NCBI GenBank assembly: GCA_001802125.1
Contig: MGZK01000017.1
Location: forward strand, 1-45,377
Origin: Geobacteraceae bacterium GWC2_55_20
Lineage (GTDB): Bacteria > Desulfobacterota > Desulfuromonadia > Geobacterales > Pseudopelobacteraceae
Direction of reading: 5' to 3'
Length of the DNA stretch: 45,377 nucleotides
A model generated the notes under the pieces. It was not told the DNA's origin. It made no database searches and worked only from the letters and a program-made list of their open reading frames with translations. Both the position numbers and the translations under genes were made by a program. Positions 1 to 45,377 of the stretch are shown here, one piece after another. The first letter of the stretch is position 1. Every line of letters begins with the position of its first letter.

Positions 1-9
1 TGCTTTCAT
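1..9 (-). CDS. 5' end of a cut-off gene (first three codons)
   Basis: On the minus strand an ATG at 9..7 (reading Met-Lys-Ala) follows a strong ribosome binding site, AGGAGG, about five bases upstream (15-20). The rest of the gene lies outside the window. It is the next gene downstream of the small membrane protein at 74..313 and only 64 bases away, so the two are probably co-transcribed from the sigma-54-type promoter at 373..388. A Met-Lys-Ala start fits a signal peptide or a small membrane protein, but nothing more can be said. Confidence 0.5.
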
Positions 10-73
10 GACATCCTCCTGTCAGTTATATGTTTGATAGCCGTTTGAAATATGGCTGGTTGTTATTGCTTGA

Positions 74-313
74 TTATTTGCCGGTCGATGCCTGACGTGC
101 ATCGGTGCTTCCCAGTGACAGAATCCCTTTCAGGATACCGGCCATCATCAGGATGCCGGGGATGAACTGGAAAAGTACGATCATGGCGCCGAATCCGATG
201 AAGCAGGCTGCCAGGATACCAATGCCTTCGCTTTCGACTGCTCCGCCGGCCGCCAATGCCTGGCTGGCGGTGATCATTGCTGTTGCAAATGTTGCTGCTG
301 ATATGGTTCTCAT
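74..313 (-). CDS. small membrane protein with signal-like N-terminus, function unknown
   Basis: A 79-residue protein, not recognised. The start at 313 is chosen because GGAAGGGAG sits just upstream and because the sequence from this Met opens like a signal peptide (MRTISAATFATAMITASQAL, then Ala-Ala-Gly-Gly). The remainder holds one long hydrophobic stretch, roughly residues 30-62, rich in Gly, Ile and Phe, ending in a short polar tail (STDARQASTGK). It could be one mature transmembrane helix after cleavage, or two helices without cleavage. A longer reading from 421 adds a polar N-terminus without a good ribosome binding site and was not used. A near-consensus sigma-54 promoter lies about 50 bases upstream, so expression probably depends on RpoN and an enhancer-binding protein. 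The cut-off gene at 9 follows it. Confidence 0.7.
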   Translation of the reverse strand: MRTISAATFATAMITASQALAAGGAVESEGIGILAACFIGFGAMIVLFQFIPGILMMAGILKGILSLGSTDARQASTGK

Positions 314-372
314 GACTATCTCCCTTCCTGCTTCAATTGTTTCTACTGTTTCCGTCTTCTGATTATTACTAA

Positions 373-388
373 AGCATCGAGCGTGCCA
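373..388 (-). promoter_or_regulatory. sigma-54 (RpoN) promoter of the small membrane protein
   Basis: Reading the minus strand, TGGCACGCTCGATGCT matches the sigma-54 consensus TGGCACG-N4-TTGCW at every position except one (A for T in the -12 element). The invariant GG and GC are ten bases apart, as required. The expected transcription start is near 362, giving a leader of about 50 bases before the ATG at 313. The enhancer-binding protein is not evident from the window. Confidence 0.75.
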
Positions 389-485
389 TGATGCCGCAAT
401 ATTTTTAAAATAACGTAACATGTTGATTTAACCGAATATATGTTTGGAGGGTTGCTGGGTGATTATTGGGTTCTTATAAAACATA

Positions 486-513
486 TTGAATTAATGTATT
501 CAAAAAATATACG
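486..513 (+). promoter_or_regulatory. possible sigma-70 promoter in the 417-base gap 314-730
   Basis: TTGAAT at 486-491 and TATACG at 508-513 are 16 bases apart. Downstream lies AAGGAG (563-568) and, eight bases later, an ATG at 577 opening a nine-codon reading frame (Met-Trp-Val-Cys-Arg-Gly-Gly-Val-His, stop at 604-606). No plus-strand gene follows for over 1 kb, so this could be a small RNA, a tiny peptide gene, or chance. Apart from this and the sigma-54 site, the AT-rich gap shows nothing recognisable. Confidence 0.25.
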
Positions 514-725
514 CCTTGCAATCTGCCTGGAGATGCTAAAATGGCGTATTATGCTGATATATAAGGAGATGTGTTGATGTGGGTGTGTAGAGGTGGTGTA
601 CATTAATTTTATACATGTATTACGCAGGAAAGTGACAGTGGCGTTCAGATGGGAGCATGCTTGATGAAGTGGTCTGTGCGGATTCAGTGAGGACCAGAAA
701 AGGAAGAGTTCCGGACAGCCATGAA

Positions 726-741
726 GCCCGCTATGGCGGGC
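726..741 (-). terminator. hairpin over the cysM stop codon
   Basis: GCCCGC (726-731) and GCGGGC (736-741) form a perfect six-base-pair stem with a four-base loop that contains most of the cysM stop codon. On the minus strand it is followed only by TTC, so the uridine tract is poor. It may be a weak terminator or a 3' end stabiliser. Confidence 0.3.
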
Positions 742-1648
742 AGTTGGCGCAAACCGACTTGAAAAGGTTGGTGCTGAGATAACGATCGCCCCGGTCAGGA
801 ATAATGACCACGATGCATCCTGACTCAAGTTCGGCGGCAAGTTTCATCGCCCCGGCCACCGCGGCGCCACCGGACATGCCACAGAAGATGCCTTCGCATA
901 CGGCAAGTTGCCGGGATGTCTCGAATGCCAGATCATCCTCAACCACGATCTTGCGTGTCAGAGCCGTTTCATCGTAGATGGGGGGGACAATCGCTTCGCG
1001 CATGTTCTTCAGCCCCTGGATCTTGTGACCGAGAACCGGCTCCACGCCAATGATCTGCACATCCGGCCTTGTCTCAGCGAAGTATTGTGCTGTTCCCATC
1101 AGGGTTCCGCTGGTTCCCATGCCGGCCACAAAATGTGTGATGCGTCCCTTGGTCTGACTCATGGCCTCCGGGCCGGTGGTTTCGTAGTGAGCCCTGGCAT
1201 TATTGGGGTTGGCGTACTGGTTGGGCATGTAGTACACCTCCGGCGACTCATTGTTGATCTTGTGCGCCAGTCGTATGGCGCCATCGGTTGCTTCACAACC
1301 CGGTGAAAGCTCTATTTCGGCTCCGTATGCCTCCAGCACACTGCGACGCTCTATACTCACGCAGGCGGGCATGACCAACTTGATGCGATAGCCTCTGGCG
1401 GCAGCGATCATTGCCAGCGCAATGCCGGTATTTCCGGAGGTCGGTTCCAGGATGATCTTGTCCCGTGTTAATTCACCGCTGGCTTCCGCGGCCAGGATCA
1501 TCTGTCTGGCCGGGCGATCCTTGACCGAGCCGCCAGGGTTGTTGCCCTCCAGTTTGGCATAGATCGATACATGCGGATAGGGATTGATGGTTGACAGCTG
1601 GACGAGTGGGGTATTGCCTATGGATTCAAGCAGGTTTTGGCCGCGCAT
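731..1648 (-). CDS. cysM: cysteine synthase B (O-acetylserine sulfhydrylase)
   Basis: A 305-residue fold-type II PLP enzyme making L-cysteine from O-acetylserine and a sulfur donor in the cytoplasm. The PLP lysine lies in GGSVKDRPA (about residue 44), the substrate loop is TSGNTGIALA (about 70), and phosphate-binding glycines are in GMGTSGTLMG (about 177) and GMSGGAAVA. The C-terminus DRGDRYLST is typical of the family. Length and the short C-terminus favour CysM over the longer CysK, although thiosulfate use cannot be judged from sequence. The ATG at 1648 follows AAAGG with six bases spacing. It stands alone on the minus strand, divergent from prmA, with its own promoter at 1682-1711. Confidence 0.9.
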   Translation of the reverse strand: MRGQNLLESIGNTPLVQLSTINPYPHVSIYAKLEGNNPGGSVKDRPARQMILAAEASGELTRDKIILEPTSGNTGIALAMIAAARGYRIKLVMPACVSIERRSVLEAYGAEIELSPGCEATDGAIRLAHKINNESPEVYYMPNQYANPNNARAHYETTGPEAMSQTKGRITHFVAGMGTSGTLMGTAQYFAETRPDVQIIGVEPVLGHKIQGLKNMREAIVPPIYDETALTRKIVVEDDLAFETSRQLAVCEGIFCGMSGGAAVAGAMKLAAELESGCIVVIIPDRGDRYLSTNLFKSVCANCPP

Positions 1649-1681
1649 GGTGTGCCTTTCACAACACTTTGATGACAGGGC

Positions 1682-1711
1682 TTTATAGCGTTACGGCGCT
1701 TTCATGGTCAA
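1682..1711 (-). promoter_or_regulatory. sigma-70 type promoter for cysM
   Basis: On the minus strand TTGACC (1711-1706) and TATAAA (1687-1682) are separated by 18 bases, about 35 bases upstream of the cysM start codon. The rest of the cysM-prmA gap (1712-1839) shows no clear plus-strand promoter. Confidence 0.6.
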
Positions 1712-1839
1712 GAAAAATAACACGTCTGCTGATGGCATGGCGTGCGGTGTGACATCCGACGGCGAGGCTTTTTTATTGTCAGCATCTGATCGTTCTGCTA
1801 ACGTTCCGGCTTGTTTCAGATCCCTTGAAAGGTTGTCAC

Positions 1840-2769
1840 ATGAATGATTCCTGGCTTGAAATAGCCTGCGATGTACCGGCTGAAGTCGCTGATGTAGTAG
1901 CTGAATATCTGACCGTTCTTTCCGGAAACGGGGTCTGTATGGAGAATCTCTCCGTTGATGCCTTTTCCGCCAGTGAAATCCCGGACTCCCAGCGGATGAC
2001 CGTCAAGGCCTATCTGCCTGCGGATCTGGACCCGACTCCCCAAATGGCCGAACTGGAGGCGTACCTGCTGGAGTTGGCCGGGCGGAAAGCGGGTCTTGTG
2101 CTGTCAGCCCCGACGATCACCGCAGTTCGCTCCGAGGACTGGAGCACCAGCTGGAAGGTTCATTTCAAACCGCTGCGGGTCGGCGCCCGCCTGTTGATCG
2201 TGCCGACCTGGGAAGACGCCGCTGCTTTGCCGGGAGACCTGGTGTTGCGGATCGATCCGGGAATGGCCTTTGGCACCGGAGGACACGAAACCACACGGCT
2301 CTGTCTGGAGCTGCTGGAAAAAATTATGGATGCAGGCAATCAGTCCGCAGCGCCTTCCCTGCTCGACCTGGGTACCGGTTCCGGTATTCTGGCAATGGCC
2401 GCCAGCCGTCTGGGCGCGGGCCGGATCCTGGCGCTCGACATCGATCCGGAAGCGGTTGAGGTCGCCCGTGAGAACCTGGACTTGAATGATCTGGCCGAAA
2501 AGGTGGAGTGTGGAACGACTCCGCTCGAGTCACTGGAAGAAGGGCTTGATATCATACTGGCCAATATTCTGGCGGAAGAGCTGGTCCGCCTGGCGCCCGG
2601 TCTGGCTGCCCGACTTAATCCCGGTGGAGCATTGATCCTTTCCGGAATCCTGGCCGAAAAGGAGGATCTTGTACGCAGAGGGTTTGCTGATCAGCCGCTG
2701 GAGTATCAAGAGACCAACAGGGCTGGTGAATGGGTTGCCATGCTTTACCGGAGAGTGCCGTCAAAATGA
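1840..2769 (+). CDS. prmA: ribosomal protein L11 methyltransferase
   Basis: A 309-residue SAM-dependent methyltransferase that trimethylates ribosomal protein L11. The N-terminal region (about 1-100) is the L11-recognition domain. The catalytic Rossmann domain follows, with the SAM loop LLDLGTGSGILAMAASRLG (about residues 175-193), the acidic ribose-binding segment ILALDIDPEAVEVA and the family motif DIILANILAEEL. The RIDPGMAFGTGGHETT segment before the SAM loop is a PrmA signature. ATG at 1840 is preferred over an in-frame TTG at 1825 because AAAGG lies seven bases upstream. The stop overlaps the start of rsmE (ATGA), so the two ribosome-modifying enzymes are translationally coupled. Confidence 0.93.
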   Translation: MNDSWLEIACDVPAEVADVVAEYLTVLSGNGVCMENLSVDAFSASEIPDSQRMTVKAYLPADLDPTPQMAELEAYLLELAGRKAGLVLSAPTITAVRSEDWSTSWKVHFKPLRVGARLLIVPTWEDAAALPGDLVLRIDPGMAFGTGGHETTRLCLELLEKIMDAGNQSAAPSLLDLGTGSGILAMAASRLGAGRILALDIDPEAVEVARENLDLNDLAEKVECGTTPLESLEEGLDIILANILAEELVRLAPGLAARLNPGGALILSGILAEKEDLVRRGFADQPLEYQETNRAGEWVAMLYRRVPSK

Positions 2770-3512
2770 GCATACGCCGTTTCATTATAAATTCCGGCAG
2801 CGTCAGTGACGGGCATGCCGTCGTGGACGGAGAGGTGTATAAGCATATTGCCCGAGTGCTGAGGATGGTCGCCGGGGACCCTGTGCTGCTGGTGGATGAA
2901 AATGGCGTCACCTATTGTGGCACTATAGAGCTGGTTACGAAAAAGAGTGTGGAAATTGCAATCTCTTCGATGCAGGCGGCAGCCGGAGGCGATGGCACGT
3001 CACCACGGATTACGATCTGTCAGGCTCTGCCAAAAGGAGACCGGATTGATCTGATCCTGCAGAAATGTACCGAGCTGGGCGCCCACGATTTCCAGCTGTT
3101 CGGAGGCTGCCGGTCGATTGCCAAGGTCCGCCAGGACCAGCTGCCAGGCAAGCTCGAACGTTGGAACCGCATCACCGCTGAAGCGGCCAGGCAGTCTGGC
3201 CGGAATGACGTTCCCTTGGTGACCTGGTGCCACACCGCTCTGGACGCCGCCGCTAATGCCGATCATCAACTGCGTCTCACGCTTTGGGAAGATGAACGGG
3301 AGCAATCCCTCAAACAGGTATTGTCGGCACAGGAAAGGCCAGCTTCGGTGATAGTTGCAATCGGTCCCGAGGGGGGCTTCGACCCGTTGGAAGTAAGGCA
3401 CTTCTCACAGCATGGTTTTCAGCCGGTTTCTCTGGGTTCCAGGATACTGCGTACCGAGACGGCAAGTATTGCTATTCTGGCCATTATGCAGTATATGTGG
3501 GAAGCGACATGA
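2766..3512 (+). CDS. rsmE: 16S rRNA (uracil-1498-N3) methyltransferase
   Basis: A 248-residue SPOUT-class methyltransferase that modifies U1498 of 16S rRNA. The N-terminal PUA-like part (1-70) includes HIARVLRMVAGD. The C-terminal trefoil-knot domain carries the SAM-binding motifs IGPEGGFDPLEV and LGSRILRTETASI close to the end, as is usual. LPKGDRIDLILQKCTELGA is another RsmE signature. The start at 2766 overlaps the prmA stop by four bases. A longer reading from 2730 would run deep into prmA and is not supported. The downstream zinc-ribbon gene follows after 25 bases. Confidence 0.93.
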   Translation: MSIRRFIINSGSVSDGHAVVDGEVYKHIARVLRMVAGDPVLLVDENGVTYCGTIELVTKKSVEIAISSMQAAAGGDGTSPRITICQALPKGDRIDLILQKCTELGAHDFQLFGGCRSIAKVRQDQLPGKLERWNRITAEAARQSGRNDVPLVTWCHTALDAAANADHQLRLTLWEDEREQSLKQVLSAQERPASVIVAIGPEGGFDPLEVRHFSQHGFQPVSLGSRILRTETASIAILAIMQYMWEAT

Positions 3513-3537
3513 CCAGATCACAATCAAGGAGCCGCCC

Positions 3538-4101
3538 ATGAAGTGCCCCAAGTGCGGATACAACAGTTTTGAGTTCCATGACAGCTGTACCAAATGCTCC
3601 AGTGACCTGAGCGCATACAAGCAGACCTATGGCATCACTCCGATTGTGCTTCCACTTGAGGTTCGGGAGAAAATGGCCGAGGAGTTTCGAGCTTCCTCCG
3701 CCGAAAACGAGCCGCTCTCGGAAAATATTGAAACTCATGAGGACATGTTCGCGTTTGACCTGCCGGAAGAAACCGCGGCTGCTTCATCCGCTTCACCTTT
3801 CAACGACGACCCCTTCAACTTTGATGATGAGCCTGCTGCCGGTGGAACCCAACCGGCCAAACAGGAGGAAGACCCGTTTGCCGACCTGCTTGAAACTACA
3901 CCGCAGGTGAAAAGTGCTTCCGTCGCGACGCCGGCCACGGCAAATGCTGCGGCGCCGGCATCCAGCCCCGGAGAGTTCGATCTGGAAAACTTTTCATGGG
4001 ATGATACACCGGAGACTACCACTGCCACCGGTGAAAAGGCTGAACCGGATGACTTCGACAGCCTCTTCGGCGATACGGGCGAGAGTAACAAAAAGCCCTG
4101 A
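3538..4101 (+). CDS. zinc-ribbon protein with acidic, phenylalanine-rich tail
   Basis: A 187-residue protein not assignable to a named function. It begins MKCPKCGYNSFEFHDSCTKC, a CxxC...CxxC zinc ribbon (Cys3, Cys6, Cys17, Cys20). From about residue 60 onward it is low complexity, Ala/Pro/Glu/Asp-rich and probably disordered, with recurring acidic-aromatic patches (SPFNDDPFNFDDEP, EEDPFADLLE, FDLENFSWDDTPE, DDFDSLFGD). Such patches are typical of short docking motifs. No signal peptide or membrane helix is seen. ATG at 3538 has AAGGAG seven bases upstream. It is the last gene of the prmA-rsmE unit and is closed by the terminator at 4157-4184. Confidence 0.8.
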   Translation: MKCPKCGYNSFEFHDSCTKCSSDLSAYKQTYGITPIVLPLEVREKMAEEFRASSAENEPLSENIETHEDMFAFDLPEETAAASSASPFNDDPFNFDDEPAAGGTQPAKQEEDPFADLLETTPQVKSASVATPATANAAAPASSPGEFDLENFSWDDTPETTTATGEKAEPDDFDSLFGDTGESNKKP

Positions 4102-4156
4102 CGCTGCGATCAGCGCCAGCTTGCGGCTAAAGTATCCAGTAAGGCAGCACTACCAG

Positions 4157-4184
4157 AAAGAGCGGGGTTTCCCGCTCTTTTTTT
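4157..4184 (+). terminator. intrinsic terminator after the zinc-ribbon gene
   Basis: AAAGAGCGGG (4157-4166), loop GTTT, then CCCGCTCTTT (4171-4180), a perfect ten-base-pair stem running straight into further T residues to 4184. It separates the prmA unit from mutL. Confidence 0.9.
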
Positions 4185-4204
4185 AATAATTGTACGGAGC
4201 AGCC

Positions 4205-6034
4205 ATGTCCCAGCGTATCGCGATACTGCCGGAGAACCTTACCAACAAGATAGCCGCCGGTGAAGTTGTCGAACGTCCCTCCTCGGTTATTAAGGAATTG
4301 ATTGAAAACTCGCTGGATGCTGGGGCCACAGATATTTCAGTCGAGATCACCGCCGGCGGCCGGCGCCTGATCCGCGTCACCGACAACGGCCACGGAATGT
4401 CGCGCGAAGATGCGCTGCTCTCGCTGGAGCGGCACGCCACCAGCAAGATCAGGAATGACAGTGACCTGGAAAGTATCCTTACCCTCGGTTTCAGGGGGGA
4501 AGCGCTTCCCTCGATTGCATCGGTGTCGCGTTTCTGCCTGTCCACCCGCGAGGCGAGAAGCCTGGAAGGAACCGAGATCGTTGTGGAAGGCGGGCGAGTG
4601 CGCGATGTCAAGTCCTGCGGCATGGCCCAGGGTACGGTGATTGCCGTCGAACAGATATTTTTCAACACTCCGGCCCGCCTCAAATTCATGAAGAGTTCGG
4701 AGACCGAGGCCGGTCATGTTGGCGATGTGATGGCCCGGCTGGCGGTTTCCCGTCCGGATGCGTCCTTCAGCTGTATCAGCGATGGACGTGAAATCCTGCG
4801 GGTGCAGCGCAGCGACCTGCAACGGCGACTATCACAAGTTGTCGGCAAGGATACAACCTCGAATCTGCACCGGGTTGACAGCGGAGGGGGATACGTCTCC
4901 GTCAGTGGCTTTGTTTCCGGCCCGTCACTGGTCCGTTCCGGCCCGCAGGCAATGTTCACCTATGTCAACGGACGCTTCGTCCGCGATAAAGTCGTGCAGC
5001 ACGCCATAATGCAAGCCTACCGTGGCGTGATCGATCGTGGCCGCTATCCGGTGGTGGCCCTGTTCATACAGCTTCCGGCGGGAGAGGTGGATGTCAATGT
5101 CCACCCCACCAAGCATGAAGTGCGATTCCGGCATCAATCAACCGTGCATGACGGGATACAGGCAGCCGTGGAAGGTGTGCTGCGGTTTTCGCCATGGCTG
5201 TCCGGCAAACCCGTGGCGACAACATCGCTGCCCGTTCCGCCGCCTGCCCAGGCCTATCGCGAAAGGATCGCGGCCGCTGCGCAGGCTTCGCTGGCGCTTC
5301 CCCGTCGTGAACAGCATTATCCCCAGCCACCGGTTCAGGCCAGGGCGGAGGATAAGGGGACAATCCCGGTTTCCGAAGCTCTCCTGCCTGCCGCTGCCGT
5401 CGCTGAACCGCAAGTTCCCTTTCAGGCGGAGCAGCGCGCTCCGGCTGCCGGCTACTTCTCCTCACTGATGGTGATCGGACAGTTTCACGGTGAGTACATC
5501 CTCTGCCAGTCTGGTCCGGATCTGGTGATCATCGATCAGCATGCCGCCAGTGAGCGCGTGGCCTTTCAGCGTTTGAAACAGCAATGCCGGGAAGGAAGCG
5601 TCGAGTCACAGCGCTTGCTTTTCCCGGAGACGGTCGAGTTGTCCTTCAGCGAGGTGGCCGTTGCCGGGCGCTTCCGGGACAATCTGGCCGGCATCGGTTT
5701 CGAACTGGAGCACTTCGGCGGAAATACGCTGATGATCGCCGCCGTGCCGCGTATATCCTCCGAAAAGGACGCTATCGGCCTGGTGCGGGAGATCCTGGCC
5801 GATCTTGCCGGTCTCGGAACCAGCGCTGCATTTCAGGAAACGCTGGATGAACTGCTCTCACGGATCGCCTGCCATTCGGTAGTGAGGGGCGTGCACGCGC
5901 TTGAAAACCTGCAGATCAGGGAACTTTTGCGCAGCATGGACGAGACTGAATTTGCCGCCAGCTGCCCTCACGGACGACCGGTCTCCCATGTTGTGCGCCT
6001 GGATGAACTGGAGAAAATCTTCAAGCGGACGTGA
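4205..6034 (+). CDS. mutL: DNA mismatch repair protein MutL
   Basis: A 609-residue mismatch-repair mediator that links MutS to strand incision. The N-terminal GHKL ATPase shows ENLTNKIAAGEVVERPSSV, ELIENSLDAGA (metal-binding Asn), DNGHGMSRED and TLGFRGEAL. A Pro/Ala-rich linker spans about residues 340-420. The C-terminal dimerisation domain carries DQHAASERVAFQ at residues 444-455, ACHSVVRG and SCPHGRP. The nicking-endonuclease motif of MutL proteins outside the MutH group is DQHA-x2-E-x4-E; here the last Glu is Gln455, so metal binding may be altered. ATG at 4205 follows GGAG; a TTG at 4190 lies only five codons upstream. The stop nearly abuts the chromate transporter genes. Confidence 0.95.
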   Translation: MSQRIAILPENLTNKIAAGEVVERPSSVIKELIENSLDAGATDISVEITAGGRRLIRVTDNGHGMSREDALLSLERHATSKIRNDSDLESILTLGFRGEALPSIASVSRFCLSTREARSLEGTEIVVEGGRVRDVKSCGMAQGTVIAVEQIFFNTPARLKFMKSSETEAGHVGDVMARLAVSRPDASFSCISDGREILRVQRSDLQRRLSQVVGKDTTSNLHRVDSGGGYVSVSGFVSGPSLVRSGPQAMFTYVNGRFVRDKVVQHAIMQAYRGVIDRGRYPVVALFIQLPAGEVDVNVHPTKHEVRFRHQSTVHDGIQAAVEGVLRFSPWLSGKPVATTSLPVPPPAQAYRERIAAAAQASLALPRREQHYPQPPVQARAEDKGTIPVSEALLPAAAVAEPQVPFQAEQRAPAAGYFSSLMVIGQFHGEYILCQSGPDLVIIDQHAASERVAFQRLKQQCREGSVESQRLLFPETVELSFSEVAVAGRFRDNLAGIGFELEHFGGNTLMIAAVPRISSEKDAIGLVREILADLAGLGTSAAFQETLDELLSRIACHSVVRGVHALENLQIRELLRSMDETEFAASCPHGRPVSHVVRLDELEKIFKRT

Positions 6035-6057
6035 TTAGCGGCGCGGAGTATCGAAAA

Positions 6058-6615
6058 ATGGATAAAAAAATACAATCAGTAAGACTTACGGAAATATTTC
6101 TGACCTTTGCCAAGATCGGCCTGACCGGTTTCGGGGGCGGCATGGCGATCGTGGCGCTGGTGGAGCGGATCTGCGTAAAAGAAAAACGCTGGATCACCTC
6201 TGAGGAGTTCCTGCACGGTCTGGCCTTCGGCCAGATTCTGGGCCCTTTTTCCCTTAATGTCTGCACCTTCACCGGCCATCACCTGCGGGGAATTCGCGGC
6301 GGCATCACCGCTGCGGTCGGTTTTATCCTGCCATCGTTTCTGCTGGTTTCACTCTTGTCCTGGATATATTTCACCTACAACGAACTGCCCCAGTTGCAGG
6401 CTGCGTTGAAAGGTACCAATCCGGTCATCATCGGCCTGATCCTGGTTGTGGCCATGGATATGGGACGCAAGCAGATCAAGGGCGCCGGCAGCGTCCTGAT
6501 GGCGCTGGCGGCCTTTGCCGCCACGGTCTTTCTGCAGTTGAACGCGGCCTGGGTGCTGCTGGCAGCGGCGCTATGGTCGCTGTGCGAAAGCATCTTTCGC
6601 CGGAGGTTGAGCTGA
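6058..6615 (+). CDS. chromate transporter, N-terminal-half subunit
   Basis: A 185-residue integral membrane protein of the CHR (ChrA) family, short form. It has the family signature GLTGFGGGMAIVALVERICV near residues 20-39, the FLHGLAFGQILGPFSLNVCTF region, and four to five hydrophobic segments. Short CHR proteins occur as pairs of adjacent genes which together match the two halves of a full ChrA; the next gene is the partner. Substrate could be chromate or sulfate-like anions, not decidable here. ATG at 6058 has GGAG nine bases upstream; an upstream GTG at 6031 overlaps the mutL stop and is a weaker alternative. The stop overlaps the partner gene (TGATG). Confidence 0.85.
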   Translation: MDKKIQSVRLTEIFLTFAKIGLTGFGGGMAIVALVERICVKEKRWITSEEFLHGLAFGQILGPFSLNVCTFTGHHLRGIRGGITAAVGFILPSFLLVSLLSWIYFTYNELPQLQAALKGTNPVIIGLILVVAMDMGRKQIKGAGSVLMALAAFAATVFLQLNAAWVLLAAALWSLCESIFRRRLS

Positions 6616-7133
6616 TGACTTCTCTCCTGACCCTGGCCTGGATTTATTTCCGGATCGGTCTGATCTTCGTCGGCGGCGGCTATGTGTTGATCCCTCTGCT
6701 GAATCATATCATGGTCGATCAGTATCACTGGCTGACCTTGCGGGAGTTCCTGGACGGATTGGCGCTATCCCAGTTGACTCCCGGTCCGCTGGCGATGCTG
6801 GCAACTTTTACCGGATTTAGGGCCGGAGGCTTTCCGGGCGCCCTGATCGCCACTGTTTTCATCTTCCTCCCCTGTGTAACCCTGATGCTGGTAGTCGGCC
6901 GAAATTACGACCGCCTGAAAAACATTGACATCATCAGCTCCACCCTGGACGGACTGCTGCCGGCGGTAGTCGGACTGGTGGCCGCCGCGGCCTGGAATCT
7001 GGGCGCATCCTCACTGTCCGGCACTAAGGAATTCATCGTGCTGCTGATCGGCTTTGCAATTTTCAAATGGACAAGTGTCAGTCCGATGGTGGTCATCATC
7101 GGAGCTGGATTGGTGGGGTTGTTGATCAACTGA
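6615..7133 (+). CDS. chromate transporter, C-terminal-half subunit
   Basis: A 172-residue membrane protein, the second short CHR protein of the pair. It shows YFRIGLIFVGGGYVLIPLL near residues 9-27 and LSQLTPGPLAMLATFTGF near 50-67, the inverted-topology counterpart of the signature in the first gene, plus a hydrophobic C-terminus (VVIIGAGLVGLLIN). The start overlaps the preceding stop by one base, indicating translational coupling and probably 1:1 assembly in the inner membrane. The terminator at 7170-7198 closes the unit. Confidence 0.85.
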   Translation: MTSLLTLAWIYFRIGLIFVGGGYVLIPLLNHIMVDQYHWLTLREFLDGLALSQLTPGPLAMLATFTGFRAGGFPGALIATVFIFLPCVTLMLVVGRNYDRLKNIDIISSTLDGLLPAVVGLVAAAAWNLGASSLSGTKEFIVLLIGFAIFKWTSVSPMVVIIGAGLVGLLIN

Positions 7134-7169
7134 ACTGTTCGGGTTTGAAGCGGACAAATTAATGGATTC

Positions 7170-7198
7170 AGGTGCCGGGATTCGACGGTGCCTTTTTT
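7170..7198 (+). terminator. intrinsic terminator after the chromate transporter pair
   Basis: AGGTGCCG (7170-7177) pairs with CGGTGCCT (7186-7193) in an eight-base-pair stem with two G-T wobbles, followed by a T run to 7198. This hairpin also argues against a helicase start at GTG 7188. Confidence 0.75.
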
Positions 7199-7226
7199 CA
7201 TGCGCTGTGCTATTGTATCCAATCCC

Positions 7227-9734
7227 ATGCAAACTCACTTTACCCAGGACTGCCGCGCCTTGATGCGCCACGAAATTGCCGCTGCCGGCGGCAACGAGGT
7301 CTTTTTCATCGGCCGCACCAACGTTGAAGGTGTTGTCTGCGAGGTGGAAACTATCGCCCGTGGCAGCAAACAGGCCGTTCCAGCGATCATGGTGCGCGCG
7401 TCGAATGGCGATGTTGTCATTCATAACCACCCCACCGGCGACCTGACTCCATCGTCGGCCGACATGGAGATCGCCTCGGTGGCCGGCAACCAGGGCATCG
7501 GTTTCTCGATCGTCGACAACGACTGCCTGCGCTGCTACATGGTGGTGACCCCCCATACCGATAAGAAGGGCGAGCTGCTTTCACTGGAGGAAATCGGCCG
7601 CGTATTTGCCCCTGATGGAATGATGGCCCACCTGAAAGGGTACGAACAGCGCGATGAACAGGTGCGGATGTCCCTTGCCGTGGCCGAGGCCTTCAACCGT
7701 GACGGCGTGGCGCTGGTGGAGGCCGGCACCGGCACCGGCAAATCGCTGGCCTACCTGGTGCCGTCGATCCTCTGGGCGGTGCGCAACAACGAGCGGGTCG
7801 TGATCTCCACCAACACGATCAACCTGCAGGAACAGTTGATCCGCAAGGATCTGCCGTTCCTGGCGCGTAATTCAAAGATCGAATTCAAGACCGCGTTGGT
7901 CAAGGGGCGCGGCAACTACGCCTGTCTGCGCAAGCTGGAGCATGCCGAAGCCGAACCGTCCCTGTTTCCCGACGAATCCTCGGCCGAGCTTACCAGCATC
8001 ATCGAATGGAGTCACGCCAGCCAGGACGGCTGTCGCAGCGACCTGGCCTTCACTCCCCGCCATAGCACCTGGGAGGAGGTCTGCTGCGAGGCCGATCAAT
8101 GCAGCCGATCGCGCTGCAAGCACTTCAACCGCTGCTTCTTCTACCGGGCCAGGCGTGAATCGTCGGCCGCCAGGGTGCTGGTGGTAAACCACGCGCTGCT
8201 TCTGTCCGACATCGTGCTGCGGAAAGAGACCGGGTACGATGCCACCGCGATCCTGCCCCCATTTACCCGGCTGATCTTTGACGAAGGGCACCATCTGGAG
8301 GATGTGGCCACCAGCCATCTCTCTCTGATGATCGCCCGTAGCGGCATCCTCAAGCAGTTGCAACGTCTTGTCCCGCAAAAGGCCAACCGGGCCGGGCTGC
8401 TGACGATCATCTCGTCGCGCATCGCCCGCGATCTGCCGGAATCACAGGAGGGGCTGTACTCTGAACTGTCAGGTCTGCTGGAGAGCCATCTGCTGCCCAA
8501 GGCCCACGACTTGGCCGGCCTGACCGAACAGACCATGGATTGGCTGGCGATCTCCGTGGAACATGATTCCGGAGGATTGGCCGGACGGGAGCAGAAGCTG
8601 CGCATAACGCCCGAGGTGGAGCGCAAGGTCTTTTGGAACGAGTGCCGCCAGCGGCTGCACGGGCTGGCCGATGCGGTCAACGACTACACCTCGGCCATGC
8701 GCACGCTGCTGCGCCGCTGCGGCGATCTGCCGGAAAAACTGCGTGAAAAGCTGGCCGACCAGCTGCTGGATACCGGCGGTATCGAAGGCCGTCTGCAGGC
8801 CATGGCCGACGGGTTGCTGTTCTTTACGACCGATGCTGAAGGCTACTGCCGCTGGATCGAGACCAGGAATGGCAGCCGCGGAGTGCAGGCCCGTATCTGT
8901 GCCGCGCCGCTGGATATTTCCGGGCAATTGAAGGAAACCGTGCTGGACCGGCTTAAAACGATCATCGTCACCTCGGCCACTCTGACCGTGGGGGGGCAGT
9001 TCGGCTATCTGAAAAAACGTACCGGTTTCGGCCTGTTGCCCAAGGAACGCCTGTCGGAACTGCAGCTGGCGTCACCCTTCGATTATGCCAGCCAGGTCTT
9101 CGTGGCGATACCGGAGAATATGCCGGAGCCTACCGAGCCCGGCTATCGTGAAGCGCTGGAAAGCCATATTCTGCAGGCGGTGACTCTGGCACGCGGCGGC
9201 GCCTTCGTGCTGTTCACCTCCTATGACCTGCTAAATCGTGTTCATGCCGCTTTGGCGCCGCAGCTGGCCCGGTTGGGGCTGACAACGCTCAAACAGGGCG
9301 AAACCGGTCGCCACGCTCTCCTGGCGCAGTTCCGCAAGGAAGGCAATGCAGTGCTGTTCGGCACCGATTCGTTTTGGGAAGGGGTCGATGTAAAGGGTGA
9401 GGCCCTGCGGCTGGTGATCATCACCAGGCTGCCGTTTCAGGTGCCGACCGAGCCGGTCCAACAGGCACGGGCCGAAAAGATCAAGTCCGATGGCGGCGAT
9501 CCGTTCCGTGACTTTTCGCTGCCGCAGGCGGTGATAAAGTTCCGCCAGGGCTTCGGTCGCCTGATCCGCAGCCGTGACGACCATGGGGCGGTGCTGATCC
9601 TGGACCGGCGCGTGATCAACAAGAGCTATGGCAGGACCTTTCTGAGGTCGTTGCCGGAGACGGAGATAGTCAAGGGGAATTCGGGGGAGATGTTCGGGAA
9701 GATGGAGGCGTTTTTCAATTCCGAAAAAAGGTAG
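7227..9734 (+). CDS. JAMM (RadC-like) domain fused to a DinG-family helicase
   Basis: About 835 residues. The N-terminus (1-130) is a JAMM/MPN metalloprotease-like domain: upstream Glu24 in NEVFFIG, then HNHPTGDLTPSSAD, which fits HxH-x7-S-x2-D exactly (His66, His68, Ser76, Asp79). From about residue 135 it is a DinG/XPD-type superfamily 2 helicase: Walker A AGTGTGKS (166-173), an iron-sulfur cysteine set (Cys233, then Cys286/287, Cys292, Cys297, Cys303), the DEGH box (352-355), FGTDSFWEGVDVKG, and the final QGFGRLIRS arginine motif. DinG unwinds DNA and R-loops 5' to 3'. The start is uncertain: ATG 7200, 7227 and 7263 lack good ribosome binding sites; 7227 keeps the whole JAMM domain. It is transcribed alone. 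Confidence 0.88.
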   Translation: MQTHFTQDCRALMRHEIAAAGGNEVFFIGRTNVEGVVCEVETIARGSKQAVPAIMVRASNGDVVIHNHPTGDLTPSSADMEIASVAGNQGIGFSIVDNDCLRCYMVVTPHTDKKGELLSLEEIGRVFAPDGMMAHLKGYEQRDEQVRMSLAVAEAFNRDGVALVEAGTGTGKSLAYLVPSILWAVRNNERVVISTNTINLQEQLIRKDLPFLARNSKIEFKTALVKGRGNYACLRKLEHAEAEPSLFPDESSAELTSIIEWSHASQDGCRSDLAFTPRHSTWEEVCCEADQCSRSRCKHFNRCFFYRARRESSAARVLVVNHALLLSDIVLRKETGYDATAILPPFTRLIFDEGHHLEDVATSHLSLMIARSGILKQLQRLVPQKANRAGLLTIISSRIARDLPESQEGLYSELSGLLESHLLPKAHDLAGLTEQTMDWLAISVEHDSGGLAGREQKLRITPEVERKVFWNECRQRLHGLADAVNDYTSAMRTLLRRCGDLPEKLREKLADQLLDTGGIEGRLQAMADGLLFFTTDAEGYCRWIETRNGSRGVQARICAAPLDISGQLKETVLDRLKTIIVTSATLTVGGQFGYLKKRTGFGLLPKERLSELQLASPFDYASQVFVAIPENMPEPTEPGYREALESHILQAVTLARGGAFVLFTSYDLLNRVHAALAPQLARLGLTTLKQGETGRHALLAQFRKEGNAVLFGTDSFWEGVDVKGEALRLVIITRLPFQVPTEPVQQARAEKIKSDGGDPFRDFSLPQAVIKFRQGFGRLIRSRDDHGAVLILDRRVINKSYGRTFLRSLPETEIVKGNSGEMFGKMEAFFNSEKR

Positions 9735-9761
9735 GGGCGCCCCGTTGGGTCGCCCGCTTTT
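9735..9761 (+). terminator. strong hairpin after the helicase gene, REP-like
   Basis: GGGCGCCCC (9735-9743) and GGGTCGCCC (9747-9755) form a nine-base-pair stem with one mismatch and a three-base loop, followed by GCTTTTG, directly after the helicase stop codon. It could be an intrinsic terminator or a member of a dispersed palindromic repeat family; only a genome search can tell. Confidence 0.55.
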
Positions 9762-9810
9762 GAATTTGATGTATGCCTTGGCAGGGCGAGGGTAAGCCAG
9801 TCACTCGCCC

Positions 9811-10293
9811 TTAAGTGATTGCCTTGATCTGCTTTTTGGCGCTGAAGTTGAAACACTGGAAATACAGCAGGCAAGTCAGCAGGAATGAAAAGATGGTTAT
9901 GGCATACACAGGTATAGTTCCCACTGACTTCTTGGCGTCCGGCACGAGCGTTACAAAAACAACATAGAAAGCTACACCACAGAATTTCCACATATCTCCG
10001 ATCAGACGCTTTTTGCGCAGAGCGCCCTGCTGTTCAGGCGTCAGGTCCGGATGATTACCTTCTATTTCTACACCAGCATCGCGCCAGGCAAGTTTGTAGA
10101 CTGGCCAGATCAGAAGCAGTTGTATGATCATTGAGAAAATAATGCTACGCATGAAAAGCTCCGGTTTGTTAAGTGCAACGAACCTGCTTTGAAAAAAAAT
10201 AGCCATTACAATCAGCAGACCGGTTAATATGGTCTGTACTATTCGATATAGCATCATTTGTCGTTTAAGTTTCTTGAATTCCACAACAGCCAT
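9811..10293 (-). CDS. four-helix membrane protein, function unknown
   Basis: A 160-residue protein, not recognised. It has a basic N-terminus (VVEFKKLKRQ), four hydrophobic segments (about 15-35, 46-66, 103-122, 129-150) and a polar loop between helices two and three containing NHPDLTPEQQGALRKKRLIGD, which is probably cytoplasmic. The C-terminus is basic (SAKKQIKAIT). The ATG at 10293 follows GGAG with nine bases spacing; a Met two codons upstream sits too close to the same site, and still longer readings have no site. It is divergent from the histidine kinase gene, and the 148-base space between them (10294-10441) holds a small inverted repeat CTCTGtttCAGAG at 10322-10334 that might be an operator for either gene. 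Confidence 0.75.
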   Translation of the reverse strand: MAVVEFKKLKRQMMLYRIVQTILTGLLIVMAIFFQSRFVALNKPELFMRSIIFSMIIQLLLIWPVYKLAWRDAGVEIEGNHPDLTPEQQGALRKKRLIGDMWKFCGVAFYVVFVTLVPDAKKSVGTIPVYAITIFSFLLTCLLYFQCFNFSAKKQIKAIT

Positions 10294-10441
10294 TGACATA
10301 CTCTCCAGTATATATTTATAACTCTGTTTCAGAGATGAATGCTTATAGCAGAATGCGGCCGGATTCACAAGCACGCAAAACGGACTCCATGCCAAAAACT
10401 CTTTCCCGGCCTTCTGGGCAACGATAAATCAACAGATTGGA

Positions 10442-11389
10442 TTGAAGCTAGTGAAGCACTTTTTACGACGCATTTTTACTCCGGTCATGACCATGATCGC
10501 GATTCAGCTGGTCTGGATCACGCTGGTGATATTCTGGATATACTGGTTCATCGGCAAGCACAGGGAGTTCAAGGCTTTAGCCGAGAAATACCGCCCGGAG
10601 CTGCTTGGGGATGGACTTAACTGGCCGGTCATGGTTGAAGGGCTCGGCATGCTGCTGTTGATCCTGATCGGCGCCTATGTAATTTTCGTCTTCTGGAACC
10701 GGCAGTCAAATCTGTATTCGCAGCAACGCAATGTCATTTCCCAGGTCACCCATGAACTTAAGTCCCCCCTGGCTTCGATTCAGTTGCACCTGGAAACGAT
10801 CCGACTGCGACGACCCAACGAGGAAAAACTGGATTCTTTTGTCGGAACGATGCTGGCCGACACGGAACGTCTGCATTACCTGATCAACAACCTGTTGATG
10901 GCGGCACGACTTGAGCAGCGTCGCAAGCAGACCGAGCGCCGACTGACCGACCTGACGGCTCTGGTCGGGGAACATGTGGAGCGCGAGCGGGGCACCATGC
11001 CGCATGGCGGAAGCATTACCTTTGAAGCTCCGCCGGCGCTGAAAGCCATGGTCGATCCGGAAGAGATGGGCATGGTGATCCGCAACCTGTTTGAAAACGC
11101 GCGGCTCTATTCATCCCAGAGCCCGGAGATTACCGTCCGGCTGATCAAAATTGGTAACATGCTGCAGCTATCGGTGCGGGACCAGGGACGCGGCCTGGAG
11201 GTAAAGGAGCAAAAAAAAATCTTCGATCGTTTCTACCGGGTCCAGCCTCCCGGAGAAAACGTGCGCGGCACCGGGCTGGGACTTTACATTGTCGAATCGG
11301 TCGTCAGGGGCTATGGCGGCACGGTGGGAGTGACAAGTCCGGGTTTGGGCAAGGGCAGTACCTTTACGATTAAAATTCCGGTGGGATAG
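10442..11389 (+). CDS. sensor histidine kinase without a large sensor domain
   Basis: A 315-residue membrane histidine kinase. Two transmembrane helices (about 15-37 and 63-86) flank only about 25 residues, so there is no room for a folded periplasmic sensor. The dimerisation/phosphoacceptor box is SQVTHELKSPLASIQLHLE with His104; the ATPase shows the N box RNLFENARLYSS, G1 DQGRGLEV, F box FDRFYRV and G2 GTGLGLYIVES. The start is a TTG at 10442, with GTG at 10451 as alternative; neither has a convincing ribosome binding site. The cognate regulator starts ten bases downstream. Signal unknown; membrane state or a partner protein is likely given the missing sensor. Confidence 0.9.
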   Translation: MKLVKHFLRRIFTPVMTMIAIQLVWITLVIFWIYWFIGKHREFKALAEKYRPELLGDGLNWPVMVEGLGMLLLILIGAYVIFVFWNRQSNLYSQQRNVISQVTHELKSPLASIQLHLETIRLRRPNEEKLDSFVGTMLADTERLHYLINNLLMAARLEQRRKQTERRLTDLTALVGEHVERERGTMPHGGSITFEAPPALKAMVDPEEMGMVIRNLFENARLYSSQSPEITVRLIKIGNMLQLSVRDQGRGLEVKEQKKIFDRFYRVQPPGENVRGTGLGLYIVESVVRGYGGTVGVTSPGLGKGSTFTIKIPVG

Positions 11390-11399
11390 GGCTCTGGAT

Positions 11400-12113
11400 A
11401 TGATGAACGACAAACCGCAGATCATGCTGGTGGAGGACGAAATCCATCTGGCACGGGGTATCTGCTACAATCTGGAAGAAGAGGGGTTGCGGATCAGCCA
11501 TTTCGAAACCGGAGAGAGCGCTCTCAAGTCGCTGGAAGTCGAGCGTTTTGACCTGATCATCCTGGATGTGATGTTACCGGGCATGGACGGCTTTGAAGCC
11601 TGCCGCCTGATAAGAAAGCTCGATCCACGCGTGCCGATTCTGATGTTGACCGCACGTTCCGAGGATGCCGACCGGGTTGAAGGCCTGGAGAACGGGGCCG
11701 ATGATTACCTGACCAAGCCTTTCAACCTGGCGGAGTTTCTGCTGCGGGTCAAGGGTATGTTGAGACGTTCGTCATGGTATCGTCCGGAACCGGTTGAAGA
11801 GGGGTATCGTTTTGGGGATAATGAGGCCTTCTTGTTGTCATACCGAGCCAAAACCGCCCAGGGTGAGATCGACATGACCGAAATGGAGGTGCGTGTACTG
11901 TCGCTTTTCTTCCGCAAGGAAGGACAGGCGATCCCGCGCAGCGAACTGTTGCAGACCGTATGGGGCTATACCAGCGATACGGAAACTAGGACGCTGGATA
12001 ATTTTATCGTCCGTCTGCGCAAATACTTCGAACCGGACCCGGCGCACCCAAAGCATTTTCAGACGGTACGGGGGGTCGGATACCGTTTCAGCCGCAGTGG
12101 CAGCGGCGTTTAA
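11400..12113 (+). CDS. OmpR/PhoB-family response regulator
   Basis: A 237-residue DNA-binding response regulator paired with the upstream kinase. The receiver domain (1-120) has the acidic pocket in VEDE (near residue 11), phosphoacceptor Asp56 in IILDVMLPGMDG and the conserved Lys in DDYLTKPFN. The C-terminal winged helix (about 135-232) ends with TVRGVGYRF, the PhoB-type signature. All phosphorylation residues are intact. ATG codons at 11400 and 11403 are both possible. ttcA begins 74 bases after the stop on the same strand and may be co-transcribed. Confidence 0.93.
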   Translation: MMNDKPQIMLVEDEIHLARGICYNLEEEGLRISHFETGESALKSLEVERFDLIILDVMLPGMDGFEACRLIRKLDPRVPILMLTARSEDADRVEGLENGADDYLTKPFNLAEFLLRVKGMLRRSSWYRPEPVEEGYRFGDNEAFLLSYRAKTAQGEIDMTEMEVRVLSLFFRKEGQAIPRSELLQTVWGYTSDTETRTLDNFIVRLRKYFEPDPAHPKHFQTVRGVGYRFSRSGSGV

Positions 12114-12187
12114 GCGAGATTGGCTCGGGCGGGATCGAAGGGAAGATCCCGGAATGGCCGCAGATAAATTTGTCAAGGAGTAGCGGC

Positions 12188-12985
12188 ATGATAAATCCGT
12201 GCGCGGAATTTAACCGGAGCCAGATTTTCAAAAAGCTGAGACATGGTGTCGGCAAGGCCATTGCCGACTTTGGGCTGATCGAACAGGGCGACCGCATCGC
12301 TGTAGCCGTGTCGGGGGGCAAGGATTCATACTCACTGCTGCTGTTGCTGGAGGATTTGCGCCGGCGGGCGCCGGTCACTTTCGAACTGGTGGCGATCAAT
12401 ATCGATTCCGGATATCCGGGTTACCGGATCGGGGTGATTGAAACTTTCCTGCGTGACAACCATTTTACATATCGCATGGTGCCGACGGAGCATTATTCCA
12501 TCATCCAGGAAAAACGTCGTCCGGGGTCATCGTACTGTTCTATCTGCGCTCGACTGAAACGGGGCGCGCTTTATGAAGTCGCCCAGGACATGGGGTGCAA
12601 CAAGCTGGCGTTGGGGCACCATCAGGATGATTTCATCGAGACCCTGCTATTGAACCAGTTCTTTGTCGGCTCTCTCAAATCTATGGCTGCCTCGATGCTG
12701 GCCGACAACGGTGTCATCACCGTAATCCGGCCGCTGGTATACGTTGCCGAAGATGACATCATCAGCTTTTCCAACCAGGTGTCCCTGCCGGTGGTCTGCT
12801 GCAGTTGTCCGGCCTGCGGTACCGCCGATCTACAGCGTAAGCGGATGAAACAGCTTCTCAAACAGCTGCAGCTGGAAATACCCAATGTTAAGAGCAGCCT
12901 GCTCAACGCGCTTTCAAATGTTCACCCCCGCCACCTTCTTGACCCGTCTTTGCGACGCGTGGAGACAGCTGCCGAAGACCGGTGA
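12188..12985 (+). CDS. ttcA: tRNA 2-thiocytidine(32) synthetase
   Basis: A 265-residue PP-loop ATPase that thiolates C32 of certain tRNAs. The PP-loop is VAVSGGKDSYSLLLLL (about residues 40-55); the paired cysteines are in SYCSICARLKRG and the later cluster region is VVCCSCPACGTAD, matching the iron-sulfur TtcA/TtuA family. ALGHHQDDFIETLLLN is the family helix after the PP-loop domain. ATG at 12188 has AAGGAG eight bases upstream. The last 72 bases overlap, in the opposite direction, the small gene at 12914-13105, and the conserved domain ends before that overlap, so the tail (HLLDPSLRRVETAAEDR) is probably dispensable. Confidence 0.9.
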   Translation: MINPCAEFNRSQIFKKLRHGVGKAIADFGLIEQGDRIAVAVSGGKDSYSLLLLLEDLRRRAPVTFELVAINIDSGYPGYRIGVIETFLRDNHFTYRMVPTEHYSIIQEKRRPGSSYCSICARLKRGALYEVAQDMGCNKLALGHHQDDFIETLLLNQFFVGSLKSMAASMLADNGVITVIRPLVYVAEDDIISFSNQVSLPVVCCSCPACGTADLQRKRMKQLLKQLQLEIPNVKSSLLNALSNVHPRHLLDPSLRRVETAAEDR

Positions 12986-13105
12986 GCTCTTACCGGATGT
13001 CTTTGAAGTGCTGACCTGAATACCCAGGTCGGCCAGCAGATCCAGAAACGAGTAGATCCCTCCGGCAATAACTACGGCGGCCCCTGCGATCGTTACAGCT
13101 TCCAT
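12914..13105 (-). CDS. tiny single-helix membrane protein converging on ttcA
   Basis: A 63-residue reading frame, not recognised. It starts at ATG 13105 behind a strong GGGAGGAAATGTC ribosome binding site. Residues 2-28 are hydrophobic (VTIAGAAVVIAGGIYSFLDL), suggesting one membrane helix, and the C-terminal half is polar and basic. The 3' 72 bases overlap the end of ttcA in antisense. A promoter-like pair lies at 13189-13216. The good translation start and hydrophobic profile favour a real gene; the polar second half, read antisense to ttcA, may be little constrained. Confidence 0.55.
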   Translation of the reverse strand: MEAVTIAGAAVVIAGGIYSFLDLLADLGIQVSTSKTSGKSSPVFGSCLHASQRRVKKVAGVNI

Positions 13106-13188
13106 GACATTTCCTCCCGATTGTTTAGATGGGAAGAAGATAGCACATGGTAGTGACAGAATAAGTCGCATTGCCTGCAGTGTATGTG

Positions 13189-13216
13189 TCTATACCATGT
13201 TTTCAGCCGGATACAA
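13189..13216 (-). promoter_or_regulatory. possible promoter of the tiny membrane protein gene
   Basis: On the minus strand TTGTAT (13216-13211) and TATAGA (13194-13189) are 16 bases apart, about 80 bases upstream of the ATG at 13105. The 149-base space 13106-13254 behind motB otherwise shows no terminator hairpin. Confidence 0.4.
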
Positions 13217-13254
13217 TAGAGGGTGAGGCGCCGGGACGGGTGTTTGGAGAAAAA

Positions 13255-14040
13255 TCAGGGTTCTCCGCGTTCACCGTCTCCGGAAAGCATGACGATGTCT
13301 ACGCGGCGGTTCTTGGCGCGCCCTTCAGGCGTTGAGTTGTCGGCTACAGGCCGGAATTCGGCATAGCCGGTTGCGGATATCTTGTCCGGATCAACATCGA
13401 AATTCTTGATCAGGTATTTGAGGCCATTGGTTGCGCGTGCGGTGGAAAGTTCCCAGTTGGAGGGGAACTGTGCCGTGCTGATCGGAACATTATCGGTGTG
13501 GCCTTCCAGCCGTAGCGGGTTGTTGTACTGGGTCATGACTTCGGAAATGGTATTTATCAATTCATATGCGTCCGGCCTGATAACGGCCTGTCCCGAGTCA
13601 AAAAAACCGGCTTCTTTAAGGCTGACAATCAGGCCGCGGCGGGTGATTTCCAGGGTTACCTTGTTCTGTGCGCCACGCTTGACCAGATAGGCTTCCACCG
13701 AGGCCTTGATCTGGCGGAAGTCTTTTTCTTCGGCCCGGGATTTAGCTGTGCCGCTACGCTGGCGGCCGGTTGGGGAAATGGACAACTCTGGTTTTAGAGC
13801 GGGGATGACTGTAATTGCCTTGGAGGGGATTACATTTACCTTGGGAGCGGGAGCGCCGGCGTTGACCATGCCGAACGATTCCTTGAGCGACTGCATGACC
13901 TCCTCGACCTTTTTCTTGTCACTCTGCCCCATGGCATACAGAACAACAAACACGGCAAACAATAGGGTGATGAAGTCGGCATAGGATACCAGCCAGCGTT
14001 CGTGATTGACATGCTTTTCAGGTTCTTTCTTTAGTGCCAT
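13255..14040 (-). CDS. motB: flagellar stator protein MotB
   Basis: A 261-residue stator subunit that anchors the flagellar motor and carries its ion pathway. After a short charged N-terminus comes the single helix WLVSYADFITLLFAVFVVLY with the essential proton-binding Asp22. A Pro/basic-rich linker (about 65-110) leads to the OmpA-like peptidoglycan-binding domain with LRLEGHTDNVPIS and the closing GRAKNRRVDIVM motif. The start is six bases after the motA stop, so the two are coupled. Order flbD-motA-motB on the minus strand. Confidence 0.92.
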   Translation of the reverse strand: MALKKEPEKHVNHERWLVSYADFITLLFAVFVVLYAMGQSDKKKVEEVMQSLKESFGMVNAGAPAPKVNVIPSKAITVIPALKPELSISPTGRQRSGTAKSRAEEKDFRQIKASVEAYLVKRGAQNKVTLEITRRGLIVSLKEAGFFDSGQAVIRPDAYELINTISEVMTQYNNPLRLEGHTDNVPISTAQFPSNWELSTARATNGLKYLIKNFDVDPDKISATGYAEFRPVADNSTPEGRAKNRRVDIVMLSGDGERGEP

Positions 14041-14046
14041 GTCCGT

Positions 14047-14793
14047 TTAGTGTCCGCCCACGAAGGCCTTGAGCTTCTGCTCGATGAAGTGGGGGTTCTC
14101 GCCGTTCTGAATCGCGATCAGCCCTTCCAGGATCATGACGCGGCGTAACACCTCTTCCTTCATGCGAATCTTCAGCTTGGTTCCGATCGGGAGACAGATG
14201 ATGTTGGCCACTATCAGGCCGTAGATGGTTGCAACGAATGCAACCGCAATACCGCCTCCCAGTTTGGATGTGTCGGAGAGGTTGCCCATGACGTGGATCA
14301 GGCCGAGAACGGCCCCGATGATACCTATGGTCGGGGCAAAACCGCCGGCCGCTTCATAGAATTCAACGCTGTGTTTGGTGTGGTCTTCGTAGGCCATGAT
14401 ATCCGCTTCCAGGGTCTCGCGAAGCTTCTGGGGGTCTATGCCGTCCACGACCAGGGAAATTCCCTTCTTGATAAAGGGGTCGCGGGCGTTCTGGGCTTCC
14501 TGCTCAAGTGAAATCAAGCCGTTGCGTCTGGCTTTGGTGGCATAGTTGATGATGTCTTTTACGACTCCTTCGTGATCCACCTTGTTGGGAAGAAAGGCGC
14601 CTTTGACCGCTTTCAGAGCATTGATGATCGCCGGAAGCGGAAAGCAGACGAAAGTTGCGCCAAAGGTGCCACCCAGAACGATCATGGCGGCAGTCGGCTG
14701 GATCAGGGCCGATATGTGTACTCCTTCGAGTGCGGCGCCACCGAAAATCGCGCCGAAGCCCATCACCAATCCTATAATGGTTGCTAAATCCAT
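14047..14793 (-). CDS. motA: flagellar stator protein MotA
   Basis: A 248-residue MotA/TolQ/ExbB-type inner-membrane protein that, with MotB, converts ion flow into flagellar torque. It has two N-terminal helices (IIGLVMGFGAIFGGAAL and AAMIVLGGTFGATFVCF), a large cytoplasmic loop with the charged segments that touch FliG (ARRNGLISLEQEAQN), and two C-terminal helices with GFAPTIGIIGAVLGLIHVM. The C-terminus FVGGH is typical. It begins three bases after the flbD stop. Confidence 0.92.
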   Translation of the reverse strand: MDLATIIGLVMGFGAIFGGAALEGVHISALIQPTAAMIVLGGTFGATFVCFPLPAIINALKAVKGAFLPNKVDHEGVVKDIINYATKARRNGLISLEQEAQNARDPFIKKGISLVVDGIDPQKLRETLEADIMAYEDHTKHSVEFYEAAGGFAPTIGIIGAVLGLIHVMGNLSDTSKLGGGIAVAFVATIYGLIVANIICLPIGTKLKIRMKEEVLRRVMILEGLIAIQNGENPHFIEQKLKAFVGGH

Positions 14794-14796
14794 ACG

Positions 14797-15120
14797 CTAA
14801 TAATCCCGACTGTGGAATGGAGTGCGATCGTGAGTGTTCCTGGTGGCCGGGCAGATTGCCTCTTTGGCGATTGAGACTCGCTGGAACAGGTCTATCCGCT
14901 GCCTGTGCAGATATTTCCTGCCGTTGGAGTTCTGGGCTCTTCGGATTACCCTGGAGCGGAAAGCCACGACTCTGCTGATAATCGAGTCGGCTCGCTCCAT
15001 GACGATATAATGATTGCCGTTGAAAAGTGTAATAACGGTATCGGGAGTTTCCTCAATACTGATAATATGATCCGGATTGAGGTACATGAGCTGTTTGTCC
15101 ATACGCGTCAATGCAATCAT
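14797..15120 (-). CDS. flbD: FlbD-family flagellar protein with long basic tail
   Basis: A 107-residue protein. Residues 1-60 match the short FlbD family found in flagellar operons: MIALTRMDKQLMYLNPDHI, ISIEETPDTVITLFNG and the helix ADSIISRVVAFRSRVI. Family members are usually about 60-80 residues; here about 45 extra residues, rich in Arg, His and Asn, run on to within three bases of motA. That tail may be a lineage extension, or the product of a lost stop codon retained because it couples translation to motA. ATG at 15120 follows AGAGGAG. Family function is poorly defined. Confidence 0.8.
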   Translation of the reverse strand: MIALTRMDKQLMYLNPDHIISIEETPDTVITLFNGNHYIVMERADSIISRVVAFRSRVIRRAQNSNGRKYLHRQRIDLFQRVSIAKEAICPATRNTHDRTPFHSRDY

Positions 15121-15151
15121 GCCGACTCCTCTAACTGAATGAACACTTTCC

Positions 15152-15180
15152 TATAAATATTAAAAACAGCGCGTGGTCAA
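15152..15180 (-). promoter_or_regulatory. possible promoter upstream of flbD-motA-motB
   Basis: On the minus strand TTGACC (15180-15175) and TTTATA (15157-15152) are 17 bases apart, about 35 bases before the flbD start. The -10 element is only a moderate match. The stator genes may alternatively be read through from the upstream ATPase gene. Confidence 0.4.
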
Positions 15181-15222
15181 GAGTTTTTTAGCGATGCGCC
15201 GGCCTGATAGCCCTGATTGGGA

Positions 15223-16317
15223 TCAAAGTCTGGCGTCAATTGCGTCGAAGTCGATGTACTTCTCGGCTATCGAGTTTATAAGCGCAATCTTTTCATGGTC
15301 TTCAGGCCCGATTTTTGAAACATGTTCCCGCAGCTGATAGAACACTTCCGATGAGGTCTCTTCGATGCGGATGTAGGGAATGCCGCTGTCATCGATAATC
15401 CGTTGGGTAATATCGGAGATCGGCGCATGACCACCGATAACCAATCCCGCCAGCCGTTTTTTAAATTCGGGAATATTGTACAGGGATGATGCGGTGACCA
15501 TGAGTTCATCCCGTGAGCTGGTCACAATCAGGAGCGTCGAATCTTCCAGGTTGTCGATAACCCGCTGGGAAGAGGCTGCGCCGAGCTGGATCGTGTGGCA
15601 GATGCGGCTTTGCTCGGACGAGTCGCCCAGAAGTGGCTGCCTGAGGAGAGTTGCCACATGCAGCAGGGTAGGATCAGCCAATGTGGGAGAATAGTTGAAT
15701 GCGCCGGTGACGAGCAGTTTGTTTGCCGCAAATGCCTTGTTGAGATAGGTCATTGCATTGGCGCGTTTTTCAGTGACCAGCTTGTTGGGCATGATAACCC
15801 TGACGTTGGCCTTTTCCCTCTCATACAGAGCCAGGTTGAGTTCGACTGCGTCAATCACATTGCCAATGCCGCCACCGGTTACCAGAAGAGCGGGTGCGTC
15901 CAGCATCGCGGCTACTCTGGCATTGTTCGCTCCGACCACGGAACCGACGCCACCGTGTCCGGCCCCTTCAATGATAAGGAAGTCATACTTGCGCTCCAGT
16001 TCGGCGCAGGCATTCAATATGGTTTGTCGCGGGGAGGATATGTCAATTCCGCCATCGAGAAAGCGGCGGGTTGTACCGGCCGACAGCGTCATCGGCGACA
16101 TCAGGGCAACATCCTCTTCAACGCCGAATACGGTGGCAAACATCGCTGCATCCTTATCGACGGTATGGCCGTTGAATTCGATACACTTGGGGCCGATCGG
16201 CTTCATGAAGCCGACTCTCGCGTATTTTTTGCGGGCAAGGTGCATTAATGACAGGCTTATGGTTGTCTTGCCGCAATGTTGTCCGGTCGCTCCAATAAAA
16301 ATCTTTCGACATGCCAT
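15223..16317 (-). CDS. BioD/CobB-like P-loop ATPase with DRTGG-type domain
   Basis: A 364-residue cytoplasmic protein. The N-terminal half resembles dethiobiotin-synthetase-like P-loop ATPases: IFIGATGQHCGKTTISLS (Walker A, residues 6-23), DKDAAMFATVFGV and FLIIEGAGHGGVGSVVGA (Walker B region). The C-terminal half (about 215-330), with TLLIVTSSRDELMVTA and LAGLVIGGHAPISDIT, looks like the DRTGG domain that also occurs in the N-terminal part of some phosphate acetyltransferases. The reaction is not known. It lies nine bases downstream of the PilZ gene and is likely in one operon with it, upstream of the stator genes. Confidence 0.75.
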   Translation of the reverse strand: MACRKIFIGATGQHCGKTTISLSLMHLARKKYARVGFMKPIGPKCIEFNGHTVDKDAAMFATVFGVEEDVALMSPMTLSAGTTRRFLDGGIDISSPRQTILNACAELERKYDFLIIEGAGHGGVGSVVGANNARVAAMLDAPALLVTGGGIGNVIDAVELNLALYEREKANVRVIMPNKLVTEKRANAMTYLNKAFAANKLLVTGAFNYSPTLADPTLLHVATLLRQPLLGDSSEQSRICHTIQLGAASSQRVIDNLEDSTLLIVTSSRDELMVTASSLYNIPEFKKRLAGLVIGGHAPISDITQRIIDDSGIPYIRIEETSSEVFYQLREHVSKIGPEDHEKIALINSIAEKYIDFDAIDARL

Positions 16318-16326
16318 GGCAGTTCC

Positions 16327-16677
16327 TCAACTGGGTTGGTTATCTGCTGATAGTTCCTTGAAATAACAGTTGAAAACGTCTTCTCCGGAATGGAACCGCA
16401 GGAATCTCACGCCCATGCCGCTTTTTTTAACCAGATGGAACAGATTCTGGGGCACCTTCTTGGCCCACATTACCCGGGCTTCAATTTCAACAGTCCGGTG
16501 ATCTGATAGTTCCAGCACTATTCTGATCTTTGTGTTTGGTGGCACGATGTTTGGGGTTTTGATAAACATTCCGGTCATGGAAATGTCTTCCGTAAATGCG
16601 ACCCGGCTGGCTTCATCAATTCCAAAGCGAACTGTAATGCGTTTTTTGTGGCGCTTTATGTCACGCTTTTCGGCCAT
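16327..16677 (-). CDS. PilZ-domain protein, probable c-di-GMP receptor
   Basis: A 116-residue single PilZ domain. The two c-di-GMP binding signatures are visible: RHKKR (an RxxxR-like motif near residue 9) and DISMTGMF (D/NxSxxG near residue 31), followed by the beta-barrel strands ending in GMGVRFLRF. Such proteins change partner binding when c-di-GMP is bound. ATG at 16677 follows CCGGAG. It heads the minus-strand run PilZ, ATPase, flbD, motA, motB, which suggests a role in adjusting motility. Confidence 0.85.
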   Translation of the reverse strand: MAEKRDIKRHKKRITVRFGIDEASRVAFTEDISMTGMFIKTPNIVPPNTKIRIVLELSDHRTVEIEARVMWAKKVPQNLFHLVKKSGMGVRFLRFHSGEDVFNCYFKELSADNQPS

Positions 16678-16821
16678 TTTTCACTACTCCGGATGTGGAA
16701 TTGCAGGGATCGCAACCATGACTTCGGCACAATGCCAGAAATATACCACAATTTCAATGCAACTCACGCTAAGGTTAAAAATATATTGCACTTTGCGATC
16801 ATTCATGTTCATAAAATTGGG

Positions 16822-16850
16822 TTGACAGAGATGCGGTAATCATCTAGTTT
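16822..16850 (+). promoter_or_regulatory. promoter of the thiamine operon
   Basis: A perfect TTGACA (16822-16827) and TAGTTT (16845-16850) are exactly 17 bases apart. The expected transcription start near 16857 falls right at the beginning of the TPP riboswitch. Confidence 0.7.
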
Positions 16851-16859
16851 GACGAAAAG

Positions 16860-16938
16860 CTGGGGGAGTTTCGACTGAGAGCGGTATGCCACCGCGACCC
16901 TTCGTACCTGATCCGGGTAATGCCGGCGTAGGGAAGCG
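16860..16938 (+). promoter_or_regulatory. TPP (THI-box) riboswitch
   Basis: The conserved core of the thiamine pyrophosphate aptamer is all present: GGGGAG, CTGAGA (16875-16880), GACCCTT, ACCTGATC (16906-16913) and GGGTAATGCCGGCGTAGGGA (16915-16934). It sits directly upstream of thiS-thiG-thiE. GGAAGCG at its 3' edge (16932-16938) is fully complementary to CGCTTCC (16960-16966) in the following terminator, which gives a clear transcription-attenuation switch: without TPP the antiterminator pairing forms, with TPP the terminator does. Confidence 0.95.
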
Positions 16939-16956
16939 CGCCGATAGATTTTCAAT

Positions 16957-16977
16957 AGCCGCTTCCGCGGCTTTTTT
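16957..16977 (+). terminator. riboswitch-controlled intrinsic terminator
   Basis: AGCCGC (16957-16962), loop TTCC, GCGGCT (16967-16972), followed by a T run. It lies between the TPP aptamer and thiS and is the expression platform of the switch. Confidence 0.88.
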
Positions 16978-16996
16978 CTTTTGTGGAGAGTGTGGT

Positions 16997-17197
16997 ATGC
17001 ATATCATCCTGAATGGGGAGCGTTCGGAACAACAGGACGGCCTTTCGATTACCGGACTTTTGGCCGGTTTGGGTATCGGTCTGGAGCGGGTTGCGGTCGA
17101 AGTGAACCTGGACATCGTCCCCAAGGCCAGTTACGACACCCACATGCTTTCAGACGGGGATAGAATAGAGATAGTCCATTTCGTGGGCGGGGGATAG
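16997..17197 (+). CDS. thiS: sulfur carrier protein ThiS
   Basis: A 66-residue ubiquitin-like sulfur carrier for thiazole formation. It begins [20 protein letters not shown] and ends EIVHFVGGG; the C-terminal Gly-Gly is the residue pair that is adenylated and thiocarboxylated. ATG at 16997 follows GGAGAG. It is the first gene after the TPP riboswitch and ends five bases before thiG. The carrier-activating adenylyltransferase (ThiF) is not in the window. Confidence 0.92.
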
Positions 17198-17202
17198 TTA
17201 AA

Positions 17203-17982
17203 ATGACAGATAATACCGATAAACTTGTAATTGGTGGACGGGAGTTCAGTTCGCGGTTGATGGTGGGAACCGGCAAATATGCCAGCTTTGAACAGACCGC
17301 CAGGGCGCTTGAAGTTTCGGGCGCGCAGATTATCACCGTGGCGGTGCGCCGGGTCAATCTCGACCGCAGCAAGGAATCGCTGCTTGATTATATCGATCCC
17401 CAAAAATATACCCTGCTGCCGAATACGGCCGGTTGCTATACCGCCGACGATGCCATTCGTACCTGCCGTCTGGCGCGCGAGGCTGGCATGTCCGACTTTG
17501 TCAAGCTTGAGGTGCTGGGGGACGAGAAAACTCTTTTCCCTGACAACGAGGAACTCCTCAAGGCCGCCAAGGTTTTGGTGAGTGAGGGCTTTACTGTACT
17601 GCCCTACTGCAGCGACGATGTTATCCTCTGCAAGAAGCTTGAAGATCTGGGGTGCGCGGCGGTTATGCCTCTGGGAGCGCCGATCGGCAGCGGCCTGGGC
17701 ATTCGCAATCCGTACAATATCAAGATTATTCTTGAAAATGTGAAGATCCCGGTCATCGTAGATGCCGGTGTCGGCTGCGCGTCCGATGCCGCAATCGCGA
17801 TGGAGCTTGGCTGTGACGGCGTGCTGATGAATACCGCAATCGCCGGCGCCGGTGATCCGATCGCAATGGCTGAAGCGATGAAACTGGCGGTGATTGCGGG
17901 GCGTCTCTCCTACAAAGCCGGCCGGATTCCGCGAAAATTGTACGCCAACGCCTCAAGTCCGCTGGACGGCATGTTCCTATGA
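17203..17982 (+). CDS. thiG: thiazole synthase
   Basis: A 259-residue TIM-barrel enzyme that builds the thiazole phosphate of thiamine from deoxyxylulose 5-phosphate, dehydroglycine and ThiS thiocarboxylate. Family signatures seen are [81 protein letters not shown] and [13 protein letters not shown]. The length is typical. It overlaps nothing and is followed after seven bases by thiE. The source of dehydroglycine (ThiH or ThiO) is not encoded next to it. Confidence 0.95.
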
Positions 17983-17989
17983 GCGTGTG

Positions 17990-18625
17990 ATGGTCGATTT
18001 CAATCTCTATCTGATAACTGACCGGACTCAGACGGCAGGGAGGGAACTCCCTGCCGTTGTCGCAGATACTCTCGCGGCAGGAGTGCGGTCGGTTCAGCTA
18101 CGCGAAAAGGATCTTCCGGCGCGCCGGCAGTATGAGCTGGCTTTGCTGATGCGTTCAATCACCAGGGCATACAATGCCCGCCTGTTGATCAACGAACGCA
18201 TCGACATCGCCCTGGCCGTTGGCGCTGATGGTGTGCATGTCGGCGCGGACAGTCTGCCGGTGGCAGAAGTGCGAAAATTGCTGGGTACGGAACTGCTGAT
18301 CGGATATTCAGCCCATTCCGTAGCTGAAGCGTTGCAGGCGGAGCGCGATGGAGCAGATTTCGTCACATTCGGCCCGGTTTACCAGACCCCGTCCAAATTG
18401 AAGTACGGGGACCCGGTCGGTGTGCCGCAGCTTGCCTTTGCGGCCAGTGCTCTTACAATTCCAGTATTTGCACTGGGGGGTGTCAAAATATCGACAATTG
18501 CGGAAGTCATGTCCAGCGGTTGCCATGGTGCGGCCATGATTTCCGGGATCGTTTCTGAGCCGGACCCAAGCAATGCAGCCAGATTGCTGCTTGAAAAGAT
18601 AGAGAAGCATGCCACACGCCACTGA
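17990..18625 (+). CDS. thiE: thiamine-phosphate synthase
   Basis: A 211-residue TIM-barrel enzyme joining hydroxymethylpyrimidine pyrophosphate and thiazole phosphate. Recognisable parts are LYLITDRTQTAGRELP, VRSVQLREKDLPAR, LLINERIDIALAVGADGVHV, IGYSAHSVAEA, FVTFGPVYQTPSK and PVFALGGVKISTIAEVMSSG, in the usual order. ATG at 17990 or GTG at 17987 are both possible starts; a reading from 17894 would overlap thiG by about 90 bases and is rejected. Its last 17 bases overlap the next gene. Confidence 0.93.
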   Translation: MVDFNLYLITDRTQTAGRELPAVVADTLAAGVRSVQLREKDLPARRQYELALLMRSITRAYNARLLINERIDIALAVGADGVHVGADSLPVAEVRKLLGTELLIGYSAHSVAEALQAERDGADFVTFGPVYQTPSKLKYGDPVGVPQLAFAASALTIPVFALGGVKISTIAEVMSSGCHGAAMISGIVSEPDPSNAARLLLEKIEKHATRH

Positions 18626-19547
18626 TTCATGCCTTCATCCCCAGCTCCGTATCAACTCATACGGCCACTATCTGCGTAACCGCTTCGGCTGCAGGGTGAG
18701 CAAGGTCAATGTGGATGCCGGCTTCACCTGTCCCAACAGGGATGGCAGCAAGGGGAGCGGCGGCTGCATCTATTGCAACAACAGCTCTTTCTCTCCAAAG
18801 GACACGCGTTCGATCATACCGCTGGAAGAGCAGATGGAGCACGGCATGGCTTACCATCGCATCCGCCTCGGCTCTCAGAAATTTATCGTCTATTTTCAGA
18901 AGTACACCAACACCTACGCCTCGGTTGATCTTTTGGCCGGCCTTTATCGGCGCGCTCTCGCGCATCCCGACGTGATCGGCATATCGGTCGGAACCCGCCC
19001 CGACTCACTGACCGATGAAGCCTTGGAGTTGTTGACCGCAATTGCGCAAGATAAGTATGTATGTCTTGAGCTGGGGTTGCAGTCTATGGATGACGGGATT
19101 TTGACGCGTATCAACCGCGGGCATACACTGGAGGATTTTGTCGCCACGGCGCGGCGGTCTGCTGGTCGGAATTTTGACATATGCGCCCATCTTATCTATG
19201 GATTTCCTGGCGAAACCGCTGAAGAGTTTCTGAAGAGTGCCGAACTGATCGCTTCGCTTCCGATTGATTCGGTAAAGCTGCACCAGTTGCACGCGGTGGA
19301 TGGCACCGAGCTGGCTCGGATGTATCGGCGCGGCGAGTTCGTGCCGTTGACGCTTGCCGAATATGTGGCCGTTGCCGCTGATTTTCTGGAGCGACTTCCC
19401 GCGCGAGTTACGGTGCAGCGCCTGTACGGCTCGGCTCCGCTTGGTATCCGGGTAGCGCCGCAGTGGGGTCTCAAGAACAACCAGATGTGGTTTGCCGTGC
19501 TGAACGAGTTGCGCCGGCGCGGCACATGGCAAGGTTCAAAATTGTAA
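18609..19547 (+). CDS. radical SAM protein of the YhcC/TIGR01212 type
   Basis: A 312-residue radical SAM protein of unassigned reaction. The iron-sulfur binding cysteines are in [20 protein letters not shown], an expanded Cys spacing followed by CxxC that is typical of this subfamily. Later motifs include [40 protein letters not shown] and [16 protein letters not shown]. The start at ATG 18609 overlaps the thiE end by 17 bases, so it is probably part of the thiamine transcript, which may be chance. gltX follows after 17 bases. Confidence 0.85.
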
Positions 19548-19564
19548 TAAAGGAGAACATCATA

Positions 19565-20965
19565 ATGTCCGAACTAAGAGTCCGCTTTGCCCCGAGTCCG
19601 ACCGGTTACCTGCACGTTGGCGGAGCCCGTACCGCGCTGTTCAACTGGCTTTTGGCAAGAAAGCAGGGTGGCACATTCATCCTGCGCATTGAGGATACCG
19701 ATGTGGAGCGCTCCACCAAGGAGTCCGTGGACGCAATTCTGCAAGGGATGCAGTGGCTTGGCCTGGAGTGGGACGAAGGGCCTTTCTACCAGTCGGACAA
19801 CTTCGAGCTGTACAAGGAGCATGTCAGGAAACTGCTGGATGAAGGTAAGGCCTACAAGTGCTTCTGCAGTGCCGATGAACTGGAAAGGAAACGTGAACTG
19901 GCGATGAAAGAGGGGCGCAAGCCCAAGTACGACGGCACCTGCCGTGATCGCACTGACCAGCCCGACGCTCCGCATGTGGTGCGCTTTCGCGCTCCGCAGG
20001 GGGGGGAAGTGGCCTTTGATGATCTGATCAAGGGGCGGATCGCGTTTCCGGCCGAGGAGTTGGACGATCTTGTAATACAACGTACTGACGGTACTCCGAC
20101 CTACAACTTCTGCGTGGTGATCGACGACGCCAGCATGCGCATAACCACGGTCATCCGCGGCGATGACCATGTCAACAACACTCCGCGCCAGATTCAACTC
20201 TACCAGGCGTTGGGTTTCCCTGTACCGCAGTTTGCCCATGTGCCGATGATTCTCGGCGCCGACAAGGCGCGGCTCTCCAAGCGCCACGGCGCCACCAGCG
20301 TAATTGCCTACCGCGATATGGGCTTCCTGCCGGAAGCGCTGCTAAACTACCTGGTACGTTTGGGGTGGAGCCATGGTGATGACGAAATCTTCAGTCTGGA
20401 CGAGATGATTCAAAAATTTGACGTAAATAACGTGGGACGATCGGCTTCGGTATTCAATACTGAAAAGCTGCTCTGGCTGAACGCCCATTACATAAAAAAC
20501 TGCGATACGGAACGGCTGGCGGACCTGTTACTGCCGCATCTATCCAGACGTGATGTGACAACTCTAAGTGGCCCGGACCTGATGCTGGTGGTCAAAACCC
20601 TGCAGGAGCGTGCCCAGACCCTGGAAGAGATGGCCGAACGGGCCGTGTTTTATTACAATGCGCCGCAAAGCTACGATGAGGCCGCGCTGGCCAAATTCGA
20701 AAAGGGACATCTGCTGGCGGTGTTCGCGGCTGTAGCCGGAAAACTGTCGGCATCTTCCGTGGCGGATGCAGCCGGTATTGACGCCCTCTTCAAGGAAATC
20801 TGCAGCGAAAACGGCTGGAAGATGCCACAGGTAGGGCAGCCGGTCAGGATCGCCCTGTCGGGTGGCACCCAGGCGCCAGGCATCGGCGAGATCATCAATG
20901 TTCTGGGGTGTGACGAGGCGATCAGACGACTTCAGTATGCCGCTGCTTGCCTGTCATCAAAATAG
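19565..20965 (+). CDS. gltX: glutamyl-tRNA synthetase
   Basis: A 466-residue class I aminoacyl-tRNA synthetase. The ATP-binding HIGH motif is HVGG in [18 protein letters not shown] (residues 8-25) and the KMSKS loop is [11 protein letters not shown] (about residue 238). [11 protein letters not shown] and [11 protein letters not shown] are further signatures; the C-terminal part is the helical anticodon-binding domain. ATG at 19565 has AAGGAG ten bases upstream. A strong terminator follows at 20991-21035. Whether it charges only tRNA-Glu or also tRNA-Gln cannot be seen. Confidence 0.96.
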
Positions 20966-20990
20966 CCGATAAGTAATATTTCAGTACAAC

Positions 20991-21035
20991 AAGGAGGGGC
21001 AATTCCGTAAAATCAGGAATTGCCCCCCTTGTTTT
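20991..21035 (+). terminator. terminator after gltX
   Basis: AAGGAGGGGCAATTCC (20991-21006) pairs with GGAATTGCCCCCCTT (21016-21030) through a nine-base loop, with one imperfection, followed by GTTTT. It lies between convergent gltX and the cyclase gene. Confidence 0.8.
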
Positions 21036-21077
21036 CATCATGCCGGATTAAACCGGTTTCTGAGCCACTTCACAGAA

Positions 21078-22475
21078 TTATTCGACAAAGACCACCCGGT
21101 TTCTGCCGAGCCTCTTGGCCTCGTACATGGCCCCATCGATACGCTTGACGAAACTGGTCAGATCCTCTCCGGAATGGTAGCTGCCGCCACCAATGCTGAT
21201 GCTCATATTAACACAGATTCCGTCGGCTGGTGAAAACGTGGTACGTTCGAAATTCTGCCGGATCCTCTCCGCAACAATCACCGCTTCCCCCGGTTCGGTT
21301 TCCGGGAAAAGCACGATGAACTCTTCTCCTCCATAACGGTAGGCGGAGTCAACTCCCCTGATGCCATCCCTGATGATATCCGCCAGCCTGGCCAGTACCC
21401 GATCACCGTCGATATGTCCGTAAGAGTCGTTGAACTTCTTGAAATTGTCAACATCAAGCAGAATCAGCGAGAGTGGCGACGCATAACGGTTGCAACGCTC
21501 GATCTCCTCTCTGGCGCGGCCGAAAAAGTGACGTGAATTGTATAGTCGGGTGAGCCCGTCGGTTATGCTGAGCTCGCGGAAAAGCCGTTCACTCTCTTTC
21601 AGCGCCAGTTCGGCTTTTCGTCGTTCAGAGATGTCTTGAAGCGTCTCTATTGCGCCGATGATCTGCCCGATCGAGTCTCTTAGAGGGGCTGCTGTAAAAT
21701 AGAGCCATTTGCCGGCATCACCGAAATGCGGAAAGAAATCCTCTGCTTCGAAGGCTCCGTTAATAACCTTTGAATGCAGGTATTTGCCACCATAATGTCT
21801 CGCCACCATGTCTTCAATGACCCTGTCCACTATCAGGTCGGCCATGACCGGTCGCTCGGAAGTGTAGAAAGCCCGCCATTGCTGGCGGGTGCCGATTACT
21901 TCGTCAGCAGCTACGCCGGTAATATTTGCACAGGCCTGGTTCCAGTGTGTGACAATGTGATTCTTGTTGATTACGAAGGTGGGGATGGTTATCCCTTCGA
22001 CAATATGCTGCAGCCGTTCCTGGCTTTCACACAAAGATAGAGTCGCTTCTTCGCGTAAACGCCGCTCCCGGCTGGATGCGACCACCCTGATTAATACATA
22101 AGGTAGTATTCCCAGGTAGGCGTTATAGGGATCCTTGATGATATAGTCATTTACTCCGGCCTTCAGCGCTTCAGCGGCTATCCCTTCAAGGCCGCTGCCG
22201 ACGAGGATCACCAGCGGCAGCGGGATGGCGGCCGCCAGTACTTTCCTGCATAATTCCAGGCCGTCCAGGCAGGGGGGGTGGTGATTGACCACGACCACAT
22301 CGAACGCCAAGCAGTCCTTGGCAGCAGTGCTGAAAGCCTCGTTTGTGCAACTGCAATCAGTGATGGAGTATTCGACTTTTTCCTGATTCGGGATCTGCCT
22401 TAAAGATGCACGATCATGTTCATTGTCAACGACAAGCAGAATGTTGATGCGTTGCGGACTTTCGTGCGTTTTCAT
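21078..22475 (-). CDS. diguanylate cyclase with degenerate receiver, PAS and GGDEF domains
   Basis: A 465-residue cytoplasmic protein. Residues 9-130 form a receiver-like domain, but the phosphoacceptor position in DVVVVNHHPPCLDG is Asn64 instead of Asp, and one of the acidic pocket residues is Asn18 (VVDNEHD); Lys114 is kept. It therefore probably cannot be phosphorylated normally. A PAS domain follows (about 153-285, ending in DISERRKAEL). The GGDEF domain has the active-site GGEEF (382-386) and the inhibitory I-site RGVD (373-376), so it should make c-di-GMP under product feedback. ATG at 22475 has GGGAGG upstream, and a good promoter sits at 22595-22622. Confidence 0.92.
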   Translation of the reverse strand: MKTHESPQRINILLVVDNEHDRASLRQIPNQEKVEYSITDCSCTNEAFSTAAKDCLAFDVVVVNHHPPCLDGLELCRKVLAAAIPLPLVILVGSGLEGIAAEALKAGVNDYIIKDPYNAYLGILPYVLIRVVASSRERRLREEATLSLCESQERLQHIVEGITIPTFVINKNHIVTHWNQACANITGVAADEVIGTRQQWRAFYTSERPVMADLIVDRVIEDMVARHYGGKYLHSKVINGAFEAEDFFPHFGDAGKWLYFTAAPLRDSIGQIIGAIETLQDISERRKAELALKESERLFRELSITDGLTRLYNSRHFFGRAREEIERCNRYASPLSLILLDVDNFKKFNDSYGHIDGDRVLARLADIIRDGIRGVDSAYRYGGEEFIVLFPETEPGEAVIVAERIRQNFERTTFSPADGICVNMSISIGGGSYHSGEDLTSFVKRIDGAMYEAKRLGRNRVVFVE

Positions 22476-22594
22476 GGTATCCTCCCGGCTGTCGTCACGA
22501 TAGGGGCTCTTGCGGGGGTATTGTCACACTCTGCGTCGCGTGTTACTTTTGAAGCTCATGACACCTTTGACGGCATCGTCAGTCAGTATGTTTC

Positions 22595-22622
22595 AGTATA
22601 CTAAATAACCGGCAGCTTTCAA
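22595..22622 (-). promoter_or_regulatory. promoter of the diguanylate cyclase gene
   Basis: On the minus strand TTGAAA (22622-22617) and TATACT (22600-22595) are 16 bases apart, giving a leader of about 110 bases. No clear uvrB promoter was found on the plus strand in the same gap (22476-22647). Confidence 0.65.
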
Positions 22623-22647
22623 ACACTGTTTAACTGGATTTGTGGCC

Positions 22648-24699
22648 ATGTCCCATTTTAATCTTGCAACCTCATACATCCCGCGAGGTGACCAGCCCCA
22701 GGCTATCAATGAACTGGTGGAAGGCATTGAGCGTGGGGATCCGCATCAGACCCTGCTAGGCGTTACCGGCTCCGGCAAGACATTCACGATTGCCAACGTG
22801 ATCGCCCGTACCGGTCGGCCGGCCTTGGTGCTGGCCCCGAATAAAACCCTGGCGGCCCAGCTGTACGGCGAGTTCAAGGAGCTTTTCCCGGACAATGCGG
22901 TTGAATATTTTGTTTCCTACTATGACTACTACCAGCCCGAAGCCTACATTCCCGCCAGCGATACCTTCATAGAGAAGGATTCGGCGATCAACGACGAGAT
23001 CGACAAAATGCGCCACTCCGCCACCCGCAGCCTGCTGACCCGGCGGGATGTGATCATCGTGGCATCGGTCTCCTGTATCTACGGCATCGGCTCGCCGGAA
23101 GCGTATTCCAGTCTGCACATTTTCTTTCACCAAGGTGAAGATTACGGACGTGACACGCTGCTGAAAAAACTGGTCGAGATTCAGTACGAGCGTAATGACA
23201 TGGATTTCCACCGTGGAACTTTCCGGGTGCGGGGGGATGTGGTTGAGGTCTTTCCTGCCTATGACAGTGAAAAGGCGCTCAGGATCGAATTTTTTGGCGA
23301 TGAGATCGAAACGATCAGTGAAATAGATCCGTTGAGGGGAACGGTGCTGCACAGGCTGTCAAAATGCGCGATCTATCCCGCATCACATTATGTTTCAAGC
23401 CGGGAAACCATGGGAAAGGCCATTGAGCAGATCCGGATCGATCTTGGTGATCGCATCCGGTATTTTCGTGCCGAAAACATGCTGCTGGAAGCCCAGCGTC
23501 TCGAACAGCGCACTTTTTTTGATATCGAGATGATGGAGGAGATGGGTTTCTGCCAGGGGATCGAAAACTATTCCCGCTATTTCGATGGCCGTCAACCGGG
23601 CGACCCTCCCTACACTCTGATCGACTACTTCCCGGATGATTTCGTGCTGTTTGTGGACGAATCTCACATTACCATCCCACAGACCGGGGCTATGTACCGC
23701 GGTGACCGTTCCCGCAAGGATACGCTGGTCAATTTCGGTTTCCGCCTTCCGGCGGCGCTGGATAATCGGCCGCTCAACTTTCAGGAGTTCGAGGCGCGTA
23801 TCCGGCAGGCGGTGTACGTCTCCGCCACCCCGGCCGATTACGAACTTGAGAAAAGCGGCGGTGTATTTGTCGAGCAGATCATCCGTCCGACCGGGTTGGT
23901 GGATCCGGTGATAGAGATCAGGCCGGCGACGGCAGGCAAATCACATCCTGACGCTCTCCTTGAAGGAGAGGGGGGCGGTTTCGGCCAGGTCGATGATCTG
24001 CTGCACCAGGTGCGCGAAACCGTAGCCAGGGGCGAACGGGTGCTGGTGACGACCTTGACCAAGCGCATGGCGGAGGAACTGACCAACTACTATCGCGAGT
24101 TGGGTGTGCGTGTCCGGTATCTGCACTCGGACATAGACACGATTGAGCGGATGCAGATCCTGCGTGATCTGCGGTTAGGCGAGTTTGACGTGCTGGTGGG
24201 CATCAACCTGCTGCGCGAGGGCTTGGATCTGCCCGAGGTGTCCCTGGTGGCTATTCTGGACGCCGACAAGGAAGGCTTCCTGCGTTCGTCCCGTTCACTG
24301 ATCCAGACCTGCGGTCGCGCCGCCCGCAACATCCACGGCAGGGTGCTGATGTACGCCGACAGCGTGACCCGCTCCATGCAGACCTGTATAAATGAGACCG
24401 ACCGTCGTCGTGTCCGGCAATTGGAGTATAACCGGGAATACGGCATCACTCCGGAATCGATCCGGAAGGAGATGCGTGCTATCCTGGGTTCGATAGAGGA
24501 AAAGGACTACTATACTCCGCCCGGGGATGTGGCTGAAGCGAGCGAGATTTACGGCGTTGCGCCCAAGGATATACCGAAGCAGATCAAAAAAACACGTAAG
24601 GAGATGCTGGCGGCAGCCAAGGATCTCGATTTTGAAAAGGCCGCGACTTTAAGGGACAGGTTGAGGAAGCTGGAGGGAATTGAACTGGCATTGCGTTGA
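22648..24699 (+). CDS. uvrB: excinuclease ABC subunit B
   Basis: A 683-residue helicase-like nucleotide excision repair protein that clamps damaged DNA after loading by UvrA and recruits UvrC. Visible are Walker [11 protein letters not shown], the damage-probing beta-hairpin region [16 protein letters not shown], the DESH box in [11 protein letters not shown], helicase motifs [28 protein letters not shown] and QTCGRAARN, and the C-terminal UVR coiled coil [20 protein letters not shown] that binds UvrC. ATG at 22648 is used; a GTG two codons upstream is an alternative. It converges on the cytochrome gene across a shared terminator. Confidence 0.96.
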
Positions 24700-24731
24700 G
24701 CCACTTTTTTGTGCGGAAGTTGGTGGAAATA

Positions 24732-24767
24732 AAAGAGGAGAAATGCGCCATTGCATTTCTCCTCTTT
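24732..24767. terminator. bidirectional terminator between uvrB and the cytochrome gene
   Basis: A perfect 15-base-pair stem, AAAGAGGAGAAATGC (24732-24746) and GCATTTCTCCTCTTT (24753-24767), with a six-base loop. On the minus strand it is followed by TATTT after the stem T residues; on the plus strand by TTT. It serves convergent genes. Confidence 0.88.
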
Positions 24768-24792
24768 CAGCACGGTTCTGAATCAAATCAGA

Positions 24793-25053
24793 TTACTTGT
24801 GGCATTCCTTACAGCTGGTTGGGCCCTTCTTCATGTCGGAGTGGCAGCCTTTGCAGCTCTTGTGTGCCCAGTCCTTGCCGAAACCTTCGATTTTGCCGGC
24901 GCCCTTCTCATGGCACTTCTTGCAGTCTTTCAGGGCTTCCTGGTGGGCCTTGTGGTTAAACTTGACGCCTTTTTTCATTTCGATTACGTCGCCGGCAAAT
25001 GCGGTTCCTGCAAAAGCTACCATGGCAATCATTGCTACTAAAGTCTTTTTCAT
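24793..25053 (-). CDS. periplasmic triheme cytochrome c7 (PpcA family)
   Basis: An 86-residue precursor with a cleavable signal peptide MKKTLVAMIAMVAFAGTAFA and a mature protein of about 66 residues holding three CxxCH haem sites (CKKCH, CKGCH, CKECH) plus the extra axial-ligand histidines in FNHKAHQEALKD. The layout, including HEKGAGKIEGFGKDWAH, is that of the Geobacter Ppc cytochromes that carry electrons from the inner membrane through the periplasm towards outer-membrane acceptors. ATG at 25053 follows AAGGAG. A second, very similar gene lies 249 bases upstream on the same strand. Which Ppc paralogue it matches best is not claimed. Confidence 0.93.
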   Translation of the reverse strand: MKKTLVAMIAMVAFAGTAFAGDVIEMKKGVKFNHKAHQEALKDCKKCHEKGAGKIEGFGKDWAHKSCKGCHSDMKKGPTSCKECHK

Positions 25054-25136
25054 CCTGTATCTCCTTGTTATGTTTTTTTTCCGCACAAAAGCGCAGGAAA
25101 GATGTATTCGTGATTATCGACAACAAAATCATGACG

Positions 25137-25163
25137 TATACGGCTCAGAGTTTTAACCGTATA
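25137..25163. promoter_or_regulatory. inverted repeat, candidate operator at the cytochrome promoter
   Basis: TATACGG (25137-25143) and CCGTATA (25157-25163) are perfect inverted copies whose centres are 20 bases apart, about two helical turns. The upstream arm (in minus-strand sense) lies inside the -10 element of the promoter at 25159-25187, and the other arm lies just beyond the expected transcription start. This placement fits a repressor operator; the factor is unknown. Confidence 0.5.
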
Positions 25164-25187
25164 ACATATCAATCGAGAAAAAGTAAA
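25159..25187 (-). promoter_or_regulatory. promoter of the downstream cytochrome gene
   Basis: On the minus strand TTTACT (25187-25182) and TTATAC (25164-25159) are 17 bases apart, giving a leader of about 100 bases before the ATG at 25053. So the second cytochrome copy has its own promoter. Confidence 0.55.
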
Positions 25188-25302
25188 TACCATTTTAAAA
25201 TCATAATTGTTATTAATTATTAAGACTTTCGCGTTTTATACTGCAATGATCCGAGGGCGCGCATAAGCTCCGGCCCAAGTTTGCAGGCTTGGCGCCGATA
25301 GC

Positions 25303-25566
25303 TTATTTTTTGTGACAGTCGTTGCAGCCTGTCGGCCCCTTTTTCATTTCGATATGGCAGCCCTTGCATGTCTTGTGAGCCCAGTCCTTGCCGAAGCCGG
25401 CAATTTTTCCAGGTCCCTTCTCGTGGCACTTTTTGCAATCTTTAAGCATCACCTGGTGTTTTTTGTGCGGGAACTTTACTCCGCGCTTCAATTCGATTAC
25501 ATCGGCGGCAATGGCTGTTCCGGAAAAAGCGACCAAAGCGAACATGGCAATGACAGTTTTTTTCAT
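25303..25566 (-). CDS. periplasmic triheme cytochrome c7 (PpcA family), second copy
   Basis: An 87-residue precursor with signal peptide MKKTVIAMFALVAFSGTAIA, then about 67 residues with three CxxCH motifs (CKKCH, CKGCH, CNDCH) and the histidines of FPHKKHQVMLKD. It shares most residues with the gene at 24793-25053, including KDCKKCHEKG and GFGKDWAHK, so the two arose by tandem duplication. Differences cluster at the N-terminus (VIELKRGVKFPHKKHQ) and around the last haem, the kind of change that tunes redox potential and partner choice. ATG at 25566 has AAGGAG upstream. A near sigma-54-like element, TGGCAT-N8-GTA, lies upstream on the minus strand but misses the invariant GC. Confidence 0.93.
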   Translation of the reverse strand: MKKTVIAMFALVAFSGTAIAADVIELKRGVKFPHKKHQVMLKDCKKCHEKGPGKIAGFGKDWAHKTCKGCHIEMKKGPTGCNDCHKK

Positions 25567-25717
25567 CAGTAGTTCTCCTTTTTGATGGTTTCCGTGAATA
25601 CCAAAAAGCTGAGTGACTTCTATACTACATTTCACATGCCAATACATCACATTTATTTAAAACCATCGTGATTACAACAAGTAATTGAAAAGGTTTGAGC
25701 CGATGGCCGGTTTGCAT

Positions 25718-25731
25718 ACCGCAATTGCGGT
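25718..25731. repeat. 14-base perfect palindrome upstream of gspG
   Basis: ACCGCAATTGCGGT is a perfect palindrome in the 284-base gap between the second cytochrome gene (minus) and gspG (plus). It could be an operator for either gene. The remainder of the gap holds no clear promoter. Confidence 0.4.
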
Positions 25732-25850
25732 GGCGTTGTTTCTATTTGCGACATTGCCGGATTTAATTTTCTTGCCAGAGACGATTCGCTTTTGTAAAGT
25801 CCAACCACTGCAACAACTGCACAAAATAGAAAATACGGAGGAACAGGCCA

Positions 25851-26291
25851 ATGCGGCATATCGGTAACAAAAAGGGTTTTACGCTGATTGAGATCATGGT
25901 TGTAATTGTCATTCTGGCGCTGTTGGCGGCACTGGTCGGTCCCAAACTTATGGGGCGCACCGACGATGCCAAAATTACCGACGCCAGGGTACAGATAAAG
26001 AACATCGAAACCGCGCTAAAACTCTACAAGCTGGACAACGGTAATTACCCCACAACCGAGCAGGGGCTGGCTTCGCTGGTTACCAAGCCGACGGTCGGCG
26101 TCATACCAAAGAGCTATAAAGAGGGGGGCTACCTGGAGAGCAAAAAAATACCTAAAGACCCCTGGAGTAATGATTATCTGTATGTGTCGCCAGGCGAACA
26201 TGGCGATTACGATCTCTTCTCATATGGCGCGGATAGCGTAAAAGGTGGCGAGGGGAAAAACGCCGACATCTCCAACTGGGATACAAAATAA
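25851..26291 (+). CDS. gspG: type II secretion major pseudopilin GspG-like
   Basis: A 146-residue class III signal protein. The prepilin cleavage site is [10 protein letters not shown], with Glu at position +5, followed by a hydrophobic helix ([18 protein letters not shown]). The C-terminal domain has the GspG traits [28 protein letters not shown] and [11 protein letters not shown], the last forming the calcium-binding loop. Assembly into a periplasmic pseudopilus needs GspE, GspF, a prepilin peptidase and other Gsp proteins, none of which are adjacent; the gene stands alone before ppdK. ATG at 25851 follows CGGAGGA. Confidence 0.88.
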
Positions 26292-26313
26292 GAAAGCGTT
26301 TCTCATAATATAG

Positions 26314-26341
26314 TTGATATTTTGAAAATCTGCGCTATAGT
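26314..26341 (+). promoter_or_regulatory. promoter of ppdK
   Basis: TTGATA (26314-26319) and TATAGT (26336-26341) are 16 bases apart, giving a leader of about 85 bases before the ppdK ATG. Confidence 0.6.
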
Positions 26342-26433
26342 CTGATCCTCTAAACGGTTATTTTTATTGTAAATAAACGTTTTTAGTGAGTGTAAATCGC
26401 GTAAGCGTTAACTATCAAAGAGGAGGCAGCACA

Positions 26434-29088
<2,655 letters not shown>

Positions 29089-29108
29089 CAGCATCACGCG
29101 GTACAAAA

Positions 29109-29148
29109 CAAAAAAAGGATGGGCCGGTTACGGACCATCCTTTTTTTG
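29109..29148. terminator. bidirectional terminator after ppdK
   Basis: A long near-perfect stem with one G-A mismatch: CAAAAAAAGGATGG plus CCG on the left, loop GTTA, CGG plus CCATCCTTTTTTTG on the right. A runs on one side and T runs on the other serve ppdK and the convergent AMMECR1 gene. Confidence 0.93.
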
Positions 29149-29192
29149 TCTCGGCTGTGGTTATTCAAACAGCAGGCTGTCCTGCCGGTGGA

Positions 29193-29741
29193 TTATTTCT
29201 CTCCGAACACCAGCGCGCTGAAGATGTAGATATCGCAGTCACCGCTCCAGGCGTCTTCCGGCAGGCCGGCCTTGATGCAGGTGTGACGCAGGAACTGATC
29301 ACGGTTCCAGCCGTATTCGGTGGCTACTTGCGGCAGCAATACCCCGCGATAGCTTCCCTTGACGATGTAGATGCCATGAGTGCCGACATGGATCTGATCG
29401 ACCGAAGAGATCCTCTCCAGCGGTGAGAGCACCGAAATGTCGATTTCGAAGTCGTTCAGGTCGTGTGACTTCATCGGGTAGAAGCGCGGGTCGCGGGTCG
29501 CGGCCGATACCGCCATCTCCTGGACCAGTTTGTAAAGCGGCTGATCGGAGATGAAGTTGCCGATGCAACCGCGCAGCTGCCCCTTCTGCTTGATCGTCAC
29601 AAAACAGCCGGATTGCAGGTTGAGCCCTGCTGACGCGGTTTCGATTACCGGAACGTTTCCGCAGGTCACATACTCGACAACAGCATCCCGTGCGATCTTC
29701 AACAGTTGTTTCTGCTCACTCTTCGTCAAAAGTTCCGCCAT
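29193..29741 (-). CDS. AMMECR1-domain protein (AmmeMemoRadiSam system A type)
   Basis: A 182-residue AMMECR1-fold protein of unknown biochemical function. The hallmark is LRGCIGNF near residue 60; VQEMAVSAATRDPRFYPM, EIDISVLSPLERI and GVLLPQVATEYGW follow in family order. In many prokaryotes it is encoded with a Memo-like protein and a radical SAM enzyme; neither is adjacent here. The ATG at 29741 is chosen for the GGAGGAG just upstream rather than one five codons earlier. It follows the deformylase gene by 27 bases in a three-gene minus-strand run. Confidence 0.88.
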   Translation of the reverse strand: MAELLTKSEQKQLLKIARDAVVEYVTCGNVPVIETASAGLNLQSGCFVTIKQKGQLRGCIGNFISDQPLYKLVQEMAVSAATRDPRFYPMKSHDLNDFEIDISVLSPLERISSVDQIHVGTHGIYIVKGSYRGVLLPQVATEYGWNRDQFLRHTCIKAGLPEDAWSGDCDIYIFSALVFGEK

Positions 29742-29768
29742 GATATTCTCCTCCATCGGCCTGAAAAT

Positions 29769-30275
29769 CTAGGAGTAGTTCTTTCTCCGGAACAGCCCGG
29801 TCTTGATGCTGACAATCCGGTCGAGGAAAAGTACCCCGTCCAGATGGTCCATCTCGTGCTGCAGGGCAACCGCCTCGAAACCGCTGGCGGTGATCTCACG
29901 GCTGCTGCCGTCGCTTTCGCTGAAACGGACCGTCACCTCCGTGGCGCGGTCCACATCACCGGTATAGTCGGGGACGCTCATGCACCCCTCGCGCATCACG
30001 GCGAGACCGCTGCGGGCGATAATCTCGGGGTTGATCATGCAGAGCAGGCCGTGGTTGTTCTCTTTGCCGAGGCGGTTCTTGGACACGTCCACGACGCAGA
30101 CCCGCAGGGTTACGCCGATTTGGGAGGCGGCCACGCCGACCGAGCCCGGACCGGCATGCATCGTATCCACCAGATCCCGGATCAGGCCGGCTATGCACTG
30201 GTCGATGACCTCGACCCGCTTGCAGAGTTTTTTCAAGACCGGATGCGGGTATTTCAAAATAGGTTGAACCGCCAT
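29769..30275 (-). CDS. def: peptide deformylase
   Basis: A 168-residue iron/zinc hydrolase that removes the N-formyl group from nascent proteins. Motif 2 EGCMSVP (metal Cys) and motif 3 QHEMDHLDG (HExxH metal histidines and catalytic Glu) are intact. Motif 1, normally GxGxAAxQ, reads SVGVAASQ, with Ser in place of the first Gly. It starts two bases after the ACT-domain gene stop and is not next to fmt, the usual partner, so a second deformylase elsewhere is possible. Confidence 0.92.
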   Translation of the reverse strand: MAVQPILKYPHPVLKKLCKRVEVIDQCIAGLIRDLVDTMHAGPGSVGVAASQIGVTLRVCVVDVSKNRLGKENNHGLLCMINPEIIARSGLAVMREGCMSVPDYTGDVDRATEVTVRFSESDGSSREITASGFEAVALQHEMDHLDGVLFLDRIVSIKTGLFRRKNYS

Positions 30276-30277
30276 GG

Positions 30278-30838
30278 TCAGAAGGCCACCGGTGTCACAA
30301 CGCGCACGCCGATTTCCACGTTCAGCTCTTTTTTCAGCTTCTCCAGCAGCTTTTCGACCCCTTCGGGGGTCTCCCCCTGTGGCAGCGCCACCTCCAGCAT
30401 CAGCACATAGACCGGTTCTTGCGGCGTGCCAATCAGTTTGGTGTTGAGATCCATGATGTTGATATTGCGTCCGGCCAGTTCGCGGGTGACGCGGTAGACG
30501 ATTCCCGGTTGGTCGGCACCATAGACCGAGATGATGCAGATTTCGCTGTCGGTCTCTTGTCGGATGATTTCATCGGCGTGCAGGGTGCGCACGGCCAAAG
30601 ACATCCCCAGCGCGTCGCAGGCCGGTTTGAGCTCGTCGAACAGGCGGGCCTTGCTGAAGGGGCGCTGATGGGAAACTATCAGGATCATGGCAAACTCGCC
30701 TGCCAGCATCGTGCAGCTGGAGTCGGCCAGGTTGCACCCCAGGCGAAACAGCCCTTCGGTGATGCCGGCCACGATCCCGGGGCGGTCCTTGCCGACCACG
30801 GATACGGCGTAATGCAATGTTTCCGGCTGTGGCGTCAT
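30278..30838 (-). CDS. two-ACT-domain regulator (GcvR-like)
   Basis: A 186-residue cytoplasmic protein of two tandem ACT domains. The first (about 8-85) starts YAVSVVGKDRPGIVAGITEG; the second (about 98-175) starts ISVYGADQPGIVYRVTREL. Each has the Asp/Gln-x-Pro-Gly-Ile turn that marks amino-acid-binding ACT sites. The arrangement matches GcvR-type glycine cleavage regulators and related proteins; the ligand cannot be read from sequence. ATG at 30838 follows GGAGG. It heads the run ACT, def, AMMECR1 and is divergent from the molybdoenzyme gene. Confidence 0.85.
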   Translation of the reverse strand: MTPQPETLHYAVSVVGKDRPGIVAGITEGLFRLGCNLADSSCTMLAGEFAMILIVSHQRPFSKARLFDELKPACDALGMSLAVRTLHADEIIRQETDSEICIISVYGADQPGIVYRVTRELAGRNINIMDLNTKLIGTPQEPVYVLMLEVALPQGETPEGVEKLLEKLKKELNVEIGVRVVTPVAF

Positions 30839-30950
30839 AATTAACCTCCAACGATAATGTTGCGAATGTGGTTATCATCATTCGATTTCATCTGCAAATG
30901 TTTTTTGGAATCGGGTATATTACCCCGCATCTGTCACAGGAGGAATTGCC

Positions 30951-32963
30951 ATGTCCACCGTTACCACCCGTTCCGTCTGCCCCTTCGACTGTCCCGATAC
31001 CTGCGGCCTGCTGGTGGAGGTCGTTGACGGCCGCGCGATTAAAGTCAGCGGCGATCCGCAGCATCCCGTCACCAGGGGGCTGCTCTGCCCCAAGATGCTG
31101 CATTACGAGCGCAGCGTGCATTCGCCACGCCGTCTGACCGTGCCGTTGCTGCGGAGCGGAGCCAAGGGGGCGGGTGAGTTCAGGCCGATCACCTGGGACG
31201 AGGCGATTGAACGGATCTGCTCCCGCTGGAAAGATCTGGCCGCGCGCCATGGCGGCGAGAGCATTCTGCCCTATTCCTATGCCGGCACGATGGGGTTGGT
31301 GCAGCGCAACAGCGGCCATCCCTTCTTCCACAAACTGGGCGCCTCCCGCCTGGAACGCACAATCTGCTCCCCGGCCAAGGATGCCGGTTGGAAGGCGTTG
31401 ATGGGCGACACTCCGGCCATGGACCCGGCCGGGATCGGTCAGAGCGACCTGGTGATTCTGTGGGGCATCAACGCCGTTGCCACCAGCATCCACGCCATGC
31501 GCGACGCCATGGAGGCCAGGAAACGGGGCGTGCGCCTGTGGGCGATCGACACCTACAGCACGCCGACCTGCGAGGCTGCCGACGAGGCCTTTATCGTCCG
31601 CCCCGGGGGGGACGGCGCTCTGGCGCTGGGCATGATGCATGTGATCGTGAGGGAGGGGTTGACGGATCAGGCCTTCATTGATGCCAACGTACTGGGTTTC
31701 GATGACTTTATGGCAAAAATCCTGCCGGACTGCACTCCGGAGCTGATGTCTCCGCTCTGCGGACTTTCTCCGGAGACCATCGAAAGGATGGCAAGGGAAT
31801 ACGCCCGGGCCGGGGCGCCCTTTATCCGTCTCGGCAGCGGACTGACCCGCTACGCCAACGGCGCGATGACCGTGCGCACGATCAGCTGTCTCCCGGCGCT
31901 GACCGGCGCCTGGCAGCGTCCCGGCGGCGGCCTGCTGGCTGGGACCTCGACCGGGGCTGCCTTCCCGGTGCATAAGGTTACCCGCGAGGATTTCATCGAC
32001 AAGCCGACCCGGCTGGTCAGCATGAACCAGCTGGGCGCGGCGCTGACCGAACTCGATTCGCCCCGCGTGATGGGTCTGTATGTCTACCACTCCAATCCGG
32101 CCTCGATCGCGCCGGACCAGAATGCGGTCATCAGCGGGCTTTTACGGGACGACCTGTTTACCGTGGTGCACGAGCGCTTCATGACCGACACCGCCCACTA
32201 CGCCGATATCGTCCTGCCGGCCACCTCTTCGCTGGAGCACCCGGACCTGTACCGCTGCTACGGCGGCTACCACGCCCAGCGCTGCGATGCAGCCATTCCG
32301 GCGATCGGTGAAGCCAGGTCCAATTGGGACGTGTTCTGCTTGTTGGCGGAGGGGATGGGGTGGGATGAGCCCTTTTTCCGGCAGTCGGCCGACGACCTGA
32401 TCCGGCAGCTGGTCGATTATGATACCCCCTGGCGGGATTCCGCGACCACTGAACGGCTGCGCCAGGGCGAGCCGGTGATGCTGACGCCGCCCGGAATTCA
32501 GGGACGCGTCTGGCTGACCCCCACCGGAAAGATCGAGATCCTCATCCAACGGGAGCAGGAACCGTTGCCGCGCCTGCTGCCGACCCATGCCGAAGGTGAC
32601 GGCTTTCCGCTGCGACTGCAGCCGGCCGTGACCCCCCAGGCGCTCAACTCCAGCTTCTATGAACAGGAAGAACTGTGCGGACGTCAGCAGTGCATGGAGC
32701 TGCTGATGAACCCGGCCGATGCCTCACGGCGCGGTTTCTCCAGCGGCGATGCGGTGACAGTCTTCAATCGGCTGGGAGAGGTCAGATTTACCCTGAATGT
32801 GACGGAACGGGTGCCGCCGGGAACGGTGGTGACCGAAGGGGTCTGGTGGAGCGAGTTCATTGCGGGCGGACGCGGCGTAAACGCGCTGACGTCGCAGCGC
32901 CTGACCGACGGCGGGCGGGGAAGCACTCTCTATGATGTGGCGGTGGAGGTAAGGAAAGGGTAA
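30951..32963 (+). CDS. molybdopterin oxidoreductase of the DMSO reductase superfamily
   Basis: A 670-residue molybdenum/tungsten bis-MGD enzyme. The N-terminal iron-sulfur site is Cys10, Cys14, Cys18 and Cys46 (VCPFDCPDTCG ... LLCPK). FRPITWDEAIERICSRW, LVILWGINAVATS, YHSNPASIAPDQN and HYADIVLPATSSLEHPD follow in family order, and the C-terminal barrel carries MNPADASRRGFSSGDAVTV. There is no signal peptide or Tat motif, so it is cytoplasmic, and no in-frame TGA that would encode selenocysteine. The residue coordinating Mo is unclear near RTICSPAKDAG. The substrate is unknown; formate dehydrogenase and thiosulfate/polysulfide reductases are relatives. ATG at 30951 follows AGGAGGA. Confidence 0.88.
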   Translation: MSTVTTRSVCPFDCPDTCGLLVEVVDGRAIKVSGDPQHPVTRGLLCPKMLHYERSVHSPRRLTVPLLRSGAKGAGEFRPITWDEAIERICSRWKDLAARHGGESILPYSYAGTMGLVQRNSGHPFFHKLGASRLERTICSPAKDAGWKALMGDTPAMDPAGIGQSDLVILWGINAVATSIHAMRDAMEARKRGVRLWAIDTYSTPTCEAADEAFIVRPGGDGALALGMMHVIVREGLTDQAFIDANVLGFDDFMAKILPDCTPELMSPLCGLSPETIERMAREYARAGAPFIRLGSGLTRYANGAMTVRTISCLPALTGAWQRPGGGLLAGTSTGAAFPVHKVTREDFIDKPTRLVSMNQLGAALTELDSPRVMGLYVYHSNPASIAPDQNAVISGLLRDDLFTVVHERFMTDTAHYADIVLPATSSLEHPDLYRCYGGYHAQRCDAAIPAIGEARSNWDVFCLLAEGMGWDEPFFRQSADDLIRQLVDYDTPWRDSATTERLRQGEPVMLTPPGIQGRVWLTPTGKIEILIQREQEPLPRLLPTHAEGDGFPLRLQPAVTPQALNSSFYEQEELCGRQQCMELLMNPADASRRGFSSGDAVTVFNRLGEVRFTLNVTERVPPGTVVTEGVWWSEFIAGGRGVNALTSQRLTDGGRGSTLYDVAVEVRKG

Positions 32964-33028
32964 GGTCGCCATTGACTGGATTATGCGCAGCTTAATTGAG
33001 GCCTGTTGGTTACCTGGCGATAATTACT

Positions 33029-33388
33029 TCACAGTATAGTCGCTGTTTCCATTCCCAAAACCTCGCCAACTGCCTGGTACACCTGCCCCAGGGCCTCAGC
33101 ATCAAGTCGCAGCAGTGGTCCGTCAATCAGACGCTTGTTGTCGATAGCGCGAAGCTGATCAACAAGCAGGTCGGAATCCTTGTTCAGATCTCCACGTGCG
33201 ACGACGCGCAGGCGGAGAGGTTCGGCATTGTCTACCAGGTTGGTGGTGAGCGGAATGATCAGGGTTGAGGGGTGTCCGGCGTCGAGTAGCGCCTGGTTCT
33301 GCAGGATCAGCACCGGCCTGATTTTGCCCGGTTCAGAGCCGCGACCCGGGTTGAGGTTGGCCAGCCAGATTTCGCCGTGATTACGCAT
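33029..33388 (-). CDS. mazF: MazF/PemK-family toxin (endoribonuclease)
   Basis: A 119-residue protein of the MazF/PemK family, mRNA-cleaving toxins. It shows GEIWLANLNPGRGSEPGKIR followed by PVLILQN (the SH3-like core with the conserved Arg), HPSTLIIPLTTN and LVDQLRAIDN. The ATG at 33388 overlaps the antitoxin stop by eight bases, the normal coupling in such pairs; Met codons further upstream are too close to the GAGG site. The toxin looks full length and intact. It lies between the molybdoenzyme gene and selB, with 65 bases (32964-33028) behind it showing no terminator. Confidence 0.9.
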   Translation of the reverse strand: MRNHGEIWLANLNPGRGSEPGKIRPVLILQNQALLDAGHPSTLIIPLTTNLVDNAEPLRLRVVARGDLNKDSDLLVDQLRAIDNKRLIDGPLLRLDAEALGQVYQAVGEVLGMETATIL

Positions 33389-33617
33389 GAGGAGCATCCT
33401 CAATCTCGTCAAATTCAGTATTCACCCGCATACTTTCCGTCCGCACTTTCAGGCTGGCTTCCATCAGTCTTGTTCTGCGGCGCTGGGAGGCGACCGATGC
33501 ATTCATCTGCTCCAATGCCTTGCGCACATAGGCGGCACGGGGGATGTGCAACAGCTCGGCAGAGGCGTTAACCTCGTGTAGAAGGTCGTCTGGGAGTCTT
33601 AGCGATAGCGTGGTCAT
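33381..33617 (-). CDS. ribbon-helix-helix antitoxin
   Basis: A 78-residue DNA-binding antitoxin for the adjacent MazF. The ribbon-helix-helix part is TLSLRLPDDLLHEVNASAEL then IPRAAYVRKALEQM; the C-terminal tail (FDEIEDAPHA) is acidic and should neutralise the toxin. ATG at 33617 has AAGGAG seven bases upstream. The promoter at 33649-33677 precedes it, and an imperfect inverted repeat (33634-33652, GTATCT...AAATAC) overlapping the -10 element could be the autoregulatory operator. Confidence 0.88.
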   Translation of the reverse strand: MTTLSLRLPDDLLHEVNASAELLHIPRAAYVRKALEQMNASVASQRRRTRLMEASLKVRTESMRVNTEFDEIEDAPHA

Positions 33618-33648
33618 ATTTGTGCTCCTTTTTGTATCTCACTGGTAA

Positions 33649-33677
33649 ATACTAAAATAAACACGTATTGAAGTCAA
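33649..33677 (-). promoter_or_regulatory. promoter of the toxin-antitoxin operon
   Basis: On the minus strand TTGACT (33677-33672) and TAGTAT (33654-33649) are exactly 17 bases apart, about 32 bases upstream of the antitoxin start. Confidence 0.75.
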
Positions 33678-33736
33678 TATTAACCACTGTGCGCGGGAAG
33701 GGGGCAGATTGTCAGATCAGTATTGCTTGTTGCAGA

Positions 33737-35647
33737 CTATTTCCTTCGCAGCACCCGCTTGTCGCCCACCCGGATCGTGACCTTCTCGCTGTCGAAGTGT
33801 TCCAACAGCGGAATCAGGAATTTGCGCGACAGACCGGTCAGTTCGCGGTATTCGGGGGGTGTTATCTCACCCTTTTCCCGCAGCAGTGCCACCAGCTTCT
33901 CGCGAAGCCCGTCCAGGGCCGAGGTGGAGTAAAACAGGTCGGCCGAGATGCGGGCTATCTGAGCGTTGCGGGTCAGCAGCGCCAGGTTGTCGCGCACGGT
34001 TTTCTCGTCACAGCGGAAACGCTCGATGATCTCCTTGACCGTGGGGGGCTCGATGCCTCCCCCGGCGATGAAGGCGGAGATCCTGTTTGCCAGGCCATCG
34101 GCAGCGGCGGCGGGGCGGGCGGTCTGTCCGGCCGGACGGATGATGTCGCGGTCGGGAATTACCAGGCCGTCCTTTTCCAGGGCGGTCATCAGCGGGGTGA
34201 AAAAACGCGCGTCACTCCGCTTGGGAAGGCGTGTTTTCAGCTCCTCCTTGCCCATGCCCTCCTTGAGCGGATTGGCCGTCAGGAATGAAGTCAGCTCCTG
34301 CAAAAGTCCCTGTTTGAGCGTGTCAACGGCGCTCCTGGCCAGGAACAGCCTCGGTTCGCGGGCCATCTGCACGATCTCGCCGGCCGAGAGCAGCGCGGTC
34401 AGCGTCGTTTCAACCGCTTTGCGGGGGAATCCGCTGCGCATCAGCACGTCGTCGAAAGTGATGCCGGAGAGCAGGCTCTGGGAGATGATCAGCTGGACGG
34501 TGAGCTGCTGGTCGGCGCTGCCGAACGCCTCCAGCAGCTGCAGCGCCTCGTCGTTGCGTCTGCGCCGGCGGGGAGGGAAGGGATCCAGCGTGACTCCGCC
34601 GCCGACCGTGATCTGCGGTGAAAAGGCCCGCAGGATGTAACTGTCGCCCGATAGCAGCAGCGCCGGTTCCTTCAGGCGCAGCTGGACGTAGGCGCTTTCG
34701 CCCGGCTGCAGCGTGTCGCGGTCCAGCAGGATCACCTGGGCCGGCACCTCGTAGGTGGCCGAATGCAGCCGTACCGTGGCGCGGTGCTTCAGCTCGCGGG
34801 GAGCCGAGGCCAGATAGTCCAGGCGCACGTCCACGGTGCGGGTGGCGTGGAACACTCCGCGCGGCGTCACCACGTCGCCGCGATGGACCTGGTCCAGATC
34901 GATGCCCTGCAGGTTGACAGCCAGCCGTTGACCGGCCTGCCCCTTGTCCCCCTTGATGCCATGGGCCTGGATGCCGCGCACGCGCCCCTCGCGGCCGGAG
35001 GGGAGCAGCTCCAGCTCGTCTCCGATGCCGATCTCACCCGACAGCAGCGTGCCGGTCACCACCGTGCCGAAGCCGGGCACCGTGAAGACCCGGTCCACCG
35101 GCAGGCGGAAAGGGCCTTCACGGCGTTTTTCGACCGCCTGCCGCGCCAGTAGCGACAACTGCCGCTTCAATTCGTCCAGCCCTTCGCCGCTGCGGGAGGA
35201 AACCGCCACAATCGGCGCTTGCTCCAGAAAACTGCCGGCGACAAAGTCGCGCACCTCTTCCGTGACCAGTTCCAGCCATTCCCGCTCCACGGTGTCTCGC
35301 TTGGTCAGCGCCACCAGTCCGCTTTTGACTCCCAAAAGCCGCAGGATGTCCAGGTGCTCGCGGGTCTGGGGCATGATGCCCTCGTCGGCGGCGATCACCA
35401 GCATCACCAGGTCCATGCCCCCCACGCCGGCCACCATGGTGCGGACGAACTTCTCGTGTCCCGGCACATCGACGATCCCGAAACAGAGTCCGCCCGGCAG
35501 TTCCAGGTGGGCAAAGCCCAGCTCGATCGTGATGCCGCGCGCCTTCTCCTCCTTCAGGCGGTCGGTGTCGATGCCGGTCAGCGCCTTGACCAGCGAGGTC
35601 TTGCCATGGTCGATATGTCCGGCGGTGCCGAGGATCAGGTGTTTCAT
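33737..35647 (-). CDS. selB: selenocysteine-specific elongation factor SelB
   Basis: A 636-residue GTPase that delivers selenocysteinyl-tRNA to UGA codons marked by a SECIS hairpin. The EF-Tu-like N-terminus has [17 protein letters not shown] (G1), [13 protein letters not shown] (G2), DVPGHEKFV (G3) and ALTKRD (G4); beta-barrel domains follow, then C-terminal winged-helix repeats (about 380-636) that bind the SECIS RNA, including [19 protein letters not shown]. The ATG at 35647 is chosen from the G1 motif; longer readings run through mogA. selA and the tRNA-Sec gene are not in the window. It starts two bases after the mogA stop. Confidence 0.94.
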
Positions 35648-35649
35648 GG

Positions 35650-36162
35650 CTATTTCAGATGCCTCTCGTGATGGAATTTGCCGCCGCAGTCGTCCTGCCC
35701 GCCGCGGATTTTCTCCACCGCGTGACCGATCGTGGCCCAGATCGCACCCAGGTTTTCCACTGCACCCTTGGGGCTGCCGGGCAGGTTGATGATCAGGGAT
35801 TGCCCGCGGATGCCGGCCACCGCCCGTGACAGCGCCGCCATCGGCGTGATCTCCAGGCTCTTCAGCCGCATCAGTTCGCCCAGGCCGGGAACAAGGCGTT
35901 CCGCAACCTTCATGGTGGCCTCGGGGGTCACGTCGCGTGGCGAGACTCCGGTGCCGCCGGTGGTCAGGATCAGGTCGGCCAGATCGGCGTCGGTCCACTC
36001 GGTCAGCACCGCCACGATCTGTTCGAACTCGTCCGGGATCACGCGGGCATGCACGGTGCGCACCCCGCGCTCCGCCAGCCAGGCCGCCAGGGCCGGCCCG
36101 CTCTCATCGACCCGCTCGCCGCGGGAACCCTTGTCGCTCAATGTCAGGACTGCTGCTCTCAT
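35650..36162 (-). CDS. mogA: molybdopterin adenylyltransferase
   Basis: A 170-residue MoaB/MogA-fold enzyme that adenylates molybdopterin before metal insertion. Signatures are [39 protein letters not shown] (the TTGGTG phosphate loop) and [16 protein letters not shown]. The C-terminus is His/Lys-rich ([12 protein letters not shown]). ATG codons at 36165 and 36162 both follow GGAGG; 36162 gives better spacing and overlaps the moaC stop by one base. The order moaC-mogA-selB groups molybdenum cofactor synthesis with selenocysteine insertion, as suits formate-dehydrogenase-type enzymes. Confidence 0.92.
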
Positions 36163-36641
36163 CATGCTTCCTCCCGGCGGTAGACGCCGCTCTTGCCGCC
36201 TTCCTTGAAAAGCAGGCTGATTTCACCGATCGTAATCGATTTGTCGCTCCCCTTGCACATGTCATAGACCGTCAGCGCCGCCAGGGCCGCGCCGGTCATG
36301 GCTTCCATCTCGACGCCGGTGCGCTCCAGTGCCCTGACCTTGCACTTTACCGTCAGCTGCCCTGGAACTGAGCCCTGCTCGAAATCGACGGTGACATTGT
36401 GGATCGCCAGCGGATGTGAAAGCGGGATCAGGTCACAGGTCTTCTTGGCGGCCATGATGCCGGCCAGACGAGCCACGCCCAGCACGTCACCTTTGGCCAC
36501 GCCACCGCTGTTGATCGCGGCCAGCAGCTCCGGAGACATTCTTACCACGGCCTCGGCCACGGCGGTCCGCATGGTCGGTTGCTTGGCGGAAACGTCCACC
36601 ATGATGGCATGGCCGCTCTCGTCGAAATGATTGAAGTTCAT
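36162..36641 (-). CDS. moaC: cyclic pyranopterin monophosphate synthase
   Basis: A 159-residue enzyme that, after MoaA, makes cyclic pyranopterin monophosphate in molybdenum cofactor synthesis. Family motifs are MVDVSAKQPTMRTAVAEA, KGDVLGVARLAGIMAAKKT, LIPLSHPLAIHNV, the catalytic-site stretch RTGVEMEAMTGAALAALTVYD and MCKGSDKSITI. ATG at 36641 is preferred to one five codons upstream because GAGG lies at the right distance. It overlaps mogA by one base. Confidence 0.95.
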   Translation of the reverse strand: MNFNHFDESGHAIMVDVSAKQPTMRTAVAEAVVRMSPELLAAINSGGVAKGDVLGVARLAGIMAAKKTCDLIPLSHPLAIHNVTVDFEQGSVPGQLTVKCKVRALERTGVEMEAMTGAALAALTVYDMCKGSDKSITIGEISLLFKEGGKSGVYRREEA

Positions 36642-36663
36642 GATGTTACCTCGCATTAGTAAG

Positions 36664-37569
36664 TTATCTTTTTATCGCCATAAACCGTAAATCATATTTT
36701 TGTCCGGCTATTTTCAATTCTTCCACTAACGGTAAAGGTAAGTTCGATTTGAGGTTTTCTATTTCCAGGGAAAATTCTTTCCTTGCCGTAAGATATTCCT
36801 TCCTGTTTAAGGACAAGGAATCCGGAGAATTGATGACCATTGAATTCGTCTTTTCATAGAGTGCATACAGTTTTTGAAGAGTCCTTGCCGCCAGGCTGTA
36901 CTCTGCCGATGGTTTATCCAATTTCTTCATGATTTTGTCGATTTCGGTTTTCACGGACTTCAAATCGGCCAGCGCCTGGGGATTGATTGTGCCGGTTCTG
37001 GGAACAGTGGAAGGTTCAACTCCCCTCCAGGCATTGAAAGTCCCGTTACAAATCATTTCGCCCAAATTCATACCCGATTTGATTGTGTAAAGCGCCCGTA
37101 CGTAATTTTGTGCGTACTGTTTCCGTAAATGACTTCGATGCTGCATTATTCCGGCAACCAGTGATACCAGGAGCAGAAACGTCATGCAGAGTACAACCAC
37201 CCTGGCTCGCAACGATGCCTTGCTGAAACTGTCGGGGGCCGCCCGGAGGCGGGAGAGGAGCATGCCCTTTTTTGGGGGGGCGGGTGAGACCGTATCATTT
37301 GACCGCAGTTTGTTTAGCGGGGGCGCATTGAACCTAATCAGGACGAAACAGGCAAAGTCGCAGTCGCAGAATGAACATCGCTCGGAAAATGGTTGACCTC
37401 TCCTGCATTCCGGACAGTACATGCCGGCCGACCGCAAATGCTCCGGAACCTTGTGTATTCCCTTCGCATCCGGCCAGAAAAAAAATCTCCACCACAATGG
37501 GGGTGACGATTTTTTGGGAACACCGATTAGTCCCCTCTTGCAGTCTGAATTAAGTTTCGGAGACGGCAC
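36664..37569 (-). CDS. zinc-ribbon membrane protein, function unknown
   Basis: A 301-residue protein, not recognised. The N-terminal half includes a WWRFFFW aromatic patch, then Cys52, Cys55, Cys65 and Cys68 (YCPECRRGQPFSERCSFC) followed by Cys70 and Cys74, a probable zinc site. One transmembrane helix spans about 122-142 (ARVVVLCMTFLLLVSLVAGI). The C-terminal 150 residues are helical and polar, probably periplasmic or coiled coil (ALADLKSVKTEIDKIMKKLD). The GTG start at 37569 lies behind GGGGGG and overlaps the HD-GYP gene stop by 20 bases, so the two are coupled; ATG 37422, just before the zinc site, is the alternative. Confidence 0.65.
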   Translation of the reverse strand: MPSPKLNSDCKRGLIGVPKKSSPPLWWRFFFWPDAKGIHKVPEHLRSAGMYCPECRRGQPFSERCSFCDCDFACFVLIRFNAPPLNKLRSNDTVSPAPPKKGMLLSRLRAAPDSFSKASLRARVVVLCMTFLLLVSLVAGIMQHRSHLRKQYAQNYVRALYTIKSGMNLGEMICNGTFNAWRGVEPSTVPRTGTINPQALADLKSVKTEIDKIMKKLDKPSAEYSLAARTLQKLYALYEKTNSMVINSPDSLSLNRKEYLTARKEFSLEIENLKSNLPLPLVEELKIAGQKYDLRFMAIKR

Positions 37570-39697
37570 GTTCGTGTCCCCCCTGCCTTGAATCTGCAGC
37601 TGATTCGAGATATACGGCCCGGTCTATCTTCAGAAAGGCTTTGACTACCTTGGGATCAAAGCTGCTCCCCGCTTTTTCTTGCAGATAGGAAAAAACTTTG
37701 CCAATCTCCCACCCCTGCCGATAGGGGCGGTCGGAATTCAGGGCGTCAAAGACATCGGCAACTGCGAGGATACGCGCCCCCAAAACAATCTCATCGCAGG
37801 CCAGGCCAAGGGGATACCCCTGGCCGTCGTACTGCTCGTGGTGTTGGGCCACGATGGGGATAGCCCCATGGTAAGCCATGATCGGTCTCAATATCTCGGC
37901 CCCTTTTTCGGGGTGCTTCTTGATAAGTGCATATTCATCTTCCGTTAGTCTGCCCGGTTTATCGAGAATATACTCCGGAACTCCGATCTTACCCATGTCG
38001 TGGAGCAGCCCGGCTAATTGGATTAATTCAAGATCACTCGTGGAAAGTCCCATTTCCTTTCCTATTGCCAACGCCAACCTTGTGACGCGTTTGGAATGTC
38101 CGGCTGTCCATGGAGATTTTGCATCTACAGTGTTTGCAAGAACCTCTATAGTCCCCCTGTTCAGGAGGTTCAGTTCCTCTATGAGGCGAATGTTGTCCAG
38201 CGCTATCGCAATTTCATCAGCAATCTGCCGCGAACGGACCAGTTCCTCCCGAATCCGCTCCGGCGTACTTTGGTATGCGATAGTGAGGATGCCCAGGAAA
38301 CGTTTCTTGATAATAATCGGCAGCAGAAAGAACTCTCTGGCCCCTTCACTCACCATCGGTGCAAGCAGGGGATTAAAACCTTGTTCAGCACTCACATGCA
38401 GACTCTTGCCGGCCGATTGCAGTGACTCGAAATCGATTTCGTTCAGCAACGACCCGAATCGTACGGTCTCGCTGCGGGTACTGCCGGAACCCTTGTTAAA
38501 AGCGGTCAGGAGCTGGAAATTGGAGTTTTCATCTGTAAATGAAAGACCTAGCCATTCACAGGAAACCGAATTACGGAAGCGTGACATGACGGCATCGATT
38601 ATGGTGTCTCGATCGTGGGCCGCCAGTATTCTCTGGACGAGCATTCCCATCTCGCTCAGGCTGTTGAATTGATTCCCCAGCTGCGCCGTCATGTCGTTGA
38701 AAGAGAGCGCGAGTTCCTCGAACTCGTCGCCGCTGTCTATCTCAACCCTTGAATGAAAATCCCCGCTGCTGAGACGCCGGGCACCGTCTTTGAGGATGGA
38801 AAGTGGCACCAGGCTGCGGCGTATCAGGAGACTGCTTAAGAAGATAACCACAAAGAGGGTTAGAAACACAACGAGCAGGAATGTCGTGATGAAGGAGCGT
38901 GCCGGACCCAGTGCGTCCAGCTTGGACTGGTAGGCGACCACTGTCCATGAATCAGCCAGAAAAGCTGGTTTCATGAAGAGTGACCAGGAATTGAGCAGAT
39001 ATTTGTCATCCACCAGTTGCTGTCCTGATTGACCGGTTGATGCTCGCTTCTGGTTTGTGTTGACTAGGGAAGCAAGGGGAGGTGTATTTGGACTGGTGGC
39101 GTACAGCTGTTTACCGGACGGGCCAAGGATGCAGATATCGACGCCCGGCGGCAGGGTGTACCCTACCAGGGTCCAGAGGTATTCGGGATTAATCTCTCCT
39201 GCCAGCAGTCCATTCTGTGGAAGGCCACGGTTCATTGATGTCGCCATATGTATCGGGCTACCTGCTCCCAGATCAGCATCGGCATAGATCAGTGCATTTC
39301 CCGCGTCGAGGTGAGCTCGCTCGGCAGGGGAAATAATGCGGGGCATGCCCGGAATGGCCTTGCTATTGTCTGCAGATTTTACAAGGGTAACGTTCCGGAA
39401 GCTTTTGACTCCCGCTGGCCGAACCATCTGACGTGGAATCTTCCCGGTTTTCTCCCCGGAGGAGATCGGCATGAATTCAAGTTCTGCCTGAAGCAGGTTA
39501 AGCCCCCCGAAGATAGACATCCCCGCGCTCTTGGCGGCCCGGCGCAGGCGTTCCTGGCTGTCCTTTTCGAGCTTGGCCGACACCCTTTGCAGTGATACCA
39601 GGGCCAGTATGCAGACCGGTAACAGGGCGCAGATGACGAAGAGTACGAAGATTCTTCGCGCAACCCTGCTATGTATGAACGAATAGATTCTTTTCAT
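37550..39697 (-). CDS. membrane-bound HD-GYP c-di-GMP phosphodiesterase with Cache, HAMP and GAF regions
   Basis: A 715-residue sensor protein. TM1 is about 15-37; a periplasmic Cache-like domain spans about 40-262; TM2 is near 265-290 (TTFLLVVFLTLFVVIFLSSL); a HAMP linker follows (RRLSSGDFHSRVEID), then a GAF-like region (about 345-480). The HD-GYP domain (500-690) has AGHSKRVTRLALAIG, LLHDMGKIGVPEYIL, KKHPEKGAEIL and HHEQYDGQGYPLGL, all metal and substrate residues in place, so it should hydrolyse c-di-GMP in response to a periplasmic signal. ATG at 39697 follows GGAAGAG. It is 12 bases downstream of the pseudopilin gene. Confidence 0.92.
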   Translation of the reverse strand: MKRIYSFIHSRVARRIFVLFVICALLPVCILALVSLQRVSAKLEKDSQERLRRAAKSAGMSIFGGLNLLQAELEFMPISSGEKTGKIPRQMVRPAGVKSFRNVTLVKSADNSKAIPGMPRIISPAERAHLDAGNALIYADADLGAGSPIHMATSMNRGLPQNGLLAGEINPEYLWTLVGYTLPPGVDICILGPSGKQLYATSPNTPPLASLVNTNQKRASTGQSGQQLVDDKYLLNSWSLFMKPAFLADSWTVVAYQSKLDALGPARSFITTFLLVVFLTLFVVIFLSSLLIRRSLVPLSILKDGARRLSSGDFHSRVEIDSGDEFEELALSFNDMTAQLGNQFNSLSEMGMLVQRILAAHDRDTIIDAVMSRFRNSVSCEWLGLSFTDENSNFQLLTAFNKGSGSTRSETVRFGSLLNEIDFESLQSAGKSLHVSAEQGFNPLLAPMVSEGAREFFLLPIIIKKRFLGILTIAYQSTPERIREELVRSRQIADEIAIALDNIRLIEELNLLNRGTIEVLANTVDAKSPWTAGHSKRVTRLALAIGKEMGLSTSDLELIQLAGLLHDMGKIGVPEYILDKPGRLTEDEYALIKKHPEKGAEILRPIMAYHGAIPIVAQHHEQYDGQGYPLGLACDEIVLGARILAVADVFDALNSDRPYRQGWEIGKVFSYLQEKAGSSFDPKVVKAFLKIDRAVYLESAADSRQGGHERAVSET

Positions 39698-39709
39698 ATC
39701 TCTTCCGGA

Positions 39710-40219
39710 TCAAAAATTCTCGGCAAGGCCGACAAAAGAGCCATCCCTGGCCCGTACAATATCGTCCAGGCTCTCCTTCAGATTGAGAGGAAGTTTGCTT
39801 TCACCGTCTTTACCCATGCTGTACAGGTCGTAATCCGTATTCAGTGGGTTAATGGCTCCGTCTCTGCGCAACTTTCCCTTTCCCTTGATGCCGCCGTCCG
39901 CGATGTTCAGATACTGGTAGGGGTGTCCCCAGGGGTCCATAAGATTAGCTTGCCCGATATCGCCCAAGGTATCAGGCAGATGGCCGGTATCTGACTGGTA
40001 GATGGTAATTTCCTTTTCCATCATCCGGATTTCAGCGATAGTCCGGGCTATCTGGGCCTTTGTAATATACACGCCATAGGCAGGAATGGTGATTGCGGAT
40101 AAAATTGCAATTATAGCGATGACCGAGATCAGCTCGACGAGTGTGAAGCCGGCCCCGGCACTCTTAAAATGTATGAGCTCCAATAGTTTGTCTTTACGAA
40201 AATAGTTCTTGGTTGACAT
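39710..40219 (-). CDS. GspG-like pseudopilin
   Basis: A 169-residue prepilin-like protein. A long basic leader (about 25 residues, MSTKNYFRKDKLLELIHF) precedes the processing site AG/FTLVELISV with Glu at +5 and the helix IAIIAILSAITIPAYGVY. The C-terminal domain has MDPWGHPYQYLN and DYDLYSMGKDGE, the same calcium-loop pattern as GspG. ATG at 40219 has only a weak ribosome binding site (GGTAGAG). It sits between pilT and the HD-GYP gene; 123 bases separate it from pilT with no clear promoter. It may be the substrate of the neighbouring ATPase-like proteins. Confidence 0.83.
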   Translation of the reverse strand: MSTKNYFRKDKLLELIHFKSAGAGFTLVELISVIAIIAILSAITIPAYGVYITKAQIARTIAEIRMMEKEITIYQSDTGHLPDTLGDIGQANLMDPWGHPYQYLNIADGGIKGKGKLRRDGAINPLNTDYDLYSMGKDGESKLPLNLKESLDDIVRARDGSFVGLAENF

Positions 40220-40342
40220 TGCTCTACCATATCCACACGGTGCTACTGCCGCTGATATTTTGCCAGACCCGACTGCATGGGAATCGCTTCGTAACGGCAC
40301 TTGGGACGGCGCCTTCCAAGGCTTTATTAATCAATTTCCGCC

Positions 40343-41404
40343 TCAGGCCGGTGTCAGGTACTGCTCGAACTGTTTTTTGTCTACCGCGCAGCGGTAGGCT
40401 TCTTCCGGGTTGACCTTCTTGGTCTTCAGCAGATCGAGCAGATGCTGGTCCAGGAGCTGCATGCCGTCCTTCTTGGCGGTCTGCATGATCGAGGGGATCT
40501 GGAAGGTCTTGCCCTCGCGGATCAGGTTGCCGATGGCCGGGGTGCCGAGCATGATCTCCAGTGCCGCCACGCGCCCCTTGCCGTCTGCGGTCTTGAGCAG
40601 CTGCTGGCAGACGACCCCCTTCAGCGATTCGGACAGCATTGCCCGCACCTGCTCCTGCTGGTCGGTGGGGAAGACGTCGATGATGCGGTCAACGGTTTTG
40701 GCGGCGGTGCTGGTATGCAGGGTTCCGAAGACCAGGTGGCCGGTCTCGGCGGCGCTCATGGCCAGCTGGATCGTGATCAGGTCGCGCATCTCCCCGACCA
40801 GGATCACGTCCGGATCCTCGCGCAGCGCGGCTTTCAACGCCGAAGCGAAGCTCTCGGTATGCTCGCCGATCTGGCGCTGGTTCATCAGTGACATCTTGTT
40901 CTGGTGGATGAACTCCAGCGGGTCCTCGAAGGTCAGGATATGCTCCTTGCGGGTCGAGTTGATCAGGTCGATCATCCCGGCCAGAGTGGTGGACTTGCCG
41001 GAGCCGGTCGGCCCGGTCACCAGCACCAGCCCCTTCTTGAAGTTGGTCATGCGCCGCACACCTTCCGGCAGCCCCAGATCGTCGGCCGAGAGGATCTTGC
41101 TGGGAATGATGCGGAAAACCGCGGCGATGCCACGGTACTGCATCATGATGTTGCCGCGGAAACGGGCCAGATCCGCCACTTCATAGGCAAAATCCAGGTC
41201 CTTGGTCTCTTCGAATTGTGCTTTCTGTTTCTCGCTAAGGATCTCGAACAGGATCGCCTTGATTTCATCGTGCGAGAGCGTCTTGAAATTGAGCCGCACC
41301 ATCTCGCCGCGCAGTCGGAAAATGGGCGGATTGCCGCTGGAAAGGTGCAGGTCGGATGCTCCCTGTTCCTTCATCATGTTGAATAATGCGTCTATGCGTG
41401 CCAT
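40343..41404 (-). CDS. pilT: type IV pilus retraction ATPase PilT
   Basis: A 353-residue hexameric secretion ATPase that depolymerises type IV pili. Motifs are GASDLHLSSGNPPIFRLRGE, Walker A VTGPTGSGKSTTLAG, the Asp box LTFEDPLEFIH, Walker B REDPDVILVGEMRDL, the His box GHLVFGTLHTSTAAKTVDR and the PilT-specific AIGNLIREGKTFQI near the end. All catalytic residues are intact. ATG at 41404 follows GGGAG. It begins 20 bases after the pseudo-ATPase gene. Confidence 0.94.
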   Translation of the reverse strand: MARIDALFNMMKEQGASDLHLSSGNPPIFRLRGEMVRLNFKTLSHDEIKAILFEILSEKQKAQFEETKDLDFAYEVADLARFRGNIMMQYRGIAAVFRIIPSKILSADDLGLPEGVRRMTNFKKGLVLVTGPTGSGKSTTLAGMIDLINSTRKEHILTFEDPLEFIHQNKMSLMNQRQIGEHTESFASALKAALREDPDVILVGEMRDLITIQLAMSAAETGHLVFGTLHTSTAAKTVDRIIDVFPTDQQEQVRAMLSESLKGVVCQQLLKTADGKGRVAALEIMLGTPAIGNLIREGKTFQIPSIMQTAKKDGMQLLDQHLLDLLKTKKVNPEEAYRCAVDKKQFEQYLTPA

Positions 41405-41424
41405 GAGATCACTCCCGTTTGTTA

Positions 41425-43077
41425 TTATAGAACTACCGCGGCAATATACTCTTCGGGAGATACTTCACCCGAATTCAAAATCTGCAGCCCCTCTTCTCCT
41501 ATCCCCCGATAGCCGACTGCGCCCAGATACTCCTCAAGCGCGCTGACATCGGTGCTCTGTTCGAACACCCGCAGGAAATCGTCGTCGAACTTCAGTACGT
41601 CCAGCAGGAACCTGCGTTTGCTGAAGCCGCTGTGGCCGCAGGAATCGCAGCCGGTCGTGCGGAAAAAAGTCTGCGGCGGTTGCGGAAGGTTCATTACCAC
41701 CAGCTCTTCGGGCGGCGGGGTGTAGTCGGTGCGGCACTCGGGGCAGAGGATCTGGATTCCCTTGAACGACACCAGGCCGTTGACGAAGACCGGCAGGAAA
41801 TAGTTTTTCTGCTGGTACAGCAGCAGCTGGCGCAGCACGTTGCGGGTGCCGCGGATCTCCAGGCCGGCCAGCACCAGCTTGCCCCGCATCGCTGCCCGGC
41901 AGGCGGCCGCGAACGGCAGCGCCTCGGTGGCATTCTCGATAACCAGGATGTCGGGGGCGTGGTCGAGGGCGGACATGATCACACCGGCGCGCTCGGTTTC
42001 CCCCTGTGGCAGCCGGATACGCGGAAAGCGCTTGTTCATCCGGCCCGGACCTTCCCCCAGGATGATCACGTTCTTGCCGTTGGTATCCATCTCTTCCAGC
42101 ATCAGGTCTATGAAACTGTCGCGCTCCTGGGTGTTGCGCGAGGCGAAGAAGGTGACCCCCTGCCGTGCGCGTGCCAGCTGTGCAAAGCTGCTCTCCTGAT
42201 GCGCGGGGAGGTGCAGCTCTGCCAGTCTGGCCGGGACGCTGGCCGCCACGTGCGGCCTGATCGTGACATAGTCGCCGCCGTAGCCGGACATCATAGCAAC
42301 CTGGAAGGTGATCGGGTGCGAGCGGTAGCTGAATGTCAAAAGGCCGCTGTCGCAGGGGGCGCCGCTCTGGCCGATGCCGGCATTCTTGCGGATCTTCATG
42401 CTGATATCCGGGTAGTAGTTGCTGGCCAGGGTTCCGATCGGCCGGGAGACACCGCTGCGCCTGCCGCTTACCGCCACGGAATCACCCAGCGGTTGCAGCG
42501 ACAGCGATGAGAGCCGGTTCTGGAGGATGAAGATCAGCAGGTAGTCCAGCAACTTCCCGCCGGAAAGATCCGCGTTGATCGCATCCAGCGCCTTTTCCGC
42601 AAAGGCGCCGGAAGAGAATCCGAGGCTGTCCCGGCCGGAACTGCCGTAAAAGATCTCGATCATCTCGCGGACCTCGCGAATCAGCGCCACCGAGATGTTG
42701 ACCGTGCAGCCGCTGTGCTGTTCGACCGCCTCGATCGCCGGCTTGTTGAGCGGGTCGGCGATGGCGATGTTCAGCTCGCCCCCGGCCTTGATCAGCGGGA
42801 TCAGGTTGAATTTCCTGGCCATGGCGGCCGGGATCAGCTTGACCGCGTCCGGGTCGATCATGTCGCTTTTCAGGCGGATGTAGGGCAGGTCGAGCTGGTT
42901 CGAGAGCGCCCAGTCGATGTCTTCCTGCGTGACTATCCCCAGGTTTACCAGCGCCTCGCCGAAGCGTGCGCCGGTCCGTTTCTGCTCATCCAGCGCCAGC
43001 GAGATATCGGCTTCGCTGATGATCTGCGAAGCGGAAAGGATATCGCCCAGGGAACCCTTCTTGATTTGATCTGCCAT
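41425..43077 (-). CDS. PilB/GspE-like protein with lost ATPase motifs and MshEN-type N-terminus
   Basis: A 550-residue relative of the PilB/GspE extension ATPases. The N-terminus carries two 24-residue MshEN-like repeats (9-32 and 38-61) five residues apart; the second, RFGEALVNLGIVTQEDIDWA then LSNQ, fits the c-di-GMP-binding pattern well, the first is degenerate. An expected Walker A is replaced by GVTFFASRNTQERDSF (about 307-322), with no GxxGxGK(S/T), and the Walker B region reads APDILVIENATE instead of DPDIIMIGEIRD. The zinc site remains: CPEC (445-448) and CDSC (477-480). It should not hydrolyse ATP and may act as a c-di-GMP-responsive assembly factor. ATG at 43077 follows CGGAGG. Confidence 0.88.
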   Translation of the reverse strand: MADQIKKGSLGDILSASQIISEADISLALDEQKRTGARFGEALVNLGIVTQEDIDWALSNQLDLPYIRLKSDMIDPDAVKLIPAAMARKFNLIPLIKAGGELNIAIADPLNKPAIEAVEQHSGCTVNISVALIREVREMIEIFYGSSGRDSLGFSSGAFAEKALDAINADLSGGKLLDYLLIFILQNRLSSLSLQPLGDSVAVSGRRSGVSRPIGTLASNYYPDISMKIRKNAGIGQSGAPCDSGLLTFSYRSHPITFQVAMMSGYGGDYVTIRPHVAASVPARLAELHLPAHQESSFAQLARARQGVTFFASRNTQERDSFIDLMLEEMDTNGKNVIILGEGPGRMNKRFPRIRLPQGETERAGVIMSALDHAPDILVIENATEALPFAAACRAAMRGKLVLAGLEIRGTRNVLRQLLLYQQKNYFLPVFVNGLVSFKGIQILCPECRTDYTPPPEELVVMNLPQPPQTFFRTTGCDSCGHSGFSKRRFLLDVLKFDDDFLRVFEQSTDVSALEEYLGAVGYRGIGEEGLQILNSGEVSPEEYIAAVVL

Positions 43078-43115
43078 GCCGGACCTCCGTTGTTACGGCA
43101 ATTATTTTGTTAAAA

Positions 43116-44492
43116 CTAATCGTTGCGGTCGCTCAGGTTTTCGAAACGGGTATGCTCGCCGAAGAAGGCCAGCTGCACCGTGCCGAGCGCGCCGTTCCTC
43201 TGCTTGCCGATGATTACCTCGGCGTTACGCTCGTGCCCCTGGGTACAGGAACCATCACGCTTGCGGCAGTTGTCGCAGTAGACCGATTCGCGGTAGACGA
43301 ACATGATCACGTCGGCGTCCTGCTCGATCGCGCCCGATTCGCGCAGGTCGCTCATCATCGGGCGCTTGTCGGCCCGTTTTTCCAGCTCGCGGTTGAGCTG
43401 GGAGAGGGCGATCACCGGAACGTGCAGCTCCTTGGCCAGCGCCTTGAGCGAGCGGGAGATGTCAGAGATCTCCTGCTGGCGCGATTCGGAGTTGGCGCCG
43501 CCGCGCATCAGCTGCAGATAGTCGACGATGATCATGCCGATATCGTGCTCGCTCTTCAGGCGGCGCGCCTTGGAGCGCAGTTCCAGTACCGTGATGGCCG
43601 GAGTGTCATCGATGAAGATCTTGGAGTCGTGCAGGATGCCGGCCGCCCGGGTCAGGCGCGGCCAGTCCGAATCCTGGAAATGGCCGGTGCGCATCTTGCC
43701 GAAGTCGATCCGGGCGATCGAGGCGAACAGACGCATCACCAGCTGCTCCTTGCCCATCTCCAGCGAAAAGACCACCGACGGAACCTTGTTCTTGTTACGC
43801 GGGTCGGCGCTGGCGTATTCGGCGATGTTCAGCGCCAGGGTGGTCTTGCCCATCGAGGGGCGGGCCGCGATGATGATCAGGTCGCCCGGCTGGAAGCCAG
43901 CCGTCATCAGGTCCAGGTCCACATAGCCGGTGGGGGCGCCGGTGACCAGCTCCTTCTTGGAGTGCAGGCTCTGCAGGATCTTGAAGGTGTCCTTGATGAT
44001 GTCCTTGACCTGCACGTACTGTGGGCGCAGCTTGTTCTCGGAGATCTCGTAGATCTGCTTCTGGGCCATGTCCAGCAGCTCGTTGACATCCGACTTCTCG
44101 TCGTAGCCGCGGGTGGCGATCTCGGTCGCCACGCTGATCAGGCGGCGGTTGATCGACTTTTCCTTCACGATCTTGCAGTAGTAGGAGATGTTGGCCGCGG
44201 TCGGCACATAGTCAACCAGGGTCACCAGGTAGGAGGCGCCTCCCACCTCCTCCAGTTCGCCCTGCTTGCGGAGCATCGAACTCAGCGTGATCAGGTCGCA
44301 CGGTTCGCGCACGTCGGAGAGCGCCATCATGGCCAGAAAGATCTTGCGGTGGATTTCGCGGTAGAAATCTTCCGCCACCAGCACTTCCAGTACCCGGTTG
44401 ATGGCGTCGTTGTCGATCAGTATCCCGCCCAGGATCGACATCTCGGCGTCCAGGTTCTGGGGGGGAAGTTTGTGCTGCTCTGTGTTATTCAT
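43116..44492 (-). CDS. dnaB: replicative DNA helicase
   Basis: A 458-residue hexameric 5'-3' helicase of the replication fork. The N-terminal domain begins QNLDAEMSILGGILIDNDAI; the C-terminal RecA-like motor has Walker A IIAARPSMGKTTLALNIA, VVFSLEMGKEQLVMR, Walker B IGMIIVDYLQLMRG, and IALSQLNRELEKRADKRP. No intein interrupts it. The best ribosome binding site, AGGAG, is about 13 bases before the ATG at 44492, longer than usual. The pseudo-ATPase gene follows after 38 bases, so the pilus genes may share its transcript. Confidence 0.96.
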   Translation of the reverse strand: MNNTEQHKLPPQNLDAEMSILGGILIDNDAINRVLEVLVAEDFYREIHRKIFLAMMALSDVREPCDLITLSSMLRKQGELEEVGGASYLVTLVDYVPTAANISYYCKIVKEKSINRRLISVATEIATRGYDEKSDVNELLDMAQKQIYEISENKLRPQYVQVKDIIKDTFKILQSLHSKKELVTGAPTGYVDLDLMTAGFQPGDLIIIAARPSMGKTTLALNIAEYASADPRNKNKVPSVVFSLEMGKEQLVMRLFASIARIDFGKMRTGHFQDSDWPRLTRAAGILHDSKIFIDDTPAITVLELRSKARRLKSEHDIGMIIVDYLQLMRGGANSESRQQEISDISRSLKALAKELHVPVIALSQLNRELEKRADKRPMMSDLRESGAIEQDADVIMFVYRESVYCDNCRKRDGSCTQGHERNAEVIIGKQRNGALGTVQLAFFGEHTRFENLSDRND

Positions 44493-44601
44493 ACGGTTTT
44501 TCTATCTCCTGTATTCAACTGGTACAATTTGAAACGAATGGTGATGTCATCGGGCCGGTGTCAACCGCCGCCTGCAAGTGAGAGCAATTTCGTCACCGTA
44601 A

Positions 44602-44958
44602 CTATGCGGCACGCAGCTTTTTAGCGCGTCCGGTTGAGTGCGATGGCGAGCGGTCTGCTCTTTTGGGTTGTTCCCTTCCGATGTCTAAAAGTGCCTCGGG
44701 GTGACGGGAGGCGACCTGTAAAAGCACACGTGCAGGGCCTTCCGGTTTGCGGCGGCCTTGTTCCCAGTTCCTTAATGTTCCCACGCTGATTCCCACAAGA
44801 TCTGCAAACTTATCCTGCGAAAGACCGAACTGCTCACGCAAAGCGCGAACCTCGGTTTCTGGAAATTCAAACGACCTGGATGGCTGCATTGTACCCTTCA
44901 TGATCTCTGCGCCTTGTTTGACACTTGCCAGCAGTTCCTTAAAAAGTTCATCCTTCAT
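44602..44958 (-). CDS. HTH-domain antitoxin (HigA/NadS type)
   Basis: A 118-residue XRE-family regulator. The N-terminal helix (MKDELFKELLASVKQGAEIM) and the Cro/C1 helix-turn-helix (LREQFGLSQDKFADLVGISV followed by GTLRNWEQGRRKPEGPAR) match antitoxins that pair with RelE/HigB-type toxins encoded just upstream. It looks complete, with an extra basic tail (SPSHSTGRAKKLRAA). ATG at 44958 follows GAGGAATATC, and that ribosome binding site lies within the toxin remnant at 44948-45025. dnaB lies 109 bases downstream. With the toxin gone it may survive as an autoregulator or by neutralising a related toxin. Confidence 0.85.
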   Translation of the reverse strand: MKDELFKELLASVKQGAEIMKGTMQPSRSFEFPETEVRALREQFGLSQDKFADLVGISVGTLRNWEQGRRKPEGPARVLLQVASRHPEALLDIGREQPKRADRSPSHSTGRAKKLRAA

Positions 44959-45025
44959 GATATTCCTCGTCGGACAGGGTGGATAAAAGCTGTTTGGTAA
45001 ATATCGGGGTTTCGATGATGACCAT
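44948..45025 (-). pseudogene. remnant of a RelE-type toxin gene, N-terminal 25 codons only
   Basis: The minus strand from ATG 45025 reads MVIIETPIFTKQLLSTLSDE then EYHEG and a stop at 44948-44950. The opening ETPIFTK...LSDEEY is typical of the RelE/ParE-family toxins that precede this kind of HTH antitoxin, which are normally about 100-120 residues. Everything after roughly residue 22 is missing, and the reading frame runs straight into the antitoxin start, so an internal deletion seems to have removed most of the toxin. A promoter pair lies just upstream. Confidence 0.7.
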
Positions 45026-45030
45026 GAATT

Positions 45031-45059
45031 GTTATGCGTCAATGGCGTAGTAGAGTCAA
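45031..45059 (-). promoter_or_regulatory. promoter of the toxin remnant/antitoxin unit
   Basis: On the minus strand TTGACT (45059-45054) and CATAAC (45036-45031) are 17 bases apart. The predicted start falls at or next to the remnant ATG at 45025, so that reading frame would be nearly leaderless while the antitoxin keeps a leader of about 65 bases. The rest of the gap to 45139 shows nothing. Confidence 0.5.
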
Positions 45060-45139
45060 GTAGAAGTCCAGGGCACGTTTCGGATCAGGGTTGCAAGCGT
45101 GCTAAGTTGGCTAAAGTCAATTAGGTGCAGACCCTGCCT

Positions 45140-45377
45140 TTATTTCGTCTCCATGAGGTAGCTGACCAATCGCCGGATCTTTCCGTTCCGCATGTCGAAG
45201 ACATCGCAAAAGACCAAGTTCAGAAAAGTACCATCCTGTTTGGGGGCTTGCACGGAACCCTCCGCCACCACCACGTTGTCTTCCTCCGTCAGACGGTTGA
45301 CGGTAATCAGCGGTTGGCCCGCAAATCCCTCATCGACGATGTGTTTGGAGAAGTCGTCCTTGCCTTGGACATGAAAT
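45140..45377 (-). CDS. SnoaL/NTF2-like protein, C-terminal part (cut by window edge)
   Basis: The last 78 codons of a minus-strand gene whose start lies beyond the window; the stop is at 45140-45142. The visible part reads FHVQGKDDFSKHIVDEGFAG at its beginning, then VNRLTEEDNVVVAEGSV, and ends CDVFDMRNGKIRRLVSYLME plus Thr-Lys. The pattern of strands, with a VVVAEG strand and a final DVFDMRNGKI-type hairpin, is that of small alpha+beta barrel proteins of the SnoaL/ketosteroid-isomerase-like group. Function in such stand-alone proteins is usually unknown. Confidence 0.75.
   Translation of the reverse strand, partial: FHVQGKDDFSKHIVDEGFAGQPLITVNRLTEEDNVVVAEGSVQAPKQDGTFLNLVFCDVFDMRNGKIRRLVSYLMETK

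Follow-up and report, generated by a model that had tools for sequence, protein, structure and literature searches.

The window analysed here is a stretch of 45,377 nucleotides from Geobacteraceae bacterium GWC2_55_20 (GenBank contig MGZK01000017.1), and the gene described below lies on its forward strand (Table 1). A reading made from the letters alone had described this gene as a JAMM metalloprotease-like N-terminus followed by a full DinG helicase with its cluster cysteines, and this anatomy proved correct by Pfam, structure models and fold matches. The open reading frame is real and lies where it was described. Its 835 residues were confirmed to form a RadC-type JAMM domain that is joined by a linker to an iron-sulfur helicase of the YoaA/DinG type, itself complete; the full-length model had a pLDDT of 90.0 and a pTM of 0.84. 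An alternative start is possible upstream (GTG at 7188). A methionine aligned with the ATG at 7227 in 47 of 49 readable homologous loci, the two exceptions being a leucine (L017) and a match that starts at residue 2 (L051), so the true start does not lie downstream of the JAMM motif, a case that the earlier reading had allowed for. The same window also contains uvrB (22642–24699) and an open reading frame at 4190–6034 that we take to be mutL.

Table 1. Features of the fusion gene, with positions counted from the first nucleotide of the window.
Feature	Position	Strand	Evidence
Whole gene: RadC-like JAMM domain fused to YoaA/DinG-type FeS helicase, 835 aa	7227..9734	+	ORF, Pfam/NCBIfam, model
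RadC-type JAMM domain, residues 1–108	7227..7550	+	Pfam RadC, model, fold matches
E24, expected catalytic Glu	7296..7298	+	82/83 rows
Predicted JAMM zinc site, H66-N-H68-P-x6-S76-x2-D79	7422..7463	+	H66, H68 83/83; S76, D79 82/83
Linker, residues 109–135, poorly conserved	7551..7631	+	Mean pairwise identity 0.31
Walker A, EAGTGTGKS, residues 165–173	7719..7745	+	Motif
Fe-S domain with C233, C292, C297, C303	7923..8135	+	Four Cys 83/83
Walker B / DEGHH, residues 352–356	8280..8294	+	Motif
Arch domain, approximately residues 366–535	8322..8831	+	Bounds by eye from predicted helices
Second motor domain, Helicase_C_2, residues 648–811	9168..9659	+	Pfam
C-terminal helix, residues 819–834	9681..9728	+	Model; near position of E. 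coli YoaA HolC-binding end

The N-terminal domain matched Pfam RadC (PF04002) over residues 7–83 with 25.6 bits against a cut-off of 22.1, and with 30.8 bits when the domain was scored alone; each of 30 homologous N-terminal domains also matched Pfam RadC alone (0.1 or better). Against the PDB, a profile built from these 30 domains identified RadC (2qlc, 6.6e-7) and gave weak matches to AfJAMM (1oi0, 0.066; 1r5x, 0.077), with an unrelated CoA transferase ranking between them at 0.023. The domain was modelled with confidence (pLDDT 91.7), and Foldseek placed RadC 2qlc as its nearest solved fold (E 2.5e-6). Structural alignment of the model gave Z 10.1 with Rpn11 4ocl (rmsd 2.9, 105 residues aligned), Z 9.5 with BubCD (rmsd 3.0, 109 aligned), Z 9.1 with PfJAMM1 (rmsd 3.2, 102 aligned) and Z 8.8 with RadC 2qlc (rmsd 3.2, 102 aligned), values of 8–10 that barely exceed the level reachable by unrelated models, and a Z near 8 can be unspecific. 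The glutamate and the HxH-x7-S-x2-D motif on a JAB fold are those expected of a JAMM/MPN+ protein, as judged from sequence and predicted fold; E24 would presumably serve in catalysis rather than in zinc binding. Across 30 rows this part of the protein was acidic, with a mean net charge of -5.4 (range -9 to 0). Elsewhere the window's genome has two RadC matches of the stand-alone kind, the frames being 311 and 185 amino acids long.

Conservation of the site was assessed in an alignment of 83 rows, related to each other. Besides the window it contains 82 loci out of 88 that were eligible, the others having been excluded for frames below 800 amino acids (L027, L040, L049, L051, L052 and L100); a plain helicase of Coriobacteriia (L053) was never part of it. 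E24, H66, H68, S76 and D79 were kept in 82, 83, 83, 82 and 82 rows, respectively, with the complete site in 82, and the cluster cysteines C233, C292, C297 and C303 were present in all 83. The HxH-x7-S-x2-D motif occurred in all 49 readable loci of the first homologue search, and the entire JAMM pattern in 114 of 118 frames, a set in which some genomes were entered twice; three of the remaining frames were cut or broken (L027, L051 and L100) and one represents a real loss (L099). These three counts rule out a motif that arose by chance or is rarely conserved, and homologues do not commonly lack the metal ligands, the circumstance in which the sequence-only reading would have given up a protease. 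Over 1653 pairs of 58 rows, mean pairwise identity was 0.519 for the JAMM domain and 0.511 for the helicase, compared with 0.307 for the linker and 0.319 for the arch, and the identities of JAMM domain and helicase were correlated (r = 0.85). A domain conserved as much as the helicase, and in step with it, is probably under selection. The data fit one old fusion inherited together with the helicase, with a domain that appears about as constrained as the motor.

In the helicase part, Pfam Helicase_C_2 scored 168.8 bits, and the best NCBIfam model was YoaA (575.5 bits, below the equivalog cut-off of 680). Walker A and B motifs, four cluster cysteines, an arch and two motor domains were all present, as in iron-sulfur helicases of the DinG/XPD type. 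The full-length model aligned with E. coli DinG bound to ssDNA and ADP-BeF (6fws) over 641 residues (Z 38.2, rmsd 7.1); E. coli DinG was the closest solved fold to the helicase part, with the Z of S. aureus DinG within 1 of it. YoaA and DinG are repair helicases that move 5'-3' (PMC9826845), and by analogy with this family the window's protein would be an iron-sulfur helicase with 5'-3' polarity and a role at replication forks.

Cheng 2025 reported that HolC is absent from organisms with RadC-like DinG and used this to support a separate role for the C-terminal helix (PMC11981726). This holds in the window's genome, which had no match to HolC (PF04364) and hence no HolC partner of the YoaA type, but it is not general: among 58 genomes from the class, 28 had a HolC match above the cut-off, in conflict with the published statement, and the N-terminal JAMM profile matched in all 28, one of them being the degenerate case G427 described below. 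The HolC-bearing genomes were distributed by order (0/29 in the window's order, 28/29 in the other orders of the class). E. coli YoaA requires an R-T pair (R619/T620) for HolC (PMC8378479). With the register set by aligning S613-x-P615 of E. coli YoaA against SLP, none of the 58 rows, of which one is gapped at this place and 14 come from HolC-bearing genomes, showed this pair, and the window's protein has no counterpart of it just before its C-terminal helix. Fusion and HolC therefore coexist widely, and binding through that pair is unsupported.

The taxonomic spread of the fusion was checked with the N-terminal (JAMM) profile. The domain was detected in 144 of 146 genomes and in all 59 genera of the window's class, at a single place in 143 genomes and in two pieces on different contigs in one (G498). 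Frames of at least 763 amino acids, as read from the list, were found in 136 of these 144, and the shorter ones may be contig ends; in G470, one of the two genomes missed, the helicase match (residues 565–832) stops at the end of a contig. In the window's phylum 38 of 395 genomes matched, 35 strongly and three weakly, the latter in frames of 244–262 amino acids. Plain helicases also occur in this phylum: among 20 genomes sampled from the 357 without a JAMM profile match, ten had a match to a DinG-type helicase at 1e-60, with frame lengths of 648–721 amino acids. The phylum of a Coriobacteriia genome gave no long-frame match in 198 genomes, a search that would miss degenerate domains, and 13 of these genomes matched weakly in frames of 191–385 amino acids, the size of stand-alone RadC. 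Contigs labelled Chloroflexi (L042) and beta proteobacterium (L020) carry the fusion with 49% and 80% identity to the window, respectively, and are possibly misbinned. Overall the fusion appears to be a chromosomal housekeeping core gene that is nearly universal in the class.

A mobile or phage origin was considered and rejected: searching plasmid and phage collections with residues 1–135 gave no hit at 1e-5, a test that misses relatives as distant as the Fusobacterium protein found with the whole sequence. When the whole protein was compared with 50 viral-contig loci found through helicase patterns, all matched from residue 100 at the earliest; the best 8 of 42 phage records matched from at least residue 113, and among the best 12 of 1091 plasmid records the Fusobacterium one alone starts at residue 1. 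The Geobacter LexA pattern is GGTT-N2-C-N4-G-N3-ACC. SOS control was likewise rejected, this pattern being absent from both strands of the window and found only once in total upstream of 112 loci (one orientation). No operon partner was evident in 90 loci. Many of the clusters there consist of shadow frames of the helicase gene; as neighbours we saw a small, convergently oriented membrane protein (47/90 loci) and a histidine kinase cluster (55/90 loci).

Our tentative reading, held with less than even confidence, is that the protein is a YoaA-type helicase with a competent JAMM domain in cis that would cut DNA-attached protein, coupled to translocation. The 5'-3' iron-sulfur motor would load on single-stranded DNA at blocked replication forks or gaps, meet a protein attached to the DNA and loosen or unfold it, and the tethered domain, putatively holding zinc, would cut the exposed polypeptide. 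In favour of this reading stand the intact site on a confidently modelled JAMM fold, the conservation of the domain in step with the helicase, the nearly universal presence in the class, and a helicase part nearest to E. coli DinG and to the YoaA profile. The acidity of the JAMM part adds a mild argument, since it suits protein as a substrate a little more than DNA. In E. coli, knocking out dinG causes hypersensitivity to covalent DNA–protein crosslinks induced by aza-C, dinG is not needed against tight non-covalent complexes or quinolones, and the authors suggested a special role of DinG in crosslink repair or in the rescue of broken forks (PMC4437897). Human FANCJ, an XPD-group helicase, unfolds a crosslinked protein by translocating into it, which enables cutting by SPRTN (PMC12279946). 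By analogy, the dinG phenotype and the FANCJ/SPRTN pair may be taken as indirect support for removal of protein from DNA. On the other side, Cheng 2025 states that RadC-like DinG has so far been without any research, and the same paper cites normal DNA-damage sensitivity of E. coli radC mutants (PMC11981726). The protease reading is also weakened by the lack of a LexA-type box in the window, and by three natural exceptions in which the catalytic residues, the whole domain or most of the site have been lost.

The first exception, G427 (L099), has A, T and E at the positions of E24, S76 and D79 and retains the two histidines as well as the motifs of the helicase. Compared with the other rows, its mean identity was 0.27 in the JAMM domain versus 0.45 in the helicase, and none of the other rows among the 58 had a JAMM identity deficit above 0.06. 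In the second, G428 (L139:5433-8397), which is the other class genome missed by the N-terminal profile, the helicase matches from residue 109 only, without the JAMM domain. Just upstream of it is a complete stand-alone radC gene, with 55 bases between the radC stop codon and the probable start of the shortened helicase. Seven other genomes of this genus (L117, L140–L145), as well as L037, encode the fusion in long frames, and radC is absent from the stretch around it. The arrangement in G428, present in one assembly, is possibly a split form of the fusion, or else a chance rearrangement. In L043, L044, L087, L100, L119 and L042, of which those that could be placed belong to one family, a stand-alone radC follows the fusion on the same strand, 0.6–1.5 kb further downstream; with G428, radC was near the helicase in 7 of 90 loci. 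The third exception is a record of Fusobacterium vincentii (L201:4001-6424), whose match begins at residue 1, covers 98% of the query and has 31% identity; this record of 2.1 Mb is filed as a plasmid and is chromosome-sized. Its N-terminal domain had no Pfam match up to E 1 and aligned with the JAMM profile over 131 columns with an hhalign probability of 92.6; for residues 1–108 only, the probability was 81.2 and the score 34.3, compared with a mean of 10.1 (SD 1.8, maximum 15.2) for 150 shuffled controls. In the ungapped part of the alignment E24, H66, H68 and D79 are replaced by S, R, T and E, and S76 is kept. We read this single sequence as a degenerate, apparently metal-free JAMM domain in the same architecture.

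These exceptions speak for an explanation that we consider rather unlikely, namely that the JAMM domain is mainly structural or regulatory, acting in docking or autoinhibition, and that the site is either an ancestral remnant or a fold element that binds zinc. In G427 the domain persists although three residues of the site are gone, the Fusobacterium domain remains recognisable after losing E24, both histidines and D79, G428 manages without the domain, and the DinG family already includes a subgroup with a pseudo-exonuclease (PMC11981726). Against such a role, 82 of the 83 rows retain the entire site, with E24, the residue expected to act in catalysis, among those retained.

We regard as unlikely a second explanation, in which the domain processes nucleotides or acts as a metal-dependent nuclease, occupying the position that the nucleases have in ExoDinG and EndoDinG. 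Iyer 2017 cited the fusion, predicted a nucleic-acid-processing role for the RadC clade and described a deaminase-like fold (PMC5512222), and RadC was also proposed as a nuclease by Zhang 2012 (PMC3482391); the prediction follows from the missing ubiquitin-tail groove and from the position in such fusions, which is that of the other DinG nucleases. The domain is acidic, its site is the canonical peptidase set and its fold matches are peptidases and RadC, all of which speak against a nuclease, although folds cannot decide the chemistry.

Very improbable is a third explanation, in which the domain removes a ubiquitin-like protein, whose clipping the sequence-only reading had raised, or a sulfur carrier from DNA-bound proteins: the JAMM fold, with BubCD among its matches, and four ThiF-family matches in the window's genome would accord with it, but Prok-E2_B, the one conjugation family searched, was found in only 4 of 146 class genomes (3 over the cut-off) and not in the window's genome, as against the domain in 144, so that dedicated ubiquitin-like deconjugation looks unlikely, and the RadC clade is said to lack the tail groove (PMC5512222).

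Returning to the preferred reading of a helicase that cuts DNA-attached protein, its more specific form is doubtful: a single polypeptide uniting a DNA translocase with a tag-independent JAMM metalloprotease would be a bacterial crosslink-repair enzyme, cutting protein off DNA during unfolding. A point against it is that the JAMM enzymes characterised so far are known as specific (iso)peptidases rather than as general proteases. Should the domain prove to be a protease, bacteria would possess a helicase-linked protease for DNA–protein crosslinks, and a testable substrate would be at hand for the RadC family, about whose activity there is dispute (PMC5512222, PMC11981726). With a domain that is nearly universal, yet lost once and catalytically lost once, a comparison is possible in environmental bacteria.

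Canonical RadC (2qlc) belongs to the same JAB clade as the domain of the fusion, by Pfam (30/30 rows) and by fold, but is a separate short protein and carries a helix-hairpin-helix part. FANCJ plus SPRTN offers a works-like comparison only: an iron-sulfur helicase and a metalloprotease likewise act on a crosslinked protein, as two proteins there and potentially as one polypeptide here, and the protease fold of SPRTN differs from JAMM. E. coli YoaA, like DinG, shares the complete helicase with four cysteines and is without the JAMM domain. ExoDinG and pExoDinG similarly have an extra N-terminal enzyme or pseudo-enzyme domain, which is of exonuclease fold rather than JAMM (PMC11981726). The fusion, its site and its resemblance to metalloproteases are already in print (PMC11981726, PMC5512222); in the passages compared from these two papers we did not meet its nearly universal presence in the class, its natural losses, its Fusobacterium form or its co-occurrence with HolC, and among the open-access papers listed we found no experimental study of the fusion and no test of the domain's substrate. 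The architecture was named 'RadC-like DinG' by Cheng 2025, with a type member from Desulfuromonas soudanensis and with JAMM metalloproteases already given as the nearest folds (PMC11981726), and the window's protein agrees with that description in both respects, having a RadC-like domain ahead of a DinG-like helicase and the conserved E, H, H, D site.
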